A DNA stretch of 64,000 nt. It comes from a bacterium HR29 (GTDB taxonomy: Bacteria > Chloroflexota > Dehalococcoidia > Tepidiformales > Tepidiformaceae). Each line of letters begins with the position of its first letter. Positions within the stretch are counted from its first letter, which is position 1. Positions 1-64,000 of the stretch are shown one piece after another. Position numbers and translations under genes: made by a program. The stretch is taken from NCBI GenBank assembly GCA_002898215.1, contig BEIF01000002.1:186001-250000 (forward strand). The letters run 5' to 3'. The notes beneath the pieces were generated by a model. The model did not search any database, was not told where the DNA came from, and saw only the letters and a list, made by a program, of their open reading frames with translations.

Positions 1-501
1 CCTGTAGTAGCGGAGGGCATGAGAAGTAGCACTGTGCGTTGGGTCGCAGATACTGGGCAATTGCTTAATGTCGCGATCACGAGGGCGCGCGGCGCGCTGC
101 ATATCTTTGGGGACCTGGAGGCGTGTCGGAGGGCTGGTGGGTATCTCGGGCAGCTAGCGGAGCAGGTCGGCGCTGGATTGGCTGGGGGAGAGAGGCGTGC
201 GGCGTTTGATAGTGATGCAGAGGAGAGGATGGCCGAGATCCTAGACGATATAGGGCTTTGGTACCATCCGCATTATAAGGAGGGGAGATACGAGTTCGAT
301 TTTCTGGTGGTATCCCCCTTTGGGAATCGGTACGACGTCGAAGTGGATGGACTTATGCACTGGAGTGCTGAGTCACTTGCTCAAGACGCGGTCCGCGACG
401 GTGCGGTGGAGGCATCAGGATACCGGGTGATTCGGGTCGCGGCGCGAGACATTTACCTGCGCCCGGAGGTGGTTCGGGGGCGGTTGGCTCGCTTGTCGTG
501 A
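1..501 (+). CDS. SF1 helicase C-terminus fused to a nuclease-like domain (5' truncated by window edge)
   Basis: The frame is open from base 1, so the gene begins outside the window. The visible N-terminal part contains NVAITRAR, which is motif VI of superfamily-I DNA/RNA helicases (AAA_12/UvrD-like). About 50 residues later comes a domain with a D-x(n)-E/V-D-G pattern (FDSDAEERM, then YEFDFLVV and YDVEVDGLMH). This is typical of small Vsr/DUF559-type PD-(D/E)xK nucleases placed at the C-terminus of such helicases. Large helicase-nuclease fusions of this kind are often found in defence islands. That role is inference here because the ATPase core and left-hand neighbours are not visible. The G+C content is lower than in the 16-64 kb part, consistent with an acquired gene. 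Confidence 0.7.
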   Translation, partial: PVVAEGMRSSTVRWVADTGQLLNVAITRARGALHIFGDLEACRRAGGYLGQLAEQVGAGLAGGERRAAFDSDAEERMAEILDDIGLWYHPHYKEGRYEFDFLVVSPFGNRYDVEVDGLMHWSAESLAQDAVRDGAVEASGYRVIRVAARDIYLRPEVVRGRLARLS

Positions 502-674
502 AGGGGAGGCGACGCGATGCGGCGTGCTCCGAGAGGACGATACCCGGGCAACTGGCGTGTTCGGTCGCGGTCGCGCGGGCCGTCCCGCTCCAGACGAGCA
601 GCGCCAGCGCCTGAGCAATTACCGTGACGGTCACGTGCGTTGTGATTTCTGTACGCCACCGCGCCGGCGGCGGT

Positions 675-1847
675 TCACACGAGGGGGCTTCCCGGCTCGA
701 GCCCGAAGAGCACGCGGCCTGCCGTCTCCCAGCGTCCGTCCTGCACCCCGAGGTGCTGGGCGGCGGTGTGCACGTCCCGCCAGCAGCGCTCGAGCGGCGA
801 GGACTGGAAGACCGCGCTCGTCCCCGCCAGCCGGTACAGGAGATCCGCCGCCGCCACGCTGTTCTCGGCCGCCGTGAGCGACGCGATCCGGACCGACGAC
901 AGCGCCTCCAACGAGGGCTCGCCGCCGCCGGACACGGCGTCCCAGAGCGCCTCGACCTCTTCGTACCAGTAGCATCGCGCCGACCGCACCAGCGCCTCCG
1001 CTCGGGCGAGACCGGCCTGAGCCTGCACCGTCTCGCACAGCTTCGAAGGGCCGAAGGAGACCGGCTTCGCAAGCGCCAGCGCGCGGAACTCCTCGATGGC
1101 CCGCCGCGCCAGACCGAGGCAGACCGGCGGTGACTGGGCCAGGTGAAGCAGCGGGAACAGGGGTATCCTTGCCAGCAGGCAGTCCCGCACCGGCCGCGGG
1201 CCGGCCGGCAGCGCGATGCCGCCCGTCATCTCGTCGGGCACGAAGACGTCCTCGACATAGAGGTCCTGGGTGCCGGTGGCGCGGAGGCCGGTGACGTGCC
1301 AGGTGTCGATGATCTGCGCCTCCGACGGCCGGATGAAGAAGAACACGAGTTCAGGCTGCCCCTGTTCGTCCAGCACAGGCGCATCGCCCTGGAAGACAGG
1401 CGCGGGCGAGCCGACCCAGTCGGCGTTGGGGGCGCCGCTGTTGTAGGGCCAGCGACCGCTGAGACGGTAGCCGCCGTCGACGCGCCGGGCCCGCACGCCG
1501 AGCGCGGGGGCGCCGGCGATGAGCGTCGCGCCCGAATCGAGCACGCGGGCGGCGGAGGGGGCGGCCAGCACGGACGTGAAGTAGCCGTTGGCGATCCCGA
1601 GCGCCACTGTCCAGCCCGTCGAGCCGTCGTGGCGGGAGACCTCCTCCACCACGCGCAGCGCGTCCGGCAGAGGCAGCTCCAGCCCGCCGAACTCCTTGGG
1701 CGTGTAGATGGAGAAGAGGCCCGCCTTCTTGAGCCGGGACATCAGGGCGTCGGGGAGCCGGCGCTCCGCCTCCGCCTGCGCCGCCATCTTGCGGATGTCG
1801 TCCGCGACCGGCGCCACGAGGTCTGTGGGTGCGATGCTCGACGTCAT
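675..1847 (-). CDS. acyl-CoA dehydrogenase-family flavoprotein (HpaH/DszC-like monooxygenase)
   Basis: The 390-residue product has the acyl-CoA dehydrogenase layout: an N-terminal helical domain (GLFSIYTPKEFGG, DGSTGWTVALG), a central beta domain, and a C-terminal helical domain with LYRLAGTSAVFQSSPLERCW. The last motif is typical of the flavin-dependent hydroxylase branch (HpaH, DszC, pigment hydroxylases) rather than true beta-oxidation enzymes. Those enzymes use reduced flavin delivered by a separate reductase. The ATG at 1847 is chosen over the further upstream ATG because AGGAGG lies about 10 nt before it and the extra 23 residues are Arg/Pro-rich. It lies downstream of the TPR/LuxR regulator on the same strand, 132 bp away, so that regulator may control it. 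The substrate cannot be read from the sequence. Confidence 0.8.
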   Translation of the reverse strand: MTSSIAPTDLVAPVADDIRKMAAQAEAERRLPDALMSRLKKAGLFSIYTPKEFGGLELPLPDALRVVEEVSRHDGSTGWTVALGIANGYFTSVLAAPSAARVLDSGATLIAGAPALGVRARRVDGGYRLSGRWPYNSGAPNADWVGSPAPVFQGDAPVLDEQGQPELVFFFIRPSEAQIIDTWHVTGLRATGTQDLYVEDVFVPDEMTGGIALPAGPRPVRDCLLARIPLFPLLHLAQSPPVCLGLARRAIEEFRALALAKPVSFGPSKLCETVQAQAGLARAEALVRSARCYWYEEVEALWDAVSGGGEPSLEALSSVRIASLTAAENSVAAADLLYRLAGTSAVFQSSPLERCWRDVHTAAQHLGVQDGRWETAGRVLFGLEPGSPLV

Positions 1848-1979
1848 CGATGTGGTCCTCCTGCTGCGGGTGTGGCCGGCCCGCCGGGGACACGCGGGAA
1901 CGGCGCTGGGGAACACGCTACGCGGTCACGCCGGCGGTGCCATCGCAGGGATCAACCAATCGAGCGCAGGACGCCGTGG

Positions 1980-3671
1980 TTAATGTTGACCAGTGGCGGG
2001 CTGCGCCAGTCCCTGCCGCACCGCGTAGGCGGCGAGGCTGGCGCGCGAGCTGAGCCCGAGCTTCTGGAGCATGTTCTGGACGTGGCGAGCGACGGTGTGC
2101 TCGCTGATGACCAGCGCCGCGGCGATGCCCTTGTTGGTCTCGCCCGCCGCGATCAGGCGGAGGACCTCGACCTCGCGGGGCGTGAGTCCGCCCGGCGCGC
2201 GCTGTCCGGCCGCGAGGGCGTCTTCGTCCAGGCGTGCGAGGTCGGGTGCAGCGCCGAGGCGTTCGAAGGCCCAGCGCGCGGCGTCGAACTCCATGGCCGC
2301 CGACTGTTCGTCGCCGAGGGCGCGGCAGGCTTCGCCGATGAGCACACGCACGCGGGCCGCCTCGTACGGCGCTTCGAGCCGCTGCCACGCCGTCCAGGAG
2401 CGCCGCAGGGACGCGAGCGCCGCTCGCGGCTGCCCCTCGGCGATGAGCACGCTGCCCTCCGCTCTGTCGGCCAGCGCCCGCAGCGGGAGCGCGTCAATCG
2501 CGGCTGCGGCCTGGGCGAGCTCGACCGCGGCCGCCCGGGCCGCGGCGACGTCACCCAGCGCGAGAAGGACCTCTACGTACGCGCTCAGGAAGTCGGCCCG
2601 GCTCGCCTGGTGGAGCAGGCGTTCCCAATCCCCTAGCGGCCCCTCTGGCGCGGGTTCGTCCAGCGCCCGTCGGACGGCCGTCGCCGCTTCCTCCGCCCGG
2701 CCTCGAGCGAGCCAGAGCAGCGCGAGGCCCGGCTGCGGCGTCCGTCCCAGGCGGCTGGCCTGCTGGTAGGCCTCCTCCGCCCCCGCGCCGTCGCCGCGCA
2801 GCCGGCACAGCTCGCCGAGCTGGTAGAAGGCGTCGGCCGGGCCTTCGGGGCTCGCGGGCAGCGACAGCCAGTCGCAGGCCCGCCGCGCCTCTTCGAGCGC
2901 GTCTTCCCAGTCGCCCCGGAGCCGCATGACCTCCACCCGGTGCACGAGACACGGCCCCCGGTAGGGCACGAGGTCGGGCTGGCCCTCGCACCAGTGGGAG
3001 AAAACCGCCGTCCACTCCTTCGCCCGGGGAATGTCGAATACCTCCTGGCACGCCTCGAGGACGCCGCAGTAGATGTGCCCCACGAGCAAGGGCGTGACGT
3101 CGCCCGCGGCCACGGCGACCATCGCCTCGTCGAGGGCGGCCAACCCCTCGCCGACGAGCCCCAGGCGAAGGAGGGCGCGACCGTGCCCGTGCCCCGCCGC
3201 GGCGACGAGGCTGGCGTCGGCGAAGCGCCTGCCGATGGCCTGCGCTTCCCTGAAGGTCCGGCACGCGGCCTCGGCGTCCCCGGCTGCGAGCTGGTCCACG
3301 CCCGCCGGGATGAGCAAGTACCCCCACTCGACGCAGTCGGCGCCGAGGTCGGCGAGCAGGCTGCGGGCGCGTCCGAACCAGCCGTTCGCCTGCGCCTGCT
3401 CGCCCGTGAAGATCATGCCGTGGCCCAGGTAGAAGGCGAACCGCGCGGCGCGGGTCGCGTCGTGCAGTTCCAGCGCGCGGCGATACCCGCGCGTTAGCGC
3501 GTCGCGGCAATCCCACTCCTCACCGATGAGGTGCGCGGCGACGGCGTGACGCTCGAGATCGTCGAGGGTGAGTGGCGCGCCTTCAGGAAGAGCTGCGTAC
3601 GCTTCGCGAGCCGCACGCCAGGCCCGCCGGGCGTACGCCTTCCGCGCCTTCTCCAGCGTCGCCTCGGACAT
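1980..3671 (-). CDS. TPR-like sensor with LuxR-type DNA-binding domain
   Basis: A 563-residue transcription factor. The first ~480 residues are alpha-helical repeats rich in Ala/Leu/Arg with TPR-like spacing (for example FYQLGELCRLRGDGAGAEEAYQ). The last ~65 residues are a LuxR/GerE helix-turn-helix with the hallmark LTPREVEVLRLIAAGETNKGIA and TVARHVQNMLQKLGLSSRA. There is no receiver or nucleotide-binding (MalT-type NB-ARC) domain, so the signal is probably a protein or small ligand bound by the repeats. It is followed on the same strand by the flavoprotein gene. The ATG at 3671 is the first Met in frame, with only a weak GGGAC ribosome site upstream. Confidence 0.8.
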   Translation of the reverse strand: MSEATLEKARKAYARRAWRAAREAYAALPEGAPLTLDDLERHAVAAHLIGEEWDCRDALTRGYRRALELHDATRAARFAFYLGHGMIFTGEQAQANGWFGRARSLLADLGADCVEWGYLLIPAGVDQLAAGDAEAACRTFREAQAIGRRFADASLVAAAGHGHGRALLRLGLVGEGLAALDEAMVAVAAGDVTPLLVGHIYCGVLEACQEVFDIPRAKEWTAVFSHWCEGQPDLVPYRGPCLVHRVEVMRLRGDWEDALEEARRACDWLSLPASPEGPADAFYQLGELCRLRGDGAGAEEAYQQASRLGRTPQPGLALLWLARGRAEEAATAVRRALDEPAPEGPLGDWERLLHQASRADFLSAYVEVLLALGDVAAARAAAVELAQAAAAIDALPLRALADRAEGSVLIAEGQPRAALASLRRSWTAWQRLEAPYEAARVRVLIGEACRALGDEQSAAMEFDAARWAFERLGAAPDLARLDEDALAAGQRAPGGLTPREVEVLRLIAAGETNKGIAAALVISEHTVARHVQNMLQKLGLSSRASLAAYAVRQGLAQPATGQH

Positions 3672-3769
3672 CGGCTGGCAGTCCCTTTGCGCTGGTGCGG
3701 AGACGATTCGAAAGTGCCGTTCACGCTAGCACGAACCGCGCGGCGCGACAATCGCGCGAGCGAGACGGC

Positions 3770-4000
3770 TCAGGCGCGGGCGGTCTGGCCGCTCGCCGTG
3801 GCGCTGCCGGCGGCGTGGTCGAAGACCTTGGAGGCGTAGTGGTCGGCGCGGTTGGCCGCCGTCGCGCGTCTCCTGCGGCCGACACGACCTGGCGCGCCGA
3901 ATCGATGCGGATGTCCCCGGCGGCGAAGACGCCCGGGACGTCGGTCTCCATCCACGGGTTCAGGTAGACGCGCCCGCCGTTGTCCAGCCGCCACCCACCT
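3770..4000 (-). pseudogene. thioredoxin-reductase-like C-terminal remnant, frameshifted
   Basis: Reading leftward from about 4000, the frame gives RLDNGGRVYLNP, then TDVPGVFAAGDIR and DSARQVVSAAGD. This is the conserved FAD/NAD C-terminal segment of thioredoxin reductases (the TSVPGVFAAGDVR motif). It then leaves frame. The neighbouring frame continues with ATAANRADHYASKVFDH, the expected next residues. One missing G near position 3870 explains the break. Only about 75 residues of a roughly 310-residue enzyme remain. There is no NADPH domain and no CxxC redox motif. This is a dead gene tail. Confidence 0.75.
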
Positions 4001-4004
4001 CGCC

Positions 4005-4102
4005 TGACTTGTGTCCGGCCCCTCGGCGCGGGCCGGGCGGGCGGCCAGCGCGCCCGCGACGAGCGCGAACGCGACGGTCGTCCCGAGAAGCAGACCTCTC
4101 AC
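4005..4102 (-). pseudogene. orphan signal-peptide fragment joined to the reductase remnant
   Basis: A GTG at 4102 opens a frame whose first ~28 residues are a classic Sec signal peptide (short basic start, hydrophobic core FALVAGALAA, ARA cleavage site). After about 35 residues the frame runs into the thioredoxin-reductase remnant in the wrong frame. A secreted protein has therefore lost everything but its export signal, or this is a rearrangement junction. The GTG overlaps the TGA of a small upstream frame (4099-4356, basic, product unknown), as in an operon. The original product cannot be identified. Confidence 0.45.
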
Positions 4103-4470
4103 TGCTTCTCCCTTCCGCCGCCCGCCGCTCGCTCCGCTGCGGGCGGTCTCTCAGGCTGCTTCGGGAGCCACTGTGACGCCTCCCTCTCCGACGGCCCTCC
4201 GAAAACGGTCCCCAACTTCTCCAACCCGCGACGCACGGCTCCGAGTTTGCTCCGAGGACCCCTCAGCACGACGCGCGACAGCCGAGGAAGGCCAGCGCCC
4301 CCTTTGAGAACCCTGCTCGGACGCCAAGGACAGCGGGTAGGCCCGCGACTACGCATGCAGGCGAGCAGTCCCAGGGGACTGGCTGGCAGCCGCCTGGGAC
4401 CAAATCACGACCGCTAGGGGCCGGGAAGCTAAAGGAGGCGCAACGTCGCGGAACGGCAACAGGGGCGCGT
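4103..4470. other. stretch without a supported gene
   Basis: No recognisable domain was found on either strand. The minus strand has a basic frame at 4099-4356 whose stop overlaps the GTG of the signal-peptide fragment. This is weak evidence for a former operon. The stretch ends at a MerR-type promoter. Confidence 0.3.
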
Positions 4471-4473
4471 CCC

Positions 4474-4505
4474 TTGACATTCCACCGAAATGGAAAGTTT
4501 AGGCA
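4474..4505 (+). promoter_or_regulatory. MerR-type promoter/operator
   Basis: TTGACA at 4474-4479 is a consensus -35 box. TAGGCA at 4500-4505 is a plausible -10 with a 20-nt spacer. The over-long spacer is the hallmark of promoters twisted open by MerR-family activators. Between the boxes lies a dyad, TTCCA (4480-4484) and TGGAA (4491-4495). It drives the Cys-rich small gene and the MerR gene downstream, so autoregulation is likely (inference). Confidence 0.6.
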
Positions 4506-4532
4506 AAGGGCAGAGCCGAACACGAAGGGAAG

Positions 4533-4764
4533 ATGGTCATGCAAGAACAACGGTATTCCTTATGCCCCGCCTGCGACGCTTGCTCCGAGGTGGTCCTCCG
4601 GGGCGACGAGGTCGTCAGCGGGGAGCCCGGTAATCAATCAGGCCCGCCTAACGGCGGCGGAGTGGAACGTACTGGTGGACGCGGTGCGGAGCGGCGCGCT
4701 GGGCCCCATCGGGAAGGAGGACGCCCCTGTCGAGAGCTGTGACTGCGGCTGCGAGTTCTGCTAG
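4533..4764 (+). pseudogene. small Cys-rich protein of a MerR-controlled operon, frameshifted by a 4-bp duplication
   Basis: The 5' part encodes CPACDACSEVVLRGDEV and ends at GEPGN. The 3' part, in another frame, encodes ARLTAAEWNVLVDAVRSG and a C-terminal CDCGCEFC tail. The break lies on a perfect tandem repeat AATC-AATC at 4632-4639. Deleting one copy gives a continuous 75-residue protein. A CxxC-type N-terminus and a Cys-rich tail suggest metal binding or trafficking (inference), matching the MerR-type promoter upstream and the metal-type MerR gene downstream. The 3' end overlaps the MerR start by 26 nt. As written, the allele makes a 69-residue product with the wrong C-terminal half. I recall similar short EWNVLVD proteins next to MerR genes but cannot name a family. 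Confidence 0.65.
4632..4639 (+). repeat. 4-bp tandem duplication (AATC x2) causing a frameshift
   Basis: Two adjacent copies of AATC inside the small Cys-rich gene. Removal of one copy restores the reading frame. A second copy of the same kind of lesion, with nearly the same sequence, lies at 9464-9471. Confidence 0.8.
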
Positions 4765-5218
4765 GTCCCCGCTCCGTATCGGGCAGCTTGCGCTCGCTAC
4801 GGGGTTGGCGCCCCGTACCATCCGGTACTACGAAAGCGTCGGGCTGGTCCGGCCGATGTGCCGGACCAGCTCCGGATATCGGTTGTTCGGGCCCGACGCC
4901 ATCGAGCGGCTGCGTCTCGTCCGCGAAGCCAGGTCCCTAGGGCTGGACCTGACGGAGATACGGGAGATCCTGCGCGCCAGCGACGCGGGGCTCACCCCCT
5001 GCGAACACGTCGTCGCCGCTGGGGACCGCCAGCTCGAGTCCATCGCCAGGCGAATTCGGCAGCTCAGCGCGCTACGCCGGGATTTGCTTGCATTGCGCTC
5101 CCGGCTGTGGGCGGCAATGGCGTCGGGGAAGAGCCAGCCGGGTCGTCCCTGCCCCTGCTTGACGGAGATCGCCCGGTCAGCGACCGGCCAGGCCGGTCAT
5201 GAGCCGCCGCGCCATTGA
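4739..5218 (+). CDS. MerR-family metal-responsive regulator
   Basis: A 159-residue MerR protein. Residues 11-50 form the winged helix (LRIGQLALATGLAPRTIRYY, ESVGLVRP, SSGYRLF), followed by the dimerisation coiled coil. Metal ligands are suggested by Cys88 in TPCEHV, the position of the bridging Cys of mercury MerR, and Cys138/Cys140 in RPCPCL near the C-terminus. The middle Cys of the mercury triad (Cys117 of MerR) is not present, so the inducing metal could be Hg, Pb, Cd or Zn. A GTG start at 4739 overlaps the preceding small gene by 26 nt. GGAGG lies about 19 nt upstream, which is far, so the true start may differ. It probably regulates the promoter at 4474-4505. Confidence 0.85.
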   Translation: MTAAASSARSPLRIGQLALATGLAPRTIRYYESVGLVRPMCRTSSGYRLFGPDAIERLRLVREARSLGLDLTEIREILRASDAGLTPCEHVVAAGDRQLESIARRIRQLSALRRDLLALRSRLWAAMASGKSQPGRPCPCLTEIARSATGQAGHEPPRH

Positions 5219-5227
5219 CGCACGCGG

Positions 5228-6928
5228 TCAGGAGGGTCGAGACGCGTCGGCGGTGTCCGGGAGGGACACCCGCAGCCTGACGCCAGCGCCAGGGGCGGCG
5301 TCGACCTCGAAGGTCCCGCCGGCCAGCTCGGCGCGCTCGCGCATGCCCAGCAGACCCAAGCCGCCACCAGTCATCGCGACCAACGGGTCGAACCCCTGTC
5401 CATCGTCCTCGACGGTCAGTAACACGCTGGAGGGTTGGAAGGACAGGGTGACATGGCCGTGCTGAGCGTTCGCGTGGCGCTCGATGTTCCGAAGGCCTTC
5501 CTGAGCGATGCGGAAGAGCGCGACCTCTTGGTCAGAGGTCAGGCGCCTGGGCTCGCCTTCTACCGTCAGGGTAAGCTCCGGTCCACCGCGGGCGCGGACA
5601 TCGGCGACGAGCCACTCCAGCGCCGGAATAAGGCCGAGGTCGTCGAGAGTGGACGGCCGCAGGTTGCGCCCGAATCGCCGCACTTCGGTGGCTAGGGCAT
5701 CAGCGGCGGCGGCGATCTCCTCCAGCTCTCCTCGAAATCTCTCGTCCACCCTCCGCAGCACGCCCTTCAACCTCCGGACCATGAGCATGAGCGACTGGGC
5801 CACATCATCATGGAGTTCGCGCGCGATCCGTTTCCGTTCCTCTTCCTGAGCTCGGGTGACCTCGCGCGCATACTGACGCAGAGAGGCGCGCTCACGGTGC
5901 TCGCGAGTCACGTCTCGCAGCAGTGCCTGGATTCCATGCGAGCCGTCCTCGAGCAGGATTGGAGACCAGGCGGCGGCGATCGTCCTCGACCGCCCACCCA
6001 GCATGACATCCGACACCACGTTGCCTGTGTCCGCCGAGCCGGTCATGTGCAGTGCGAAGTCGCCGAGCAACGACGCCAACCTTCGGCCCGGCAGGTGTTC
6101 CGGGGCAACGGCGAACAAGTCGCCCGCCGCGCGGTTGGCGTTCCGGACGACCCCGGCATGATCCACGACCAGAATCGCGTCCCGGGCTTCCTCGAACAGC
6201 CGGCGGTACCGTTCCTCGGAGGCGCGGAGTTCATGGAGCGTCCGACGCTCCTCCTCCGCCAGGGCTACGCGGTCGGCCCCGGCCACCAGCTCCCCCGCCA
6301 CCGCCCGCAACAGTTCGCCCGCCGCTTCCCGGTCGGCCCCGGATCGAAGCGCCGCTCCGAGGAACCCCCGGCTAGCCCCCTGAAAGGCGAGCGACTCCAC
6401 TACCGTGCCAGAGACTGACGAGGGAAGACCGCTCTGAGGCGGCCACTCCGATACTGTCTCGGCCCCTCCCGCGAGGCGCAACCGGACCCACACGCGATCG
6501 GCCTCCGCCGCGCCCCCGATGAGCTCGCAGGCCGAAGTGAGGAAGTCGCGGACGCTCTGCGCGCGGCCCGCGAGATCGGCCACCGCGTTGACCACGGCCA
6601 GATGACGCATGGCCCGCTCCGCATTCCTGCGCGCCCGCCCTTCCCCTTCCACGAGGCCGGAAACGGCGAATCCAACGGCCAGAAGGGCGAGAACTTGCAA
6701 CAGTTCGCCCGCCCACGCCAATTCAGTCCGGTGCCAGAGCGTGATGTTGGGGAGGACGAGGAGGCTGGCCTCCGCCGACGTCAGCATCCCGCCCTCCATG
6801 CCGAAACGGAGAGCAGCGTAAATGACGGGAATCAGGTACAGAATCAACGGAAGATGATGCAGCCCCTCGAACCGACCGGTCGCGCCCGTGCCTTCCACCG
6901 CCAAGTGCAGCGCCGTGACGCCGAGCAC
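5228..6928 (-). CDS. membrane sensor histidine kinase (PAS, HisKA_3)
   Basis: A 566-residue kinase of the NarX/DegS class. Two or three membrane segments lie within residues 25-95. A GAF-like region follows (about 105-225), then a PAS domain (about 235-345, YRRLFEEARDAILVVDHAG). The HisKA_3 dimerisation domain has phospho-acceptor His373 in ARELHDDVAQSL, followed by a HATPase_c domain with an N-box (EGLRNIERHANA) and GGGLGLLGMRERA. The GTG at 6928 is the best start; an in-frame stop lies 16 nt further upstream. It sits 97 bp downstream of a NarL-type response regulator on the same strand, its obvious partner. Divergent from the pair is a cupredoxin lipoprotein, a possible target. Confidence 0.85.
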   Translation of the reverse strand: MLGVTALHLAVEGTGATGRFEGLHHLPLILYLIPVIYAALRFGMEGGMLTSAEASLLVLPNITLWHRTELAWAGELLQVLALLAVGFAVSGLVEGEGRARRNAERAMRHLAVVNAVADLAGRAQSVRDFLTSACELIGGAAEADRVWVRLRLAGGAETVSEWPPQSGLPSSVSGTVVESLAFQGASRGFLGAALRSGADREAAGELLRAVAGELVAGADRVALAEEERRTLHELRASEERYRRLFEEARDAILVVDHAGVVRNANRAAGDLFAVAPEHLPGRRLASLLGDFALHMTGSADTGNVVSDVMLGGRSRTIAAAWSPILLEDGSHGIQALLRDVTREHRERASLRQYAREVTRAQEEERKRIARELHDDVAQSLMLMVRRLKGVLRRVDERFRGELEEIAAAADALATEVRRFGRNLRPSTLDDLGLIPALEWLVADVRARGGPELTLTVEGEPRRLTSDQEVALFRIAQEGLRNIERHANAQHGHVTLSFQPSSVLLTVEDDGQGFDPLVAMTGGGLGLLGMRERAELAGGTFEVDAAPGAGVRLRVSLPDTADASRPS

Positions 6929-7025
6929 TTCCGTCTGTATGAATCAGAAGCGTCGATCCCGCAGACGCACGGGGAACGAACGGGCGTAGGTACGCGCCCG
7001 GTGCCAGGGGTCCGACAGAGCGGCG

Positions 7026-7712
7026 CTAATCGTCAGCTTCTACCTCCAGGTCTTCCAACGTCAGCCACCCGCGCCTGAGCGCGAGAACCACGGCTTCCGT
7101 TCGCGAGGCCACCCCGAGCTTCTCGAAGATATGGGCGAGGTGCACCTGCACGGTGCGGACGCTGAGCCCGAGACGCAAAGCGACCTCCTTGTTGCTCATC
7201 CCGGTGCCCGCCAGGCGCAAGACCTCGCGTTCGCGCGCGCTCAATGCCGCCCAGCCGCCGTCGCGCTCCTCTGTGCGCCGTCCGGTGAAGCGGCGCAGCA
7301 CCGTTCGGGCAATGGCGGGATGGAGGACGGCGTCGCCAGCGGAAACCGAGCGGATGGCCTCCACGAGCTCTGCTCCATCGACGCTTTTCAGCAAATACCC
7401 CGCCGCGCCCGCATCGAGCAGTGCGAAGACGTAGGGGTCATCGTCGTACGCCGTGAGGACCAGAACCGCACAGTCCGGCGCCTGCTCCTTGATGGCTCGC
7501 GTCGCCTCGATGCCGTTCAGCCCGGGCATGGCGATGTCCATCAAGACGACCGCGGGCCGCAGCGTCGTCGCCAGACGCACCGCTTCCGGCCCGTCGGACG
7601 CCTCGCCGACGACCCGCATGTCCGGCTCATCCTCGACGATGCGCCGCGTCCCCTCCCTGAACAGCGCATGGTCGTCGGCGATCAAGACGGTGATAGGACC
7701 GGCCATAGCCAT
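7026..7712 (-). CDS. NarL/FixJ-family response regulator
   Basis: A 228-residue two-domain regulator. The receiver domain (about residues 7-125) has the acidic pair ADDH and phospho-acceptor Asp59 in LMDIAMPG. The C-terminal LuxR-type helix-turn-helix includes SAREREVLRLAGTGMSNKEVA and VHLAHIFEKLGV. It is the first gene of a pair with the HisKA_3 kinase, so the kinase presumably phosphorylates Asp59. The gene is transcribed away from the cupredoxin lipoprotein gene across a 152-bp intergenic region that could hold its binding site. I could not identify a clear operator there. Confidence 0.88.
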   Translation of the reverse strand: MAMAGPITVLIADDHALFREGTRRIVEDEPDMRVVGEASDGPEAVRLATTLRPAVVLMDIAMPGLNGIEATRAIKEQAPDCAVLVLTAYDDDPYVFALLDAGAAGYLLKSVDGAELVEAIRSVSAGDAVLHPAIARTVLRRFTGRRTEERDGGWAALSAREREVLRLAGTGMSNKEVALRLGLSVRTVQVHLAHIFEKLGVASRTEAVVLALRRGWLTLEDLEVEADD

Positions 7713-7864
7713 TCCTCGATGCAGATGGTGGACCTTCGAGCCGGATACGGCGAGGCCGTACCGACACTGGCACCATAGCTGAAATTGCGTAGCCCGCTGC
7801 GAAGATTCCCTTATGCTCGCCGGGACGCGCGGAATGGTACGCTGACCTCGATGGAGGTGTCCCC

Positions 7865-8446
7865 GTGTTGAAACAACGGCGATTTCCGACGCTGGCTGTC
7901 GCTTCGCTCGTCACCGTTGGCACTCTCCTCCTTGCGTCCTGCGGAGGATCCTCCGACGCCGGTGGCGTCAAAGGCGACGGAGGAGCCGAGAAAGCCGATA
8001 CCGCCGCCGACTCCTCCGGCGGTGCCCGCGAGACCGGGACTGAGCGCGTAATCCACATTCACGCGGAAAAGGTGAAGTTCCGCCCATCGGAGATCGAAGT
8101 GAAAGTGGGCGAAGTAGTCCGGCTCGTCCTCGACAACCACGACCCCGTCCTCCACGACTATACCGTGGATGAGCCCAGATTCGTGGTGCTCGATTCGGAG
8201 GGTGGGGCGGTTCACGACATGGGCGGCCACACAGAAGGAGACGCGGTGGACGAGGGCGCCATGGCGCACTCCGAGAGCGGCGACGCGCCGCTGGTCAGCG
8301 CGACGCCCCTGCACATCGCAGCCCAAGGATCGACCCACGCCGACCTCGTGTTTCGCGCCACCAAGCCCGGGACCTACGTCTTCTACTGCAGCGTGCCCGG
8401 TCACCGGCAGGCGGGGATGGAGGGACTCATCCGCGTGACGGAATAA
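7865..8446 (+). CDS. cupredoxin-domain lipoprotein
   Basis: A 193-residue exported protein. The signal peptide ends in a lipobox (LLLASC, Cys26), followed by a Gly/Ser/Asp linker and a cupredoxin fold starting near residue 60. Type-1 copper ligands are visible: His in DPVLHDYTV, then Cys, His and Met in YCSVPGHRQAGM. It probably carries electrons or copper at the outer face of the membrane. An unusual His/Glu/Asp-rich insertion (DMGGHTEGDAVDEGAMAHSESGD) separates the ligand strands and might bind extra metal. GGAGG precedes the GTG start and a TACGCT -10 lies upstream. It is divergent from a two-component system. Confidence 0.82.
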   Translation: MLKQRRFPTLAVASLVTVGTLLLASCGGSSDAGGVKGDGGAEKADTAADSSGGARETGTERVIHIHAEKVKFRPSEIEVKVGEVVRLVLDNHDPVLHDYTVDEPRFVVLDSEGGAVHDMGGHTEGDAVDEGAMAHSESGDAPLVSATPLHIAAQGSTHADLVFRATKPGTYVFYCSVPGHRQAGMEGLIRVTE

Positions 8447-8565
8447 CACGCCCGCGATCGTGCGAGAAGAGGCGCTACCGGAGCGCCGCGATCTACGGAG
8501 GGACGCCAGGCTCCCCTGGGACCATTACAGTCACGACGGGAAAGCGGGCGGCCCTCCGCGCGTCC

Positions 8566-8859
8566 ATGCCGCCGGCCAGGTTCCAGACCTTCCGGCGCGT
8601 CTATCTGACGCTGGACAACGACGAAGCCGGTTGCCGGGCCGCTGCTCACCTAGGCGCCGAGCTCAACTCTCGGTGCGTGGTAGTGGACCTGCCGCCCGGC
8701 GTCCACGACCTGAACGACCTGGAACGCCTTCCCGGAGGCCGCGAGGCGTTCCTGTCCTTCCTCGAAGATCCTCGGGCGATGAAGTCATTCGCCCGGACTC
8801 TCAGAGTCGCGTCTACGACGGTGAGAGACGAGGATCCCGGCGAAGGCGATCCCTCCTAG
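8566..8859 (+). pseudogene. TOPRIM-domain (primase-like) fragment
   Basis: The frame contains YLTLDNDEAGCRAA, the DxD-type TOPRIM core of DnaG/phage-plasmid primases, and VVDLPPGVHDLNDL, the following strand. No CHC2 zinc domain or catalytic E motif precedes it. The upstream sequence runs directly into the cupredoxin gene. Only about 75 residues of the domain remain, so this is a truncated relic of a mobile-element or accessory primase. Confidence 0.6.
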
Positions 8860-8919
8860 CAAGAAGAAGCTCCCCAGCAGACCTGCTACCAACACGCCCG
8901 GGGTGGACGCAGTTTCCAT
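8785..8919 (-). CDS. 44-residue single-span membrane microprotein
   Basis: An ATG at 8919, 10 nt after GGGAGG, opens a 44-residue frame. It consists of a short polar start (METASTPG), one hydrophobic segment of about 21 residues (LVAGLLGSFFLLGGIAFAGI) and a basic tail SHRRRRDSE. The topology (N-out, C-in by the positive-inside rule) and a good ribosome site make it credible. It overlaps the 3' end of the TOPRIM relic on the other strand and lies downstream of a 51-residue gene and a broken secreted-protein gene in the same direction. Function unknown. It could be a subunit or anchor for the lost secreted protein. Confidence 0.5.
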   Translation of the reverse strand: METASTPGVLVAGLLGSFFLLGGIAFAGILVSHRRRRDSESPGE

Positions 8920-9124
8920 CTTACCGACGCCTCCCTTTCAAGAAATACCTCAGTCGAACACCCCACCAATTCAGCCCCATGAGGAAGGGGGGAGAGCGGC
9001 GTCTTCGCCGCGGCCATGCTGGTCGCCTCCACCGCACGGTAGCCAGCGTCATCTCGGTCGACGCGCCAGGTCACGAATTCCACCCGCTGCTTCGGGGTCA
9101 GGTACGGCGCCTCTACCTCCCTTA

Positions 9125-9280
9125 CTAGCCCAACCAGCCATGAGCACGGCCCGACTTGCAGTACGCCAGCCACTGCAGTGGAGCGGGCAAACGTATACGG
9201 CGGCTCCTTGCCCCCCGCTCCTTCCGCGCCTCCTCGAGCTCGCGCTGGAAGGTAAGAACTGCCTCCACAACATCTCGCAT
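9125..9280 (-). CDS. 51-residue charged small protein
   Basis: An ATG at 9280 starts 6 nt after the stop of the broken secreted-protein gene, in the same direction. The product is strongly charged and helical (LTFQRELEEARKERGARSRR) and ends LAYCKSGRAHGWLG. The codon pattern and tight spacing support a real gene in a small operon, but I recognise no family. Another frame at 8925-9120 (APYLTPKQRVEFVTWRVDR) may also have been coding, but has no clear start. Confidence 0.35.
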   Translation of the reverse strand: MRDVVEAVLTFQRELEEARKERGARSRRIRLPAPLQWLAYCKSGRAHGWLG

Positions 9281-9286
9281 AGTCGC

Positions 9287-9656
9287 CTAGGTGATGTACC
9301 AGTAATTGTAGGGCCAGAGCCCAACACAATGATACCCCAAAACCGTCCAAACGTCCAGATAGAACAGGTCGCCGGTATACCAGCCCTCACCCCACGGGCT
9401 GATGTCGAAGTAATGCGATTTGCTCCAAGTCGACCCCTGCCACGGCCAGCGCCAGTCCGTGCCCAATCAATAGAGCAGGAGAGAACGCGTTTGTCGTCGT
9501 GTGCCCGTAGCCACTGTACGAGGTGATCCATCTACCGCTGAATGTCTAAGTCGAGTTGGTAGTGATTGTCCACATTTCAATATGGGCCACGTCGTGGCCA
9601 GCAATCTCCGCATGACGCGTTGGGTCGAAATCCCCCTTCGGGTGGAATTTAGTCAC
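9287..9656 (-). pseudogene. secreted-type Trp/Tyr-rich protein, broken by one stop and a 4-bp duplication
   Basis: Reading leftward from a GTG at 9656, the frame gives KFHPKGDFDPTRHAEIAGHD and VAHIEMWTITTNST. A TAG follows, then FSGRWITSYSGYGHTTTNAF and SPALL in the same frame. The frame is then lost at a perfect CAAT-CAAT duplication (9464-9471). In the shifted frame the protein continues as LGTDWRWPWQGSTW, HYFDISPWGEGWYTGDLFY and WPYNYWYIT, then stops at 9287. The density of Trp, Tyr, Gly and Thr is typical of extracellular surface proteins. No family was recognised and no signal peptide remains. One 4-bp copy and one stop codon are all that separate it from a continuous ~120-residue reading. 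Confidence 0.65.
9464..9471 (-). repeat. 4-bp tandem duplication (CAAT x2) causing a frameshift
   Basis: On the plus strand CAATCAAT, inside the broken secreted-protein gene. Removing one copy joins SPALL to GTDWRW in one frame. The duplicated core matches the one at 4632-4639 (both contain AATCAAT). Confidence 0.7.
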
Positions 9657-9659
9657 GCG

Positions 9660-9984
9660 TTCCTATTTGTGTTTGTACCCTAGTGGCGACCCAACATTCG
9701 CGCTGACCGTCGCAGCTTGTCCGGCGACTTGCCAGAAGCGTCAACGCGACGCTTGATGGCTTTTGACGACATGGCGGGTGCTGCAGACCGAAACGCCTCG
9801 AACTCCGCTCCCCGGGGTTGCAGCCTCTCGGACGCGTGTACCAAGGGGAAACGGTTCTCGACGCGCGAACCGAAGAGCCGCCGCTGGCCCGGCCGCCATC
9901 GATTTGGCCGGCGGCGGCTGCTCTGCGGCACCTCGTAGCGGTGGAAGTGGTTCCGCCCGCGGCCCGTGTGCGCCCCGCCCTACC
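9660..9984. other. stretch without a supported gene
   Basis: No recognisable domain on either strand. Basic frames on the minus strand lack a ribosome site and any motif. Confidence 0.3.
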
Positions 9985-10572
9985 TTAGGGCAACCTGCTC
10001 AGCACCTTCCCAGCCAACTCCTTGGCGACGGCAAGAGCGTCGTACCCGTCTGGGCTCACGTCTATCTCTATGGCGTACTTGCCCTTGAGAACTTGCAGGT
10101 CGGTGAGGATGCCGTCCCAGAACGCCTCAACTCCAATGCCGCCAACAGTCTGCGCGTCCGCCGCGTTGCTCTTGGAAAGCCTGTAGATTTCGCGCGCTTG
10201 GTCTGCGTCCTTTCCCATGAAAATAGATACGAGCACGAGAGTGCGAATCGGCGTCTGAGGGTCGTTGAAGCTGCAGAAGACTAGCTGGGGGGTCTCCTCG
10301 CGCTCGGGCTCAGTCACGGAGGTTCCCAGCGCGGCCTCCACTTCCTCCTTGGTCAGCAGGGAGCAGGCGTCCAGGGCCCCGCCCGGGGGCTTGGGCGTTG
10401 CGGTCGCGATGCCGGTCTGCTGAGCCGACGGCGTTCCGGCGGGTGTCTGAGTCTGCCGAGCCGCCGGGGTGGGCGTCCCCTGGGCGGGCCCCGTCTCCTC
10501 GCCGCCGCAGGCGGTCAAGAGGAAGAGGGCCAACAGCGACGCCAGGAAGAGCGCGCCGACGGCCTTGTGCAC
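9985..10572 (-). CDS. lipoprotein of the DUF3558-like type
   Basis: A GTG at 10572 gives a 195-residue lipoprotein. The signal peptide has a hydrophobic core LFLASLLALFLL and lipobox LTAC, then a Thr/Pro/Gln-rich linker (residues ~30-70). A globular domain begins DACSLLTKEEVEAALG and includes CSFNDPQT and a closing ELAGKVLSRL. The DACSLLT opening and paired cysteines resemble DUF3558/PknH-like extracellular sensor domains. The frame stays open further upstream, but that part is an Arg/Pro-rich antisense reading and was discarded. Function unknown. It probably binds something at the cell surface. Confidence 0.72.
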   Translation of the reverse strand: MHKAVGALFLASLLALFLLTACGGEETGPAQGTPTPAARQTQTPAGTPSAQQTGIATATPKPPGGALDACSLLTKEEVEAALGTSVTEPEREETPQLVFCSFNDPQTPIRTLVLVSIFMGKDADQAREIYRLSKSNAADAQTVGGIGVEAFWDGILTDLQVLKGKYAIEIDVSPDGYDALAVAKELAGKVLSRLP

Positions 10573-10800
10573 GATGAGTCTCGCTACGTCCTCGGTTTGC
10601 TCCGTGGGGTGCGGCCGGTGAAGGCGGGGCGTGGGCCGACGGCCATCAAGCTCAAGGCGAAGCGCCCGGGCCGGCGCGAGCACGCCGAGGGCTACACCGC
10701 CTGCTCGCTGGCCGTGGCGCTGGGCGTCGACTCCCACTGGGTGCTGGCCCGCATCCCGTCCGGCAAGCTCCGGGCGTCGCGTCGGATTGTTCTCGCGAAA
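10567..10800 (+). pseudogene. fragment with an excisionase/recombinase-type helix-turn-helix
   Basis: The frame contains GYTACSLAVALGVDSHWVL followed by RIPSGKLRASRR. This matches the 'LA..LGV...V..WI..GKL.A' pattern of small helix-turn-helix modules (HTH_17/MerR-like) found with recombinases. There is no credible start, and the frame continues into the TetR gene in another phase. It overlaps the lipoprotein start by a few bases. Best read as a relic of a mobile element. Confidence 0.3.
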
Positions 10801-10828
10801 GCGCCCAAGACGCACGAGGCAGTACCGG

Positions 10829-11410
10829 ATGAGGGCGCGCGCTATCGCTGCCGAACCGACGCGCCGACGCATCGTCCAGTCAGCGATGACCTTGCATGCC
10901 GAGCAGGGTGTGCTTGCTACCAGCTACGAGCAGACCGCCCGGCGAGCGGGTACGGCCCCAGCCGCCGTCTACCGCCACTTCTCCACTCTGGCAGACCCGC
11001 TGCCCGCCTGCGCCCGCTCGACTCACGTTCTTCAGCCGGTGACTCCGGCGCTCGTGGCCGACATATTCCGAGGCCTCGACCGTCCATCGTCGCGAATGGA
11101 GGTGCTCGTCCGGGGGACCTGCGAGTGTTACGAGCGTGACGGCGCCTGGCTGCGCGCCGCTCGTTACGAGGAGCACCTGGTCGAGCCTCTCGAGGAGCTA
11201 GCTCGGGTGCAGCGGGCGAACCTTGCGCTCCTCGTGCGCGCGGCCCTCACCGGGACGAAGGCAAGCGAGCGGGCGACGCGCGTGATGGCTGCTCTCAGCG
11301 ACTTTCCGGTATGGGAGAAGCTGCGTGTCGCTGGGCTGAACGCAGCCGAGGCGACCGAACAGGTGCTGGAGCTGGTCCGCGACCAGCTAGGCAAAGAGAA
11401 CACTCCGTAG
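10829..11410 (+). CDS. TetR-family transcriptional regulator
   Basis: A 193-residue regulator. The TetR helix-turn-helix occupies residues ~8-55 (RRRIVQSAMTLHAEQGV, AGTAPAAVYRHFSTLADPL), with the YRHF signature of the recognition helix. The C-terminal ligand domain is helical and unassigned. The ATG at 10829 is chosen because it starts just before the HTH. It is followed 17 bp later by a broken cupin gene with its own ribosome site, so the two were an operon: a repressor with a small metabolic or binding protein as its target. Confidence 0.8.
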   Translation: MRARAIAAEPTRRRIVQSAMTLHAEQGVLATSYEQTARRAGTAPAAVYRHFSTLADPLPACARSTHVLQPVTPALVADIFRGLDRPSSRMEVLVRGTCECYERDGAWLRAARYEEHLVEPLEELARVQRANLALLVRAALTGTKASERATRVMAALSDFPVWEKLRVAGLNAAEATEQVLELVRDQLGKENTP

Positions 11411-11427
11411 AACAAGGAGGGCAGGTG

Positions 11428-11690
11428 GTGGAAGGGCAGGTCAGGGCCTACATGCTAGCGCAGGAGGAGGGCGTGGCGACCTGGTTTGCAGGGGCGCTGA
11501 TGGTCCTCAAGGCCGCAGGCGAGCAAACCACAGGCCAGTCCGCCCTCCTGGACCAGCGCGCACCGGGGGACTACGCGGTCCCCCGTCACGTCCATGACCG
11601 CTTTTGGGGGAGCTCGCCGCCCGCTATGGGCTAGAAGTGGATATCGGGTCAGTTGAGCGGCTGGTGAGAACGCATGGCCTCGTCATGTAG
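11428..11690 (+). pseudogene. cupin-domain gene with an internal deletion and frame change
   Basis: A GTG at 11428 (AAGGAGG 8 nt upstream) starts a cupin: ATWFAGALMVLKAAGEQT, then LLDQRAPGDYAVPRHVHDR, which holds the first His pair of cupin motif 1. The frame then jumps directly to ELAARYGLEVDIGSVERLV, the C-terminal helix usual for this cupin family, in another phase ending at 11690. The middle ~70 residues (the rest of motif 1 and all of motif 2) are gone. No metal site can form, so the gene is dead. It lies directly downstream of the TetR gene. Confidence 0.65.
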
Positions 11691-11843
11691 CCTCGCCGGA
11701 GCGCTGGCACAGGGGACCTCCTCTCCGTCGCTCGATCGCCTCCGCGCGCTCCGGGAATCTGTGGAGCACGTGCCCTCTTGTTAGCCTTGGCGGGGCGAGC
11801 GGAGCCGCCACGGGCTTGACGTAGTAGCGCTGAGGTCGCCGCA

Positions 11844-12533
11844 ATGCCCATCGCCTGCGAGCACATCTCTCGTTATGCCGTCGAGGTCGAGCGGCAGCGC
11901 CGACCCTTCGACTCCGCCTGACGGCGCGCTTAGGGCAGGCATCGCCGCCCGCCCCATCCTCATCGGCGATACCGCCGTGTTCGATTGCTCTCCGGGAGGC
12001 GACGCCCTGGGGGTCAAGCGTGGGACGAGCATATCGGAGGCCATTGGGCTGTGCCCGCGAGCAACAGTGCTGCCGTTGGACGTCCCGCACCACCGGCACG
12101 GTTCGACCAGGTTCTGGACCTCCTCGACGGCAACCGCCCGGAGGTCGAGCCAGGCGATGTAGGCACCCCCTATCTCTCGCTAGTCGGCCTGGCGCAAGCC
12201 CCCTCGACCTCTCTGGCGGGACTCGGTTCCGGCTTGCACCGGCGCCACGGCTCCATGGCTGGGGTGGGCATCGCCGGCGGGAAATACGCGGCCCACGTGG
12301 CCAGCCAAACGACCCGCCCCGGCCTGGCGAAGGCGGTCCTGCCCGGCGAGGAGGCGCCCCTGCCCGTCGATCACTTGCCCATGAGCGCCCCAATTCGCTG
12401 GCGGCTGCGACTCCTGGCATCGAGACCATCGGCGGCGTGGCCCTGCTGCCCCTGGGGGCGTTCCGGAAACAGTTTGGCCCGCAGGGCGAGCGCTGCTGGG
12501 AGCTGGCCGGAGGTCGTAGAGGTACTTGAGGAG
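11844..12533 (+). pseudogene. ImuB-like Y-family DNA polymerase, multiply frameshifted
   Basis: Pieces of one protein appear in order but in three different frames. They are PIACEHISRYAVEVERQRRP, then ARPILIGDTAVFDCSPGGDA with KRGTSISEAIGLCP. Next come FDQVLDLLDGNRPEVEPGD, GVGIAGGKYAAHVASQTTRP and GLAKAVLPGEE, then GIETIGGVALLPLGAFRKQF. This is the finger/palm/helix-hairpin-helix order of ImuB-type error-prone polymerases of the SOS mutasome. At least three frame changes (near 11930, 12100 and 12415) and the loss of the C-terminus mean no product. No imuA or dnaE2 lies nearby. Confidence 0.72.
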
Positions 12534-12847
12534 GTCGGAAAAGATCTTCCTGAGGTCGTCGCAAACTGTCGACCCCAGGCTAGGGTACTGCGAGGCCCGC
12601 GAGCCGCGGCTCCAAGGCGTGTCGGTTCCTGAGAATTACAAGCTCGCGACCCGAAGCTCGAGTACAGAAGGTTCCGGGTCGTTTCGGCGACGGCGGCTCA
12701 GGAACGCGGCCGAGTCCGGAGCGCGCAGCTCCGGTGCGAGGTTGGCCGCGTCCGGGCGGCGCGAAGGTTGCTCTCCCTCCACGAGAGGCGTAGGATTCGA
12801 CCGCCGTTCGAATCCGGGCCCGGGTCGGGCCGTCGGGAGGTAGTGTC
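12534..12847. other. stretch without a supported gene
   Basis: No domain was recognised. It may contain the decayed 3' end of the ImuB-like gene (a frame reading VVEVLEEVGKDLPEVV). A GGGAGG ribosome site at its right end belongs to the hydrolase. Confidence 0.3.
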
Positions 12848-13597
12848 GTGCGCATCATCAGCGAAACCACCGAACTTGGCGTCACGGAGCGAGCCTTCGA
12901 GCTGGAGGTCGACGGCGAACGCGTCCCCGGCATCCTCTGGCTGCCGGAGGGTGCCGAAGGAGCTCGCCCGCTCCTCCTCCAGTGCCACGGCGGCACCCAG
13001 CACAAGCGCATCGATACCATCGTGGCCCGCGCACGGAGCTTCGTCCGCCACCACGGCTACGCCAGCGTCGCCATTGACGCCCCAGGCCACGGGGAGCGCG
13101 CCACGGAGGAGGACCGGGAGCGGATGCGCCGCCGCATCGCCGGGGGGCTGCGCGCCCTCGGCCCCGAAGAGCTCCGGGCGATGGCCGCACGCAACGCCCA
13201 GGCCGTGCGCGAATGGAAGGCGGTCCTCGATGCCGTCCAGAAGCTCCCCGAAGTCGGCCAGGGGCCCGTGGGCTGGTGGGGGCTCTCGATGGGAACCGCC
13301 ATCGGTGTCCCCTTCGTCGCCAGCGAACCGCGCGTCCGGGCGGCCGTCCTCGGTCTCGCTGGCGTGCGCACGGAGGAGTTCGAACAGCTGGCGCGGCGCA
13401 TCACCGTGCCGGTGATGGTGATGTGCCAGTGGGACGACGAAGTGGCGCCGCGCGACTCCGTCCTCAAGCTCTTCGATGTCCTGGCTTCGAAGGAGAAGAC
13501 GCTGCACGCGAACCCCGGACGCCACGTGGAAGTCCCCGCGTACGAACGGGCCGCGTGGGAGGAGTTCTTCGTGCGCCACTTGGGCCGGGCCGTCTGA
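12848..13597 (+). CDS. alpha/beta hydrolase
   Basis: A 249-residue serine hydrolase. Visible features are the oxyanion strand (LLLQCHGGTQHK), IDAPGHGER, and the nucleophile elbow GWWGLSMGT (Ser147). The acid is probably Asp in CQWDDEVAP and the base His in NPGRHVEVP. The order and spacing match the dienelactone hydrolase/acyl-peptidase-like clan. GGGAGGT precedes the GTG start. It stands alone between decayed stretches and shows no frameshift, so it is probably under selection. Substrate unknown. Confidence 0.82.
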   Translation: MRIISETTELGVTERAFELEVDGERVPGILWLPEGAEGARPLLLQCHGGTQHKRIDTIVARARSFVRHHGYASVAIDAPGHGERATEEDRERMRRRIAGGLRALGPEELRAMAARNAQAVREWKAVLDAVQKLPEVGQGPVGWWGLSMGTAIGVPFVASEPRVRAAVLGLAGVRTEEFEQLARRITVPVMVMCQWDDEVAPRDSVLKLFDVLASKEKTLHANPGRHVEVPAYERAAWEEFFVRHLGRAV

Positions 13598-14466
13598 CCC
13601 CTCCGCCGCGGTGACGACGAGCGGGAATCGAGCCGGCCGACGCCAGCCCTACGCCTAGGGCGCGGTGGGTCCAGGCTCCCCGGAGGCGTCGACCTTCCAG
13701 TCGCTGGGAGCGCGCCCTCGAGGGCGTGACATCCGAACCCCTAGCCCTTTGCCAAATGCCAAGCTGGCGAAGGCCGGCACGCGAACGATTCGTTGCGAGG
13801 AGGCCGAGGGCTGGTACGGCCTCGGCGGCACCCCCGGCAGGCGAGCGCCTCTCGGACGCTGGTGAGGTCCACCGCCTGCGGCTTATCTGCCCCGCGCGGG
13901 TGCTCGGCTCGGGCCTCAAAGACATCCGTGGCGGGGAGGGCGGGCGATGCGGGAGCCTGGGGGCGCTCCGCTCCGAACTGATACGCCAATGGTCGCACCT
14001 CGCCGGTGGCCAGCGCTGCGGCTGAACCTGCCGGGCGGAGGGCCGGCGACTCCTGCCGGTTCGCCGGCGAATGGTCGGCCTCCGATGGCCACGCCATCGC
14101 CAGAGGAGGGACCGTATTATTAAAGACCCGACCCCCGGAGAACGTGAGGTCGCCGCACTCGGGGCGACCGACGGAGCGGGGTGGTGCCCTCGCACGGGGT
14201 ACTACCCGCGCGGGCCCCAAAGCGGACCTGGTTCCAGCGGCTTTGCTCCAGGCGGTCACCGATGCCGCGTGCGCGAAGCGCGACGACGCGGAGCAGCTCG
14301 GCATGCACGCTAGCCGTGAGCTCGGTCAGCTCGCCGAGGTCGCAATCTGGCTGCTGCGACGACCCGAACCGTAAGAAGGGGTTCGTCTCGGCCGGCGCGA
14401 CGGTGGGGGCGAACGCTGGCCTCCACCTGCGGAATGAAATTCGTCGGGCCTTCGGGCTCGGGTTCC
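13598..14466. other. long stretch without a supported gene
   Basis: About 870 bp. Several long frames exist on both strands because of high G+C, including a 187-residue one on the minus strand (13741-14304), but none shows a domain, ribosome site or protein-like composition. It is probably decayed sequence upstream of the ACR3 relic. Confidence 0.35.
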
Positions 14467-15568
14467 ATGGCCCGCATCGCTGTCGCCGCGGACGCCTTCG
14501 AAACGTCCGTCATCCGCCACCTCTCGACGCTCGACCGCTTCCTCCCCGTGTGGATCGGCCTCGCGATGGCCACCGGGCTCTTGCTGGCGCGCATCGTTCC
14601 CGGTCTGAGCGCTCACTTCGACCAGGTCAAGTTCGACACCACCTCGCTGCCAATCGCTATCGGCCTCCTCGGCATGATGTACCCGGTGCTCGCGAAGGTG
14701 CGGTACGACCGGCTTGGGTCGGTCACGGTGGACCGGCCGCTGCTCGTCTCCTCCGTGCTCCTCAACTGGCTGGTGGGCCCGCTCCTGACGTTCGCGCCGG
14801 CCTGGGTGTTCCTGCCCGACCTACCCGAGTTCCGCACTGGCGTCATCCTCGTGGACCTCGCTCGCTGCATCGCCATGGTGCTCATCTGGAACTCGCTCGC
14901 CTGCGGCGATACCGAAGCGGTGGCGGTCCTGGTGGTGCTCAACTCCATCTACCAGGTGGCCGCCTACTCCTTCCTCGGCTACTTCTACCTCGAGCTCGTC
15001 CCGGGTTCGCTTGGGCTCGAAGAGACAGCCATCGAGATCGCCCTCTGGGATATCGCGAAGTCGGTGCTCGTCTTCCTCGGTATCCCGCTCGTGCTCGGTG
15101 CGCTGACGAGCCTGATCGGCCGGCGCATCCGCGGCGACGCGTGGTACGAAGGGCAGTTCCTCCCGCGCATCGGGCCGTGGGCGCTGTACAGCCTCCTCTT
15201 CACCATCGTCTCTTCACCATCGTCATCCTCTTCACCATCCAGGGGGAGGCGATCACCTCTCGGCCGCTCGACGTCGCCCGCATCGCCATGCCGCTGGTGG
15301 CCTACTTCGGGCTCATGTGGACGGTGGCCTTCCTCTGGGGCAGCGCGCAGGGGCTCGGCTACGAACGGACGGCGACGCTGGCCTTCACGGCGGCCGGGAA
15401 CAACTTCGAGCTGGCCATCGCGGTGGCGCTCGGCACCTTCGGGGTGGCTCGGCAGGCGCTGGCGGGCGCTGTCGGCCCGCTTGCCGAGGTGCCGGTGCTG
15501 GTGGTGCTGGTGTACGTAGCCCTCCGGGCCCGTCGACGGTGGTTCGCCCAGCCCCGACCCCCGCCTGA
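14467..15568 (+). pseudogene. ACR3-type arsenite exporter, broken by a 14-bp duplication
   Basis: The reading starts at ATG 14467 and shows ACR3 features: about ten hydrophobic segments, RCIAMVLIWNSLACGD with the conserved TM4 Cys, and NSIYQVAAYSFLGYFYLEL. At 15196-15223 a perfect tandem duplication of 14 bp shifts the frame. With one copy removed the protein continues LFTIVILFTIQGEAITSR, then FTAAGNNFELAIAVALGTFG, the second ACR3 signature, and ends near RARRRWFAQP. After that no stop appears in this frame, so the 3' end is also damaged. In the intact state it would have pumped As(III) out of the cell. No arsR or arsC is present. Confidence 0.8.
15196..15223 (+). repeat. 14-bp perfect tandem duplication
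   Basis: CTCTTCACCATCGT occurs twice head to tail (15196-15209 and 15210-15223). Deleting one copy restores the ACR3 reading frame exactly, so the duplication is the inactivating event or one of the earliest. Confidence 0.9.
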
Positions 15569-15906
15569 GTCGCGCTTTCTCGAACCCCTCCGGCGAGAGG
15601 GCCGCACGACCGCACCGCCGTCACTCCGGCGTTCGGCTCGGGATGGCGCGGTCCCTGGCAGGTGCACGCTCCTCGTCGTCCGCCAGAAGGGGTCGGCGAG
15701 GGTCAGGGTGCGGCCGGGCGGGGAATGGAATCACCCGCGTTCGAGCGCGCCGGCCGGGAGGAGCGCTTCGTGCGCCACTGGGCTCGGGCGGCAGCACCGG
15801 GCGGGACCGCGCGGTAGTGCGGTGCGGGGGCGCGGGCAGCCTTCGGCAGCCGACCGAGGCCGCTCCCGGTCCCGCGCACGAAACGGGGCCGAGGACCGCC
15901 TTGCGG
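15569..15906. other. stretch without a supported gene
   Basis: No gene was recognised between the ACR3 relic and the padR promoter. All frames are high-G+C shadows. Confidence 0.35.
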
Positions 15907-15925
15907 ATAGTCGCTTGACGACTAT
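15907..15925 (+). promoter_or_regulatory. inverted-repeat operator upstream of padR-modABC
   Basis: ATAGTCG (15907-15913) and CGACTAT (15919-15925) form a perfect 7-bp inverted repeat with a 5-nt spacer. A TACGCT -10-like hexamer begins on its last base (15925-15930). The placement suits repression of the operon by its first gene, PadR (inference). Confidence 0.6.
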
Positions 15926-16000
15926 ACGCTCGCCGCTGACGTGCCCTCACGATCGCTGCCCGCGCCGCCATTCGACCCGACGCCGGCCCGCCGGGGTCCC

Positions 16001-16549
16001 ATGCGCACGCTCCACTACGCCATCCTCGGGCTCCTTGCCGAGGGACCGGCGCACGGCTACCTCCTTCGCGATGCCTTCGCGCCTGGGGGGGAACTGGGGG
16101 CCGTCCTCCGCGTCGAGCCGCCCACCCTCTACGCTGCCCTGAAGGATCTCCAGGCTTCGGGAGCCATCGAAGGGCGCGAGCGGCGTGCCGGTGCGCGGCC
16201 GCCGCGCGTCGAATACCGCCTCACCGGTGCGGGCCGTGAGGCCTTCGAGCGCTGGCTCCGACAGCCAGTGGAGCGCCTCCGGGAGGTCCGCTCCGCCTTC
16301 CTCCTGAAGGTGTACTTCCTCCGGCGGCGCGACGCGTGCGCGCTGCGCGAGCTTGTGCGCGACCAGATCGCAGCGTGCGCCCGCTACCTGGACGCGCTGG
16401 AGGCGTGGGCGGCAGCGCTCCCATCGGAGAGCTGGCTCGCGCTCGTGGCGGAGTCGCGGACCACGGCCGCCCGCAGCACCCTGGCCTGGCTTCGCACGTA
16501 CGAGGCCCGCCTCGACGACGAGCAGGCGGCCGGTCGAGGGGGTTCGTGA
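16001..16549 (+). CDS. PadR-family transcriptional regulator
   Basis: A 182-residue PadR protein. The winged-helix domain starts at the first residues (LHYAILGLLAEGPAHGYLL) and includes TLYAALKDLQASGAIE and VEYRLTGAGREAFERWL. The C-terminal domain is the long helical Vir_act_alpha_C dimerisation arm. The ATG at 16001 fits the family's usual start. A GTG at 15941, 10 nt after the TACGCT -10, would add 20 Pro/Arg-rich residues and cannot be excluded. The stop overlaps the modA start (GTGA), so PadR is translated with the transporter. PadR control of molybdate uptake differs from the usual ModE control, and the signal is unknown. Confidence 0.85.
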   Translation: MRTLHYAILGLLAEGPAHGYLLRDAFAPGGELGAVLRVEPPTLYAALKDLQASGAIEGRERRAGARPPRVEYRLTGAGREAFERWLRQPVERLREVRSAFLLKVYFLRRRDACALRELVRDQIAACARYLDALEAWAAALPSESWLALVAESRTTAARSTLAWLRTYEARLDDEQAAGRGGS

Positions 16550-17313
16550 AGGCCGCCGCGCTGTGCGCGCTGCTCCTCCTCGCCGTGGCAGCGCCAGGAT
16601 GCGGTCGGGGCGCTTCCGAGCCCGTGCCCGAGCTCTCGGTGGCGGCCGCAGCCGACCTCCGGTACGCTTTCGAGGAGCTCGCACCCCGGTTCGAAGCGCG
16701 GTGCGGTTGCCGTCTTCGGCTGACCTTCGGCTCGTCGGGGATGCTCGCGGCGCAGATCGAGCAGGGCTTCCCTGCCGACGTCTTCTTTTCGGCGGACGTC
16801 GGCTACGTCGATCGGCTCGTCCGCGAGGGGCTCGGGCAGCCGGACAGCGTGACCGTGTACGCCCTCGGCCGGATCGTGCTCGCCACGCCCGCCCGCGCTG
16901 GCAACCGCCTCGGACGGCTGGAGGAGCTGGCCTCCGCCGGAATCCGCGCCGTCGCCATCCCCAACCCTGAGCATGCACCGTACGGTGTCGCGGCGCGTCA
17001 GGCGCTCCAGGCGGCCGGGCTCTGGGAGGCACTCCAGACGAAGCTGGTGCTCGCCGAGAACGCCGCCCAGGCGGTGCAGTTCGTCGAATCGGGCGACGCC
17101 GACGCTGGCATCGTCCCCCTGTCGCTCGCCATTGCCAGGGGTTCGGCGCTCTCCTACGTCCGCATCGACGACGCGCTCTACGTGCCCCTTCGTCAGGCGG
17201 CGGTCGTGCTTCTGTCGAGCCCTCGCGCGGAGCTCGCTGCCGAGTTCATCGCGTACACCGTGTCGGACGCGGGTCGGGCGGTGCTGGAGCGGTACGGTTT
17301 CGAAGTGCCATGA
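16546..17313 (+). CDS. modA: molybdate ABC transporter substrate-binding lipoprotein
   Basis: A 255-residue type-II periplasmic-binding protein. The signal peptide ends in a lipobox (VAAPGC). The mature part starts LSVAAAADLRYAFEELAPRF, the ModA opening, and contains FGSSGMLAAQIEQGFPADVFFSAD, where the Ser residues line the oxyanion pocket. Further motifs are AIPNPEHAPYGVAARQAL and SGDADAGIVPLSLA. It would bind MoO4 or WO4 outside the membrane and deliver it to ModB. The GTG at 16546 overlaps the padR TGA, and its own TGA overlaps the modB ATG. Confidence 0.92.
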   Translation: MKAAALCALLLLAVAAPGCGRGASEPVPELSVAAAADLRYAFEELAPRFEARCGCRLRLTFGSSGMLAAQIEQGFPADVFFSADVGYVDRLVREGLGQPDSVTVYALGRIVLATPARAGNRLGRLEELASAGIRAVAIPNPEHAPYGVAARQALQAAGLWEALQTKLVLAENAAQAVQFVESGDADAGIVPLSLAIARGSALSYVRIDDALYVPLRQAAVVLLSSPRAELAAEFIAYTVSDAGRAVLERYGFEVP

Positions 17314-17992
17314 ACCACGCCCTTCTCGTTGTAGGCATCGAACCTGCCGACGTTCGCCTTTCGCTCCAGGTGGCAGGGGGAGCGACGCTCCTGGCCGCGG
17401 TTGCAGGCCTCCCGCTGGCCTGGTGGCTCGCCCGCGCCCGCTTCAAGGGGAAGGCGGCGCTGGAGGCCGTGGTGATGGCGCCCATGGTGCTCCCTCCGAC
17501 GGTGGTGGGCTTCTACCTGCTGCGGCTTCTCGGGCAGGGCTCTTCCTTCGGGCGCTTCCTCGACGAGGCGATCGGTGTGCGCCTCGTTTTCACTTGGCAA
17601 GGAGCGGCCATCGCGGCGGCCGTCCTCTCGCTTCCACTCCTCGTGCGGACGGCCGAGGCGGCCTTCGCCGAGGTGGACCCTGAGTACGAACGGGTGGCGG
17701 CGAGCCTTGGGAAGCCGCCGTGGCTGGTGTTCCTTACGGTGACCCTCCCCTTGGCCGCGAGGGGCGTGGCGGCCGGCCTCGCCCTCGCCTTCGCCCGCGC
17801 AATGGGCGAGTTCGGCGCGACCGTGATGGTGGCCGGCAACATCCCCGGGAAGACGCGCACCCTCCCGATGTCCGTCTACGATGCCGTGCAGGCCGGCGAT
17901 CTCGCGCGAGCCCATGCCAGCGCTGCCCTCCTTGCCGCGGTCAGCCTCGCCAGCGTCGCCGCCGTCAGCTGGCTGGTCGGGACGGTGCGGCG

Positions 17993-17996
<4 letters not shown>
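17310..17996 (+). CDS. modB: molybdate ABC transporter permease
   Basis: A 228-residue permease with five to six membrane segments. The cytoplasmic EAA loop reads EYERVAASLGKPPWLVFLTV, and the conserved ARAMGEFGATVMVAGNIPGKT that marks ModB/CysT-type permeases is present. It forms the channel for the ModA-delivered oxyanion and couples to ModC through the EAA loop. It overlaps modA by 4 nt (ATGA) and modC by 4 nt (ATGA), so the three are translationally coupled. Confidence 0.93.
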
Positions 17997-19087
<1,091 letters not shown>

Positions 19088-19127
19088 TGGCGTTGCCGGT
19101 TGGCCCAAGGTCGGGCACCGTTGGGGC

Positions 19128-19811
19128 GTGCGCCGCGACCCCTTCGCTGCCCTCGCTCCCACGTACGAGTCGTGGTACGAGACGCCCCTCGGCGCCCATG
19201 CCGATGCGGAGGAGCTCGCGGCGCTGCGGCGGCTGCTGGCCGGGGAGTCGATGGGCCTGGTGGCCGAGATCGGCGCCGGCACCGGGCACGTGACGCGGGC
19301 TCTCGCCGCCGATTGTGGGCGAATCGTCGCGGTCGAGCCTTCGCCGGCCATGCGCGCCGAGGGCGTTCGCCGTTCGTCCGGCCTGCGCATCGATTGGGTC
19401 GCAGGGGCGGGCGAACGTCTCCCGTTCCGGGAGGGCGTCTTCGAGGGGGCGCTCATCGTCGCCGTTCTCGAATTCGTGGCCGACCCGGCGGCCGTCCTCG
19501 CGGAGGCGTTCCGTGTCGTTCGGCCGGGTGGTTGGGTCGTTGTCGGATGGCTCGACGCGCGCTCGTCCTGGACAGCGCTGTACCGGACCGAGGCCGACCG
19601 TGGCGCCGAGCCCTGGGCCGGGGCGCGCTTCTTCACCCTCGAGGCGCTGGTCGAACTGGCCGGGAGTGCGCCCGAGGCCGTCGAGTACGCCCTCTGGGCC
19701 GGGCCCTTCGCCGAGCCGCCGTTCGTGGAGGCGGAGGAGGCCGGCCGTCGAGCGGGCCATCCGCCGGCCTTCGGCGCGGCCCGCTGGCGGTCGGGTCGCG
19801 GTCGGCGGTGA
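19128..19811 (+). CDS. class I SAM-dependent methyltransferase
   Basis: A 227-residue methyltransferase of the Methyltransf_11 type. It opens FAALAPTYESWYETPLGAHA. Motif I is VAEIGAGTGHVTRALA, followed by IVAVEPSPAMR, with motif II/III around LPFREGVFEGALIVAVLEFV and a post-motif RVVRPGGWVVVGWLDARS. The GTG at 19128 is preferred, 40 bp after modC, so the gene may belong to the molybdate operon. The substrate is not evident. Methyltransferases of this size often act on small molecules such as quinones or metabolites. Confidence 0.78.
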   Translation: MRRDPFAALAPTYESWYETPLGAHADAEELAALRRLLAGESMGLVAEIGAGTGHVTRALAADCGRIVAVEPSPAMRAEGVRRSSGLRIDWVAGAGERLPFREGVFEGALIVAVLEFVADPAAVLAEAFRVVRPGGWVVVGWLDARSSWTALYRTEADRGAEPWAGARFFTLEALVELAGSAPEAVEYALWAGPFAEPPFVEAEEAGRRAGHPPAFGAARWRSGRGRR

Positions 19812-19902
19812 CGCTGGCGGGAAAGCGTGTAAGGATTCCACTGCGGCGCGGTCATTCAAGTGAGCCCCTGCGCTGGTAGAGCTGCACGAAAGGAGCGAAA
19901 GC

Positions 19903-20532
19903 ATGCGCGCTCTCCCTTCTTTCCGGATGCTTCTGGTCGCCGTAGCGGCGGGGGGCCTCTTGGCCATCGCCGGCTGCGGCGGCAACGGCGGTGGGCCCAC
20001 GCCCACCGCGACCCCGCCTCCGCCGACCCCCACGGCTTCCACCCGGACGTCCAGTCCGACGGTGGCGGCGGCGCCCACGACGGTGGTGACGCCGACGCCC
20101 TCGCCGACGACGGCACCGGCCACGCCCACGGCGACGCCCTGCCCCAGCTACACCCTCGTCCCGCAGGTCGGGGCGCTCGGGGCGAACATCGCCGCTGCCG
20201 CCAGCCGCTGGAACTCTTGGCTTGGCTGCCCGGTCTTCGCGGTGGGAACCTCGGGCATTCCTGTCGACTTCGCCCCGGCCGAAATCGGGGACGTCGGCTG
20301 GGGACAGTACGCGGGCGGGCAGATCTACCTCATGCCGCCCTCGACCCCGCCGGCCGATGACCCCTCGACGCCCTACGCGAACGATTTCGAGCGCCTCACC
20401 TGCGTCGTCATGCACGCACTCGGCCACGTCCTCGGCTACGCCGACGGTTCGGCCGCAGCACCGAAGATCATGCGGCCGCTGGACTGGCCAACCTGGCCGC
20501 CCACTTCGTGCTCCACGCCCGACAGCCCCTGA
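19903..20532 (+). CDS. matrixin/snapalysin-like lipoprotein lacking the catalytic glutamate
   Basis: A 209-residue lipoprotein. The lipobox ends IAGC (Cys25), a Thr/Pro/Ala stalk spans residues ~32-79, and a small metzincin-like domain follows. Its zinc motif reads HALGHVLGYAD (His171, His175, Asp181) with a Met-turn at PKIMRPL (Met190). Metzincins have HExxHxxGxxH, and snapalysins HExxHxxGxxD. Here the general base Glu is Ala172 (codon GCA at 20416-20418, one change from GAA). All three ligands are kept, so zinc binding without proteolysis is predicted. AAAGGAG precedes the ATG. A surface binding or inhibitor-like role is possible. Confidence 0.75.
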   Translation: MRALPSFRMLLVAVAAGGLLAIAGCGGNGGGPTPTATPPPPTPTASTRTSSPTVAAAPTTVVTPTPSPTTAPATPTATPCPSYTLVPQVGALGANIAAAASRWNSWLGCPVFAVGTSGIPVDFAPAEIGDVGWGQYAGGQIYLMPPSTPPADDPSTPYANDFERLTCVVMHALGHVLGYADGSAAAPKIMRPLDWPTWPPTSCSTPDSP

Positions 20533-20589
20533 CACGGCGGGTTCTGCGGCGGCACGGTGCGGCCCTCGCACGGCAGCAGGAGGACGGCG

Positions 20590-20826
20590 ATGATCCAGGC
20601 GACAGCAGCGGTCTACCCCCTCGGCGACGCTCCGGGGGCCATCGAGGCCGCGATCGAGGCGGTGGCGGCCTCGGGGGTGACGTACGAGGTGCGTCCCATG
20701 CAGACGGAGCTGCGCGGCGAGCCGGATGCGGTCTTCGCCGCTATCCGGGCAGCGTTCGATGCCGCTGCCGCCCGGGGCGGCGTGGTGATGACCGTCACGA
20801 TTTCGAACGCGTGCCCGCTTCCCTAG
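20590..20826 (+). CDS. MTH1187/YkoF-like thiamine-binding family protein (DUF77)
   Basis: A 78-residue protein. It has the ferredoxin-like layout of the MTH1187/Ykof family: an N-terminal strand (ATAAVYPLG), a helix (AIEAAIEAVAASGVTYEVRP), MQTELRGEPDAVFAAIRAAF, and a final strand VVMTVTISNA. Family members bind thiamine or its precursors as dimers or tetramers. GGAGG sits 8 nt before the ATG. Neighbours give no pathway hint. Confidence 0.72.
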   Translation: MIQATAAVYPLGDAPGAIEAAIEAVAASGVTYEVRPMQTELRGEPDAVFAAIRAAFDAAAARGGVVMTVTISNACPLP

Positions 20827-20881
20827 CCGCTCTCCGGCGGGGAGCCCGCCCTTCGGGGTCGGCATCTCCCGTGGGACGGAG

Positions 20882-20887
20882 TACGCT
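20882..20887 (+). promoter_or_regulatory. -10 hexamer of a leaderless DUF488 gene
   Basis: TACGCT, 6 nt before the GTG at 20894. One of a dozen such placements in the window. Confidence 0.45.
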
Positions 20888-20893
20888 GTGCCC

Positions 20894-21274
20894 GTGGCAA
20901 TCCGCGTCGTGCGTTTCGGCGAGCCGCGCCAGCCCGGCGAAGGGCTTCGCATCGGCACGGTGCGCTACCTGCCGCGCGGCGTACCGAAGGCGGAGCGAGC
21001 TGAGCGCTTCTTCGACGTATGGCTGCCCGAGCTCGCTCCGGCGGAGGAGCTCCTTCGTGCCTTCCGCCAGGACGGCGACTGGCGCGCCCTCGAACGGGGT
21101 TATCGGCGGCAGCTTCGCGAGCCGGCAGCCCGGCATCTCTTGGAGCTGTTGGCCGCGCTCTCGAAGGTGGTCCAACTCTCGGTCGGCTGTTACTGCGAGG
21201 ACGCGTCCCGGTGCCATCGGAGCATCCTCGCCGAGGAGCTCCGGTCGGCCGGCGCCGACGTCTCACCGGAGTAG
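20894..21274 (+). CDS. DUF488-family protein
   Basis: About 126 residues, matching DUF488. It has an opening strand (IRVVRFGEPRQPGEGLRIG), VRYLPRGVPKAERAERFFDV, and the signature core VGCYCEDASRCHRSILAEEL with conserved Cys and His residues near the C-terminus. Function in the family is not settled. The GTG at 20894 lies 6 nt after a TACGCT -10 hexamer (20882-20887) and would be leaderless. The GTG at 20888 is in frame but touches the hexamer. Confidence 0.75.
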   Translation: MAIRVVRFGEPRQPGEGLRIGTVRYLPRGVPKAERAERFFDVWLPELAPAEELLRAFRQDGDWRALERGYRRQLREPAARHLLELLAALSKVVQLSVGCYCEDASRCHRSILAEELRSAGADVSPE

Positions 21275-21376
21275 AGGCGGGAGGGCCCATTGGGCCGGTG
21301 GGTGCCGGCCGGTCGGTCCTCCACGGAGAACCGCGGTGTGCCGAAACTGAAGGGAGACCCCCCAGGAGACCGCCGT

Positions 21377-22483
21377 ATGACGCAGGACGACAGCCGGCTC
21401 TTCGACCTCACCATCATCGGCGCCGGCCCCACCGGGCTCTTCGCCGCCTTCTGCGCGGGCATGCGCGGCATGTCGGTGAAGGTCATCGAGCGGCTGCCGA
21501 GTCCGGGCGGCCAGCTCACCGTCCTCTACCCCGACAAGTACATCTACGACTCGCCGGGCTATCCGGAAATCCTCGCCCGTGACCTGGCCAGCGCCCTCTA
21601 CCGCCAGGCCTTCACCTTCGGCGAGCCGGTTTTCCGCTTCGAAGAGGAGGCGAAGGAGCTCCATCGGACCGAGGAGGGATTCCTTCTCGTCACCGATCGG
21701 GGTGAGCACCGCTCCCGCGCCGTTATCGTCGCCGCGGGGATCGGTGCCTTCACGCCGAAACAGCTCGGCATCCCGGGCACCGAGCCGGGGAGCCCCGGCA
21801 TCCACTACTTCGTGCGTGACCTCGAGGCGTTCCGCGGCCGCCGTGTCCTGGTCGTGGGCGGGGGCGACAGCGCTGTCGACTGGGCGCTCGCCCTTCGCGG
21901 GCGGGCGGCGTCGGTGACGCTCATCCATCGGCGCGACGTGTTCCGTGCCCATGAGGCCTCGGTGCGCGAACTCCTCGCCTCGCCGGTCGCCGTCAAGCTC
22001 TTCCGCGAAGTGAAGGGGGTTGAACACGCCGGCGGTCGTCTCCAGTCCGTCACCATCGTGAACAACCGCACCGGCGAGGAGGAGCGGCTGGAGGTGGACG
22101 ACATCATCTTCGCCCTCGGTTTCGAGGCCGACCTCGGCGCGCTGCGGACGTGGGGGCTCGAGCTGGATGCCGCTGGCCGCCACGTCGCCGTCGATCCTGG
22201 CATGGCGACCAACATTCCCGGTGTGTTCGCGGCCGGCGATGTCACGGAGCTGACGTACCTCCAGAAGCTGGAGCTGCCGCCCGAGCAGCGGGTCGAAGGC
22301 GGCGCTGGCGCCATCAGCATCCCCACACCGAAGTTCGCCGAGCGTCGGGAGCGGTGGGGCCTGCTCGTCGTCGGGTACGCGCAGGCTGCCCAGGCGGTGA
22401 GCCACGCCCGGCGCTACCTCGACCCCGCCGCGCGCCTCTTCCCCGGCCACTCCAGCGAGCTGGCCGCCACACGCGCAGGTTGA
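21377..22483 (+). CDS. ferredoxin/thioredoxin reductase-like flavoprotein (type 2 FNR)
   Basis: A 368-residue NAD(P)H-dependent flavoprotein. The N-terminal FAD motif is IIGAGPTGLFAAFCAG, followed by PSPGGQL and YIYDSPGYPEI. The NADPH-binding motif is VLVVGGGDSAVDWAL, and the C-terminal FAD contact is IPGVFAAGDVTELT. The CxxC pair of thioredoxin reductase is absent, and the layout (YDSPGYP, LGFEADLG) is that of YumC-type ferredoxin-NADP+ oxidoreductases. It would move electrons between NADPH and a ferredoxin. The ATG at 21377 is chosen, with AGGAGA upstream. Confidence 0.85.
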   Translation: MTQDDSRLFDLTIIGAGPTGLFAAFCAGMRGMSVKVIERLPSPGGQLTVLYPDKYIYDSPGYPEILARDLASALYRQAFTFGEPVFRFEEEAKELHRTEEGFLLVTDRGEHRSRAVIVAAGIGAFTPKQLGIPGTEPGSPGIHYFVRDLEAFRGRRVLVVGGGDSAVDWALALRGRAASVTLIHRRDVFRAHEASVRELLASPVAVKLFREVKGVEHAGGRLQSVTIVNNRTGEEERLEVDDIIFALGFEADLGALRTWGLELDAAGRHVAVDPGMATNIPGVFAAGDVTELTYLQKLELPPEQRVEGGAGAISIPTPKFAERRERWGLLVVGYAQAAQAVSHARRYLDPAARLFPGHSSELAATRAG

Positions 22484-22493
22484 GGCGGCCCTT

Positions 22494-23495
22494 CTAGAGC
22501 CATTCGAGGCGCCGGAAGAGCGCGTACAGCGCCGCTGATGACCCGGCCATCAACGCGGTGGCCGAAACGACACCGGCGACCTCGCCCGAGCCGGGGTAGG
22601 GGACGTTCATGCCGTAATAGCCAGTGATGAGCGCCGGCACGGCCAGGATCGCCGCCCAACTGCTCACCTTCTTCACGATCTGGTTCTGTCGGTAATCCCG
22701 GAGGCTCAGACTCGTCTCGACCAGCGTGGCCACGAGGTCGCGGAGGGAGTCGGCCGTCTCGCTCGCCCGCAGGATGTGGTCGTAGACGTCCTGGTAGTAC
22801 GGAGCCAAAGCGTCCGGGATGAGGGCGCCCTCGCGGCGGATGAGGCTGCCCACGGCTTCGCGCATCGCGAAGGCGAGGCGGTGGAAGCGAACGAGCGCCT
22901 GGCGCATCTCGAACCACTCCCGCTGCTGCTCCAGGTCGAGCCGCTGGCGGCTGAAGAGGTGCTCGCTCACGGTGTCGTAGTACTCGTCGAACGCCTCCGC
23001 AGCGTCGAAGTACGTTTCCACCACGACGTCGAGGACGCCGTAGAGCAGGAACGGCACCCCGTATTCGAGGAGGCTCGGTGAGCTGGCCCACCGCTGCAGT
23101 ACCGGTTCGATGGCGAACGGCGCGCCCTTGCGCACGGTGACGAGCCAGCGCGGCCCCACGAAGGCGTCGACTTCCGTCTCGAGCAGTTCCCGCGCCGTCG
23201 CGTTCAGCCGCACCGCTCGCGTCGACACGAAGAGGTGCGTCGGGTAGCGGTCGAGCTTGGGGCGTTGGTGGCGGCCGACGGCGTCCTCCACGGCGAGCTC
23301 GTGCAGCCCCAGCTCCGCTGCGATCTCGTGGAGCTGGGCTGCCGAAGGCCCGGCGAGGTCGACCCACACCACCGTCTCCGCTTCGGCGAGCGCTTCCGAA
23401 ACCTCCGAGAGCGGGAAGCCCTCCCCGGAGAGTTCGCGCCCTCGGTAGCAGCGCGTACGGACCTCACCGGTTTCCGCCGTCCGGCCGGCGTGCAT
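22494..23495 (-). CDS. CorA-family divalent cation transporter
   Basis: A 333-residue CorA/ZntB-like protein. A soluble N-terminal domain leads to the long pore helix (residues ~200-270) and two C-terminal membrane helices. The first ends in the selectivity signature YYGMN (in ITGYYGMNVPYPGSGE), which holds hydrated Mg2+ or Co2+/Ni2+. The C-terminus is short and basic (FRRLEWL). GAGGAGG precedes the ATG, with TACACT as a likely -10 further upstream. The 3' end faces the reductase gene with only 10 nt between stops. Confidence 0.9.
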   Translation of the reverse strand: MHAGRTAETGEVRTRCYRGRELSGEGFPLSEVSEALAEAETVVWVDLAGPSAAQLHEIAAELGLHELAVEDAVGRHQRPKLDRYPTHLFVSTRAVRLNATARELLETEVDAFVGPRWLVTVRKGAPFAIEPVLQRWASSPSLLEYGVPFLLYGVLDVVVETYFDAAEAFDEYYDTVSEHLFSRQRLDLEQQREWFEMRQALVRFHRLAFAMREAVGSLIRREGALIPDALAPYYQDVYDHILRASETADSLRDLVATLVETSLSLRDYRQNQIVKKVSSWAAILAVPALITGYYGMNVPYPGSGEVAGVVSATALMAGSSAALYALFRRLEWL

Positions 23496-23558
23496 GGCTG
23501 ACCTCCTCGCCCGTTTCGTGTCGCGAAGTGTACCGGCCTCGGCGGCGGAGGCGAGCGT

Positions 23559-24287
23559 TCAGGAGCGGGCGCGAAGCCGGTAGGCGCGCTCCATATCCGC
23601 TAGACGCTGGACGAGCTCGGAGCGGGCGTGGACATGGAAGAGGTACCGCGGCACATCGACGCCGGTCGCACGCGACATGAACGGCTCGCCCCAGAAGCTG
23701 AGCTGCGCCTCGACTCCACCCGTCGGGGTCTCCGCCAGGACGAAGGAGACGGGTTCGTCGATAGGCACCCATAGCGGTGGATTGACCTTCGTTCGTCCGT
23801 CACACGCCTGGAGCTTCGGGACAACGTATGCGTCCCACAGCTCCCGGTCGCGCGGGTCGAGGACGAAGCGGATGGAGGACACGTAGGGGCTTACCACTGC
23901 CGGCCTGAGGAGGACGTCGAAGAGCTCCTGCGTGCGGAACATCGACAGGCAGACGTTGAACCAGACCATTTCGCCGTGGGCTCGGGCGGCGAACTGCCGG
24001 CTGAAGCGTCGGAGGGCCTGGGGGCCGATCAGCGCGGCGTCGACGGGACGGATCTGACGCTCGAGGCGTTCGAAGCCGGCGTGGAGCTCCGCCTCCACAT
24101 GCTCGAACTGCCGCTCCTCGCGCGGCTCCCGGCGGAGGTCGCGAAGGAGGAGGAGCGCGAGGATGACCAGCGCCACCGCCAGGAGCACGCTCTCCTCGGC
24201 GATGTGGAGCAGGTGAAGCACCAGCGCCGAGGCGGCGGCGATGATGCCCGCGACCGCCTCCCACTCCAGCTCCCGCAGCCGGCGCAT
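23559..24287 (-). CDS. membrane-anchored protein of unknown function
   Basis: 242 residues. Two hydrophobic segments lie near the N-terminus (AVAGIIAAASALVLHLLHIA; VLLAVALVILALLLL), followed by a charged, probably coiled-coil stretch (about 60-95). A cytoplasmic domain of ~150 residues includes EMVWFNVCLSMFRTQELFD, SSIRFVLDPRDRELWDAYV and FWGEPFMSRATGVDVPRYLF. That domain has a pattern of strands ending in Arg/Asp-rich turns reminiscent of PLD-like effector domains, but no HKD motif is present. The ATG at 24287 is preferred over one 15 codons upstream because TATCAT lies 8 nt before it. I do not recognise the family. Confidence 0.65.
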   Translation of the reverse strand: MRRLRELEWEAVAGIIAAASALVLHLLHIAEESVLLAVALVILALLLLRDLRREPREERQFEHVEAELHAGFERLERQIRPVDAALIGPQALRRFSRQFAARAHGEMVWFNVCLSMFRTQELFDVLLRPAVVSPYVSSIRFVLDPRDRELWDAYVVPKLQACDGRTKVNPPLWVPIDEPVSFVLAETPTGGVEAQLSFWGEPFMSRATGVDVPRYLFHVHARSELVQRLADMERAYRLRARS

Positions 24288-24315
24288 GCCCCCCGATGAT
24301 ACGGGAACGAGCCGC

Positions 24316-24957
24316 TCATGGCGCGGTAGCACCGATCCTCGGGCCGATGTGCATCGGCGTTCCGGGGAGGCGGCGCATCACGAAAACACGCACCTCCCAG
24401 CGGCCATTGGCGAAGCGGACGTGTCCGGTGAGGGCCTCGCGCTGCTCCGCGCTGGCCCGCCACATCCCCGCGGCCAAGTCGGGGTCGAACTGCCACCGCT
24501 CCGATTCCACCGTGAAGCCGAGGGCGCGGTACGCCCGGTGAGCGCGCTCGGCGAAGCTGTTGGTGGTGAGGACGAAGCTTCTCCCCGGAACTTCGGTCTC
24601 CAGCCAGCGCATCAAGACGGCGAGCATCCGCCGGCAAACGCCTCGCCCCTCGTGCTCCGGTGGCACGTGCACCGACCAGAGGTAGAGGCCCGCCGGGTCT
24701 TCCAGGTTCACGGACACCCGCCCCACCGCGATGCCGTTCTCGCAGGCGACGAAATGGCGGTGGGGGCGGGGTGCGCGCGCCCGTTCCAGGGCCGCCCGCG
24801 CCACCTCGGGGTCGCGCAGGTGTCCCAGATCGAAGGCGTGGTAGGGGAAGCCCCGCTCGCCCCACCCCGCCATCTGGGCGACGAGCTCCTCGTCCCAGGG
24901 ACGGAGGACGAGCCCCTCGCCTTCGAGTGCTATCGGGTACGGCGGAATGGCCGACAT
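24316..24957 (-). CDS. GNAT-family N-acetyltransferase
   Basis: A 213-residue acetyltransferase. It opens with GEGLVLRPWDEELVAQM, the RimJ/RimL-like start. The acetyl-CoA site is LWSVHVPPEHEGRGVCRRML (the Q/RxxGxG/A motif), followed by FVLTTNSFAERAHRAYRALGF. The substrate is unknown. TAGAGT sits 9 nt before the ATG, so the mRNA would have almost no leader. Confidence 0.82.
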   Translation of the reverse strand: MSAIPPYPIALEGEGLVLRPWDEELVAQMAGWGERGFPYHAFDLGHLRDPEVARAALERARAPRPHRHFVACENGIAVGRVSVNLEDPAGLYLWSVHVPPEHEGRGVCRRMLAVLMRWLETEVPGRSFVLTTNSFAERAHRAYRALGFTVESERWQFDPDLAAGMWRASAEQREALTGHVRFANGRWEVRVFVMRRLPGTPMHIGPRIGATAP

Positions 24958-25013
24958 TCCGCCGACACTCTACTCCTCCTCGCCGCGCTGCGCAGGGGGC
25001 TGCGGTCCTCCCG

Positions 25014-25268
25014 CTACCCCGCGGGCTCGGCTCCGGCGGGCCGGCGGACGAACCGCACTCTCCAGTCCCCTTCCGGGAGCGGCTCGGCCGCAGCATCGAA
25101 ACCGAGCTCGGCCATCACCCCGTAGAGCGGCCGCGGCTCGAAGGTCGCGTACAGCTCGAGCCCCTCGTCCGGCCCCAGGTTTCGAACCGCCGCCATGATG
25201 CGCGGGAACGGCTCGCGGCCCTGCCGGAGGTCCTCGCGGACGTCGAGGGTGACGAATCGCGCCGTCAT
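25014..25268 (-). CDS. DUF2249-domain small protein
   Basis: An 84-residue single DUF2249 domain: TLDVREDLRQGREPFPRIMA, LYATFEPRPLYGVMAELGF and a closing WRVRFVRRP. Its ATG overlaps the stop of the DUF542/DUF2249 gene (ATGA), so the two are translationally coupled and their products probably work together. DUF2249 proteins often accompany nitrogen-oxide or iron-sulfur repair genes. None lies beside this pair, so its role is open. Confidence 0.8.
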   Translation of the reverse strand: MTARFVTLDVREDLRQGREPFPRIMAAVRNLGPDEGLELYATFEPRPLYGVMAELGFDAAAEPLPEGDWRVRFVRRPAGAEPAG

Positions 25269-25687
25269 CTCCCCACCTTCCCGATGCGGATGACCCACCG
25301 CTCGGGGCCGGTCTCCAGTGGCGTCCATTCGAATTGGCCGGGACGCTCCGCCTGGAACTGGTAGAAGAGCGGCTTCGGGTCGTGGTCGTTCACCAGGAGG
25401 AAGGACTCGCCGGGCGCCAGCGCCTCGAACGTGGCGAAGATGGTCGGGTGCCGTTGGGCGGGCGGCATGGCGCGAACGTCGAGCACCTTCTCGTCGCCTT
25501 CGTCGGCGCCGGCAGCGCGCAGCCGCTCCAGCAGCGGCTCGAGGGGCAGCCCGTGCTCTTGGGCGGCCTCGGCCAGCGTACGGCTCCCGCCGCAGCAGAG
25601 GTCGAGCCCGTGCGATTCCAGCACCTCGACCGTACCCGGCCAGCGGCGGGTGATCGCCTCCAACGTCATCCCAGCGAGGTTGGCCAT
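25265..25687 (-). CDS. DUF542 (ScdA-N) plus DUF2249 protein
   Basis: A 140-residue fusion. Residues ~5-55 form the ScdA/RIC N-terminal domain with its LCCGG signature (HGLDLCCGGSRTLAEAA), which in di-iron repair proteins is redox-active. Residues ~65-140 are a DUF2249 domain (VLDVRAMPPAQRHPTIFATF, NDHDPKPLFYQFQAERPGQF). The hemerythrin part of full-length RIC is missing. AAGGAG precedes the ATG. Together with the downstream DUF2249 protein it may sense or repair metal-redox damage (inference). Confidence 0.83.
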   Translation of the reverse strand: MANLAGMTLEAITRRWPGTVEVLESHGLDLCCGGSRTLAEAAQEHGLPLEPLLERLRAAGADEGDEKVLDVRAMPPAQRHPTIFATFEALAPGESFLLVNDHDPKPLFYQFQAERPGQFEWTPLETGPERWVIRIGKVGR

Positions 25688-25869
25688 CGCAGTTCGCTCC
25701 TTGATTGGACTCGCGACCAGTATGAAGGAATCCTACAGACCACGCCCCGGTCGATCGGCCGTATTCGGCGGGCCATTCGGCCGCTCGCAGAGCGGGCCGT
25801 ACACTGGAGGTTGGAAGCGGCGGGCCGGGGGAAGCGTGGGCCGCCGTATCCGATGGGAGGTGGAAGGCG

Positions 25870-26997
25870 ATGGCCGGTACGCTCGATGGATTCCGGCGAT
25901 TTCTCCTCGAGTTCGAGCCGAGCGGCGAGCCGGTGCTCACGGCCACGCTCGATCTTCGCCAGGCTGCTGCCGGGGGGCCGCCGCCAGCGCGCACGGTGGC
26001 CAAGGAAGCCCTGGCTGCGGCCATCGCTGAATTCGCCGGGGAGGACGAGCGCCGCGCCGAGCCGTTCCGGGCCGAACGGGAGCGCCTCGAGGCGGCCATC
26101 GATGCTGCCCTCGCTGACGGTGCCCTTGGACTCGTCTACGTCGCCGTGCCGGGCGAAGGCGTCCGTGACGAGCTGCAGCTTCCGCTTCCCCTCCGCAACG
26201 ACGTACGGATAGCGCCCGTGCCGTGGCTGTGGGAGCTCGAGCGGTACCGCTTCCTGCTCGACCGCCCGGTCACGGTGGCGACCGTCGACCTGCACACGTT
26301 GCACGTATTCCGGCTCCGTCACGGGCAGATTGAAGCCTCGGGAGGCGTCGATTGGTCGCAGCACCCCCTCATGAAGCGGCACGGCCGCGCGGCGACCGAG
26401 GGCAGGGGCTCCATCGGGAGCGCTGCCGGCGGCTGGCATTCGAAGAACAAGCTCGAGGCCATCGTCGAAGCCCACCGGGCGATGTTTTCGAAGGAGGCGG
26501 GGCGCGAACTCGCCAACTACCTTGGCGGTGACACGGTGCTCATCGTCGCCGGTGCCGACGAAGCCCGCTCGGAGCTCCTCCAGACCCTCGAGCCCGCCGT
26601 CCGCTCCAGAGCGGTCGAGCTGCCGGGGAATCCGACCCACCACGAGCCCGATGCGCGTCAGCTGCGCGAGCTCGCCGCCGAGCACGCCGCTGCCCTCGCG
26701 CAGCGCGAGGCCGCGGCCGCGCTGGCAGAGTGGCGCGAAAGCGGGCGGTTCGTGGCCGGGCCCGAAGCCGTCGCCCAAGCCATTGCCGAGGGTCGGCTGG
26801 CCGGTCTGCTCCTCCACGACGATGGAGCGGGCCACTGGGGCACCGCGGCCGATGCCCGCCGCGTTCCGCCCTTGGGCGACGCGGACCGCCTCCACGAGCT
26901 CCTGCGTGGCGCCCTCCGCACCGGGGCCGATGTGCGCTTCGCCAGCGACCCCTCCCTGGTGGAGGAGGGGTGCGCGGCCGGCGTCCTGCGCTGGTGA
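25870..26997 (+). CDS. bacterial eRF1-like (baeRF/VLRF1-type) protein
   Basis: A 375-residue protein. The N-terminal alpha/beta part (LTATLDLRQAAAGG) leads to VATVDLHTLHVFRLRHGQIE. A Gly/Ser-rich catalytic-type loop follows (RGSIGSAAGGWHSKNK), in the place where eRF1 has GGQ and VLRF1/Vms1 have GxxQ-like loops, then domain-3-like GDTVLIVAGADEARSEL. The general layout matches the bacterial archaeo-eukaryotic release factor group, which is proposed to act on stalled ribosomes or peptidyl-tRNA. The loop lacks a canonical GGQ, so hydrolase activity is uncertain. GGAGG precedes the ATG. Confidence 0.7.
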   Translation: MAGTLDGFRRFLLEFEPSGEPVLTATLDLRQAAAGGPPPARTVAKEALAAAIAEFAGEDERRAEPFRAERERLEAAIDAALADGALGLVYVAVPGEGVRDELQLPLPLRNDVRIAPVPWLWELERYRFLLDRPVTVATVDLHTLHVFRLRHGQIEASGGVDWSQHPLMKRHGRAATEGRGSIGSAAGGWHSKNKLEAIVEAHRAMFSKEAGRELANYLGGDTVLIVAGADEARSELLQTLEPAVRSRAVELPGNPTHHEPDARQLRELAAEHAAALAQREAAAALAEWRESGRFVAGPEAVAQAIAEGRLAGLLLHDDGAGHWGTAADARRVPPLGDADRLHELLRGALRTGADVRFASDPSLVEEGCAAGVLRW

Positions 26998-27018
26998 GGA
27001 CGCCTCGCGGCCCCGGTG

Positions 27019-27024
27019 TACGAT
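27019..27024 (+). promoter_or_regulatory. -10 hexamer close to the GH15 start
   Basis: TACGAT, 7 nt before an in-frame GTG (27032) and 10 nt before the ATG (27035). It suggests a leaderless transcript. Confidence 0.4.
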
Positions 27025-27034
27025 CGAGAACGTG

Positions 27035-28975
27035 ATGAAGCATCGGGCTGACGGCCACCGGCGCTTTTTAGGTCTCCGCCCGAGCGCGTGGCTACGGCGG
27101 GTTTTCCCCACCGAGCCCCGTCGAGCCTCCCCGTCGGCCGGTGGCTACGAACCCATCGAGGACTACGCCCTCATCGGTGATCGCGTCACCTGTGCCCTGG
27201 TCTCCAAGCGGGGCTCCATCGACTGGGCATGCTTCCCGCGGATGGATTCGCCCTCCGTCTTCGCCCGCATCCTCGACGCGAAGAAGGGCGGCTGTTGGAG
27301 CATCCGGCCCTCGGTGCCGTTCCATTCGGAACGGCGGTACCTGCCGGACACCAACATCCTCGAGACGACCTTTCGCACGCCCGACGGCGAGGCGGTGCTC
27401 ACCGATTTCATGCCGACGCAGGCCGCCGATTTCGAGCGGCTGGGCGAGAGCGCCATCGTCCGCATCCTGCGCGGCATTCGCGGTGTCGTCCCCTTCGAAG
27501 TCGTCTTCGAGCCCCGCTTCGATTACGCTCGCTCCCTCCCGACCTGGAGCGTGCACGAGCGGAACGGGGTCCGGGCGAGCCACTTCGACGAATCCCTCAC
27601 GCTCCACACGGCGGTGCCGCTCCGCATCGACGGCTTCGCCGCCAGGGCGAACCTCCGCCTCGGCGCCGGCGACACGGCCACGTTCGTCGCGGCCTACCGC
27701 CGGCCCGCCCCCCTTGTCTGGCGGAGCGGCGTCGAAGAGGAGGCCCACCGCGCGCTTCGCGCCACGGAGGCCTACTGGCGGGAGTGGATTGCTCGCTGCT
27801 CGTACGACGGTCCCTACGCCGAGGCGGTCCGCCGGTCAGCCCTCGTGCTCCGCCTGCTCGATTACGCCCCGACAGGCGCGATCGTGGCTGCGCCGACGAC
27901 CTCCCTCCCCGAAGAGATCGGCGGCGTCCGCAATTGGGACTACCGCTACTGCTGGATCCGGGACGCCACCTTCACCCTGTACGCCTTCAACGTTCTCGGC
28001 TACCACGCCGAAGCCGAGACCTTCCTCTCGTGGGTTTTCGACATGACCCGCGGCCAGCCCCAATCGCTCCGGGTGCTGTACGGCATCGGCGGAGAACAGG
28101 AGAACGTCGAGTTCGAGCTTCCCCATCTCGAGGGGTACCGCGGCTCCCGCCCGGTCCGAGTGGGGAACGCCGCCCAGCGCCAGCGACAGCTCGACATCTA
28201 CGGGGAGCTGCTCGACGTCGCCTACTACGAGCACCGGTGCGGCTGCAGCGTTGCCCCCGACCTGTGGCCCCTCCTCCGCGCTTCCGTCGACTACATCTGC
28301 GAGGCGTGGCGGACGCCCGACTACGGCCTCTGGGAGATCCGGGCTGCCCCCCGCCACTTCGTGTACTCGAAGGTCCTCTGCTGGGTCGCGGTCGACCGGG
28401 GAATCCGACTCGCCCGGGCCTACGAACTTCCCTGCGACCTGGAGCGGTGGGAGGCCGCCGCCGACGAGATTCGCCGCACGGTGCTCGAGCAGGGCTTCGA
28501 CCCGACGCGCGGCACGTTCACCCAGGCATTCGGGTATTCGGACCTCGATGCCTCGCTCCTGGCGTTGCCGCTGCGGGGGTTCCTCCCGGCCGACGACCCG
28601 CGCATGGCCGCCACCATCGAGCGCATCGCCGCGGAGCTCGCCACCGGGCCGGGCGGCCGGCTGATCCGTCGAACCTCGCCCAGCTTCGACGACGGCCTGC
28701 CGGGTGACGAAGGCGCGTTCCTCCTCGTGAACTTCTGGCTCGTCGATTGCCTGGCGATGATGGGGCGATTGTCGGAGGCCAGGGAGCGTTTCGAGTACCT
28801 CCTCTCCCTCGCCAACGATGTGGGGCTCTACGCGGAGATGGTCGACCCCGAGACGGGCGCGCATCTCGGCAACTTCCCCCAGGCATTCACGCACGTCGCG
28901 CTCATCAGTTCGGCGGCCAACCTCGCCGCTGCGGAGGGCCGCCGGCCCCTGCCAGCCCTCGCCCCGGCCCAGTAG
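27035..28975 (+). CDS. glycoside hydrolase family 15 protein (glucoamylase/trehalase type)
   Basis: A 646-residue GH15 enzyme. The N-terminal super-beta-sandwich starts EPIEDYALIGDRVTCALVSK, RGSIDWACFPRMDSPSVFAR, the standard bacterial GH15 opening. The (alpha/alpha)6 catalytic barrel includes GVRNWDYRYCWIRDATFTLY, which carries the first catalytic-site residues, and LWEIRAAPRHFVYSKVLCWV with the general acid Glu. The second part ends TSPSFDDGLPGDEGAFLLVNFWL. These enzymes release glucose from starch, glycogen or trehalose and are usually cytoplasmic; no signal peptide is seen. The in-frame GTG at 27032 may be the true leaderless start. Confidence 0.9.
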   Translation: MKHRADGHRRFLGLRPSAWLRRVFPTEPRRASPSAGGYEPIEDYALIGDRVTCALVSKRGSIDWACFPRMDSPSVFARILDAKKGGCWSIRPSVPFHSERRYLPDTNILETTFRTPDGEAVLTDFMPTQAADFERLGESAIVRILRGIRGVVPFEVVFEPRFDYARSLPTWSVHERNGVRASHFDESLTLHTAVPLRIDGFAARANLRLGAGDTATFVAAYRRPAPLVWRSGVEEEAHRALRATEAYWREWIARCSYDGPYAEAVRRSALVLRLLDYAPTGAIVAAPTTSLPEEIGGVRNWDYRYCWIRDATFTLYAFNVLGYHAEAETFLSWVFDMTRGQPQSLRVLYGIGGEQENVEFELPHLEGYRGSRPVRVGNAAQRQRQLDIYGELLDVAYYEHRCGCSVAPDLWPLLRASVDYICEAWRTPDYGLWEIRAAPRHFVYSKVLCWVAVDRGIRLARAYELPCDLERWEAAADEIRRTVLEQGFDPTRGTFTQAFGYSDLDASLLALPLRGFLPADDPRMAATIERIAAELATGPGGRLIRRTSPSFDDGLPGDEGAFLLVNFWLVDCLAMMGRLSEARERFEYLLSLANDVGLYAEMVDPETGAHLGNFPQAFTHVALISSAANLAAAEGRRPLPALAPAQ

Positions 28976-29061
28976 CGCCTGCGGGCGAGCCCAACCGGGC
29001 TAGCGAAGCCCCACGGGGCGGTGTGGGAGCCGTCTCCGCAAGGTCATCGTGAGAAGGCAAG

Positions 29062-30393
29062 ATGCGGCCGAGAATCAAGGCGGAGGCGAGCGTGCGCCGC
29101 GGAGGCAGGTTGCATCGGCTGCTGCGGCTTCGGTGGGGCGCAGGCACCATCGCCATCGCCTACGTGCTCCTCGGTCTCGGGTGGATCTTCGGCTCCGACG
29201 CTCTCTTCGACGCCCTCTTCCGCGGCGGCATACGGGACGCCGTTGAGCTCGGGAAAGGCGCCGGCTATGTGGCCGTGACGGCGCTCCTCCTCTACGGACT
29301 GATGCGGCGCTCGCTCCGCGCCCTCGAGGACGCGAGCTCGGAGCTGGAACGCGCCAACCGCGAACTTCGGCGGCTCGCCGGCTTTCCCGAATACAGCCCC
29401 CATCCGATCCTGCTCCTTCGTGCAGGCCGGGTCGTTTTCGCTAACGACGCTGCCCGCACGCTCGCCGTGGCTGCCAGTTTGCCCGATGCGTCCTCGTTGC
29501 TCCCTGTCGAGACACGTGAGCTCGCCGCTGCGACCCCGGACGAGGCAGGCTTCGGGTCTTCCCTCGAATCGCGCGTCGGCGACTACGCCATCCGCTGGCA
29601 CTTTTTCGCGAACCCGGACGAAGAACTGGTGTACGCGTACGGTACCGACGTCACTCAAGTGGAGCGGCTAGGAGCGCGGCTCGCGGCTGCCGAACAGGCC
29701 GAGCAGCGCGACCGGATGGTCGCGGGTCTCGCTCACGACCTCCGGAACATGCTCACGGTCGTCCGGGGGTATGCCGAGCTCCTCGCTCCTGCCCTGGCGC
29801 CGAACGATGCTGCTCGCGCCGACGTGGAAGAGATGGTGCGCGCCACGCGGCGCGCCGAGGAGCTCCTGCGCGGGTTCGCCGCTCTGGGCCGTCCGTCGCC
29901 GGGGTCCGCGGCCAGCAGGATCGACCTTGCCGGGGAGCTCGCCCGCCTGGAGCCGTTCCTTCGGCATGCCGTTCCCCACCCGATCGAGCTCGCCGTCGAG
30001 CGGCCCGGTCGACCCCTCCCGGTGGCGCTCGACGGCGGACAGCTGAATCGCCTGTTGTTGAATCTCGTGGTCAACGCCGTCGATGCCATCGGCCAGGGCT
30101 CGGGACGCATCCTCGTCCGCTGTAGTGCAGCGGGCGGTGAGGCTGTCCTCGAGGTCTCTGATACCGGTTGCGGGATGGACGAGGCGACGGTCGCCCGGAT
30201 CTTCGAGCCGTTCTTCACGACGAAGCCGCGCGACAAGGGTACGGGCCTGGGTTTGGTGATGGTTCGGGCCATCGTCGAACAGGCCGGGGGCACGATCTCC
30301 GTCTCCACGAAGCCCGGAGCCGGAACGACCTTCGCCATCCGATTCCCGATCGCGAGCGATGATCGATCGAACCTGACCGCCGAAGAAGCATAG
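29062..30393 (+). CDS. orphan membrane histidine kinase, copy 1
   Basis: A 443-residue sensor kinase. Two membrane helices lie at residues ~28-44 and 68-81. A short helix and a degenerate PAS-like region follow (about 105-200). The H-box is AGLAHDLRNMLTVVRGYAEL (His225), the N-box LLLNLVVNAVDAIG, then VSDTGCGMDE, the F-box FEPFFTTK and the G2 box GTGLGLVMVRAIVEQAGG. The H-box resembles NtrB-type kinases. No response regulator lies next to it. It is followed 91 bp later by a paralogue of the same design, pointing to a local duplication. Confidence 0.85.
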   Translation: MRPRIKAEASVRRGGRLHRLLRLRWGAGTIAIAYVLLGLGWIFGSDALFDALFRGGIRDAVELGKGAGYVAVTALLLYGLMRRSLRALEDASSELERANRELRRLAGFPEYSPHPILLLRAGRVVFANDAARTLAVAASLPDASSLLPVETRELAAATPDEAGFGSSLESRVGDYAIRWHFFANPDEELVYAYGTDVTQVERLGARLAAAEQAEQRDRMVAGLAHDLRNMLTVVRGYAELLAPALAPNDAARADVEEMVRATRRAEELLRGFAALGRPSPGSAASRIDLAGELARLEPFLRHAVPHPIELAVERPGRPLPVALDGGQLNRLLLNLVVNAVDAIGQGSGRILVRCSAAGGEAVLEVSDTGCGMDEATVARIFEPFFTTKPRDKGTGLGLVMVRAIVEQAGGTISVSTKPGAGTTFAIRFPIASDDRSNLTAEEA

Positions 30394-30484
30394 GGAAATT
30401 CGATTTTATTTGGCGCTTTTCGGCCCTTTCCCGCTGGCGGTCCGAGCCTATGCTTCGTCGTGGGAGCGCTAGAAAGGGTAGATC

Positions 30485-31780
30485 ATGGCGGCCAGCGTTC
30501 GAGCATGGCTCGGCCGAATTCAGCGCGAGCAGGCTGTCGGAGCGCACATTCTCGTAGGAATCCTGTGGGTAATAGGCTCAGTTTCCGTAGTGTATGCGAT
30601 GCCGGAAGCGGGAACGCGTGCTTCGGTGTGGCTCGCGAACGGCCTCGCGTACGTGCTCCTGACCGGATTGATGCTCCACGGCCTCGTTCGCCGCTCTCTG
30701 AACGATCTCCGCTCGGCGCACGACGAATTGCTGCAGGCCTACCAGGAAATCGAGCGCTTCGCCACGCTCGCTCGGAGCGCGCCGGAGCCCATTCTCGTCC
30801 TCTCAGCTGGCGGAGAGCTGGAGTACCGAAACGGAGCGGCCGACCGCCTTGTAGCCTCGGCGGGCCTTTCGGGCCCGCTGGAGCTGCTGGGGCCGCAGGG
30901 CCTGGAAGCAGCGCTTCGCACCCTGGGTTCGACCCTACCCTCCACGCCGGTGGAAGTCCGAGTTGGCGAGCGAGTCTTCCATTGGTCTTTCGCCGCTAAC
31001 CGCGAGGTTGGGGTTGTCGCCTGCTTCGGGGCCGATATCACCGCGCTTCGCGAGATGACGGATAGGGCGCTCGAGGCCGAATACGCGGAGCAGCGGGAAC
31101 GCATGTTCGCTGGACTGGCCCATGACCTGCGGAACATCCTCACCGCCGTTCGCGGCTACGCCGACCTGATGTTCCCCGCCCTTCCTCCGGATGACCGGGT
31201 ACGAAGCGACCTCTCGGAGATGATCCGAGCGATCGAGATCGCACACGGCCTTCTGCAGCGGTTCACCGGTGCGTTCCGCCGGTCGGCGCGGCGTGACAGC
31301 GTCATCGACCTCAGGGAGGAAGTGGCAGGAATGGAACCGCTGCTGAAGCACTCGGTGTCGCGGAACGTCGAACTCCGGCTCTCGGTGGAGCGGGAACGTA
31401 TCCCGGTCCGGCTCGACCCAGGGCAGTTGCTCCGCGCCCTGCTCAATCTTGTGTCCAACGCCGTCGATGCCATCGGCGACCAGCCAGGACACATCGACAT
31501 CTCCGTTCGAAGGGAAGTGTGGAACGGAACGCCATACGGGTCTGTTTACGTGACCGACGATGGTTGCGGCATGGATGAAGAGACGCGGGCGCGAGCCTTC
31601 GAAGCGTTCTTCACGACAAAAGATGGCAGAGGGACAGGTCTGGGGCTGACGGCGGTGCGCGGGGTCGTCGAGCAAGCAAGGGGAACGGTGGAGCTGGTCA
31701 GTGCTCCCGGTCGAGGAACCACGGTCGTGATGCGGTTTCCGGTCTCCGCAGCTAGCGAGTCGTCGCCGTCTCTGACCTAG
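30485..31780 (+). CDS. orphan membrane histidine kinase, copy 2
   Basis: A 431-residue paralogue of the upstream kinase. Membrane helices lie at ~20-40 and 46-66, with a PAS-like region at ~95-190 (PEPILVLSAGGELEYRNGAA). The H-box is AGLAHDLRNILTAVRGYADL (His213), followed by the N-box LLNLVSNAVDAIG, VTDDGCGMDE, FEAFFTTK and GTGLGLTAVRGVVEQARG. AAAGGG precedes the ATG, and TATGCT in the unusually A+T-rich spacer is a likely -10, so it can be expressed separately from copy 1. The shared kinase core but different sensor parts suggest divergence in signal. Its stop shares the palindrome CTAG with the convergent downstream gene. Confidence 0.85.
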   Translation: MAASVRAWLGRIQREQAVGAHILVGILWVIGSVSVVYAMPEAGTRASVWLANGLAYVLLTGLMLHGLVRRSLNDLRSAHDELLQAYQEIERFATLARSAPEPILVLSAGGELEYRNGAADRLVASAGLSGPLELLGPQGLEAALRTLGSTLPSTPVEVRVGERVFHWSFAANREVGVVACFGADITALREMTDRALEAEYAEQRERMFAGLAHDLRNILTAVRGYADLMFPALPPDDRVRSDLSEMIRAIEIAHGLLQRFTGAFRRSARRDSVIDLREEVAGMEPLLKHSVSRNVELRLSVERERIPVRLDPGQLLRALLNLVSNAVDAIGDQPGHIDISVRREVWNGTPYGSVYVTDDGCGMDEETRARAFEAFFTTKDGRGTGLGLTAVRGVVEQARGTVELVSAPGRGTTVVMRFPVSAASESSPSLT

Positions 31781-32901
31781 GCGAGACCAAGCCGGCGGTC
31801 GTGTTCCCGCCAGGCGACGTCGTTGAGGGCCATGATGCCGCCGGAAACGAGCGAATGCCCCCCAAGAACGACGGGGAGGGCCGCTTCGGCCGCTGCTCGC
31901 GTGAACTCCCGTAGCCACGGGTCTTCGATCCGCTCCCACGCGAAGAGGTCGCTCTGGAAGCGGTCCTCCCGCGTCGGCTGCAACCCGAGATGCGCCTCAA
32001 GCACGCGGGTATCGCAGACGAACGCATCGCCCAGCGTTGCCATCAGCGCGAAGAAGCGCCGCACTCCGACCTCCTCCACCAGGTAGCCCAGCAGCGACCG
32101 CGCGCGGTGAGTGGGACCGGCCGCGGCCATGCCGCGCTCCTCGCTGAAGAGTCGCACCCGGCACGCCGTCTCCCGCTCCAGGTACTGCCACGCCTGGCTT
32201 CCGACTCGCCCCGCGACGACTATCTCCGCCGTCCGGTCGCAGAGGAGGCGCATCAGCTCCCGCAGCGGCCCGCAGCGATCTGCCAGCGGTGCCGCCGCCC
32301 GCGCGAGCTCCGGCGGCGCCGTCTCGTCGAGCGCCAGGATCGCCAGGTCGGTCGGCGTATCCAAATCGAACTGCGTGGCCGTGGTGCGCGGCAGCACCAC
32401 CGGCGCAAGGCCCGCGTCATCGCGCAGCCGGCGGGGCAGAGCGTTGTCGCGCACGAACTCCCCGACCTCGAAGATCGCCTCGCCCGGCGTCCACGCCGTC
32501 AGGTCGGCGCTGAAGAAGTTGTTGGTGACGAAGCGGCGGTCGCGTTGCTCGAGCTGTTCGGCGATGAGCTGGAACTCCTCGACCCCGAGGAGCGGGACCG
32601 AACCCGATCCCATCACCGCCGGCTTCTCCAGCCCGTACCGGCCGACGATCTCCTTCAAGCGCGCCGCGAAGTCGAACGGCCCCGGGTGGCGGCTGTCTGG
32701 GTCCACGTACACGTTGGGAAGGTCGTCCGGGAACGCATCCGGCTCGTCGGTCGCGACGATCACGGCCTCGAATCCGGCGGCGAGCGCCGTGCGGGCTGTG
32801 TTTCGCGCCGCTGCCGCGCGCGCCTCGGCCATCAGCCGTTCGGCCTCGCCGGTGCCGAGCCCGCCATGGAAGATCACGAGCGCCGGACGCGGAATCCCCA
32901 T
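31777..32901 (-). CDS. MobA/CofC-like nucleotidyltransferase with an extra C-terminal domain
   Basis: 374 residues. The first ~200 look like a MobA-like NTP-transferase fold: NTARTALAAGFEAVIVATD, then PAVMGSGSVPLLGVEEF, and TTATQFDLDTPTDLAILAL, the Asp-rich segment that closes the active site in guanylyltransferases such as CofC and MobA. The usual N-terminal GGxSxRMG loop is replaced by HGGLGTGEAERLM. The remaining ~170 residues are unassigned (VVAGRVGSQAWQYLERETAC, VVLGGHSLVSGGIMALND). It could act in molybdopterin or F420 biosynthesis, both indicated elsewhere in the window. CATAAT lies 8 nt before the ATG, suggesting a leaderless transcript. Confidence 0.55.
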   Translation of the reverse strand: MGIPRPALVIFHGGLGTGEAERLMAEARAAAARNTARTALAAGFEAVIVATDEPDAFPDDLPNVYVDPDSRHPGPFDFAARLKEIVGRYGLEKPAVMGSGSVPLLGVEEFQLIAEQLEQRDRRFVTNNFFSADLTAWTPGEAIFEVGEFVRDNALPRRLRDDAGLAPVVLPRTTATQFDLDTPTDLAILALDETAPPELARAAAPLADRCGPLRELMRLLCDRTAEIVVAGRVGSQAWQYLERETACRVRLFSEERGMAAAGPTHRARSLLGYLVEEVGVRRFFALMATLGDAFVCDTRVLEAHLGLQPTREDRFQSDLFAWERIEDPWLREFTRAAAEAALPVVLGGHSLVSGGIMALNDVAWREHDRRLGLA

Positions 32902-32928
32902 CGCCGTCCATTATGGCTGCCAGCCCGC

Positions 32929-32958
32929 TTGACGCCTTTCGAACGCATGTTCTACCGT
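32929..32958 (+). promoter_or_regulatory. putative promoter of the rplI-dnaB operon
   Basis: TTGACG (32929-32934) and TACCGT (32953-32958) are separated by 18 nt, about 145 nt before the rplI start. This is the only convincing -35/-10 pair in the 200-bp gap between divergent genes. Confidence 0.35.
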
Positions 32959-33102
32959 GTCATAAAGGTGGCGAGCGCAAAGATTCGCCCGCGCTCGCGG
33001 GAAGGCGACGATAACGCGTTGAGGCTCTACGATGGGGGCACTACCTTGCCAGCCAGGACGGCCCTGGCGGTGGCACGAACACCCCCTGGCCGAGGTCGAA
33101 CC

Positions 33103-33702
33103 ATGAAAGTCGTCTTCCTTCAGGACGTCGAAGGCACCGCCCTCGTGGGCGAAGTGAAAGAGGTGAAGAACGGGTTCGCCCGCAACTACCTCATCCCGCG
33201 CGGTCTGGCCGCGCCGGCCACGAAGGAGAACCTCCGCTACGCCCAGCTGCTGGCCGAACGCGAAGCGCGCCGGCAGGCGAAGCTGGATGCCGAGGCGCGG
33301 CCGCTGGCCGAGCGGATTGCCGGGCTCGAGCTCGTCATCGAGGCGCGGGTCGGCGAAACGGGCCGCCTCTTCGGCTCGGTGACCAACCGTGATATCGCCC
33401 AAGCGATCGCTGCCAAGGTCGGCGCCGAGGTCGACCCGCACCACATCCTTCTGCACGAGCCCATCCGCGAGCTCGGCCGCCGCGACGTCACCATCAAGCT
33501 CACCCGCAACGTCTCCGCCGTCGTCCACGTCGAGGTAGTGCCCGACGAGGCATCGAAGGCCATCGTCGAGCGCCTCAAGGCCCAGGAGGAGGCTGCCCGC
33601 CGCGAGGCCGAGAAGCGGCAGGCCGAAGCCGAGTACGCTGCCCGGGCCGCGCAAGGGCGCCGCGGCGGCACCGCCAAGGAAAACGCCTCCGAGGACGAGT
33701 AG
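33103..33702 (+). CDS. rplI: 50S ribosomal protein L9
   Basis: A 199-residue L9. The N-terminal rRNA-binding domain starts MKVVFLQDVEGTALVGEV and carries the L9 signature GFARNYLIPRGLAAPAT. A long connecting helix (about 45-75) leads to the C-terminal domain (GRLFGSVTNRDIAQAI, RRDVTIKLTRNVSAVVHVEV). Compared with typical ~150-residue L9 it has a ~50-residue C-terminal extension that is highly charged and Ala-rich (EEAARREAEKRQAEAEYAAR) and may be helical or disordered. It is the first gene of the replication operon, a common arrangement (rplI-dnaB). Confidence 0.95.
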   Translation: MKVVFLQDVEGTALVGEVKEVKNGFARNYLIPRGLAAPATKENLRYAQLLAEREARRQAKLDAEARPLAERIAGLELVIEARVGETGRLFGSVTNRDIAQAIAAKVGAEVDPHHILLHEPIRELGRRDVTIKLTRNVSAVVHVEVVPDEASKAIVERLKAQEEAARREAEKRQAEAEYAARAAQGRRGGTAKENASEDE

Positions 33703-33777
33703 CCCCGGAGAAGGGAGGGAGTTGGCATCGACCCGCGCACCGCTCGCCGCTCCCCCGACTCCCTCCCGGCCGCGCCC

Positions 33778-35157
33778 TTGTTCGAGCGGCTCCCCCCGCA
33801 CGACCTCGAGGCGGAGGAGGCGGTCCTGGCCGCCCTCCTCGTCGACCCCGAGGCCATCTACCGCGTCGCCTCGTTCCTGAAGCCCTCGGACTTCTTCCGC
33901 GAGTCGAACGGCTGGATCTACGAGGCCTGCCTCGACCTCTGGGCGCGCGATGAGGGCATCAACCAGGTCACCGTGGCCCACGAGCTCGCCCGCAAGGGCC
34001 GCCTCGAGGCTGCCGGGGGGTACCTCTACCTCTCCGAGCTGGTGCAACGGCTGCCCACCTCCGCCGGCATCGAACACTTCGCCCACATCGTGAAGCGCGA
34101 CGCCACCTACCGAGGGCTCATCGGCGCGGCTGCGGCCATCATGCAGATGGCGTACGAAGCCCCACCCGACCTCGATACCGTCTTCCGCCGCAGCGAGGAG
34201 CTCATCGGCCGGTTGCGCACCGGCGAGTCGTTCCGCGACTTCGTCCACATCCGCGAGGTCCTCCAGTCCTACCTCGAAGAGGATGCCGAAGCCGCGGAAC
34301 GTCGACGCCTCGACGCCATCCGCACTGGGTTCCGGGACCTCGACGTGCTCCTGGGCGGGCTGAAGCGCTCCGACCTCATCGTCGTCGGCGCGCGCCCGAG
34401 CGTCGGCAAGTCGAGCTTCGCGCTCGGCATCGCCCGGAACGCTGCCGTCAACGAGCGCGCCAACGTCGCCTTCTTCTCCCTCGAAATGTCCGCCGAACAG
34501 CTCGCCATCCGGCTGCTCTCCGCCGAGTCGAACGTCGACAGCACGCGCCTCCGCCTCGGCCAGCAGACCGAGCTGGAGGAGCGGCGCATCATCCGGGCGA
34601 CCGGTGTCCTCGCCGAGGCGAACATCTGGTTCGACGACTCTCCCGTCCTCTCTGTGGCCGAGCTTCGTTCGAAGGCGCGCCGTCTCGCCGGCGAGCACGG
34701 GCTCGACCTCATCATCATCGACTACCTCCAGCTCCTCCAGGCCGACGGCGTCTACCGTTCGCGCGAGAACCGGGTGCAGGAGATCAGCTACATCTCCCGC
34801 ACGCTGAAGAGCCTCGCCCGCGAGCTGGATGTTCCGGTCATCGCCCTCGCCCAGCTCTCTCGTGCCATCGAGAGCCGGCACCCCCGCATCCCCATGCTTT
34901 CGGACCTGCGCGACTCCGGCTCCATCGAGCAGGACGCCGACATCGTCATCTTCCTCAACCGCGAGGAGCTGTACGTCACGCCGGAGCAGTGGGCCATGCA
35001 GCACCCCGACTTGCCAGAATCCGCCTATCCGAAGGGCATCGCCCAGGTCATCGTCGCCAAGCATCGGAACGGCCCCATCGGGACGATCGAGCTCCGCTTC
35101 AAAGAGCGGTTCGCCAAGTTTGAGGACGTCGCCCTCGTGGAGGAGGAGTCGGCGTGA
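33778..35157 (+). CDS. dnaB: replicative DNA helicase
   Basis: A hexameric 5'-3' fork helicase, about 460 residues. The N-terminal domain starts RLPPHDLEAEEAVLAALLVD. The RecA-like domain has Walker A GARPSVGKSSF, MSAEQLAIRLLS, Walker B LDLIIIDYLQLL, and the arginine-finger region VPVIALAQLSRAIESR with SDLRDSGSIEQDADIV. The frame lacks ATG or GTG near its 5' end. TTG at 33778 is the only standard start but has no ribosome site. A strong AAGGGAGGGAG (33710-33720) instead points to codon ATC at 33727, in frame, adding 17 residues. The stop overlaps the dnaD-like GTG. Confidence 0.93.
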   Translation: MFERLPPHDLEAEEAVLAALLVDPEAIYRVASFLKPSDFFRESNGWIYEACLDLWARDEGINQVTVAHELARKGRLEAAGGYLYLSELVQRLPTSAGIEHFAHIVKRDATYRGLIGAAAAIMQMAYEAPPDLDTVFRRSEELIGRLRTGESFRDFVHIREVLQSYLEEDAEAAERRRLDAIRTGFRDLDVLLGGLKRSDLIVVGARPSVGKSSFALGIARNAAVNERANVAFFSLEMSAEQLAIRLLSAESNVDSTRLRLGQQTELEERRIIRATGVLAEANIWFDDSPVLSVAELRSKARRLAGEHGLDLIIIDYLQLLQADGVYRSRENRVQEISYISRTLKSLARELDVPVIALAQLSRAIESRHPRIPMLSDLRDSGSIEQDADIVIFLNREELYVTPEQWAMQHPDLPESAYPKGIAQVIVAKHRNGPIGTIELRFKERFAKFEDVALVEEESA

Positions 35158-35837
35158 CGGAGCGCTTCGCCGGCTTCCCCGCCATCGCGCGGGCGACGCC
35201 GATCCCGAACATCTTCTTCACGGCGGTTCTTCCGAAGCTCCGCAGCCCGGCGGCGCTCCTCGCCTTCCTCTGGGTGGCGCGCTTCGCCCAGGAGCGCCGC
35301 GGCGCGCCGGCGCTGGTCCCTTTCCGGGTGCTCGCCTCCGATTCGGCGGTGCGCGCCTCCTTCGCACGCCTGGCGGGCTCGGCCGAACTCCTGGCCGAGG
35401 GCCTGAACGAGTGCCTCGAGATGGGCATCCTGGTTTCCGCCGAACTCGAAACCGACGCCGGCCGCGAGCTGTGCTACGGCGTGAACACGCCCCAAAGCCG
35501 CCGTGCGCTCGCCCGAGCCGGGGTGGCGCTGGCGGCCTCGCCGGGGTCGGCCCCGGCCCGGCCCGACATCTTCCGCCTTTACGAAGAGCACATCGGCACC
35601 ATCACCCCGATCGTCGGCGAGCGACTGCTCGAAGCCGCGGAGCGGTACCCTCAAGCCTGGATCGAAGACGCCTTCCGCGAGGCCGCCCTGCGGAACGTCC
35701 GCAACTGGCGGTACATCGAACGCATCCTCGAGCGGTGGGCCGAGGAGGGACGAGCCCATGAAGCAGCTGCGGGAGATTCTTTCGAAGCACGGCGCCGCCG
35801 CTATCTCGGGGGCGCCGCCCCCCGAGGGCTCGGCTGA
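35154..35837 (+). CDS. DnaD-like replication initiation protein
   Basis: 227 residues. The N-terminal part (FAGFPAIARATPIPNIFFTA, LRSPAALLAFLWVARFAQE) matches the winged-helix DnaD_N/RepA-like domain. Residues ~135-195 are a DnaD domain (FRLYEEHIGTITPIVGERLL, WIEDAFREAALRNVRNWRYI, ERILERWAEEG). In Firmicutes DnaD works with DnaB/DnaI proteins to place the helicase at origins and restart sites. The GTG overlaps the dnaB TGA (GTGA). Its 3' end overlaps the next gene by 80 nt, an unusually long overlap. Confidence 0.85.
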   Translation: MTERFAGFPAIARATPIPNIFFTAVLPKLRSPAALLAFLWVARFAQERRGAPALVPFRVLASDSAVRASFARLAGSAELLAEGLNECLEMGILVSAELETDAGRELCYGVNTPQSRRALARAGVALAASPGSAPARPDIFRLYEEHIGTITPIVGERLLEAAERYPQAWIEDAFREAALRNVRNWRYIERILERWAEEGRAHEAAAGDSFEARRRRYLGGAAPRGLG

Positions 35838-37155
35838 GCCGATTCCGGAAGAAGGCCCCGGCGACCCGACCTGTCCCGCTTGCCGCGGCAGCGGGTTCGT
35901 GACGCGCCGCCTACCGCTGGGCGACCCCCGCTTCGGGAAGGCCGAACCCTGCGCGTGTATCCTGCGCGAGAGCGAGGCCGCCCGGCGCGCTCGCCTCGAA
36001 CGCCTGGCCAACCTCGGCTCGCTTGTCCGCTTCCGCTTCGAAACGATGCTTCCCGGCGGGCCGGCCGGCGACGACCCCGCATTCCGTGCTGCTTGGGAAG
36101 CGGCCCGCGCCTACGCCGCCGAACCCTCGGGATGGCTCGTTTTCGTCGGCCCGAGCGGCAGCGGCAAGACCCACCTCGCCGCCGCCATCGTCAACGAACG
36201 CATCCGCCTCGGGCAGCCGGCTCTCTTCATGGTCGTGCCCGACCTTCTCGACCATCTCCGCGCCAGCTACAGCGCCGAGGAGGGCGAGTTGGGGTACACC
36301 GACCTCTTCGAGCAGCTCCGCAACGCTCCCCTCCTCGTGCTCGACGACATCGACGCGGCGGCCGGCACGCCTTGGGCCCGCGAGAAGCTCTTCCAGCTCG
36401 TCAACGCCCGGTACCTCGCCGAGCGTCCGACCGTCTTCACCTCCGGCTCAGACCTGGACGCGCTGGAACAGCGGCTGGCGACGCGTCTGGGAAACCCGCA
36501 GCTCTCCCGGGTTGTGCGGCTCGGCGCCCGGGCGGCCGCGTACCGGCAGGTCGGCGGTATGACGCTCGAACGCCTGCGCACGATGCAGTTCCGCACCTTC
36601 GATGCTCGTCCGGGGGGGCTCCGGCCCGAGGAGCGGGAGACGGTCGAGGCAGCCTTCCGTGCTGCCCTGGCCTACGCCGACGCGCCGCAGGGGTGGTTCG
36701 TCCTTCAGGGCACGAACGGCTGCGGCAAGACGCACCTCGCCGCCGCCATCGCCAACCGCGTCCTCGACCGCGGGGGTGACGTCTTCTTCGCGGTCGTCCC
36801 CGACCTGCTCGACCACCTGCGCAGCTCCTTCGCACCGGGGAACGAATCCGCCTACGACGAGCTGTTCGAACAGGTGCGTTCTGCCGGCCTCCTCGTCCTC
36901 GACGACCTCGGAGCGCACGTCTCCTCGCCCTGGGCGCAAGAGAAGCTGTATCAACTTGTCAACTACCGCACGGTGGCGGCGCTGCCCGCGGTTGTCACCA
37001 CCGATCTCAGCTTCGAGGCCCTTCAGGCGACGCACCCGCGCATCGCCGCCCGTATCTTCGACCCGCATGCGGGAACGGCGGTGGTCATCCTCGCTCCCCA
37101 CTATCGCCTCGGTCGAGCCGCGGCACCTCCGCCGGTGCGCAGGCCGCGGCGCTAG
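35758..37155 (+). CDS. helicase-loader-like protein with two DnaC-type AAA+ domains in tandem
   Basis: 465 residues. A Cys-rich zinc-like motif (CPAC at 39-42, CAC at 65-67) precedes two similar AAA+ domains. Domain 1 has Walker A GPSGSGKTH (131-139), VPDLLDHLRASY and Walker B LLVLDDID (192-199). Domain 2 has Walker A GTNGCGKTH (318-326), VPDLLDHLRSSF and Walker B LLVLDDLG. Both resemble DnaC/IstB/DnaI loaders, which normally carry one domain. GAGGAGGG precedes the ATG. Position after dnaB and dnaD argues for loading DnaB, perhaps as a covalent dimer. The domains differ after Walker B (SGSDLDALEQRLATRLG versus TTDLSFEALQATHPRIAAR), so they may have distinct jobs. Confidence 0.85.
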   Translation: MKQLREILSKHGAAAISGAPPPEGSAEPIPEEGPGDPTCPACRGSGFVTRRLPLGDPRFGKAEPCACILRESEAARRARLERLANLGSLVRFRFETMLPGGPAGDDPAFRAAWEAARAYAAEPSGWLVFVGPSGSGKTHLAAAIVNERIRLGQPALFMVVPDLLDHLRASYSAEEGELGYTDLFEQLRNAPLLVLDDIDAAAGTPWAREKLFQLVNARYLAERPTVFTSGSDLDALEQRLATRLGNPQLSRVVRLGARAAAYRQVGGMTLERLRTMQFRTFDARPGGLRPEERETVEAAFRAALAYADAPQGWFVLQGTNGCGKTHLAAAIANRVLDRGGDVFFAVVPDLLDHLRSSFAPGNESAYDELFEQVRSAGLLVLDDLGAHVSSPWAQEKLYQLVNYRTVAALPAVVTTDLSFEALQATHPRIAARIFDPHAGTAVVILAPHYRLGRAAAPPPVRRPRR

Positions 37156-37706
37156 AGGTCGGCGGGGGCAGGAAGGTCCTCGGGGACCGGGTGCCCGTGC
37201 TTCCGCGCCCAGTCACGCAAGGCGGCCACGGTCGAGTCGAACGCGAGCGCGTCCCAGGGGATGGCGTCCGGGGCGAACCAGGCCACCTCGGCGGTTTCGT
37301 GGCCAGCCGAAGGCGTCCCGAGGGCGCGCGCCTCGTACACGATGAGCACGATCCCGGGCGCCGTCCGGGTGTACACGCCGAGCAGCTCGAGCTCGCCGAC
37401 CTCGAGGTGCGCCTCCTCACGCGTTTCCCGTCGGGCGGCCTCTTCGGCGGTCTCGCCCAGGTCCATAAAGCCGCCAGGGAACACCCATGTCCCGCGACGC
37501 GGCTCGATATCCCTCCGCAGGAGGAGCACCTCGCCCCGTTCGCTCACGGGGATGACCGCCGCCACTGGCCGCGGGTTGATGTAGTGGACGAAGCCGCAGT
37601 CGAAACAGACGAGCCGCCGACGGGTGTCGCCTTCGGGCACGGCCGAGACCAGCCGCTGGCCGCAGTGCATGCAGTACCGGCTGAAGAGGTGGGGATGCTG
37701 GCTCAC
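37152..37706 (-). CDS. Nudix hydrolase with zinc ribbon
   Basis: 184 residues. The N-terminal zinc ribbon has CMHC (12/15) and CFDC (34/37), followed by a Nudix fold with the box GGFMDLGETAEEAARRETRE plus EAHLEV. The catalytic Glu residues are kept; the box Gly near the end is His. The zinc-ribbon/Nudix order is that of NudC-like and ADP-ribose/FAD pyrophosphatases, so it probably cleans nucleotide derivatives. The GTG start has GGAGG upstream. It is the last gene of a moaD-moaE-nudix run. Its stop shares CTAG with the convergent loader gene. Confidence 0.88.
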   Translation of the reverse strand: MSQHPHLFSRYCMHCGQRLVSAVPEGDTRRRLVCFDCGFVHYINPRPVAAVIPVSERGEVLLLRRDIEPRRGTWVFPGGFMDLGETAEEAARRETREEAHLEVGELELLGVYTRTAPGIVLIVYEARALGTPSAGHETAEVAWFAPDAIPWDALAFDSTVAALRDWARKHGHPVPEDLPAPADL

Positions 37707-37731
37707 TGGCAGCCTCCGGCCGAGTCCCGCC

Positions 37732-38178
37732 CTAGCGCGGCGGTGCCGGAGCCGGCCGCTCCAGCGCCTCCGGGCCTTCGATCCACTCCTCGCCGTCGCT
37801 CCATACTTCCTTCTTCCAGATCGGCACCCGTCGCTTCAATTCGTCGACGATCCAGCGGCAGGCGGCGAAAGCCTCGGCTCGGTGTCCGCTGGACACGGCT
37901 GCCACCAGGCTCGTCTCGCCGATGGCCAGCCGGCCCGTGCGGTGAAGGATCGCGCAATCGATGACCCCGAACCGGGCGCACGCTTCCCGGGCGATGGCTT
38001 CCATCTCGCGCTCGGCCATGGAGGGGTAGGCCTCGTACACCAGGTGGTCCACCGTTCGCCCCAGGTTCTCGTTCCGGACCACGCCGAGGAAGACGTCGAT
38101 GGCGCCCGCTGCGGGGCTCGCCACGGCGGCGATGGCCTCCGACGGGTCGAGGGGTGCGTCGGTCACGCGGATGAGCAT
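37732..38178 (-). CDS. moaE: molybdopterin synthase catalytic subunit
   Basis: A 148-residue MoaE. It contains GAIDVFLGVVRNENLGR, YEAYPSMAEREMEAI, and the active-site region LHRTGRLAIGETSLVAAVSS, HRAEAFAACRWIVDELKRRV with catalytic Lys in PIWKKEVW. With MoaD thiocarboxylate it inserts sulfur into precursor Z to make molybdopterin. It starts 2 nt after moaD. The frame stays open far upstream, but the moaD gene and the start motif MLIRVTD fix the ATG at 38178. Confidence 0.93.
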   Translation of the reverse strand: MLIRVTDAPLDPSEAIAAVASPAAGAIDVFLGVVRNENLGRTVDHLVYEAYPSMAEREMEAIAREACARFGVIDCAILHRTGRLAIGETSLVAAVSSGHRAEAFAACRWIVDELKRRVPIWKKEVWSDGEEWIEGPEALERPAPAPPR

Positions 38179-38180
38179 CG

Positions 38181-38429
38181 TCAGCCCCCCGAGACAGGCG
38201 GGATGAGGGCGAGGGTGGCACCGGCAGGAACCGGCGTGTCCTCGTCGGCGTACTCCTCGTCGAGGGCGTACCGGAGGGTCGGCAGGAACGGTTCGAGTTG
38301 CGGGTGGGCGGCCACGAGCCGGTCCCGAACGTCGCGAACGCGGTCGCCCGGCGCCACCTCGACGGCCAGCCGCCGCGCGCCGACGCGTTCGGCCACCCCT
38401 GCGAAGAGGAGGACGGTCACCTGTCCCAC
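38181..38429 (-). CDS. moaD: molybdopterin synthase sulfur-carrier subunit
   Basis: An 82-residue ubiquitin-fold MoaD ending in the essential Gly-Gly (IPPVSGG), which is adenylated and thiocarboxylated. The opening VTVLLFAGVAERVG and LALIPPVSGG are standard. The GTG start lies exactly 6 nt after TAGAAT (38436-38441 on the minus strand), the best -10 in the window, so the moaD-moaE mRNA is probably leaderless. The gene is divergent from comF. Confidence 0.92.
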   Translation of the reverse strand: MGQVTVLLFAGVAERVGARRLAVEVAPGDRVRDVRDRLVAAHPQLEPFLPTLRYALDEEYADEDTPVPAGATLALIPPVSGG

Positions 38430-38435
38430 GGCTCC

Positions 38436-38441
38436 ATTCTA
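38436..38441 (-). promoter_or_regulatory. -10 hexamer of leaderless moaD
   Basis: TAGAAT on the minus strand, 6 nt before the GTG of moaD. Only one mismatch to the TATAAT consensus. Confidence 0.55.
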
Positions 38442-38499
38442 GCCTGCGGGCGTCCGCTCGCTTGCTCCGCGTCCGCGATGGGGGCAGGATCTCGCCGCG

Positions 38500-39219
38500 A
38501 TGGCGGCTCTCCCCGTCCGCCGTATGCTGCGGCTCGTCGTCGATGCCCTCTACCCGCCCCAGTGCGTCGGATGCGGCCGCTGGGGCGACTTCCTCTGTCC
38601 CCGCTGCCTGGCCCGGGCCGATGCCGAACGTCCCCAGGCCCGCTGCGGCCACTGCGATGCTGCCTGGGCAGGCGAAGGCTTCTGCCCACGCTGTCTCCCG
38701 CTGAGCCGCCTTGCCGCTGTACGGGCGGCGTTCGAGTTCACGGGTGTGGCCCGCAGGGCCGTCCACCAGTTGAAGTACGGCTTCACGCGCGCCCTCGCCG
38801 AGCCGATGGCGGCGGCCATGACCGCGCGGCTCGACCTCTCGACCTACGATGCCGCTGTTCCCGTTCCCATCCACCCCTCGCGGCAGCGTTGGCGCGGCTT
38901 CGACCAGGCCGCGGAGCTCGCGCGAGGGCTGCCTCTTCCCCCGGCGCCCGGCCGGCTCCGTCGCATCCGCAAAACGCGCTCCCAGGTCGGCCTTTCGGCC
39001 GCCGAGCGCCGGCGCAACCTCGCCGGGGCGTTCGTCTACGAGGGGCCGCCGCTCTCGGGCCTTCGGATCGCGCTCATCGACGACGTCGTCACCTCTGGCG
39101 CGACGGCGGCGGAGTGTGCTGCCGTGCTCCTCGATGCGGGAGCGGCGCAGGTCACGGCCCTCGCCTTCGCCCGGGCCAGCTACGAGACCTCGCTGGCCGA
39201 TGCCCCCATCCGCGAATGA
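38500..39219 (+). CDS. ComF-family phosphoribosyltransferase-like protein
   Basis: 239 residues. N-terminal zinc-type cysteines (CVGCGRWGDFLCPRCLARA, CGHCDAAW, FCPRCLP) are followed by a phosphoribosyltransferase fold with IALIDDVVTSGATAAECA, the PRPP-binding loop. RRRNLAGAFVYEG and VPVPIHPSRQRWRGFDQAAE are standard for ComF/GntX. ComF supports DNA uptake in competent bacteria. No other competence gene is in the window, so that role is only possible here. Divergent from moaD; convergent with the ROK kinase with a 5-nt gap. Confidence 0.88.
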   Translation: MAALPVRRMLRLVVDALYPPQCVGCGRWGDFLCPRCLARADAERPQARCGHCDAAWAGEGFCPRCLPLSRLAAVRAAFEFTGVARRAVHQLKYGFTRALAEPMAAAMTARLDLSTYDAAVPVPIHPSRQRWRGFDQAAELARGLPLPPAPGRLRRIRKTRSQVGLSAAERRRNLAGAFVYEGPPLSGLRIALIDDVVTSGATAAECAAVLLDAGAAQVTALAFARASYETSLADAPIRE

Positions 39220-39224
39220 GGCGC

Positions 39225-40172
39225 TCAGCGCTCCAGACGTTCGAAGGCCACCGCTGCCGCTCCCAGAAGGCCCGTGTCGTCTCCGAGTTCGGTGAGGCGA
39301 ATGGCGGTGCCCGCTGCCGGGCCGTAGGGGAGGGCGCGCATCGCCCGACGCATCGGCTCCAGGAGCAGGTCGCCCATGGCCAGGAGCCCGCCCGACAAGG
39401 TGAGCATGTCGGGGTTGAGGACGTTGAGGAGGGAGGCGAGCCCGAGCCCGAGGAGGTGGCCGCCATTCCGGATCTCCGCCTCGGCCGCCAGATCCCCGGC
39501 GCGGGCCGCTGCCAGGAGGTCCTCGCCGGTGGGGTCGCGCCCCGCGGTCATCTCGGCCAGGATGGGCGCCTTGCCGCTCTCCACGAGTCGGCGGGCGCGG
39601 TCGGCGAAGGCGACGCCGCTGGCCAGGGCTTCGAGGCAGCCGCGGGCCCCGCAGCCGCAGCGCGGCCCTGAGGGGTCGACGATGATGTGTCCGATTTCGC
39701 CCGCGAACCCCTTCGCGCCCCGATACAGCCGGCCGTCGATGACGATGCCGCCACCGATGCCGGTGCCGAGGGTCGCGTGGAGCAGGTGGCGGACGCCGCG
39801 TGCGGCGCCGAAGCGGTATTCACCCAGCGCCGCCGCCGAAGCGTCGTTCTCGACGAAGGCAGGAAGGCCGAGGGAGTCGGAGAGCGCTGCGGCCAGGGGC
39901 ACGTCACGGAACCCGGGGATGTTCGGCGCGACCACCACTCTTCCCTCGTCGCCGGCCACGAGGCCCGCGGCAGCTGCGCACACGGCCAGGGCACGGGGCG
40001 CCTTCCCGTGCACCTCGCGGAGCAGCTCGATGAGGGTCTCGATCACCGCGCCGGGGTCGGGGCCGTCCGGAGTGCGCCGCTCGGCCCGGGCCGTGACGGT
40101 GCCGTCCGTCGTCACGGCGGCGGCGCGCATGCGCGTCGCGCCCAGGTCGGCAGCGAGCACCATCTCCGGCAT
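39225..40172 (-). CDS. ROK-family sugar kinase (glucokinase type)
   Basis: A 315-residue ROK protein. The ATP loop is LAADLGATRMRAAAV, and the sugar-binding segment is NDASAAALGEYRFGAARG. The ROK signature GIGGGIVIDGRLYRGAKGFA, with GEIGHI, precedes the zinc motif CGCGARGCLEA. It most likely phosphorylates glucose, which would suit glucose released by the GH15 enzyme upstream. TAGAGT lies 8 nt before the ATG, suggesting a leaderless message. Confidence 0.88.
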   Translation of the reverse strand: MPEMVLAADLGATRMRAAAVTTDGTVTARAERRTPDGPDPGAVIETLIELLREVHGKAPRALAVCAAAAGLVAGDEGRVVVAPNIPGFRDVPLAAALSDSLGLPAFVENDASAAALGEYRFGAARGVRHLLHATLGTGIGGGIVIDGRLYRGAKGFAGEIGHIIVDPSGPRCGCGARGCLEALASGVAFADRARRLVESGKAPILAEMTAGRDPTGEDLLAAARAGDLAAEAEIRNGGHLLGLGLASLLNVLNPDMLTLSGGLLAMGDLLLEPMRRAMRALPYGPAAGTAIRLTELGDDTGLLGAAAVAFERLER

Positions 40173-40216
40173 CGCCCATCACTCTACCGGGGGATGCCGT
40201 GGGGTACCATCTCGGC

Positions 40217-40630
40217 ATGGAGCCTTGGGTGCAGGCGCTCCTCGGGTCTGCCCGGCGAGGGGCGCTGGCTACGCTCTCTCCCGACGGTCGGCCCCAGGCC
40301 GTTCCGGTGTGCTTCGCGCTCTGCGAAGGAGCGGTGGTCACGCCCATCGACGAGAAGCCGAAGTCTGGCCGCCCGCTCGGCCGGCTGCGCAACATCGCCC
40401 GGAACCCGCGGGTTTGCCTCCTCGTCGATCACTGGGACGAGGATTGGAGCGCGCTCGCCTGGGTTCGGGTGGAGGGGTCCGCCAGGGTGCTGGCTCGCGG
40501 TGACGCCCATCCAGCCGCCCTCGCCGCGTTACGCGAGAAGTACCCGCAATACCGCACCATGGCCTTGGAGGAGCGACCCCTCATCGTCATCGACGCGGAA
40601 CACATCGTCGCCTGGCGGGCCGTTCCGTGA
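40217..40630 (+). CDS. PPOX-class F420/flavin-dependent oxidoreductase
   Basis: A 137-residue split-barrel protein. It contains RRGALATLSPDGRPQAVPVC, VVTPIDEKPKSG, LRNIARNPRVCLLVDHW and WVRVEGSARVLA. This pattern is that of the Rv0121-like PPOX subfamily (TIGR03668), generally linked to coenzyme F420. The ATG at 40217 follows TACCAT (40205-40210) by 6 nt, which supports it over an ATG 6 codons upstream. Substrate unknown. Confidence 0.82.
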   Translation: MEPWVQALLGSARRGALATLSPDGRPQAVPVCFALCEGAVVTPIDEKPKSGRPLGRLRNIARNPRVCLLVDHWDEDWSALAWVRVEGSARVLARGDAHPAALAALREKYPQYRTMALEERPLIVIDAEHIVAWRAVP

Positions 40631-40633
40631 CCG

Positions 40634-40663
40634 TTCACCCAGGCGGCGGGTGTCGTGTACACT
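40634..40663 (+). promoter_or_regulatory. promoter of tRNA-Thr
   Basis: TTCACC (40634-40639) and TACACT (40658-40663) with an 18-nt spacer, ending 11 nt before the mature tRNA 5' end. Confidence 0.5.
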
Positions 40664-40674
40664 GCCCTCCGGGA

Positions 40675-40749
40675 GCCTTCGTAGCTCAGCGGTAGAGCGG
40701 CGCTTTCGTAAAGCGTAGGTCGCCGGTTCGAATCCGGCCGAAGGCTCCA
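40675..40749 (+). tRNA. tRNA-Thr (anticodon CGT)
   Basis: The cloverleaf folds by eye. Acceptor GCCTTCG/CGAAGGC, D-arm GCTC/GAGC, and anticodon stem GCGCT/AGCGT around loop TTCGTAA give anticodon CGT. The T-arm is CCGG-TTCGAAT-CCGG. The discriminator is T and CCA is encoded (40747-40749). It reads ACG codons. Confidence 0.95.
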
Positions 40750-40752
40750 GCC

Positions 40753-41919
40753 TCACCGGCCCAGGCAGCGGTACACCGCTTCGATGAGCCGCTGCCCCGT
40801 ACCGCCGACGGCGATCCCCATCTTCATCTGGTTCATCACGTAGCCGAAGCCGAGCTTCGCGTCCGGGTCGGCGAAACCGCACGACCCGCCCATGCCCGGG
40901 TGTCCGAAGCAGTTCGGTGTGGGCCACACCGGCATCTCCGGGTGGGCCAGCCAGTAGCCCAGGGCGAACCGCGTCTTCAGGAGGGGCAGCACCTGGTCGG
41001 TCCCGGAAGCCTGCTCCTGTCGGGCTCGCTCGACCGTCTCCGGTGCCAGCACGCGAACGCCGTCGGCCGCACCGCCGGCCGCGAGCGCCCCGTAAAGGCG
41101 GGCGACCGCCCGTGCGCTCCCGTGGCCGTTCCCCGCCGGGATCTCGGCTGCCCGCCATGCGCGGGAGTTCACGTGCACGCCGGCTCCTGGTGGTGGGTTG
41201 TTGAACGCTCGCGCCGCCAGCGAGTCGGGCTGCTGCTGCCACACCGTCCGGATGTCGGGCTGTCCGGGGACGGGAGGTGGTGCTGGGAGGAGGGTAGCCG
41301 TCCGTTCGTCGAGCTCCGGACCGAAGCCGATGAAGAAATCCAGCTCCAGGGGGCCGGCGATCTCCTCCCGCCAGAGCCGTCCGACCGATTTCCCCGTGAC
41401 TCTCCGCAGCACCTCGCCCACGAGGAACCCGAACGTGAGCGCATGGTAGCCGTGGGCCGTTCCCGGCTCCCACCAGGGTTCCTGCTCCGCTAGGGCGGCC
41501 ACCATGGTTTCCCACTGCACTACCGAGCCCGGCGGGAGGGGCTTCGAGATCGCCGCCAAGCCGGCCTGGTGGCTGAGCAGGTAGCGAACGGGCAGCCGCT
41601 CCTTCCCTCCGGTGGCGAACTCGGGCCAATACTGCGCCACCGGCGCGTCCAGGTCGACGAGGCCGCGCTCGGCAATTCGATGGAAGAGGGTCGCCACGAT
41701 GCCTTTCGTCGTCGAGTAGGTGTTGACGATCGTGTCGGGACCCCAGGGCCGCGTCCGCTCCGCGTCCATCCAGCCTCCCCAGAGGTCCACGACCACCCGG
41801 TTTTCGATGACCACGCATACCGCTGCGCCGACCTCGCCCTGGGTGCGGAAGTTCTCTTCGAAGACCTCGCGCACCGGCGCGAACGCCGGGTCGCACCGTC
41901 CGCCGATGGGAACGTCCAT
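40753..41919 (-). CDS. beta-lactamase-family serine hydrolase (EstB-like)
   Basis: A 388-residue class-C beta-lactamase-like esterase. The nucleophile motif STTK (Ser69-Lys72) lies in NTYSTTKGIVATLFHRIAE, the Tyr motif in HGYHALTFGFLVGEV, and the third motif in CFGHPGMGGSCGF. No signal peptide is present, so it is probably cytoplasmic and acts on esters or amides rather than antibiotics. It starts 9 nt after the LLM oxidoreductase gene, so the two are co-transcribed and may work in one catabolic route. Its 3' end meets the tRNA. Confidence 0.87.
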   Translation of the reverse strand: MDVPIGGRCDPAFAPVREVFEENFRTQGEVGAAVCVVIENRVVVDLWGGWMDAERTRPWGPDTIVNTYSTTKGIVATLFHRIAERGLVDLDAPVAQYWPEFATGGKERLPVRYLLSHQAGLAAISKPLPPGSVVQWETMVAALAEQEPWWEPGTAHGYHALTFGFLVGEVLRRVTGKSVGRLWREEIAGPLELDFFIGFGPELDERTATLLPAPPPVPGQPDIRTVWQQQPDSLAARAFNNPPPGAGVHVNSRAWRAAEIPAGNGHGSARAVARLYGALAAGGAADGVRVLAPETVERARQEQASGTDQVLPLLKTRFALGYWLAHPEMPVWPTPNCFGHPGMGGSCGFADPDAKLGFGYVMNQMKMGIAVGGTGQRLIEAVYRCLGR

Positions 41920-41928
41920 GGCTAGGCC

Positions 41929-43230
41929 TCAGGCGGTCTGGGTGCGGACCTGCTCGAGGGCCGCCCGGAAGCGCCGCATGTTCTCCCAGCGCTGACGTGC
42001 CGCCTCGTCCAGCGTCCGCGGGTCGACTTCGGCGATGGAGAATCCGTACGCCGTGTAGATGGGGATTTCGTCGTCTGTGAGTTCGCGGAGCTTCTGCTTC
42101 CGCGCGAAGGCCTGTTCGATGTACGGGGCAAGCTCCTCCATCTTCCTCCGCTCCCGCTCCTCTTCGTGCTCCTTGAACTCGGGCATCACCTCGGCGGCGA
42201 AGAGCTCGAGCGCCTCGCAGATGTGCTCGTGGCGGTTCTTGCCGGCTTGCTGGATGAAGATGACCTGGTCGACGCCCACGTCGGCGAAGGCGCGCAGGTG
42301 TTGGCGGAGGTCCTCGGGTGTGCCGATGCCGCCCTCGCCACCGCGCATCTCGGGCGGGATGAGCTCCTTCACGCGTTCGTACATCGCCCAGATGTTCGTC
42401 CGCCCGGGCTTGTGCTGGCCGAAGGCGTAGTGGTGGCCGAGGGCGAACTGGAAGAAGCGGAAGCCGTCGAGGCCGCGACGGATCGCCTCCTCACGGTCGC
42501 GGTGGACGGAGAAGCTGGTGACCATGGCGATGTTCGGGTTCACCACGTGGCCGATGGGCACGCACTCTCGCTTCAGCGTCTCGTAGTAATCGGTTACCCA
42601 GTGGCGCGCTTCTTCCGGGTTCACGAAGGCGAAGGTGAGCGCCCCCAGCCCGAGCTGCGCCGCCAGGTGGATGGTCTGGCGGTTGGAGCACGCCACCCAC
42701 ATCGGCGGGTGGGGCCGCTGGACCGGCTTGGGGACGATGTTCCGCACCGGCATCGAGAAGTACTTCCCCTGGTAGCCCGGGTACGGGTCCATGGCGAGCA
42801 TGTTCGCCACCTGCTCCGTCGCCTCCAGCCACATGGCGCGGCGGTCGTTGGGGTCGATGCCGAACCCCTCCAGCTCCATGCGCGACGCCGATTCACCGGT
42901 GCCGAACTCCACCCGTCCGTTGGAAACGAGGTCGAGCGTCGCGATCCGTTCGGCGACGCGGGCGGGGTGGTTGTACTTCGGCGGCATGAGCACGATGCCG
43001 TGGCCGAGACGGATGCGCTTCGTGCGCTGGGAGGCGGCGGCCAGGAACACCTCCGGCGCGGAGGAATGCGAGTACTCCTCGAGGAAGTGGTGCTCCACCT
43101 CCCAGGCGGCGTCGATGCCAAGCTTGTCGGCGAGCTCCACCTGTTCGAGGGCATCCTGGAAGAGCTTCAACTCAGCCCCTGGCTCCCACGGGCGGGGGAA
43201 CTGGTGCTCGTAGAAGACGCCGAACTTCAT
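41929..43230 (-). CDS. LLM-class flavin/F420-dependent oxidoreductase
   Basis: A 433-residue luciferase-like monooxygenase family protein. It opens KFGVFYEHQFPRPWEPGAEL. It contains AWEVEHHFLEEYSHSSAPEV, RIRLGHGIVLMPPKYNHPAR and FGTGESASRMELEGFGID, then PHPPMWVACSNRQTIHLAA. These match bacterial-luciferase-like TIM barrels using FMN or F420. The C-terminal extension (~60 residues) is charged. It is upstream of the beta-lactamase-like hydrolase in an apparent operon. The substrate is unknown. Confidence 0.88.
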   Translation of the reverse strand: MKFGVFYEHQFPRPWEPGAELKLFQDALEQVELADKLGIDAAWEVEHHFLEEYSHSSAPEVFLAAASQRTKRIRLGHGIVLMPPKYNHPARVAERIATLDLVSNGRVEFGTGESASRMELEGFGIDPNDRRAMWLEATEQVANMLAMDPYPGYQGKYFSMPVRNIVPKPVQRPHPPMWVACSNRQTIHLAAQLGLGALTFAFVNPEEARHWVTDYYETLKRECVPIGHVVNPNIAMVTSFSVHRDREEAIRRGLDGFRFFQFALGHHYAFGQHKPGRTNIWAMYERVKELIPPEMRGGEGGIGTPEDLRQHLRAFADVGVDQVIFIQQAGKNRHEHICEALELFAAEVMPEFKEHEEERERRKMEELAPYIEQAFARKQKLRELTDDEIPIYTAYGFSIAEVDPRTLDEAARQRWENMRRFRAALEQVRTQTA

Positions 43231-43312
43231 CGCGGCCCCCTTTTCGACGGTTTGGCGCGAACCGCCTTCGGCCTAGAAGGCAGTTGCTTCGCGGGATGCG
43301 AAGCATTCTACG

Positions 43313-44608
43313 TCACCCGCCAGGCGTTGCAAGGGGAGAAGGTTTCCGCTCTTCTGCTGCTGGGGCTGGCGCGATGACGTACCGTCGCAGCTCGGGCATG
43401 CGCGCGGCGACGAGCGCCACCACGCCCAGGCAGGCGGCGCCGCCGCTCACCACCGCGAAGGTCGCGCTCGTCAGCGCTGCCACGAAGCCCGACTCCGCGG
43501 CTCCCAACTGGTTCGAAGCCCCGATGAAAATCATGTTCACCGAGCTCACCCGCCCCCGCAGCTCATCGGGTGTGGCAAGCTGCACCGCCGTCTGGCGCAT
43601 CACCACGCTCACCTGATCGGCTGCGCCCACCGCGAAGTAGGCCGCCAGCGAAAGCCAGAACTCGCGCGAGAGGCCGAAGACGATGGTGGCCGCCCCGAAG
43701 GCCGCCACGGCCAGGAGGAGCGCCCGCCCCGCCCGGCGCACCGGCGGCAGCGCCACCAGCAGCAATGACATGACGAGGGCGCCGACATCGAAGGAGGCCG
43801 CTAGCAGACCGTACCCCCGCGCTCCCACGTGGAGGATCTCGGTGGCGTAAACGGGCAGGAGCGCGGTCGCCCCGCCGAAGATGACGGCGAACATGTCCAG
43901 GGTCATCGCCCCCAGCACCACTTGCTGCCGCCGCACGAACCGCAGCCCTTCGGCGATGGCCCGCAGGCTCACCTCGCGCCGCACCACCTCCCTGCGACGG
44001 AGGCGAATCGCCAGCACGCAGACCGCCGCCACGGCCGTCACCCCTGTATAGGCTAGGTACGATGCCCCTGTTCCGAAGGCATCGATGAGGAAGCCGGCCA
44101 CCGCCGGCCCCGTGACGAACCCCAGCTGGCGGATCGCGGTCACCACCGTGACGGCCGAAGGAAAGAGCTCCCGCGGAACGATGGAAGGCAGCAGCGCCGA
44201 CGTCGCCGGGCTTTCGAATGCGCTGGCGGCACCGAGGGCCACCACGAGCCCGTACACGAGACGGAGGCTCACCCACCCGCCTGCCGTAGCCGCCGCGAGG
44301 GCGATGGCACAGGCCAAGCTGCTCACCTGGGCCGCCAGCGCCACGAGCCGGCGGTCGTACGCGTCGGCCGCAGCGCCGGCCAACAGGCTCGCGGGAATGG
44401 CCGGGAGGAATCGCACCAGGCCCAGCACCCCGAGCTGCAGCTCCGAACCGGAGAGGTCGTACACCTGCCAGGCGAGCGTGGCTTGGAGGAGCGTCATACC
44501 TACGCCCCATGCCGCCCGGCTCGCCGCGTAGAACCCGAACGAAGGGATGCGGAACGGCGCAAGCCGCCCGGGACGGTGCTCCTCGGCGGGGGTCGCAGGA
44601 TCGACCAT
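43313..44608 (-). CDS. MFS exporter (EntS-like)
   Basis: A 431-residue transporter with about 12 membrane segments. It contains GSELQLGVLGLVRFLPAIPA, the motif-A-like loop LLAGAAADAYDRRLVALAAQ, FESPATSALLPSIVPRELF and TPDELRGRVSSVNMIFIGAS. The pattern is that of the EntS/DHA3 group, which exports siderophores or drugs. The ATG at 44608 is preferred, with GAGGGGC upstream; the longer frame adds a Trp/Arg-rich stretch. It is divergent from the CoA transferase gene. Confidence 0.85.
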   Translation of the reverse strand: MVDPATPAEEHRPGRLAPFRIPSFGFYAASRAAWGVGMTLLQATLAWQVYDLSGSELQLGVLGLVRFLPAIPASLLAGAAADAYDRRLVALAAQVSSLACAIALAAATAGGWVSLRLVYGLVVALGAASAFESPATSALLPSIVPRELFPSAVTVVTAIRQLGFVTGPAVAGFLIDAFGTGASYLAYTGVTAVAAVCVLAIRLRRREVVRREVSLRAIAEGLRFVRRQQVVLGAMTLDMFAVIFGGATALLPVYATEILHVGARGYGLLAASFDVGALVMSLLLVALPPVRRAGRALLLAVAAFGAATIVFGLSREFWLSLAAYFAVGAADQVSVVMRQTAVQLATPDELRGRVSSVNMIFIGASNQLGAAESGFVAALTSATFAVVSGGAACLGVVALVAARMPELRRYVIAPAPAAEERKPSPLATPGG

Positions 44609-44718
44609 TGCCCCTCGGTGGCAGGCATTCTGCCATGCCCACCGCCCTCGGGCGAACGGCTGCCGCCAGCCGGCCACAGCGCTAAGCTGATGCCGGTACC
44701 GACTCGGGGAGGGACACC

Positions 44719-47103
44719 GTGACCGAGCGAGCGCTCGAAGGGTTGGTCGTCGCCGAAATCGCCACCGGCGTCGCCGGCCCCTACGTCGGGCGGCTTCTCG
44801 CCGACCTCGGCGCCCAAGTGGTGAAGGTCGAACCGCGGGATGGCGACCCCGTCCGCCACGAGCCGCCCATGGTCGGCGGAGAAAGCGCCTTCTTCGCCTG
44901 GCTGAACCGGGGAAAGCTCGGCGTCCAGCTCGAAGAGGGAGACCCCCGGCTCGACCGGATCCTCACCCACGCCGATGTGGTGGTGCACGACCGCCGCGGC
45001 CCCGCGGCCGAAGCGCTTGAGGCGAGAGCGCTGGCGCTGCGGCCCTCCGCCGTCGTGCTGTCCCTATCCCCCTATGGTCGAACCGGGGAACGCGCCGGGT
45101 GGCTCACCACGCCGCTCACGGAGTACGCCACCGGTGGGTACCACTACTTCGGCGGGGACCCTGCTCGCGAGCCGATCGCCCTTCCCGGCTACCAGGTGGA
45201 ATTCCACGCGGGTATGCACGGCGCCTTCGCCGTCTTAGCGGGCTACTGGCACGCCGAGCGCACGGGCGAGGGGCAGCGCATCGAACTCTCCCACCAGGAA
45301 GCCATCCTCAGCGACCACGCGTGGCTCACGACCATCTGGACGCACACCGGGCAGGTCCAACGCCGCACGGGTAGCGCCTTCGTTCGCTGTGCCGACGGGT
45401 TTCTCTACCTCTTCCCACTGGTGCCGTATCCGAACCTCTTCGTGCTCATGGAGCGGTTCGACCTCCTCGCCGACGAGGAGCTCCAGCAGCCGCTCGTTTG
45501 GCAGCAGCGCTTCCCCGAGGTACTGGCGGCGTTCGCCGAATGGGCTGCCAACCGGACCCGCGCCGAGGTGTACCACGCCTGCCAGGAGCTGCGCATCGCC
45601 GTCTCGCCGGTGAATACCTTTGCCGACGTCGTGGCCAGCCCGCAGCTCGCTGCTCGGGAGTGGTTCGTCCCGCTCCCCGTGGGCGGCCAAGCCGTGACCG
45701 GGCCGGGCGTGCCCTACAAGCTGAGCGAGACTCCGTGCCGACCCGAAGGCCGGGCGCCGCACCTCGGCGAGCACACCGACCTCGTCCTGGACCAGAATTT
45801 CGCCTGGGCCAACGCCGGCCGCCAGGCGACCGTGGCGGGCGCCGCCCCACGCTCGCCGGCCGGACCGCTCGAAGGGCTCCGGGTCATCGAGGTGACCGCC
45901 AACTGGGCTGGACCCATCGCGGGGCGGCACTTCGCGGACCTCGGCGCGGACGTCATCAAGATCGAGCTCCAGACGAAGCCTGCCACCCGCGCGCTCGTCT
46001 ACGTCGGAGGCGACCTGTGGCCCGAGCACTACCACCGCAGCGGCTACTTCAACAAGCTGAACCGGAACAAGCGGGCAATCTGTCTCGACCTCTCCAAGCC
46101 CTTGGGGAAGGAGACGTTCCTTCGCCTCGTGCGAGTGGCCGACGCCGTCATCGAGAACAACGCTGCCCGGGTCATGGGCAACCTCGGCCTCGACTGGCCC
46201 GTTCTCCGGGAGGCGAACCCTCGGCTCGTCATGTGCTCGATGTCCGGATACGGGGCGACTGGCCCGGAGCGGAACTACAGCGCCTATGGCAGCAACGTCG
46301 AAACGGTGAGCGGGCTCGCCAGCGTCCTCGGATACGGTCCGGGCGAATACTTCGGCACCGGTAGCTACTACGCCGACCCCATCACGGGCACCCACGGGGC
46401 CGTCGCCGTCCTGGCTGCCATCCTTGCCGCGCGGCGCACCGGCCGGGGCCAGTGGATCGATATGGCCCTCCTGGAAGCGGTGCTGCCGTTCTTCGCGCAG
46501 CAGCTCCTGGAGTACACCGTGACTGGCCGCGTCCCCGTGCCCATGGGGAACCGGTCGCCCCGATGGGCACCGCAGGGCGTGTACCCTTCCGCCGGCACCG
46601 ACTGCTGGCTCGCCCTCACCGTCCGCGACGAAAGCGAGTGGCGCGCACTCTGCGGCGTCATCGGACGACCCGACCTCGCCGCCGACCCTTCGCTCGCCTC
46701 GGTGGAGGGTCGTCGAAAGAAGCAGGATGAGATCGACGAGGCTATCGCTGCCTGGTCGCGTACACTCGACCACCTCACCGCTGCGGAGGCTCTCCAGCGC
46801 GCGGGTGTGCCCGCCGCTCCCGTCATGGCGAACTGGGAGATCGTCTGTGACAATCACCTCAACGACCGCGGCTTCTTCGTCAGCGTTCGCCACCCGAAGG
46901 CTGGGACCCACCAATTCCCCGGCTTCCCCTGGCGCTTCGAGCGCACGCCCGCCACGATCCGCTGCCATGCTCCCCTCTTCGCCGAGCACAACCGTGAGGT
47001 CTTCGCCGGCCTTCTCGGGATGACGGACGCGGAGATCGACGCCCTCTACCGCGAGGGCGTCACGGGCGACGTTCCCATCTACGCACAGGGGCCGACGCTG
47101 TGA
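44719..47103 (+). CDS. double CaiB/BaiF-type (family III) CoA transferase
   Basis: A 794-residue protein with two family-III CoA-transferase halves. Each begins with the family opening (LEGLVVAEIATGVAGPYVGR; LEGLRVIEVTANWAGPIAGR, both followed by ADLGA(Q/D)V(V/I)K(V/I)E). The second half has the catalytic-Asp region ADPITGTHGAVAVLAA. In the first half the equivalent segment is QVEFHAGMHGAFAVL, so the Asp appears replaced. Family members are interlocked dimers, and a fused heterodimer with one active half is plausible. It would move CoA between carboxylic acids. The GTG has GGGAGGG upstream. Confidence 0.87.
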   Translation: MTERALEGLVVAEIATGVAGPYVGRLLADLGAQVVKVEPRDGDPVRHEPPMVGGESAFFAWLNRGKLGVQLEEGDPRLDRILTHADVVVHDRRGPAAEALEARALALRPSAVVLSLSPYGRTGERAGWLTTPLTEYATGGYHYFGGDPAREPIALPGYQVEFHAGMHGAFAVLAGYWHAERTGEGQRIELSHQEAILSDHAWLTTIWTHTGQVQRRTGSAFVRCADGFLYLFPLVPYPNLFVLMERFDLLADEELQQPLVWQQRFPEVLAAFAEWAANRTRAEVYHACQELRIAVSPVNTFADVVASPQLAAREWFVPLPVGGQAVTGPGVPYKLSETPCRPEGRAPHLGEHTDLVLDQNFAWANAGRQATVAGAAPRSPAGPLEGLRVIEVTANWAGPIAGRHFADLGADVIKIELQTKPATRALVYVGGDLWPEHYHRSGYFNKLNRNKRAICLDLSKPLGKETFLRLVRVADAVIENNAARVMGNLGLDWPVLREANPRLVMCSMSGYGATGPERNYSAYGSNVETVSGLASVLGYGPGEYFGTGSYYADPITGTHGAVAVLAAILAARRTGRGQWIDMALLEAVLPFFAQQLLEYTVTGRVPVPMGNRSPRWAPQGVYPSAGTDCWLALTVRDESEWRALCGVIGRPDLAADPSLASVEGRRKKQDEIDEAIAAWSRTLDHLTAAEALQRAGVPAAPVMANWEIVCDNHLNDRGFFVSVRHPKAGTHQFPGFPWRFERTPATIRCHAPLFAEHNREVFAGLLGMTDAEIDALYREGVTGDVPIYAQGPTL

Positions 47104-47486
47104 GCGCGCGTGTCCTCGTCGTGGCCGCGCCTGCGGTGGCCGAGCGCTTGGTCGGCGTCCTGCCGGAGGGGGCCGTGTGCTTCGCTGTGGCCCTCGACGG
47201 CGAGGGCGACCCGCTCGCCGGCCTCGGCGATGCCCTTGCCGGGGTCGAAGCGGCTGTCGTGTGTCTCGATGGCCTACCAGGCCGGCTACTCCCCCGCCTC
47301 GAGGATGCGTTGGCTCGGTTCGGTGGCCGCTCCGCGGTCCTGCGGGGGCGCCCCTGGAACGGCGTGGCCCCGCTGCCGCTCGCCCGCGCCTGTACTGCCG
47401 TGGTGGCGGGGTTCGGAGATGTGGCAGCGGCCGCTGCCGTCGTCGCCCGTTGGTGGGCCGAGAGCACTTCAGCCGGCGAGCCGTAG
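47100..47486 (+). CDS. small Ala/Val-rich protein of unknown function
   Basis: 128 residues, starting with GTG that overlaps the CoA-transferase TGA. The pattern of short strands and Ala-rich helices (ARVLVVAAPAVAERLVGVLP, AAVVCLDGLPGRLLPRLEDA) suggests a Rossmann-like fold, but no motif is specific. It could be a shortened short-chain dehydrogenase-like protein. Its 3' end overlaps the convergent DnaA-like gene by 18 nt. No function can be assigned. Confidence 0.55.
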   Translation: MSARVLVVAAPAVAERLVGVLPEGAVCFAVALDGEGDPLAGLGDALAGVEAAVVCLDGLPGRLLPRLEDALARFGGRSAVLRGRPWNGVAPLPLARACTAVVAGFGDVAAAAAVVARWWAESTSAGEP

Positions 47487-48770
47487 CGCGAGCTCTGGCC
47501 TCTCCTCCAACAGGCGGTCGCCGCGGGCTGCCACCTCCTTCACGGTTGCAGCGTCGCGTCCGCCGAGGGCACGTCCGATCGCCGTGTATCCGAGGCCCTG
47601 CCGCCGGAGGAGCGCAGCCGCCACGGCTCGGGCATCGGCCAGCGGCGATCGACGGGAACGCCCCCTCAGCTCCTCCAGCCGGACCGCGAAGGCCGCTGCG
47701 ACGCGCTCGAGGACGGCTTGTGGGTCGGGCGCACCGGAGGTGCGAACCACGATTCGCGCTAGCTCGGCGTCGAGGCGGCCCGGCTCCAGCATCCCCGCGC
47801 GGTCCAGGGCGACCGCCGCGTGCACGGCTCCCTGGAGTTCGCGCACGGAGAGCACCCGCGCGGAGGCGATGCGGTCGATGCACCAGGCCGGAAGCGATGC
47901 CCGGAGCTCCGCTGCCAGCCGCAGGACGATCCCCCGCTGCTCGCCGGGCCCCGGTGGTTGCACCTCGACGACGACGCCAGCCGTCAGCCGTGATGCAAGG
48001 CGTTGGGGAAGCGCGAGGTCCCGAGGGTGGCGCTCCGTGGCCACCGCGACGCTACCCCCTTCCCGCTCCACCGCGTCGATGGTCCGGACCAGCTCCTCGA
48101 GCGTGGCCCGCTTCCCTTCGAGGTCCTGCAGGTCGTCGAGGAGGAAGAGGCGTACGGTACGCAGCTCTTCCTGGAACGCGTCGACCTCTTGGCGGCGGAG
48201 CGCCCCCAGGTACCGGGTGGCGAACTCCTCGCCACTGAGGCAGGCCACCGACCACCCCTTAGCCCGGGCGGCACAGCCGAGGGCATGGAGGAGGTGGGAT
48301 TTCCCCACACCGTTGGCTCCCCACAACACCAGCGGCGACATCGGCCGCTCGTCGGCGAGGAGTGCGCGACAGCAGGCCAGGGCCAACCGGTTCCCCTGGG
48401 ACTCGACGTATCGGTCGAAGGTGAGGCTGCAGTTCACCGCACCGACGAGCTTCGGCCCTCCCTCCGCCGGCCGCGGCTCGCCCGGAGCCTGGGCTGCGCC
48501 GGGAGGCACGAACCGAACCTCCACATCGGCCGCCAGGATGGCCGACGCTGCCCGCCGCACCACCAAGGCCAGCCGCTCGTTCAGCCAAGCGCATTTGAAC
48601 GGGCTTGGCGCTTCCGCCACGAGCGTTGCCCCGTCGAAGGCGAGCGGACGGGTGTCCCGCAGCCACGTCTGGAAGGTGTGTGGGCCGACCTCCAGTTCGA
48701 GCCGCCCCAACACGCTCCGCCAGGTCCGCGCCAGCTCCCGCGAATCCGCCGGCGAAGAGACAAAGGTCAT
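47469..48770 (-). CDS. DnaA-like replication initiator with an altered DNA-recognition signature
   Basis: 433 residues in DnaA order. A domain-I-like N-terminus (FQTWLRDTRPLAFDG) and a short linker precede AAA+ domain III: LTFDRYVESQGNRLALACCR, Walker A GANGVGKSH (151-159) and Walker B LFLLDDLQ. Domain IV includes RSRRSPLADARAVAAALLRR and YTAIGRALGGRDAATVKEV. In DnaA the signature is GGRDH(T/S)TV. Here His is Ala and the next Thr/Ser is Ala, so DnaA-box contacts must differ. It is either this lineage's DnaA or a paralogue. dnaN is not nearby. Confidence 0.8.
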   Translation of the reverse strand: MTFVSSPADSRELARTWRSVLGRLELEVGPHTFQTWLRDTRPLAFDGATLVAEAPSPFKCAWLNERLALVVRRAASAILAADVEVRFVPPGAAQAPGEPRPAEGGPKLVGAVNCSLTFDRYVESQGNRLALACCRALLADERPMSPLVLWGANGVGKSHLLHALGCAARAKGWSVACLSGEEFATRYLGALRRQEVDAFQEELRTVRLFLLDDLQDLEGKRATLEELVRTIDAVEREGGSVAVATERHPRDLALPQRLASRLTAGVVVEVQPPGPGEQRGIVLRLAAELRASLPAWCIDRIASARVLSVRELQGAVHAAVALDRAGMLEPGRLDAELARIVVRTSGAPDPQAVLERVAAAFAVRLEELRGRSRRSPLADARAVAAALLRRQGLGYTAIGRALGGRDAATVKEVAARGDRLLEERPELALRLAG

Positions 48771-49033
48771 CCCCCACTGCTCCTTTCACGCAGCAGCAAG
48801 AACGGAACCGTCTCCGGTCGATGCGAGAAGTTCGCTCTGTCCTTGGCCGGGCGGCGGAGGGCCCGGTGGTGTGCCCCGTACCTTAGCCGCGCTGCCACCC
48901 CTCGGCAACGCTCTTATGTGGAAGGAGGGCCCCTCCTCAGCCGTTTTTCACGCGGACCAATCGTTATGGCGCCGCACCCCTCCTCATCACGAAACGTTGA
49001 CGCACACGTCAAGGTTGGTAGACTGGGCTGGAG
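48771..49033. other. intergenic region between the DnaA-like and MerR genes
   Basis: About 260 bp, divergent. It holds the MerR operator at its right end. No convincing cluster of DnaA boxes or A+T-rich unwinding element was seen, so I do not call an origin. Confidence 0.4.
48997..49024 (+). promoter_or_regulatory. autoregulatory promoter/operator of the MerR gene
   Basis: TTGACG-CACA-CGTCAA (48997-49012) is a perfect 6-bp inverted repeat whose left arm is also the -35. TAGACT (49019-49024) is the -10, 9 nt before the ATG. The repeat placement is typical for MerR-family self-control. Confidence 0.6.
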
Positions 49034-49513
49034 ATGCCCGAGTCCCGCTCCACCCTGGAAGGGTACCTGCAGATCGGCGAGGCCGCGGAGCGCTGCGGCC
49101 TCACCCAGCGCACCCTGCGGTTCTACGAAGAGAAAGGGCTCCTCAAGCCGCCGACTCGAATGGAGGGCGGGTTCCGCCTCTACTCTCCGGAGGACCTCGA
49201 ACGGATCGAGCGCATCAAGCAGCTCAAGGAGCTCCTCGGCTTCTCCCTCGCGGAGATCAAAGAGCTGCTCGACGCCGAAGACGTCCGTCTCCAGATCCGC
49301 GCCGAATGGCGCAAAGACGCCGACGTCGCCGAGAAAGCCGCGAAGATCCGTCAGGCCCGTGAGGCGACGCTCCGCCAGCTCCAGCTCGTCGACCAGAAGA
49401 TGGAGCGGCTCGCCGAGTTCCGCCGCAGCCTCGCCGAACGACTGGAGAAGTACGATCAGTGGCTCCGCGAGCGTGCCGGCGAAGGAGCGTCCGCTCCCGA
49501 AACCGGCCGATAG
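49034..49513 (+). CDS. MerR-family regulator (TipA/BmrR-like N-terminus, coiled-coil tail)
   Basis: 159 residues. The winged helix spans ~14-60 (LQIGEAAERCGLTQRTLRFY, YEEKGLLKPP, GGFRLYSPEDLERI), followed by IKQLKELLGFSLAEIKELLD. A long coiled coil of Lys/Glu/Arg (EAATLR-type, about 85-150) follows. There is no ligand domain and no cysteine cluster, so it is not a metal MerR. It may respond to stress, or a second protein may bind the coiled coil. The operator directly upstream suggests autoregulation. Confidence 0.83.
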   Translation: MPESRSTLEGYLQIGEAAERCGLTQRTLRFYEEKGLLKPPTRMEGGFRLYSPEDLERIERIKQLKELLGFSLAEIKELLDAEDVRLQIRAEWRKDADVAEKAAKIRQAREATLRQLQLVDQKMERLAEFRRSLAERLEKYDQWLRERAGEGASAPETGR

Positions 49514-49533
49514 GCTCCCGCGGGCATATCCGG

Positions 49534-49539
49534 TACACT
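49534..49539 (+). promoter_or_regulatory. -10 hexamer of leaderless moaA
   Basis: TACACT, 6 nt before the GTG start. Same hexamer and spacing class as other leaderless genes here. Confidence 0.5.
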
Positions 49540-49545
49540 CCTTCC

Positions 49546-50553
49546 GTGGCCCTCCTCGACGAGCTTCAGCGCCCCCTCCGCGACCTCCGCATCTCCGTAA
49601 CCGACCGCTGCAACTTCCGCTGCGTGTACTGCATGCCCCGGTCGGTCTTCGGACCCGGCTACGAGTTCCTCCCCCGAGCGGAGCTGCTCACCTTCGAAGA
49701 GATCGCCCGCGTGGCCCGCGTTGCCGCCGAACTCGGCGTGCGCAAGGTTCGCATCACCGGGGGCGAGCCCCTCCTGCGCAGGGACCTCGTTCGCCTGGTG
49801 GAAATGCTCGCCGCCATCCCTGGGGTTGACGACCTCACCCTCACCACCAACGGAGCGCTCCTGCGCCAGTACGCCCGCCCCCTTGCCGACGCAGGGCTGA
49901 AGCGCGTGACGGTGAGCCTCGATTCCCTCGATGACGCCATCTTCCGAGCGATGAACGACGTCAACGTCGGCGTCGATGTCGTGCTCGAAGGCATCGCCGC
50001 CGCCCTGGAGGCAGGCCTCTCCCCGGTGAAGGTGAACGCCGTCGTGAAGCGGGGTGTCAACGACCACACCATCGTCGACCTCGTCCGTTACTTCCGTGGC
50101 ACGGGCGTGGTCGTCCGCTTCATCGAGTACATGGACGTCGGCACCACCAACGGCTGGCGGCTCGACGACGTCGTGACCGCTGACGAGATCCTCGCCCGCA
50201 TCGCGGCGGAGTTTCCCTTGGAGCCGGTGGAGCCGGCCTACCCGGGCGAAGTCGCCACCAGGTGGCGGCTCCGCGACGGCAGCGGCGAGGTCGGCATCAT
50301 CGCCTCCATCAGCCGCCCGTTCTGCGGAGGATGCACCCGCCTCCGCCTTTCGCCCGAAGGCCAGCTCTTCACCTGTCTCTTCGCGGCGCGCGGCCACGAC
50401 ATCCGCGCCCTCCTCCGCAGCGGCGCCAGCGACGCCGACCTCCGCGCCTTCATCGAACGCGTCTGGAGCGGGCGCACCGACCGCTACTCGGAGCTCCGCT
50501 CGGCCGAGACGGTGGGGCTGCCCCGGGTCGAGATGTCCCGAATCGGGGGGTGA
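49546..50553 (+). CDS. moaA: GTP 3',8-cyclase (molybdopterin biosynthesis)
   Basis: A 335-residue radical-SAM enzyme. The first 4Fe-4S cluster motif is CNFRCVYC (Cys22, 26, 29), followed by VRITGGEPLLRRDLV and the substrate cluster CGGCTRLRLSPEGQLFTC. The C-terminal Gly-Gly (SRIGG) is needed for catalysis. It makes the first molybdopterin intermediate from GTP. The GTG at 49546 follows TACACT (49534-49539) by 6 nt and the frame has no better start, so the message is probably leaderless. moaC is not visible. Confidence 0.93.
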   Translation: MALLDELQRPLRDLRISVTDRCNFRCVYCMPRSVFGPGYEFLPRAELLTFEEIARVARVAAELGVRKVRITGGEPLLRRDLVRLVEMLAAIPGVDDLTLTTNGALLRQYARPLADAGLKRVTVSLDSLDDAIFRAMNDVNVGVDVVLEGIAAALEAGLSPVKVNAVVKRGVNDHTIVDLVRYFRGTGVVVRFIEYMDVGTTNGWRLDDVVTADEILARIAAEFPLEPVEPAYPGEVATRWRLRDGSGEVGIIASISRPFCGGCTRLRLSPEGQLFTCLFAARGHDIRALLRSGASDADLRAFIERVWSGRTDRYSELRSAETVGLPRVEMSRIGG

Positions 50554-50556
50554 CGA

Positions 50557-51387
50557 CTACCCGGCCGGGGGCACGATGAGGAGTGGCCGCCGCAGCGTTC
50601 GCATCAGCCGATCGGTCGTGCTGCCGAGGATGAGGCGCCGGGCGAGCCCGAGACCGCGGGTGGCCACCGTGACCAGCCCCGCATCCGCTTCGTTCGCCGC
50701 CGCTTCGATGGCCGCGGCAGGGGCGCCCTGCACGACGTACGTACTCTCGCCCGCCCTGGCGATCTGCTTCAGGTACGCAGCCGCCGCCTCCTCGAGTTCC
50801 TGGTAGACGTCGGGAGAGTAGTACACGAACTCCACTCCCACGGGTGGCGGAACCGAGTACGCCCGCACCAGGGCGACGCGCGCCCCGAGCTTCTCTGCCG
50901 TCTCACGCGCGAGCTCCAGTCCGCGTTCGGCTTCCCGAGAGCCGTCGACAGCGGCCATCACCGGGTGCTCCGGCCCTGGGAGCACACCTTCACCCGTCGC
51001 CGGGACGAAGAACACCGGGATCTCGGCCCCGCGGACGATCTTGTCCGCCACCGAGCCGATGAGCATCGCCTGGAATCCCCCGCGGCCGTGGCTCGCGAGG
51101 CAGACGAAGCGGGCTCCCTCCGCGAAGGCGAGCACCTCGTCCGCGGGGCGTCCCTCGAGCACCGCCGATGTCCAGGCCCGCAGTCCGTACCGCTGAGCCA
51201 GCGTTGCGCAGTAGCCGCGGAACTTCTCCGCCGCGTCCGTCGCCTCCGCCTCACCGTTTTCGACGACGTGGACGAAGGCGACGGGGACGTCGTAGCCGGC
51301 GGCGATGCGAGCGGCCAATGGAAGGGCGTACTCGGCAGCGGCGGAGCCGTCGAGGGGCACGACGAGTGAGCCAGCGGGTGCGGGCAT
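50557..51387 (-). CDS. tandem universal stress protein
   Basis: 276 residues with two UspA domains. Domain 1 starts SLVVPLDGSAAAEYALPLAA and ends ASHGRGGFQAMLIGSVADKI. Domain 2 starts VMAAVDGSREAERGLELARE and ends VATRGLGLARRLILGSTTDR. Both carry the GxxG-x9-G(S/T) ATP motif (GRGG...GSVAD; GLGL...GSTTD). Such proteins help survival under stress. The stop lies 3 nt from the moaA stop (convergent). Confidence 0.9.
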   Translation of the reverse strand: MPAPAGSLVVPLDGSAAAEYALPLAARIAAGYDVPVAFVHVVENGEAEATDAAEKFRGYCATLAQRYGLRAWTSAVLEGRPADEVLAFAEGARFVCLASHGRGGFQAMLIGSVADKIVRGAEIPVFFVPATGEGVLPGPEHPVMAAVDGSREAERGLELARETAEKLGARVALVRAYSVPPPVGVEFVYYSPDVYQELEEAAAAYLKQIARAGESTYVVQGAPAAAIEAAANEADAGLVTVATRGLGLARRLILGSTTDRLMRTLRRPLLIVPPAG

Positions 51388-51474
51388 CGGAGCTCCTTCT
51401 CCTTGCAGGGTGACGGCGTTCGCCGCCCCCGCGATTATACGTCTCGGCCCCTGGGAGCTCGCCCGCGGCGTCGC

Positions 51475-52368
51475 TCAAATGGGGCGGCGGAAGATCTGCT
51501 CGAGTGCCGCGCGCCGCCGTTGTTCGGCCTCCCGCTGGCGGGCGAGCCGCGCGTCGAGGCGGCGGCTGTAGCGGGCATCGTAGGCCATCCACTCGCGGAC
51601 GATGCCCACGATGGCGAAGAAGAACACCAAGCTTCCCCCGACCGATACGAGCAGGATGCCGAGCCGTTGGTCGGTCAGGGCCGCGGGCGCCCAGTTGGGG
51701 AGTCGCGTCGCAACGGATGGATGGAAGGGCTCCTGGGCGGCGAGGAACATCGCACCGAAGAGCCCTTTGTGGGTCATCTCCACGAACACGTAGAAGACGC
51801 GCAGCGTGTACCCCATCCGCCAGGGCGGCGGGTCGGAGCAGAGCCCAGGCCACCAGAAGGCAGCGCCGGCAGCGAGCAGGGAGAGCTGCTGGGCGAGCCA
51901 CACCCCGTAATACCGCATCGCCCAGTCGGTAAGTGACGAGAATTGCCAGGCGTAGGTGATCCCCGCGTAGAGAAGCCAGGCGACCACGGGGAAGGTGACC
52001 AAGCGCAGCGGGGCACTTCGCGTCAGCCGGCGCAGATGCCGGTGTGCTCGGGGCCCGCTCGCCCGGTAGGCAAGCGTCAGGGGCTGCCCGAGCAGGAGCA
52101 GGGCCGGCGCGAGGGTGGACACGAGGAACATGGACCCGAACGATGCCGAAAGGAGCACGCGGTCGAGTCCGGCCAGGGGGGACAGCCAGGCCGCCGCCAG
52201 CACTGCCACTCCGGCTCCGAAGGACCAGGCGCGCCACCGCTCGAGGCGACGCCGGCGGCCGTCTCGTCTCGCCCTACGCCAGGCGGCCGCGTAGGCAGCG
52301 GCTGCCCCTGCTGCGAGGACCCCCAGCAGAGGGTCGGGCCTCCACTCGGCTAGCCAGGGGGCATCCAT
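51475..52368 (-). CDS. CtaG-like (caa3_CtaG) membrane protein
   Basis: 297 residues, about seven to eight membrane segments. Motifs include FGSMFLVSTLAPALLLLGQP, LYAGITYAWQFSSLTDWAMR, GAAFWWPGLCSDPPPWRMGY and MTHKGLFGAMFLAAQEPFHP, typical of the caa3_CtaG family linked to cytochrome oxidase assembly and copper delivery. The C-terminal tail is charged and basic. The frame stays open for 2.2 kb upstream, but the family start MDAPWLAEWRPDPLLG fixes the ATG at 52368. No oxidase genes are adjacent. Confidence 0.85.
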   Translation of the reverse strand: MDAPWLAEWRPDPLLGVLAAGAAAAYAAAWRRARRDGRRRRLERWRAWSFGAGVAVLAAAWLSPLAGLDRVLLSASFGSMFLVSTLAPALLLLGQPLTLAYRASGPRAHRHLRRLTRSAPLRLVTFPVVAWLLYAGITYAWQFSSLTDWAMRYYGVWLAQQLSLLAAGAAFWWPGLCSDPPPWRMGYTLRVFYVFVEMTHKGLFGAMFLAAQEPFHPSVATRLPNWAPAALTDQRLGILLVSVGGSLVFFFAIVGIVREWMAYDARYSRRLDARLARQREAEQRRRAALEQIFRRPI

Positions 52369-52439
52369 ACCTGGGAGCATACTGCTGCGCGGCCCTCCAG
52401 GGCGCGGCCGGCCCGCGCTCCCCTCCACCAGTCGGGCTC

Positions 52440-54227
52440 TCAGTAGTCGTTCGGGTCCGTAGCCCCCGAAAAGGCGCCTCGCAAAGCCGAGAGGCGCTCC
52501 CGTTCGGCCAGCAGCTCCAGGATGCGCTCCACGTCTTCCGGAGAGAGCTCGCCGCCGGCGGCGTCGATGATGGCCGCCACCTCTCGGTCGATGGCGGCGA
52601 TGCGGTCGGCGAGCTGGGCCTCGCTGGAGGGCCGTTCGCTCCCCGACTCGGTCGCGCCCCCGCCTGGCTGCGGCGTCGCCTGCCCGTCCGGCTGCGGACT
52701 TCCGCCTCCGGTCCCTGGAGTCGGACCGCTCGTCCCCGGTTGAGGAGTGGGAGAGGCCCCGGCCCCGGGTGTCGCCCCGGCGGGCGGCGGTGTCGGGGCA
52801 GGTGGCGGCTCCTGCTGCCCCCGAAGGAGCGCGTAGACGACCTCGTAGTCGTGGCGGGCGGCGTCGGTCGGCCGCTCGACGAGCGATTGGCGCAGTTCGG
52901 CCAACGCCTGGACCAACTGTCCACGGGCGAAGGCGTGGTGGCCGAGGAAGCGGTGAGCCTCCGCGCGAATCCCCTCGTCCGGCGAACCGGCGGCCCGCCG
53001 CGCGGCCAAAGCGGCCTCCTCGAAGCGCCCGGCGGCGTGGAGGGCGGCTGCGAGGTTCAGGGCGAGCTGATCGTTGGCGGGGTCGGCCTCGAGCGCCTCC
53101 CTGAACCGCTGCGCCGCGAGTTCGAAATCGCCGGCGGCGAAGGCGTCCCGGCCCGCCTCGTTCAGCCGATGCGCCTCCGAGGCGCAGCCGGCGACCACGA
53201 TGAGCGTCGCCACGGCGGTGAGGGCCAGAGCGACGCGCCGCCATCGCGAGCGGAGCCCCTCGACGGTCCAAGCCGCCGCCAGCAATCCGAGCACGCCCCA
53301 GGCGAAGAGGTGGAACCGTTCGATGGGGATGCGCACGGTGCGCGTCTCGACCACGGCTGCCTCCAGGCTCGCCACCCGGCCCCGCACCGCGCCCGGCAGG
53401 AGCGAGAGGTCGGCGCCGATGTACCCCCCGCCACCGAGCGCGGCCACCGATGCGAGGAATGCCTCGTCGAGCCGCGTGATGACCGGGGTGCCGTCGGCCT
53501 CCCGGAGCGGAACCCACTCTCCCCGCTGGCGGTCGAACACAGGCACCGTGCCCCCTTCTGGCGTTCCTACACCAGCGACCAGCAGCTCCGCCCCTGCAGC
53601 CCGCAGCCGGGCGAGGGCCTCTGCTGGGGCGGGCCCCAGGTCGTCCCCGTCCGTCACGATCACCACCAGCCGCCCCGACTCCGACTCTGGCGGAAAGAGC
53701 GACAGCGCCTCTTCGATCCCCGCTGCCACGCTCGTCCCGGGCCCGACGAGGACCTGCCCCGGCTCCAACATCCGCACGATGGCCGCGGCGGCACGCAAGT
53801 CCGTCGTGAGGGGGAAGCGCACCCGCGCGGTGCCCGCGAAGACCACCAGGCCGACGCGCACGTCCCGCAGCTCGAGGAACGAGGCCGCGATGGCCTCCCT
53901 GGCTGCCGCCATCCGCGAGGGTGACACGTCCTCGGCGCCCATGCTTCGGGAGACGTCGACAACGTAGACGACGTCCACGCCTCGCCGAGGGAGCGTCGCC
54001 TCGGCCACGCCCCATTGTGGCCGGGCCGCCGCCAGTGCGAGGCCGGCCACCGCCAACGCCAGGACCGCGGCCCCGGCCCAGCCCGCGGCGCTGTTCCCTT
54101 CCTGGCCGAACCGCTTCACCGCCGCCGCACGCTGGCGCGCGGACCATCCCAGCAGCGCGGCGGCGATGATCCCGACACTCGCGAGGGAGAGCCAAGCCGG
54201 CGCGGCGAAGCCGAACCCGTCCGTCAC
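52440..54227 (-). CDS. VWA domain protein with TPR tail (BatB/BatC fusion type)
   Basis: 595 residues. An N-terminal membrane helix, then a von Willebrand A domain with MIDAS motif VVDVSRSMGAEDVSPSRMAA, a second helix (about 320-345), a TPR-type repeat (LNEAGRDAFAAGDFELAAQR, FREALEADPANDQLALNLAA), and a Pro/Gly/Thr-rich disordered tail. It is the BatB plus BatC arrangement in one chain. It probably acts with the MoxR ATPase at the outer face of the membrane, assembling or activating other proteins. A GTG at 54227 overlaps the upstream stop (GTGA). Some charged linker residues at the C-terminus may be coiled coil. Confidence 0.85.
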   Translation of the reverse strand: MTDGFGFAAPAWLSLASVGIIAAALLGWSARQRAAAVKRFGQEGNSAAGWAGAAVLALAVAGLALAAARPQWGVAEATLPRRGVDVVYVVDVSRSMGAEDVSPSRMAAAREAIAASFLELRDVRVGLVVFAGTARVRFPLTTDLRAAAAIVRMLEPGQVLVGPGTSVAAGIEEALSLFPPESESGRLVVIVTDGDDLGPAPAEALARLRAAGAELLVAGVGTPEGGTVPVFDRQRGEWVPLREADGTPVITRLDEAFLASVAALGGGGYIGADLSLLPGAVRGRVASLEAAVVETRTVRIPIERFHLFAWGVLGLLAAAWTVEGLRSRWRRVALALTAVATLIVVAGCASEAHRLNEAGRDAFAAGDFELAAQRFREALEADPANDQLALNLAAALHAAGRFEEAALAARRAAGSPDEGIRAEAHRFLGHHAFARGQLVQALAELRQSLVERPTDAARHDYEVVYALLRGQQEPPPAPTPPPAGATPGAGASPTPQPGTSGPTPGTGGGSPQPDGQATPQPGGGATESGSERPSSEAQLADRIAAIDREVAAIIDAAGGELSPEDVERILELLAERERLSALRGAFSGATDPNDY

Positions 54228-55162
54228 GGCGCCCTCCGGAGCCAAAGGGAATCAAGCACGGCCCATGCCGCCAGCAGCGCCGCCGCGGCCGCCGCCAGCC
54301 AGGGGCCGAACTCCCGGTAGCGGAGGTACCGCCCCCGTTCGAAGGGGGAAGTCTCCAGGCGGGCGATCTCCTCGTAGACGGCGCGGAGCTCGGCCGTCGA
54401 CGATGCGGCGAAGAAGCGCGCGCCCGTCCGCTCCGCGATGGCCTGCAGAAGCTCCTCGTCCACGTCGGAGAAGCGCCTGGGCCCCTCGTCGACGACAGCG
54501 ATGGTGTACACCGGGATGCCGAGCTGCGCCGCCAGCTCCGCAGCATCGAGCGGGGCGATCGATTCCCGGGCGTTGTGGCGACCATCGGTAAGGAGCACGA
54601 CTACCCTGCTCGCCGCGCGCGAGTCCCGCAGCATGTTGACTGCGGCACCGATCCCTACACCGATACCCGTTCCGTCCGGCAGGAGTCCGGGCTCGAGTTC
54701 GGCCACGAGCTCGTCCAGGGCCCTGTAGTCCGTGGTGGGCGGAACCAGCGGGATCGCCTCGCGCTGGAAGACGACGAGTCCGACGCGGTCGTTCACGCGG
54801 TTGGTGATGAACTCGCGCACCACCTCCTTCGTGCCCTCCAGGCGCGTCCGCCCGTCGGAAAGGGAGCTGGTCATGCTGCTGGAAAGGTCGAGGGAGAGCA
54901 CGATATCGACCCCTTCGCCCGGGACCCGGGTCGCTGCCTCACCGACGCGCGGCCGCGCGGCCGCCCCTGTGAGGAGCAGGGCGGCGACCACCGGCAGCAC
55001 CGGCAGCCAGCGCGCCAAGCGCTGGCGGGACGTGGTGGGGATGGAGAGGAGGGCCGCCGTGCTCGGCACGGCGATGGCCGGCTTGGGGGCGCGGTGCCGC
55101 CACCAGGCAACGGCGAGGACAGGGACGACGAGCGCGAGCGCCCACGGCGCGCCGAACTCCAT
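54224..55162 (-). CDS. VWA domain membrane protein (BatA type)
   Basis: 312 residues. It starts with the BatA-like membrane anchor EFGAPWALALVVPVLAVAWW, then a second helix and a VWA domain with MIDAS VLSLDLSSSMTSSLSDGRTR and LVVLLTDGRHNARESIAPLD. A C-terminal helix (about 285-307) ends in a short basic tail. It is operonic with BatB/C-type and BatD-type genes and overlaps them by a few nt at each end (GTGA and TGATG). It would display a metal-ion-dependent adhesion domain on the cell surface. Confidence 0.87.
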   Translation of the reverse strand: MEFGAPWALALVVPVLAVAWWRHRAPKPAIAVPSTAALLSIPTTSRQRLARWLPVLPVVAALLLTGAAARPRVGEAATRVPGEGVDIVLSLDLSSSMTSSLSDGRTRLEGTKEVVREFITNRVNDRVGLVVFQREAIPLVPPTTDYRALDELVAELEPGLLPDGTGIGVGIGAAVNMLRDSRAASRVVVLLTDGRHNARESIAPLDAAELAAQLGIPVYTIAVVDEGPRRFSDVDEELLQAIAERTGARFFAASSTAELRAVYEEIARLETSPFERGRYLRYREFGPWLAAAAAALLAAWAVLDSLWLRRAP

Positions 55163-56049
55163 CACTCGGCTCCCTGGAGGAGTTCCGCCGCCATCGCCAG
55201 GTCCGCTCGCCGACGCTCGGGTGCGGGGCGGTATCCGCCGTACACCACGGCGTCGCATTCTTCGAGGAGGCCGGCGACGAGCCGCGCCACCCACCGTTCG
55301 CCCCGCTCCTCCAGTCGCCGCCGTAGCTCGCCGGCGGTGAGCGAGGCCGCGGGGATGCGATACCGTTCGGCCAGCGCGGCCCGGATGGCGGAAGCCACCC
55401 GCCGATAGCCGACCGCCGGGTCCGCTTCCACGGCGGCGGCGAGCTCTTCGATCGAGGGGAGCGGCGCGGGCGCTTCGGGCGCGGGGGCGGGCGGCCGCCG
55501 CCTGGCGGCGGAGAACGCCCGCCAAGCGACCGCCGAGAGCGCGAAGGCCGCGAACCCCGCACCGAGGGCCGCCGCTGGCCGTATCCAGAGGGGAACGCCC
55601 CCACCGATGGGGGCCGGCTCGGGCAACGGGCGAAGCTCCAGCGGGTCGCCGGGCCGGAGCACCGAGGGCACCGTCAGCCGCACTTCGGGCAGCTCCCGGA
55701 TCTCCGTGCCGCTCGCGCCGCTAACCAGCACCGCGGGGCGGAAGGCCGCTTCGCCCGGAGCGAACGCTGCCGCCTCCACTTCGAACGTGTGCACATCGCC
55801 TTCCGGGCCCCGGGTCACCTCGTGACGACGCACCCCAAGCACGCTCACGTCGCCCCAGCTCGGCGCGCCGGGCTCGATGTCCACGCCGGCTCCGGGAGCC
55901 ACCTCCACGCGGATGGTGAGCGTGAACGGCTCGCCCACCAGCACCGAAGAGGCGGAGGTCGCCACGTCGTCGTCCGCACGTGCATCGCTCGCCAAGAGGA
56001 GCGCGAACAGCAGCGCTGCCACGCCTCCGGCCAACGGAAGAACCTTCAT
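55162..56049 (-). CDS. BatD-like protein of the MoxR/VWA operon
   Basis: 295 residues. A signal peptide (LLFALLLASDARA) is followed by a beta-rich extracellular domain (SASSVLVGEPFTLTIRVEVA, AAAFAPGEAAFRPAVL) of the BatD/DUF4381 kind. A membrane helix lies near ~180, and a helical cytoplasmic domain follows (RVASAIRAALAERYRIPA) of the DUF4381/DUF4129 type. Stop and start codons overlap with its neighbours (TGATG and ATGA). It probably scaffolds the two VWA proteins. Confidence 0.75.
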   Translation of the reverse strand: MKVLPLAGGVAALLFALLLASDARADDDVATSASSVLVGEPFTLTIRVEVAPGAGVDIEPGAPSWGDVSVLGVRRHEVTRGPEGDVHTFEVEAAAFAPGEAAFRPAVLVSGASGTEIRELPEVRLTVPSVLRPGDPLELRPLPEPAPIGGGVPLWIRPAAALGAGFAAFALSAVAWRAFSAARRRPPAPAPEAPAPLPSIEELAAAVEADPAVGYRRVASAIRAALAERYRIPAASLTAGELRRRLEERGERWVARLVAGLLEECDAVVYGGYRPAPERRRADLAMAAELLQGAE

Positions 56050-56981
56050 GATGCGACCCTCGCTTGCCGTTGCTCGAAGAAGCGGATGAGCGCTGGCACG
56101 TAGTCTTCTTCTGTCGTCACGGCGATCTCGTCGATGCCGAGGCTGCCGAAGAGGAGGGCTCGCTCCTCGTCGGCTCGTCTCACTGCCTCGGCGTAGGCGG
56201 CACGGACCGCCGCGGAACGGGTATCGACTTCGACGACGCGGCCGGTTTCAGCGTCCGCGAGGCGGACGATGCCAGCAGCCGGCAGGTCCGTGTCGAGCGG
56301 GCTACGGACGCAGATGGCGATGAGGTCGTGACGGTCGGCCGCGGCCCGCAGCTCCCGCGCGAAGGAGCCGCCGAGGAAATCCGAGACGAGGAACACCGTC
56401 GCCCGCCGGCGGTGCACCCGCTGTAAATGGCCCAGCGCGGCGGCCAGGTCGGTGCCGCGCGACGACGGCCGGGCTCCGAGGAGCTCCCGCACGACCCGCA
56501 GGACGTGCCGCTGTCCGGCCGCGGGGCGGATATACCGTTCGGGGCTTTCGGCGAAGAGGAGCAGCCCCACCCGGTCCCCGTTGCGTGCGGCTGCCAGGGC
56601 GAGAACCGCGCACAGCTCGGCGGCGACGTCGGCCTTCGGACGGCGGCCGTTTCCCGACCGCATCGAGGCGCTGACGTCGACCGCGAAGATCACCGTGAGC
56701 TCCCGGTCCTCCCGGTAGCGGCGTACGAAGGGCTCCCCGCGGCGGGCGAACGTCTTCCAGTCGATGGTGCGGGTGTCGTCCCCCGGCACGTACGCGCGGA
56801 GCTCGTAGAAATCGATGCCCCGGCCGCGGAAGACGGCGACGTACTGTCCCGCGAAGAGCGCGTCCACGAGCCGACGTGCTCGGAGCTCGATGGCGCGAAC
56901 CCGCCGCAGCAGCTCGGCGGGGTTCGCCGGCTCCGGCGCAGCCGACCCCCGGGAAGCGCGGCGGAAGAGGCGCGTGAGCAA
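56046..56981 (-). CDS. DUF58-domain protein
   Basis: 311 residues. It carries the DUF58 signature VFRGRGIDFYELRAYVPGDD TRTIDWKTFARRGEPF (two pieces) and RRYREDRELTVIFAVDVSAS, a VWA-like MIDAS. It lies directly after the moxR gene and overlaps the BatD-like gene (ATGA). MoxR-DUF58 pairs form chaperone systems that ready VWA proteins or metalloenzymes. The start has no clear ribosome site, consistent with coupling to moxR 12 nt upstream. Confidence 0.88.
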   Translation of the reverse strand: MLTRLFRRASRGSAAPEPANPAELLRRVRAIELRARRLVDALFAGQYVAVFRGRGIDFYELRAYVPGDDTRTIDWKTFARRGEPFVRRYREDRELTVIFAVDVSASMRSGNGRRPKADVAAELCAVLALAAARNGDRVGLLLFAESPERYIRPAAGQRHVLRVVRELLGARPSSRGTDLAAALGHLQRVHRRRATVFLVSDFLGGSFARELRAAADRHDLIAICVRSPLDTDLPAAGIVRLADAETGRVVEVDTRSAAVRAAYAEAVRRADEERALLFGSLGIDEIAVTTEEDYVPALIRFFEQRQARVAS

Positions 56982-56993
56982 GCGGCCACCCCC

Positions 56994-57983
56994 CTACGGC
57001 ACCGGGACCCCCTCCAGCACCCGGTCCACGATGTCGTCCGTGGTCAGCTCTTCCGCGTCGGCCTCGTAGGTCGTCACGATGCGGTGACGAAGGACGTCGT
57101 GCGCGATCGCTTTCACATCGTCGGGCAAGGTGTAACCGCGCCCTTGGAGGAACGCGTGGGCCCGCGCCGCCTGAGCGAGGGCGATGGTGGCCCGCGGGGA
57201 AGCGCCGAAGGCGATCAGCGACGCGAGCTCCGGCATACGGAAGGCCGCTGGCCGGCGGGTCGCCGAAACCAGGTTGACGATGTACTCCTTCAGCGCGTCG
57301 TCGATGGCGACCTCCTCCACCGCGGCTTGTGAGAGGGCGATGTCGGCGGCCGATGCCACCGGCTCGAGGCGCTTTGGCACCCCGTTCAGGGCGAGGTCGA
57401 GGATGGCCCGCTCCTCCCGACGCTCCGGGTAGGTCACCCTCACCTTCAAGAGGAAGCGGTCCAGCTCCGCCTCCGGCAAGGGGTACGTCCCCTCGTGTTC
57501 GATAGGGTTCTGCGTCGCGATGACGAGGAACGGGTCCTCCAGCGGGAAGGTCTCCCCCGCGATGGTCACCTGGCGCTCCTGCATCGCTTCGAGGAGGGCC
57601 GATTGCACTTTCGGTGGCGCGCGGTTGATTTCGTCGGCGAGGACGATGTTTGCGAAGATTGGACCCTTCCGGACCACGAACCGTGCTTCGCCGGGAGAGT
57701 ACACCTCGGTGCCGGTGAGGTCCGCGGGGAGCAAATCCGGCGTGAACTGGATGCGTACGAAGCGGAGCTGGAGGGTCTGCGCCAGGCTCGAAACTGCCAG
57801 CGTCTTCGCGAGTCCTGGAACCCCCTCGACGAGTACATGTCCGCGGCACAGCAGGCCGATGAGCAGCCGGTCGATGAGGACGTCCTGGCCGACGATGACG
57901 CGGTGGATCTCCTGCCGTACGCGAGCCAGCACGGCGGCTGCTTCGGCTGCCCGGGGCGAAAGGGCCTGCGGGGTCACGGCCAT
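56994..57983 (-). CDS. MoxR-family AAA+ ATPase
   Basis: A 329-residue AAA+ protein of the MoxR type. Walker A is EGVPGLAKTLAVSS, Walker B is IVLADEINRAPPKVQSALLE, MQERQVTIAGE follows, sensor 1 lies in VIATQNPIEHEGTYPLPEAE, and the C-terminal lid ends DDIVDRVL. It is the first gene of a five-gene run (moxR, DUF58, BatD-like, BatA-like, BatB/C-like). The ATPase probably drives assembly steps by the VWA proteins. TAGAAT upstream is a likely -10 with a 5' leader of about 28 nt. Confidence 0.92.
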   Translation of the reverse strand: MAVTPQALSPRAAEAAAVLARVRQEIHRVIVGQDVLIDRLLIGLLCRGHVLVEGVPGLAKTLAVSSLAQTLQLRFVRIQFTPDLLPADLTGTEVYSPGEARFVVRKGPIFANIVLADEINRAPPKVQSALLEAMQERQVTIAGETFPLEDPFLVIATQNPIEHEGTYPLPEAELDRFLLKVRVTYPERREERAILDLALNGVPKRLEPVASAADIALSQAAVEEVAIDDALKEYIVNLVSATRRPAAFRMPELASLIAFGASPRATIALAQAARAHAFLQGRGYTLPDDVKAIAHDVLRHRIVTTYEADAEELTTDDIVDRVLEGVPVP

Positions 57984-58067
57984 CGTCGGTCCTGCGCCGC
58001 AGCTCGGCGTACCGTCATTCTAGCCCAGCCTCGATGGCCCCGGTTCAGAATCCGTTATGCAGCCGGC

Positions 58068-59912
58068 TCACTCCTCGGCGCCGCCTCCCGAGAGCGCGCG
58101 CTCGGCTCTCTCCACGGCCGACCGCGCTCCGATGAGCGTCAGGCGGTCGCCAAGCTGGAGCACCGTCTTGCCGGTGGGGATGACGGTCTGACTGCCCCTC
58201 CGAACCAGCATGACCACGGTCCCCTGGAGCTCGCCGATGCCGGCGATGGAACGCTGCATCGCCGGATTCGTCACCCAGACTCGGCGGACGGTGAGGTCCT
58301 CGTCCGCCGCCGCGAGGACGTCCACGAGCTCGGATTCCGAGGCGAGACTGGCGAGTTCCGCCGCGACCGCTTCCTGTTGGCTCACCGCCGCAATCCCTAG
58401 TGCGCGGAACGGCTCCACGTTGAGGGGGTCGTTGACGCGGGCGATGATGTTCCGGCAGCCGAGCGCCTTGGCATGCTGTGCCGCGAGGAGACCGCGGTCG
58501 TCCTGCGCGGTGGCGATGATGAACGCCTGGGCGTCGCCCACGTTCGCCCGCTTCAACGTGCGTGGGTCGGCGATGTCGCCGATGAGGACTTCGAATCCCT
58601 CCTCGCGCGCTCGGACCGCGGCGGCTTCGTCCGATTCGATGAGGAGGACCGGTTCACCGCGCGAGCGCAAGCGCTCCGCCGCCCGCAGGCCCACTTCACC
58701 GGCGCCCGCGATGACTGTCCGCCGGGGCATCACACCCAGGAGCCGCGCCAACGGCCCAGCATAGGCGGATTGTACGCCGATGGTGAGGAGGATGACCAAG
58801 AACACGAGGGCGACGAACGACGAGGCGTCGGCGCCGAGGATGGCCGCCGCTTCGAGGGCGACCACGCTCGCCAGCGAAGCGGCGACCACGCCGCGGGGCG
58901 CCACCGCCGCCAGGAAGGCGCGCTCCCTCCACGACAGCTCGGAGCCGGCTGAGGCCAGCAGCGCCAGGAGCGGGCGCCCGACCGCCGCAAGGATGGCCAC
59001 GACCACGAATCCGCGGGGCCAGAGTTCGACTACCGCTTCCACGTCGACCGAAGCCGCCAGCAGGACGTAGACCGCCGCGATGAGGAACACCACCACCGTC
59101 TCCTGGAAGGCGTGGATGGCCTCCCGATGTGGAAGCGGAAGATTGCCGACGGCGATACCCATCACCACCATCGCCGTGAGCCCGGATTCGTGCGCGACCG
59201 ACTCCGCCGCGGCGAACACGGTGATCGCCGCCGCGACGACGAGCAGGGAGACTTCGCGGCTGCTCATTCGCCGCACGATGCGCGGCACGAGGTAGACAGC
59301 GAGGGCGCCGGTGGCGCCGAGTCCTGCGCCGGTGGCCACTCGGAGTGCCGCCCACGCTGCAGGCGCTGCAGGGTCGAGCGCCTCCGAGACAGCCACCTGG
59401 AGGGCGATCAGCGTCAGCAACGCACCGAAGGGGTCGATGATGACGCCTTCGCTCATCAGCACGGTCCGGAGCCGGTCGTTCACGCGCACCTTTCGCAACA
59501 GCGGCGTAATCACGCTTGGTCCGGTGACCGACACGAGCGTCCCGAAGAGGACGGCCGCGCGCCACTCGTAGCCCAAGAGGGCATGGGCCGCGATCGCCCC
59601 TACGAGTGGCGTGACGATGAGCCCGCCGACGACCAGATTCCGGACCACCGGGCCAACCCGACGGAGCATCGGCCAGGAAAGCAGCGTGCCTCCCTCGAAG
59701 ACGATGATGGCGACCGCCAGCGCCACGCCTACTCGGACGAGGTCGGTGATCTCCGCCGTCTTCACCACCCCGAGGCCCTCGGACCCCAGCAGCATGCCCG
59801 AAAGCAAGAGGAAGATAGGTACGGGCACCGGAAGGCGTCGCCCGACGAGGTTGGCGAGGACGCCGGCCGTTGCCACCGCCGCGGCGGCCTGGAGCCCCGT
59901 TTCCAGCGCCAT
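58068..59912 (-). CDS. cation/proton antiporter with TrkA domains (CPA2/NhaP2 type)
   Basis: 614 residues. Twelve or so membrane segments (to ~390) form a Na_H_Exchanger domain with PIFLLLSGMLLGSEGLGVV, FEGGTLLSWPMLRRVGPVV, LVSVTGPSVITPLLRKV and AAVAPRGVVAASLASVVALE. A TrkA-N nucleotide-binding domain (TVIAGAGEVGLRAAERLRSR) and a TrkA-C domain (VVMLVRRGSQTVIPTGKTVL) follow. It likely exchanges K+ or Na+ for protons under NAD(H) control. TAGGGT lies 12 nt before the ATG. Confidence 0.9.
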   Translation of the reverse strand: MALETGLQAAAAVATAGVLANLVGRRLPVPVPIFLLLSGMLLGSEGLGVVKTAEITDLVRVGVALAVAIIVFEGGTLLSWPMLRRVGPVVRNLVVGGLIVTPLVGAIAAHALLGYEWRAAVLFGTLVSVTGPSVITPLLRKVRVNDRLRTVLMSEGVIIDPFGALLTLIALQVAVSEALDPAAPAAWAALRVATGAGLGATGALAVYLVPRIVRRMSSREVSLLVVAAAITVFAAAESVAHESGLTAMVVMGIAVGNLPLPHREAIHAFQETVVVFLIAAVYVLLAASVDVEAVVELWPRGFVVVAILAAVGRPLLALLASAGSELSWRERAFLAAVAPRGVVAASLASVVALEAAAILGADASSFVALVFLVILLTIGVQSAYAGPLARLLGVMPRRTVIAGAGEVGLRAAERLRSRGEPVLLIESDEAAAVRAREEGFEVLIGDIADPRTLKRANVGDAQAFIIATAQDDRGLLAAQHAKALGCRNIIARVNDPLNVEPFRALGIAAVSQQEAVAAELASLASESELVDVLAAADEDLTVRRVWVTNPAMQRSIAGIGELQGTVVMLVRRGSQTVIPTGKTVLQLGDRLTLIGARSAVERAERALSGGGAEE

Positions 59913-59979
59913 CGGCGGCAGCGTACCCTATGGCGGCGGCGCGTTCTCCCGCGCCTCAGCACGATCCGAGGAGTGGCGC

Positions 59980-60378
59980 ATGTCCCTCAGTGACCTTCGC
60001 CCAGGCGATTCCGCTGTCGGCGCCCTCGTCGTTCAGACCGAGCACCTCGCCAGCGCGATCACCGCTGGCGCACCGGAGGCGTTCAGCACGCCGGCGCTCG
60101 TGGCCCTGGTCGAGCGCACCGCCGCCGAGTGGCTGAAGGCCCACCTCGCCCCTGGCCACATGACGGTCGGCACTGCGATGGTCGTCAACCACACCGCGCC
60201 CACGCCCCGCGGCATGGAGGTGCGTGCGGAAGTCACCATCACGAGCATCGACGACCGGCGCATCGAATTCGAGTGGGTGGCCCACGACGAGAGGGAAAAG
60301 ATCGGGCATGGCACCCACCAGCGCGCGGTGGTCGAAGCTTCCCGTTTCGCCGCGCGTCTAGCGGAGAAGTCCCGCTAG
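59980..60378 (+). CDS. thioesterase-superfamily (FlK-like) protein
   Basis: 132 residues, hotdog fold of the FlK-like type. It contains HLASAITAGAPEAFSTPAL, VERTAAEWLKAHLAPGHMTV, GTAMVVNHTAPTPRGMEVRA, and FEWVAHDEREKIGHGTHQRA with the conserved His. FlK uses Thr, Glu and His to hydrolyse fluoroacetyl-CoA; equivalents (ST, E in VERTA, H in VAHD) are present. It would cleave an acyl-CoA. A GAGGAG site lies upstream of the ATG. Confidence 0.83.
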   Translation: MSLSDLRPGDSAVGALVVQTEHLASAITAGAPEAFSTPALVALVERTAAEWLKAHLAPGHMTVGTAMVVNHTAPTPRGMEVRAEVTITSIDDRRIEFEWVAHDEREKIGHGTHQRAVVEASRFAARLAEKSR

Positions 60379-60384
60379 GCCGTC

Positions 60385-60912
60385 CTACCGCCCCTCGGCC
60401 AGGCGCTTCCCCACCAGCCGGCCGAGGACCCGCAGCTCGGCGCGGAACTCCTCGGTGGTGCGAGAAGGAAGGCGGTTGGCGCGGAGCTGCCGGGCGACGT
60501 CCGGTCGCCGGGGGTCGTAGCCACGCTCCTCGAGCAGCCGCAGTGCCGCCACCGCCTCCGCGAAGGCCGCCTCGATTGCGCGGCTCACCGCCCCCAGCCG
60601 CGCCGCGACGGCTGCCCGGTCCTGCTCCACCGTTGCCGCCGTCCCCCCGCCCAGATGGGCGAGGAGGTCGTCGAGCTCGGCGTCGCTCATCTCGCCTGCT
60701 GCCGCAAGCCGGCTTCGGAATCGTTCGGCACGGGCGGCGGCGTCCTGTTCGCCCGGTACCAGCCGGACCGAGGCGAGGAGGCCGGTTTCGTATCCCAGAG
60801 CCCGGTCGGTCAGGGCGCGGATGCGCTCTACAGCGCGGCAGAGCCGGGAGACGTGCGAGATGTATGCGTCGTAGGGCGCGGCGAGCCGCCACAGCATACC
60901 GGGAAGCCGCAT
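60385..60912 (-). CDS. helical protein of unknown function
   Basis: 175 residues, predicted all-helical with high Ala/Arg/Leu and heptad patterns (RLCRAVERIRALTDRALGYE, ALRLLEERGYDPRRPDVARQ). No known domain was recognised. The ATG at 60912 is chosen because upstream residues are a basic antisense-like stretch. The gene lies 10 nt downstream of the PAC2 gene, so the two are probably co-transcribed. Confidence 0.6.
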   Translation of the reverse strand: MRLPGMLWRLAAPYDAYISHVSRLCRAVERIRALTDRALGYETGLLASVRLVPGEQDAAARAERFRSRLAAAGEMSDAELDDLLAHLGGGTAATVEQDRAAVAARLGAVSRAIEAAFAEAVAALRLLEERGYDPRRPDVARQLRANRLPSRTTEEFRAELRVLGRLVGKRLAEGR

Positions 60913-60922
60913 GCTCCCCTCC

Positions 60923-61807
60923 CTACCCAGAGGAGTCGCCTTTCCCCCGCAGGAAGTCCTCCACGTCGCGGAGGATGTCATCGGCCGAAGGGAGCTCCGA
61001 CGACTCCTCCTCGTCGAACTCCTCGTCGCCGTAATGCTCCTCCAGCGAGCGCACGTACCCCTCGATCTGGTCGTCCTCGTGCGAGGCCTCCTCCACGCGC
61101 GCGAGGAACCGATCCCGCGCCCGCTGGAGGAGGTCCGTTCGCGGGTCGATGCCGGTGATGCGCCCGAACGCCTCCAGGAGGGCGATGGTGCCCGGCGGGT
61201 TCTCCGGAACGTTCAGGTAGTGCGGGATTCCCGCCGCCAGGCTGATGAGGGGCGCACCCCGGCGGCGGAGGGCGTCGTGGATGGCACCCACGATGCCCGT
61301 CGGCCCCTGGTAGAGCGATCGCCCGAGCCCGTACTTCGCGCAGAGCGCCGGGTCGGCCGACGACCCACTGACCGGGATGGGCCGGGTGTGGGGCGTGGCT
61401 GCGGGCCGGGCGACGAACGTGCACACCAGTGACGGGGCGAACCCTGCCAGAACCTCGGCCAGCCGTTCGGAAAAGGTGCGCCAGCGAAGATTCGGCTCCA
61501 CACCGATGACCACGACGAGGTCGCGATCGTGGTTGGGGAGCCGCACCGCGTAGGCCTCGTTCGCCGGCCATTCGATGACGCGGATGCCGCGTTCATCGAG
61601 CCGGACCGTCGGGCGGACCTCGGTGAATACGTAGTACTCTTCGGGGTCCACGGTCAGGAAACGTTCGCCGCCGTACACCTCCACGAGATGCCGGCCCGCG
61701 TCGGTCGTCACCGTGCCGGTGTCGCTCCAGCCCGTAAAGGCGATCACCACGTAGGGCGCTCGCAGCCCTTCCACCGGCGTGACCGTGAATCCATCCACTG
61801 GCTTCAT
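60923..61807 (-). CDS. PAC2-family protein
   Basis: 294 residues with the PAC2 (proteasome assembly chaperone 2-like) fold. It contains [57 protein letters not shown], and [40 protein letters not shown] (two pieces). Actinobacterial and Chloroflexota members are common but their role is not settled. The ATG at 61807 overlaps a TACAAT -10. A GTG at 61798, 7 nt downstream of it, fits the leaderless spacing and is probably the real start. The C-terminal third is acidic ([16 protein letters not shown]). Confidence 0.85.
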
Positions 61808-61834
61808 TGTAGGTTCGCGGCCGGTGTGCGCACC

Positions 61835-62653
61835 CTAGCTCGTTGCCGCGGGTTCGCGCAGGTGGGCCGGTCGCCAGTACATCGGCGCGCCGGTTCCGCC
61901 CCGTCGGAGGAGGATGATCTCCGCCATGATGGCCACGGCGATCTCCTCGGGCGTCTCGGCGCCGATGTCCAGCCCGATGGGCGTACGCACCTTTGCCAGC
62001 TCTGCCGGGTCGAAGCCGTCCGCGAGAAGGTGCTCGAGGACGGTGCTCGTGCGCCGTTTCGAGCCGATCATGCCCACGTAGCGTGCCCCGCGGCCGACAC
62101 AGTGGCGGAGCGCCTCTTCGTCGTGCTTGTGTCCCCGTGTCACCAGCACGATGTGCGTCGACGGGCCGATGGGGTACTCGTCGAGCGCGGGGCCGTACTC
62201 GCGGCAGATAACCTCGTCGGCCTCGGGCAGGAGTGCGGGGTCGGCGAACTCCTCCCGGTCGTCGATGATGGCGACGTGGAAGCCGAGGAAGTTCCCCAGC
62301 TTCGTCAGTGCCCGGCCGATGTGGCCCGCGCCGACGACGAGCAGCACCGGCTTCGGCTCTACTACCTCCACGTAGAGGCTCGTTGCCCCGGGAAGCGTCC
62401 GCCACGAGAGCCCCGAAGGGGCCACGTACACGGTGCCGACGGCGTGGTCAGCGAAGAGGGTGGGCGCGGTCGAGGCAACCAGCTCGTCGAGTTCCGAATC
62501 ACCGAGGGTGCCGATCCGGTCACCGTTCGGCGTCACGGCGATGCGGTCTCCCGGGCGCAGGTGCGCGCGGGGCCCCGGCTCGAGCACCATCGCCACGAGA
62601 ACGGGCTCGCCACCCTCGGCCGCTTCGGCGATGCGGCGTGTCAGCTCCAGCAT
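61835..62653 (-). CDS. XdhC/CoxI-family molybdoenzyme maturation factor
   Basis: 272 residues. The N-terminal XdhC_CoxI domain opens [20 protein letters not shown] and includes [21 protein letters not shown] Rossmann XdhC_C domain follows ([40 protein letters not shown]) with [20 protein letters not shown] and [20 protein letters not shown]. Such proteins bind the molybdenum cofactor and insert the sulfurated form into xanthine dehydrogenase or CO dehydrogenase. It lacks the QAACGC-type N-terminal cysteine run of some homologues. TAGACT lies 9 nt before the ATG. Confidence 0.88.
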
Positions 62654-62746
62654 ATCGCCCCCAGTCTATCGCACCGTGCGGGGCGTGGCCGGTGCGCTTC
62701 GGAGGGGTACCATGTCCCTGCAGAGCCCGCACGGAGGTGCCGCCCC

Positions 62747-64000
62747 ATGGGTATCCTGGCCGAACGCGACCCCGAAGTCGCCCAGATCATCGCCGACGAG
62801 GAGCGCCGTCAGGTCGAAACGCTGGAGATGATCGCCAGCGAGAACTACGCCTCGGCCGCCGTCCTCGAGGCGACCGGCTCCGTCTTCACCAACAAGTACG
62901 CGGAGGGATACCCGGGGAAGCGGTACTACGCGGGCAACGTCCATGCCGACCGGCTCGAGACGCTCGCCATCGAACGGGCGAAGCAGCTCTTCGGCGCTGA
63001 CCACGCCAACGTCCAGCCGACCAGCGGTGCCGAGGCGAACATGGCCGCCTACCTCGCGTTCGCCGAGCCGGGAGACGTCATCATGGGCCTCGAGCTCTCG
63101 CAGGGTGGCCACCTCACCCACGGTTCACCGGTGAACTTCTCCGGCAAGCTGTACCGCTTCGTCCCCTACGCCGTGGACCGCGAAACCGAGGTGATCGACC
63201 TCGCCCAGGTCGCGCGCCTTGCCCGGGAGCATCGGCCGAAGATCATCGTGGCCGGTTACACCGCCTACCCGCGCCTGATCGATTTCGCCGGCTTCGCTGA
63301 AATCGCCCGCGAAGTCGGGGCCATCCTCATGGTCGACATGTCCCACATCGCCGGTCTGGTGGCCGGCGGCGTGCACCCCTCGCCGGTCCCCTACGCCGAC
63401 GTCATCACCTCGACCACGCACAAGACGCTCCGGGGTCCGCGCGGCGCGATGGCCTTGTGCAAGGCCGAGCACGCGGAGCGGCTCGACAAGGCGGTCTTCC
63501 CCGGCACCCAGGGCGGCCCGCATCTCCACAGCATCGCTGCCAAGGCCGTGGCCTTCGGGGAAGCGCTCAAGCCCGAGTTCAAGGAGTACGCTCGCCGGGT
63601 GGTGGAGAACGCGAAGGTGCTGGCCGAGGAGCTCCAGCGGGGTGGGTTGCGTCTCGTCTCCGGCGGCACGGACAACCACCTCATCCTCGCCGACTGCACC
63701 TCGAAGGGTATCAGCGGCCTCAAGGCCCAGAACGCCCTCCAGGGGGCCGGCATCATCACCAATCGGAACACCATCCCGTACGACACGCGGCCCCCATACG
63801 TGGGAAGCGGCCTCCGCCTCGGCACCCCGGCCCTCACCTCCCGGGGCATGGGCCCCGACGAAATGCGGCAAATCGCCCGCTGGATCCTCCAGGTGCTCGA
63901 CGACCCCGACGGCGACGGCGTCCGCGAGCGGGTCCGCGGGGAGGTGGCCGAATTCGCCCGTGCCTACCCCGTGCCCGGGATCACGGACCGGCAGCCTGCG
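62747..64000 (+). CDS. glyA: serine hydroxymethyltransferase (3' end beyond the window)
   Basis: 418 codons are visible and the frame is still open at base 64000. Family landmarks are [34 protein letters not shown] (two pieces), [34 protein letters not shown], and [12 protein letters not shown] with the PLP lysine at residue 226. It interconverts serine and glycine with tetrahydrofolate and is normally about 415-430 residues, so only the last few codons can be missing. GGAGG precedes the ATG, and a TACCAT -10 lies ~32 nt upstream. Confidence 0.95.

Follow-up and report, generated by a model that had tools for sequence, protein, structure and literature searches.

The window analysed here, 64,000 nucleotides from the genome of bacterium HR29 (Tepidiformaceae, Dehalococcoidia; contig BEIF01000002.1, positions 186,001 to 250,000), encodes a DnaA-like protein in which an alanine takes the place of the histidine that contacts the DnaA box. 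This raises the question of whether the lineage replicates from an origin with different boxes, whether the protein is a paralogue beside a canonical DnaA, or whether the sequence is in error. The gene lies on the minus strand at positions 47469-48770 and encodes 433 amino acids with domains I, III and IV. As the earlier note had read it, the recognition helix starts with GGRDAATV (residues 403-410, about positions 47541-47564, minus strand), and alignment places Ala407 at the position of E. coli His434 and Ala408 at that of Thr435. The sequence Asp-His-Ser/Thr at the recognition helix, which we take to be the signature of DnaA, is therefore absent from the window protein. The Pfam domains DnaA_N, Bac_DnaA and Bac_DnaA_C were found in this order, each above its gathering score. 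An AlphaFold model of the protein had a mean pLDDT of 89.9, and 8btg (B. subtilis DnaA, the best match) and 1l8q ranked first among its fold matches in the PDB. Despite its full length the protein scored only 222.6 bits against the NCBIfam equivalog TIGR00362 (cut-off 343.9), which gives a measure of its divergence. The deviant Walker A sequence GANGVGKSH (residues 151-159, about positions 48294-48320, minus strand) was confirmed as well, but this deviation is minor: the consensus glycines, Lys and His are retained, G151, G154, G156, K157, H159, D212 and D213 of Walker A/B are invariant in 26 sequences, the ATPase motifs are intact, and the variant falls within the variation of the family, whose consensus is GPPGxGKTH. 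No second DnaA was found in the window genome (2.34 Mb, 4 contigs, 97% complete); its two other PF00308 matches are the two AAA+ domains of a helicase loader encoded at 35503-37155. By domain order, motifs, fold and uniqueness the window protein is a DnaA, one that departs from the signature at the His and falls short of the equivalog cut-off.

To the earlier note, a canonical GGRDHTTV copy elsewhere would have made this gene a paralogue, and His in close relatives would have pointed to a sequence error. Neither was found. In an alignment that omits G014 (no His; an unreadable stretch disrupts its frame) and the partial G038, and that counts a canonical copy from G008 among the non-family sequences, His434 is absent from all 32 family DnaAs (Arg in 15, Lys in 12, Ala in 3 and Pro in 2) and present in 19 of the 22 others of the class. 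This is far beyond chance and shows that GGRDAATV is not a sequencing error. Across bacteria, 78 of 80 DnaAs gathered via a Walker A pattern have His at this position, the two exceptions being L088, a member of the family of the window DnaA, and L118, from the Dehalococcoidales. A canonical dnaA was met within the family only in G008, where a canonical dnaA-obgE contig (L067, contig C35) accompanies another obgE (C15) and a diverged dnaA (C9); the canonical contig is probable contamination. In G060, a second match taken for a dnaA paralogue was rejected, as its reading frame looks like that of a transposase. With nothing found in favour of either, a sequencing error and a paralogue accompanying a canonical DnaA are refuted within the limit of a 97% complete genome, and we consider them barely credible.

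The loss of His434 is one of several changes in domain IV. With the DNA-contact residues numbered as in E. coli, following the available text of PMC5043019, Arg399 is retained in 31 of the 32 family DnaAs and Arg407, Arg432 and Thr436 in all 32. The Gln408 position carries small residues in 32/32 and the Leu438 position polar residues or Pro in 31/32, while His439 is found in 0/32, versus 15/22 in the rest of the class. Asp433 is kept in 21/32, and the alignment shows one residue missing before helix 4. Bac_DnaA_C scores range from 24 to 54 bits in the family versus mostly 53 to 110 bits in 24 other families of the class (61 relatives), and the family DnaAs form one clade with a long stem and a support of 100/100 in a tree whose bootstrap had not fully settled. 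The retained residues suggest that the grip on DNA would be kept via Arg399 in the minor groove and via Arg407, Arg432 and Thr436, and that the residues replaced family-wide are the major-groove readers of the CCACA half of the box, His434 above all, together with the Gln408, Leu438 and His439 positions.

The place of the ancestral origin can be read from the rest of the class. There, obgE lies downstream of dnaA in 17 of 23 loci with a gap of 132-614 bp; exact canonical boxes, spaced by about 21 bp in several cases, are present in 8 of the 17 gaps. This adjacency and these boxes locate oriC between dnaA and obgE in the class. At least two TTRTNCACA within 500 bp occur at 7 of 24 dnaA loci of other families of the class and at 25 of 79 dnaA loci elsewhere (6/37 in a mostly Chloroflexota subset), and at none of the 32 family loci. 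The search for DnaA boxes that the earlier note had proposed placed canonical boxes at background level in the family: 8 family genomes carry between 0 and 9 exact copies of TTATNCACA each, level with a reversed control. In the window genome the exact word occurs 3 times, versus 1 in the reversed control, and forms no cluster; a dense cluster of near-boxes in this genome (C3:1-4386) proved to be a CRISPR array. It follows that a near-neutral loss of the His, after which DnaA would still bind boxes near TTATCCACA, is highly improbable. The retained fold and R399 agree with such a loss, but the box counts equal to the control, the missing clusters at dnaA and the word at the likely origin described below, every copy of which has 4 or more mismatches to TTATCCACA, speak against it.

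Nor does the origin of the window genome appear to lie at dnaA. The region between dnaA and the divergent merR gene (48771-49033), which had been put forward as target DNA for domain IV, contains no canonical box, no CGTTGG-type site and no repeat cluster. An origin at dnaA or in this region was rejected for the lack of boxes of either type and of a skew switch, and the origin of relatives lies away from dnaA. Nor is dnaN adjacent to dnaA: about 49 kb separate the two, and dnaN falls just beyond the edge of the window.

A candidate for the rewritten box emerged in G029, from a Tepidiforma-like genus (g14), in which obgE lies at 543.9-545.1 kb and dnaA at 941 kb. Upstream of obgE, at 545.174-545.340 kb, seven copies of CGTTGG are found within 166 bp, four on one strand and three facing them, with steps of 9, 22 and 33, then 21 and 11. 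When repeated 7-mers were counted without bias, this array came up as the first cluster other than a tandem repeat. The longer word CGTTGGRWW occurs 11 times in 814 kb of G029; 6 of these sites fall in the 300 bp upstream of obgE, and outside the array no 300 bp carries more than one. The lowest-GC 50 bp (0.48) of the 10 kb around (within 5 kb) abuts the array. Read in the usual sense, each copy has at least 4 mismatches to TTATCCACA. Three other candidates in G029 were rejected: an AT-rich stretch just after dnaN, which resembles a coding gene of foreign composition; a 7-bp GCTCCCA array at 576.3 kb (L168:8341-8800), which is a tandem repeat of about 66 copies; and CGTTGG sites upstream of dnaA as elements of autoregulation, which are near background (10 in 14.4 kb).

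As the G029 cluster itself had supplied the word CGTTGGRWW ahead of the counts, independent evidence for it comes from other genomes and from position only. We searched 38 family genomes for paired sites, defined as two CGTTGGRWW within 30 bp, and found them in 8, with 0 in all 38 for the reversed control. Five of the six g14 genomes have exactly one cluster each, adjoining obgE; in the sixth, G034 (72% complete), no match to obgE was found. Outside this genus, paired sites lie 60 bp (G027) and 57 bp (G003) upstream of obgE, a looser pattern adds G024 with sites 58 bp upstream, and the pair match of G019 lies away from obgE. The array beside obgE is thus seen in g14 and in three genomes of two other genera. 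Measured in 8 genomes, the pair nearest to obgE is 57-74 bp away in all but G032, where the distance is 190 bp; the chance of a random place falling within 200 bp upstream of obgE is about 6 in 100,000.

The position of the array on the chromosome was compared in the three complete g14 genomes (2.743, 2.747 and 2.768 Mb). Measured from the array in G029, G013 and G032, dnaA lies at +396, -353 and -432 kb, rpoB at +845, -792 and +816 kb, and 16S at -949, +928 and -946 kb, while dnaN is 32-55 kb away. In 9 of 9 cases dnaA, rpoB and 16S are directed away from the array, even after a change of arm. Such matched distances, swapped arms and outward direction are expected of inversions about an origin. 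GC content in G029 peaks near 0.55 Mb and is lowest near 1.8-1.9 Mb, as for an origin and a terminus. An oriented repeated word, an AT-richer strip and a position on the axis, the features looked for in an oriC, are hence found together at the G029 site. The array might instead be an operator through which another regulator, unrelated to DnaA, controls obgE and the divergent gene, with the true DnaA boxes elsewhere. A divergent promoter region and a constant distance of 57-74 bp from obgE in 7/8 genomes are what an operator would predict; seven copies in two facing arrays are nevertheless many for an operator, and the array occupies the place of oriC in the class, on the axis of the mirrored genes and against the lowest-GC strip. 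We therefore consider the operator improbable and the array a likely origin.

The strand asymmetry of G029 has an unusual form. Its GC skew is a smooth wave, which a sinusoid fits far better than two levels (RSS 0.45 versus 1.27 over 161 bins; 0.044 versus 0.114 over 20 evenly spaced stretches), and it crosses zero close to the array and again at about 1.83 Mb. With the array taken as the origin, 19 of the 20 stretches (L068-L087, L168-L187) have a C-rich leading strand, and there is no sharp switch. By the same measure the skew of E. coli switches within 10 kb at oriC and has the opposite sign; in G049, a Dehalococcoidales-like genome, the best change point is at dnaA, and the sign of G029 is again opposite. 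Of all the observations, this inverted, gradual skew is the chief one that a simple retargeting of DnaA does not account for. Fully dispersed initiation in the Tepidiforma-like genus, at first favoured on the smooth skew, was lowered by the array and the mirrored gene positions.

We then compared residue 434 with the word found at obgE. Among the genomes in which both the DnaA residue and the position of obgE could be read, a CGTTGGRWW pair at obgE is present in 7 of the 10 that have Lys434 and in none of the 19 that do not (Fisher 8e-5), a tally uncorrected for kinship in which five of the seven positives belong to one genus, which inflates the association. The tally leaves aside G003 (no DnaA recovered), G030, G034 and G017 (no obgE match), and G010, G014, G018, G023 and G061, and the zeros of most g13 genomes come from the paired-site search. 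No pair at obgE was found in the Lys434 genomes G016 and G007, the latter having one site 253 bp upstream, nor in G009, which has Lys after Ala.

The claim that the origin of this lineage uses different boxes accordingly finds support in the Lys434 relatives, with CGTTGGRWW at obgE, and falls short in the window genome, where no cluster of this word is seen (49 sites versus 38 in the control); G012 has no such cluster either. The obgE of the window genome (C2:19335) is directly preceded by another gene, with no upstream gap. In the gap on the far side of that gene, 1.17 kb upstream of obgE, three copies of GGGGAATC at 11-bp intervals fall within about 35 bp (L245:18165-18200, C2). Such triplets of any 8-mer number 10 in about 419 kb, and we estimate at about 0.03 the probability that one falls within 1.2 kb of obgE. 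GGGGAATC is a weak candidate for the origin box of this genome.

These genomes also bear on the view that DnaA has lost its reading of DNA altogether. DnaA would then mark no single origin in the window genome and some relatives, replication would start at many or drifting places without DnaA boxes, and DnaA might persist for regulation or in a minor role, as in several cyanobacteria. A cluster of canonical boxes or of CGTTGGRWW is missing from both the window genome and G012, whose GC skew is nearly flat in the parts sampled, residue 434 varies between Arg, Lys, Ala and Pro, the smooth skew of G029 fits a sinusoid, and a precedent for irregular skew with DnaA-oriC independence is described in the accessible part of PMC7198777. 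On the other hand 33 of the 37 family genomes yielded a dnaA, the conservation of its AAA+ domain matches that seen elsewhere in the class (mean entropy 1.36 versus 1.38), one axis at one conserved site is seen in G029, G013 and G032, and the absence of clusters concerns two words only. On balance we judge such a loss unlikely, though the most serious of the alternatives considered.

For the family, different boxes remain the best reading, and DnaA and its boxes were probably retargeted together; our confidence is lower as regards the exact word in the window genome. The window DnaA would be the sole working initiator of its lineage, with domain IV retargeted, and would still oligomerise on ATP. 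The gene dnaA would have moved away from oriC and obgE, its ancestral neighbours, while oriC, with its boxes rewritten, would have remained upstream of obgE. In the Lys434 relatives the box may be CGTTGGRWW (WWYCCAACG in the canonical sense), DnaA would bind the seven CGTTGG, which form two arrays facing each other and are spaced by roughly one, two and three turns of the helix, and the AT-richer strip adjoining the array would serve as the unwinding element. In the genera with Ala, Arg or Pro, including the window genome, yet another box is probably in use. We infer the binding of the array by DnaA, the identity of the array as oriC and the extension of this scheme to the window genome; the loss of the His across the family, the single dnaA, the absence of canonical boxes and the conserved array at obgE with its place on the replication axis are observed. 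More tentatively, and somewhat short of an even chance, the re-coding may be continuing within the family, with dnaA detached from oriC, the box word differing between genera and following residue 434, and a second, independent shift in the Dehalococcoidales; this wider proposal takes in the inverted, gradual strand asymmetry of the Tepidiforma-like genus, which may mean that more of the biology of initiation and of the fork has changed.

The candidate for that second shift is found in two Dehalococcoidales-like DnaAs, those of G049 and L118, which lack the His (GGRSASTV and GGRSPATI) and whose dnaA-obgE gaps are free of canonical boxes. The gap of G049 contains four TTAT[AC][GT]AAA words (L220, about 13820-14000), the densest cluster in 400 kb, and that of L118 two similar words 20 bp apart (about 1975-2000). 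These AGTTATNRAAA-like words keep the TTAT half of the box and have the CACA half replaced, in agreement with the retention of Arg399 and the loss of His434. From these words we regard G049 and L118 as a possible second box shift in the class. The likeness to the window family lies in the missing His and the missing canonical box; unlike that of the family, dnaA remains here beside oriC and obgE. G041 and G044, whose DnaAs are His-less or altered members of the class, also have no canonical boxes in the dnaA-obgE gap, and yielded no new word.

With the canonical DnaA-oriC system of E. coli and B. subtilis the family shares the domain layout, the Walker A/B, Arg-finger and sensor II regions, the helix-turn-helix fold and a box array beside an AT-richer strip, the array lying upstream of obgE at the place of oriC in the class. 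It differs in the loss of His434, in a word at least 4 mismatches away from TTATCCACA and in a dnaA off the origin. The nearest precedent is Thermotoga maritima, whose DnaA also lacks the Asp-His dyad (SHPVVV region, 2z4r alignment). According to the review PMC4285127, in the portion available, it alone of the origins analysed has boxes more than 2 mismatches from TTATCCACA, its box being AAACCTACCACC; a 9-mer box, ACCTACCAC, is given in the available part of PMC10316083. The best G029 copy, AAACCCAACGGC, differs from the T. maritima 12-mer at 4 places. T. maritima, however, is an unrelated lineage, whereas the change described here extends over one family in a class with canonical DnaA, so that before and after can be compared. 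The cyanobacteria with DnaA-oriC-independent replication share an irregular or flat GC skew and a dnaA away from the classical origin; the accessible part of PMC7198777 reports no changed domain IV for them, and here a single axis and a conserved array are seen in three genera. In the open-access literature, as far as its text was available, on Tepidiforma DnaA, on the origins of Chloroflexi and Dehalococcoidia, on obgE-dnaA in Dehalococcoides and on unusual boxes, we found nothing that matches.

The DnaA box is among the most conserved protein-DNA codes of bacteria. If the proposed retargeting is true, the family lets one ask how an essential initiator changes its recognition word while keeping its origin, since both halves of the pair have changed, canonical relatives exist in the class and members are in culture (cultured Tepidiforma are described in the available part of PMC10284905). 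Origin finders that rely on dnaA, dnaN and TTATCCACA will miss such origins.

Finally, the surroundings of dnaA in the window were annotated. Divergent from it lies a MerR-family regulator (49034-49513, plus strand; profile match), followed by a MoaA-like radical SAM gene (49459-50553, plus strand) that is also near dnaA in several relatives, including G008; on the other side is a two-domain CoA-transferase-like gene (44719-47103, plus strand), and G008 is arranged likewise. About 11 kb from dnaA, a cluster at 33778-37155 on the plus strand contains dnaB, the replicative helicase (33778-35157), and a gene for a DnaD-domain protein (35154-35837), both recognised by profile matches, and that of a tandem two-AAA+ DnaC/DnaI-like helicase loader (35503-37155 as the ORF is listed, the true start being likely further in). 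This loader is the protein that the earlier note had counted as a second unusual replication protein, and proves to be a tandem DnaC-like loader within a dnaB-dnaD-loader cluster. Long CRISPR arrays with a 36-bp repeat occupy two contig ends of the window genome (L250:1-4386 on C3 and L245:1-500 on C2), and such an array probably broke the assembly at both. Two similar sensor histidine kinase genes lie in tandem at positions 29062-31780 of the window.
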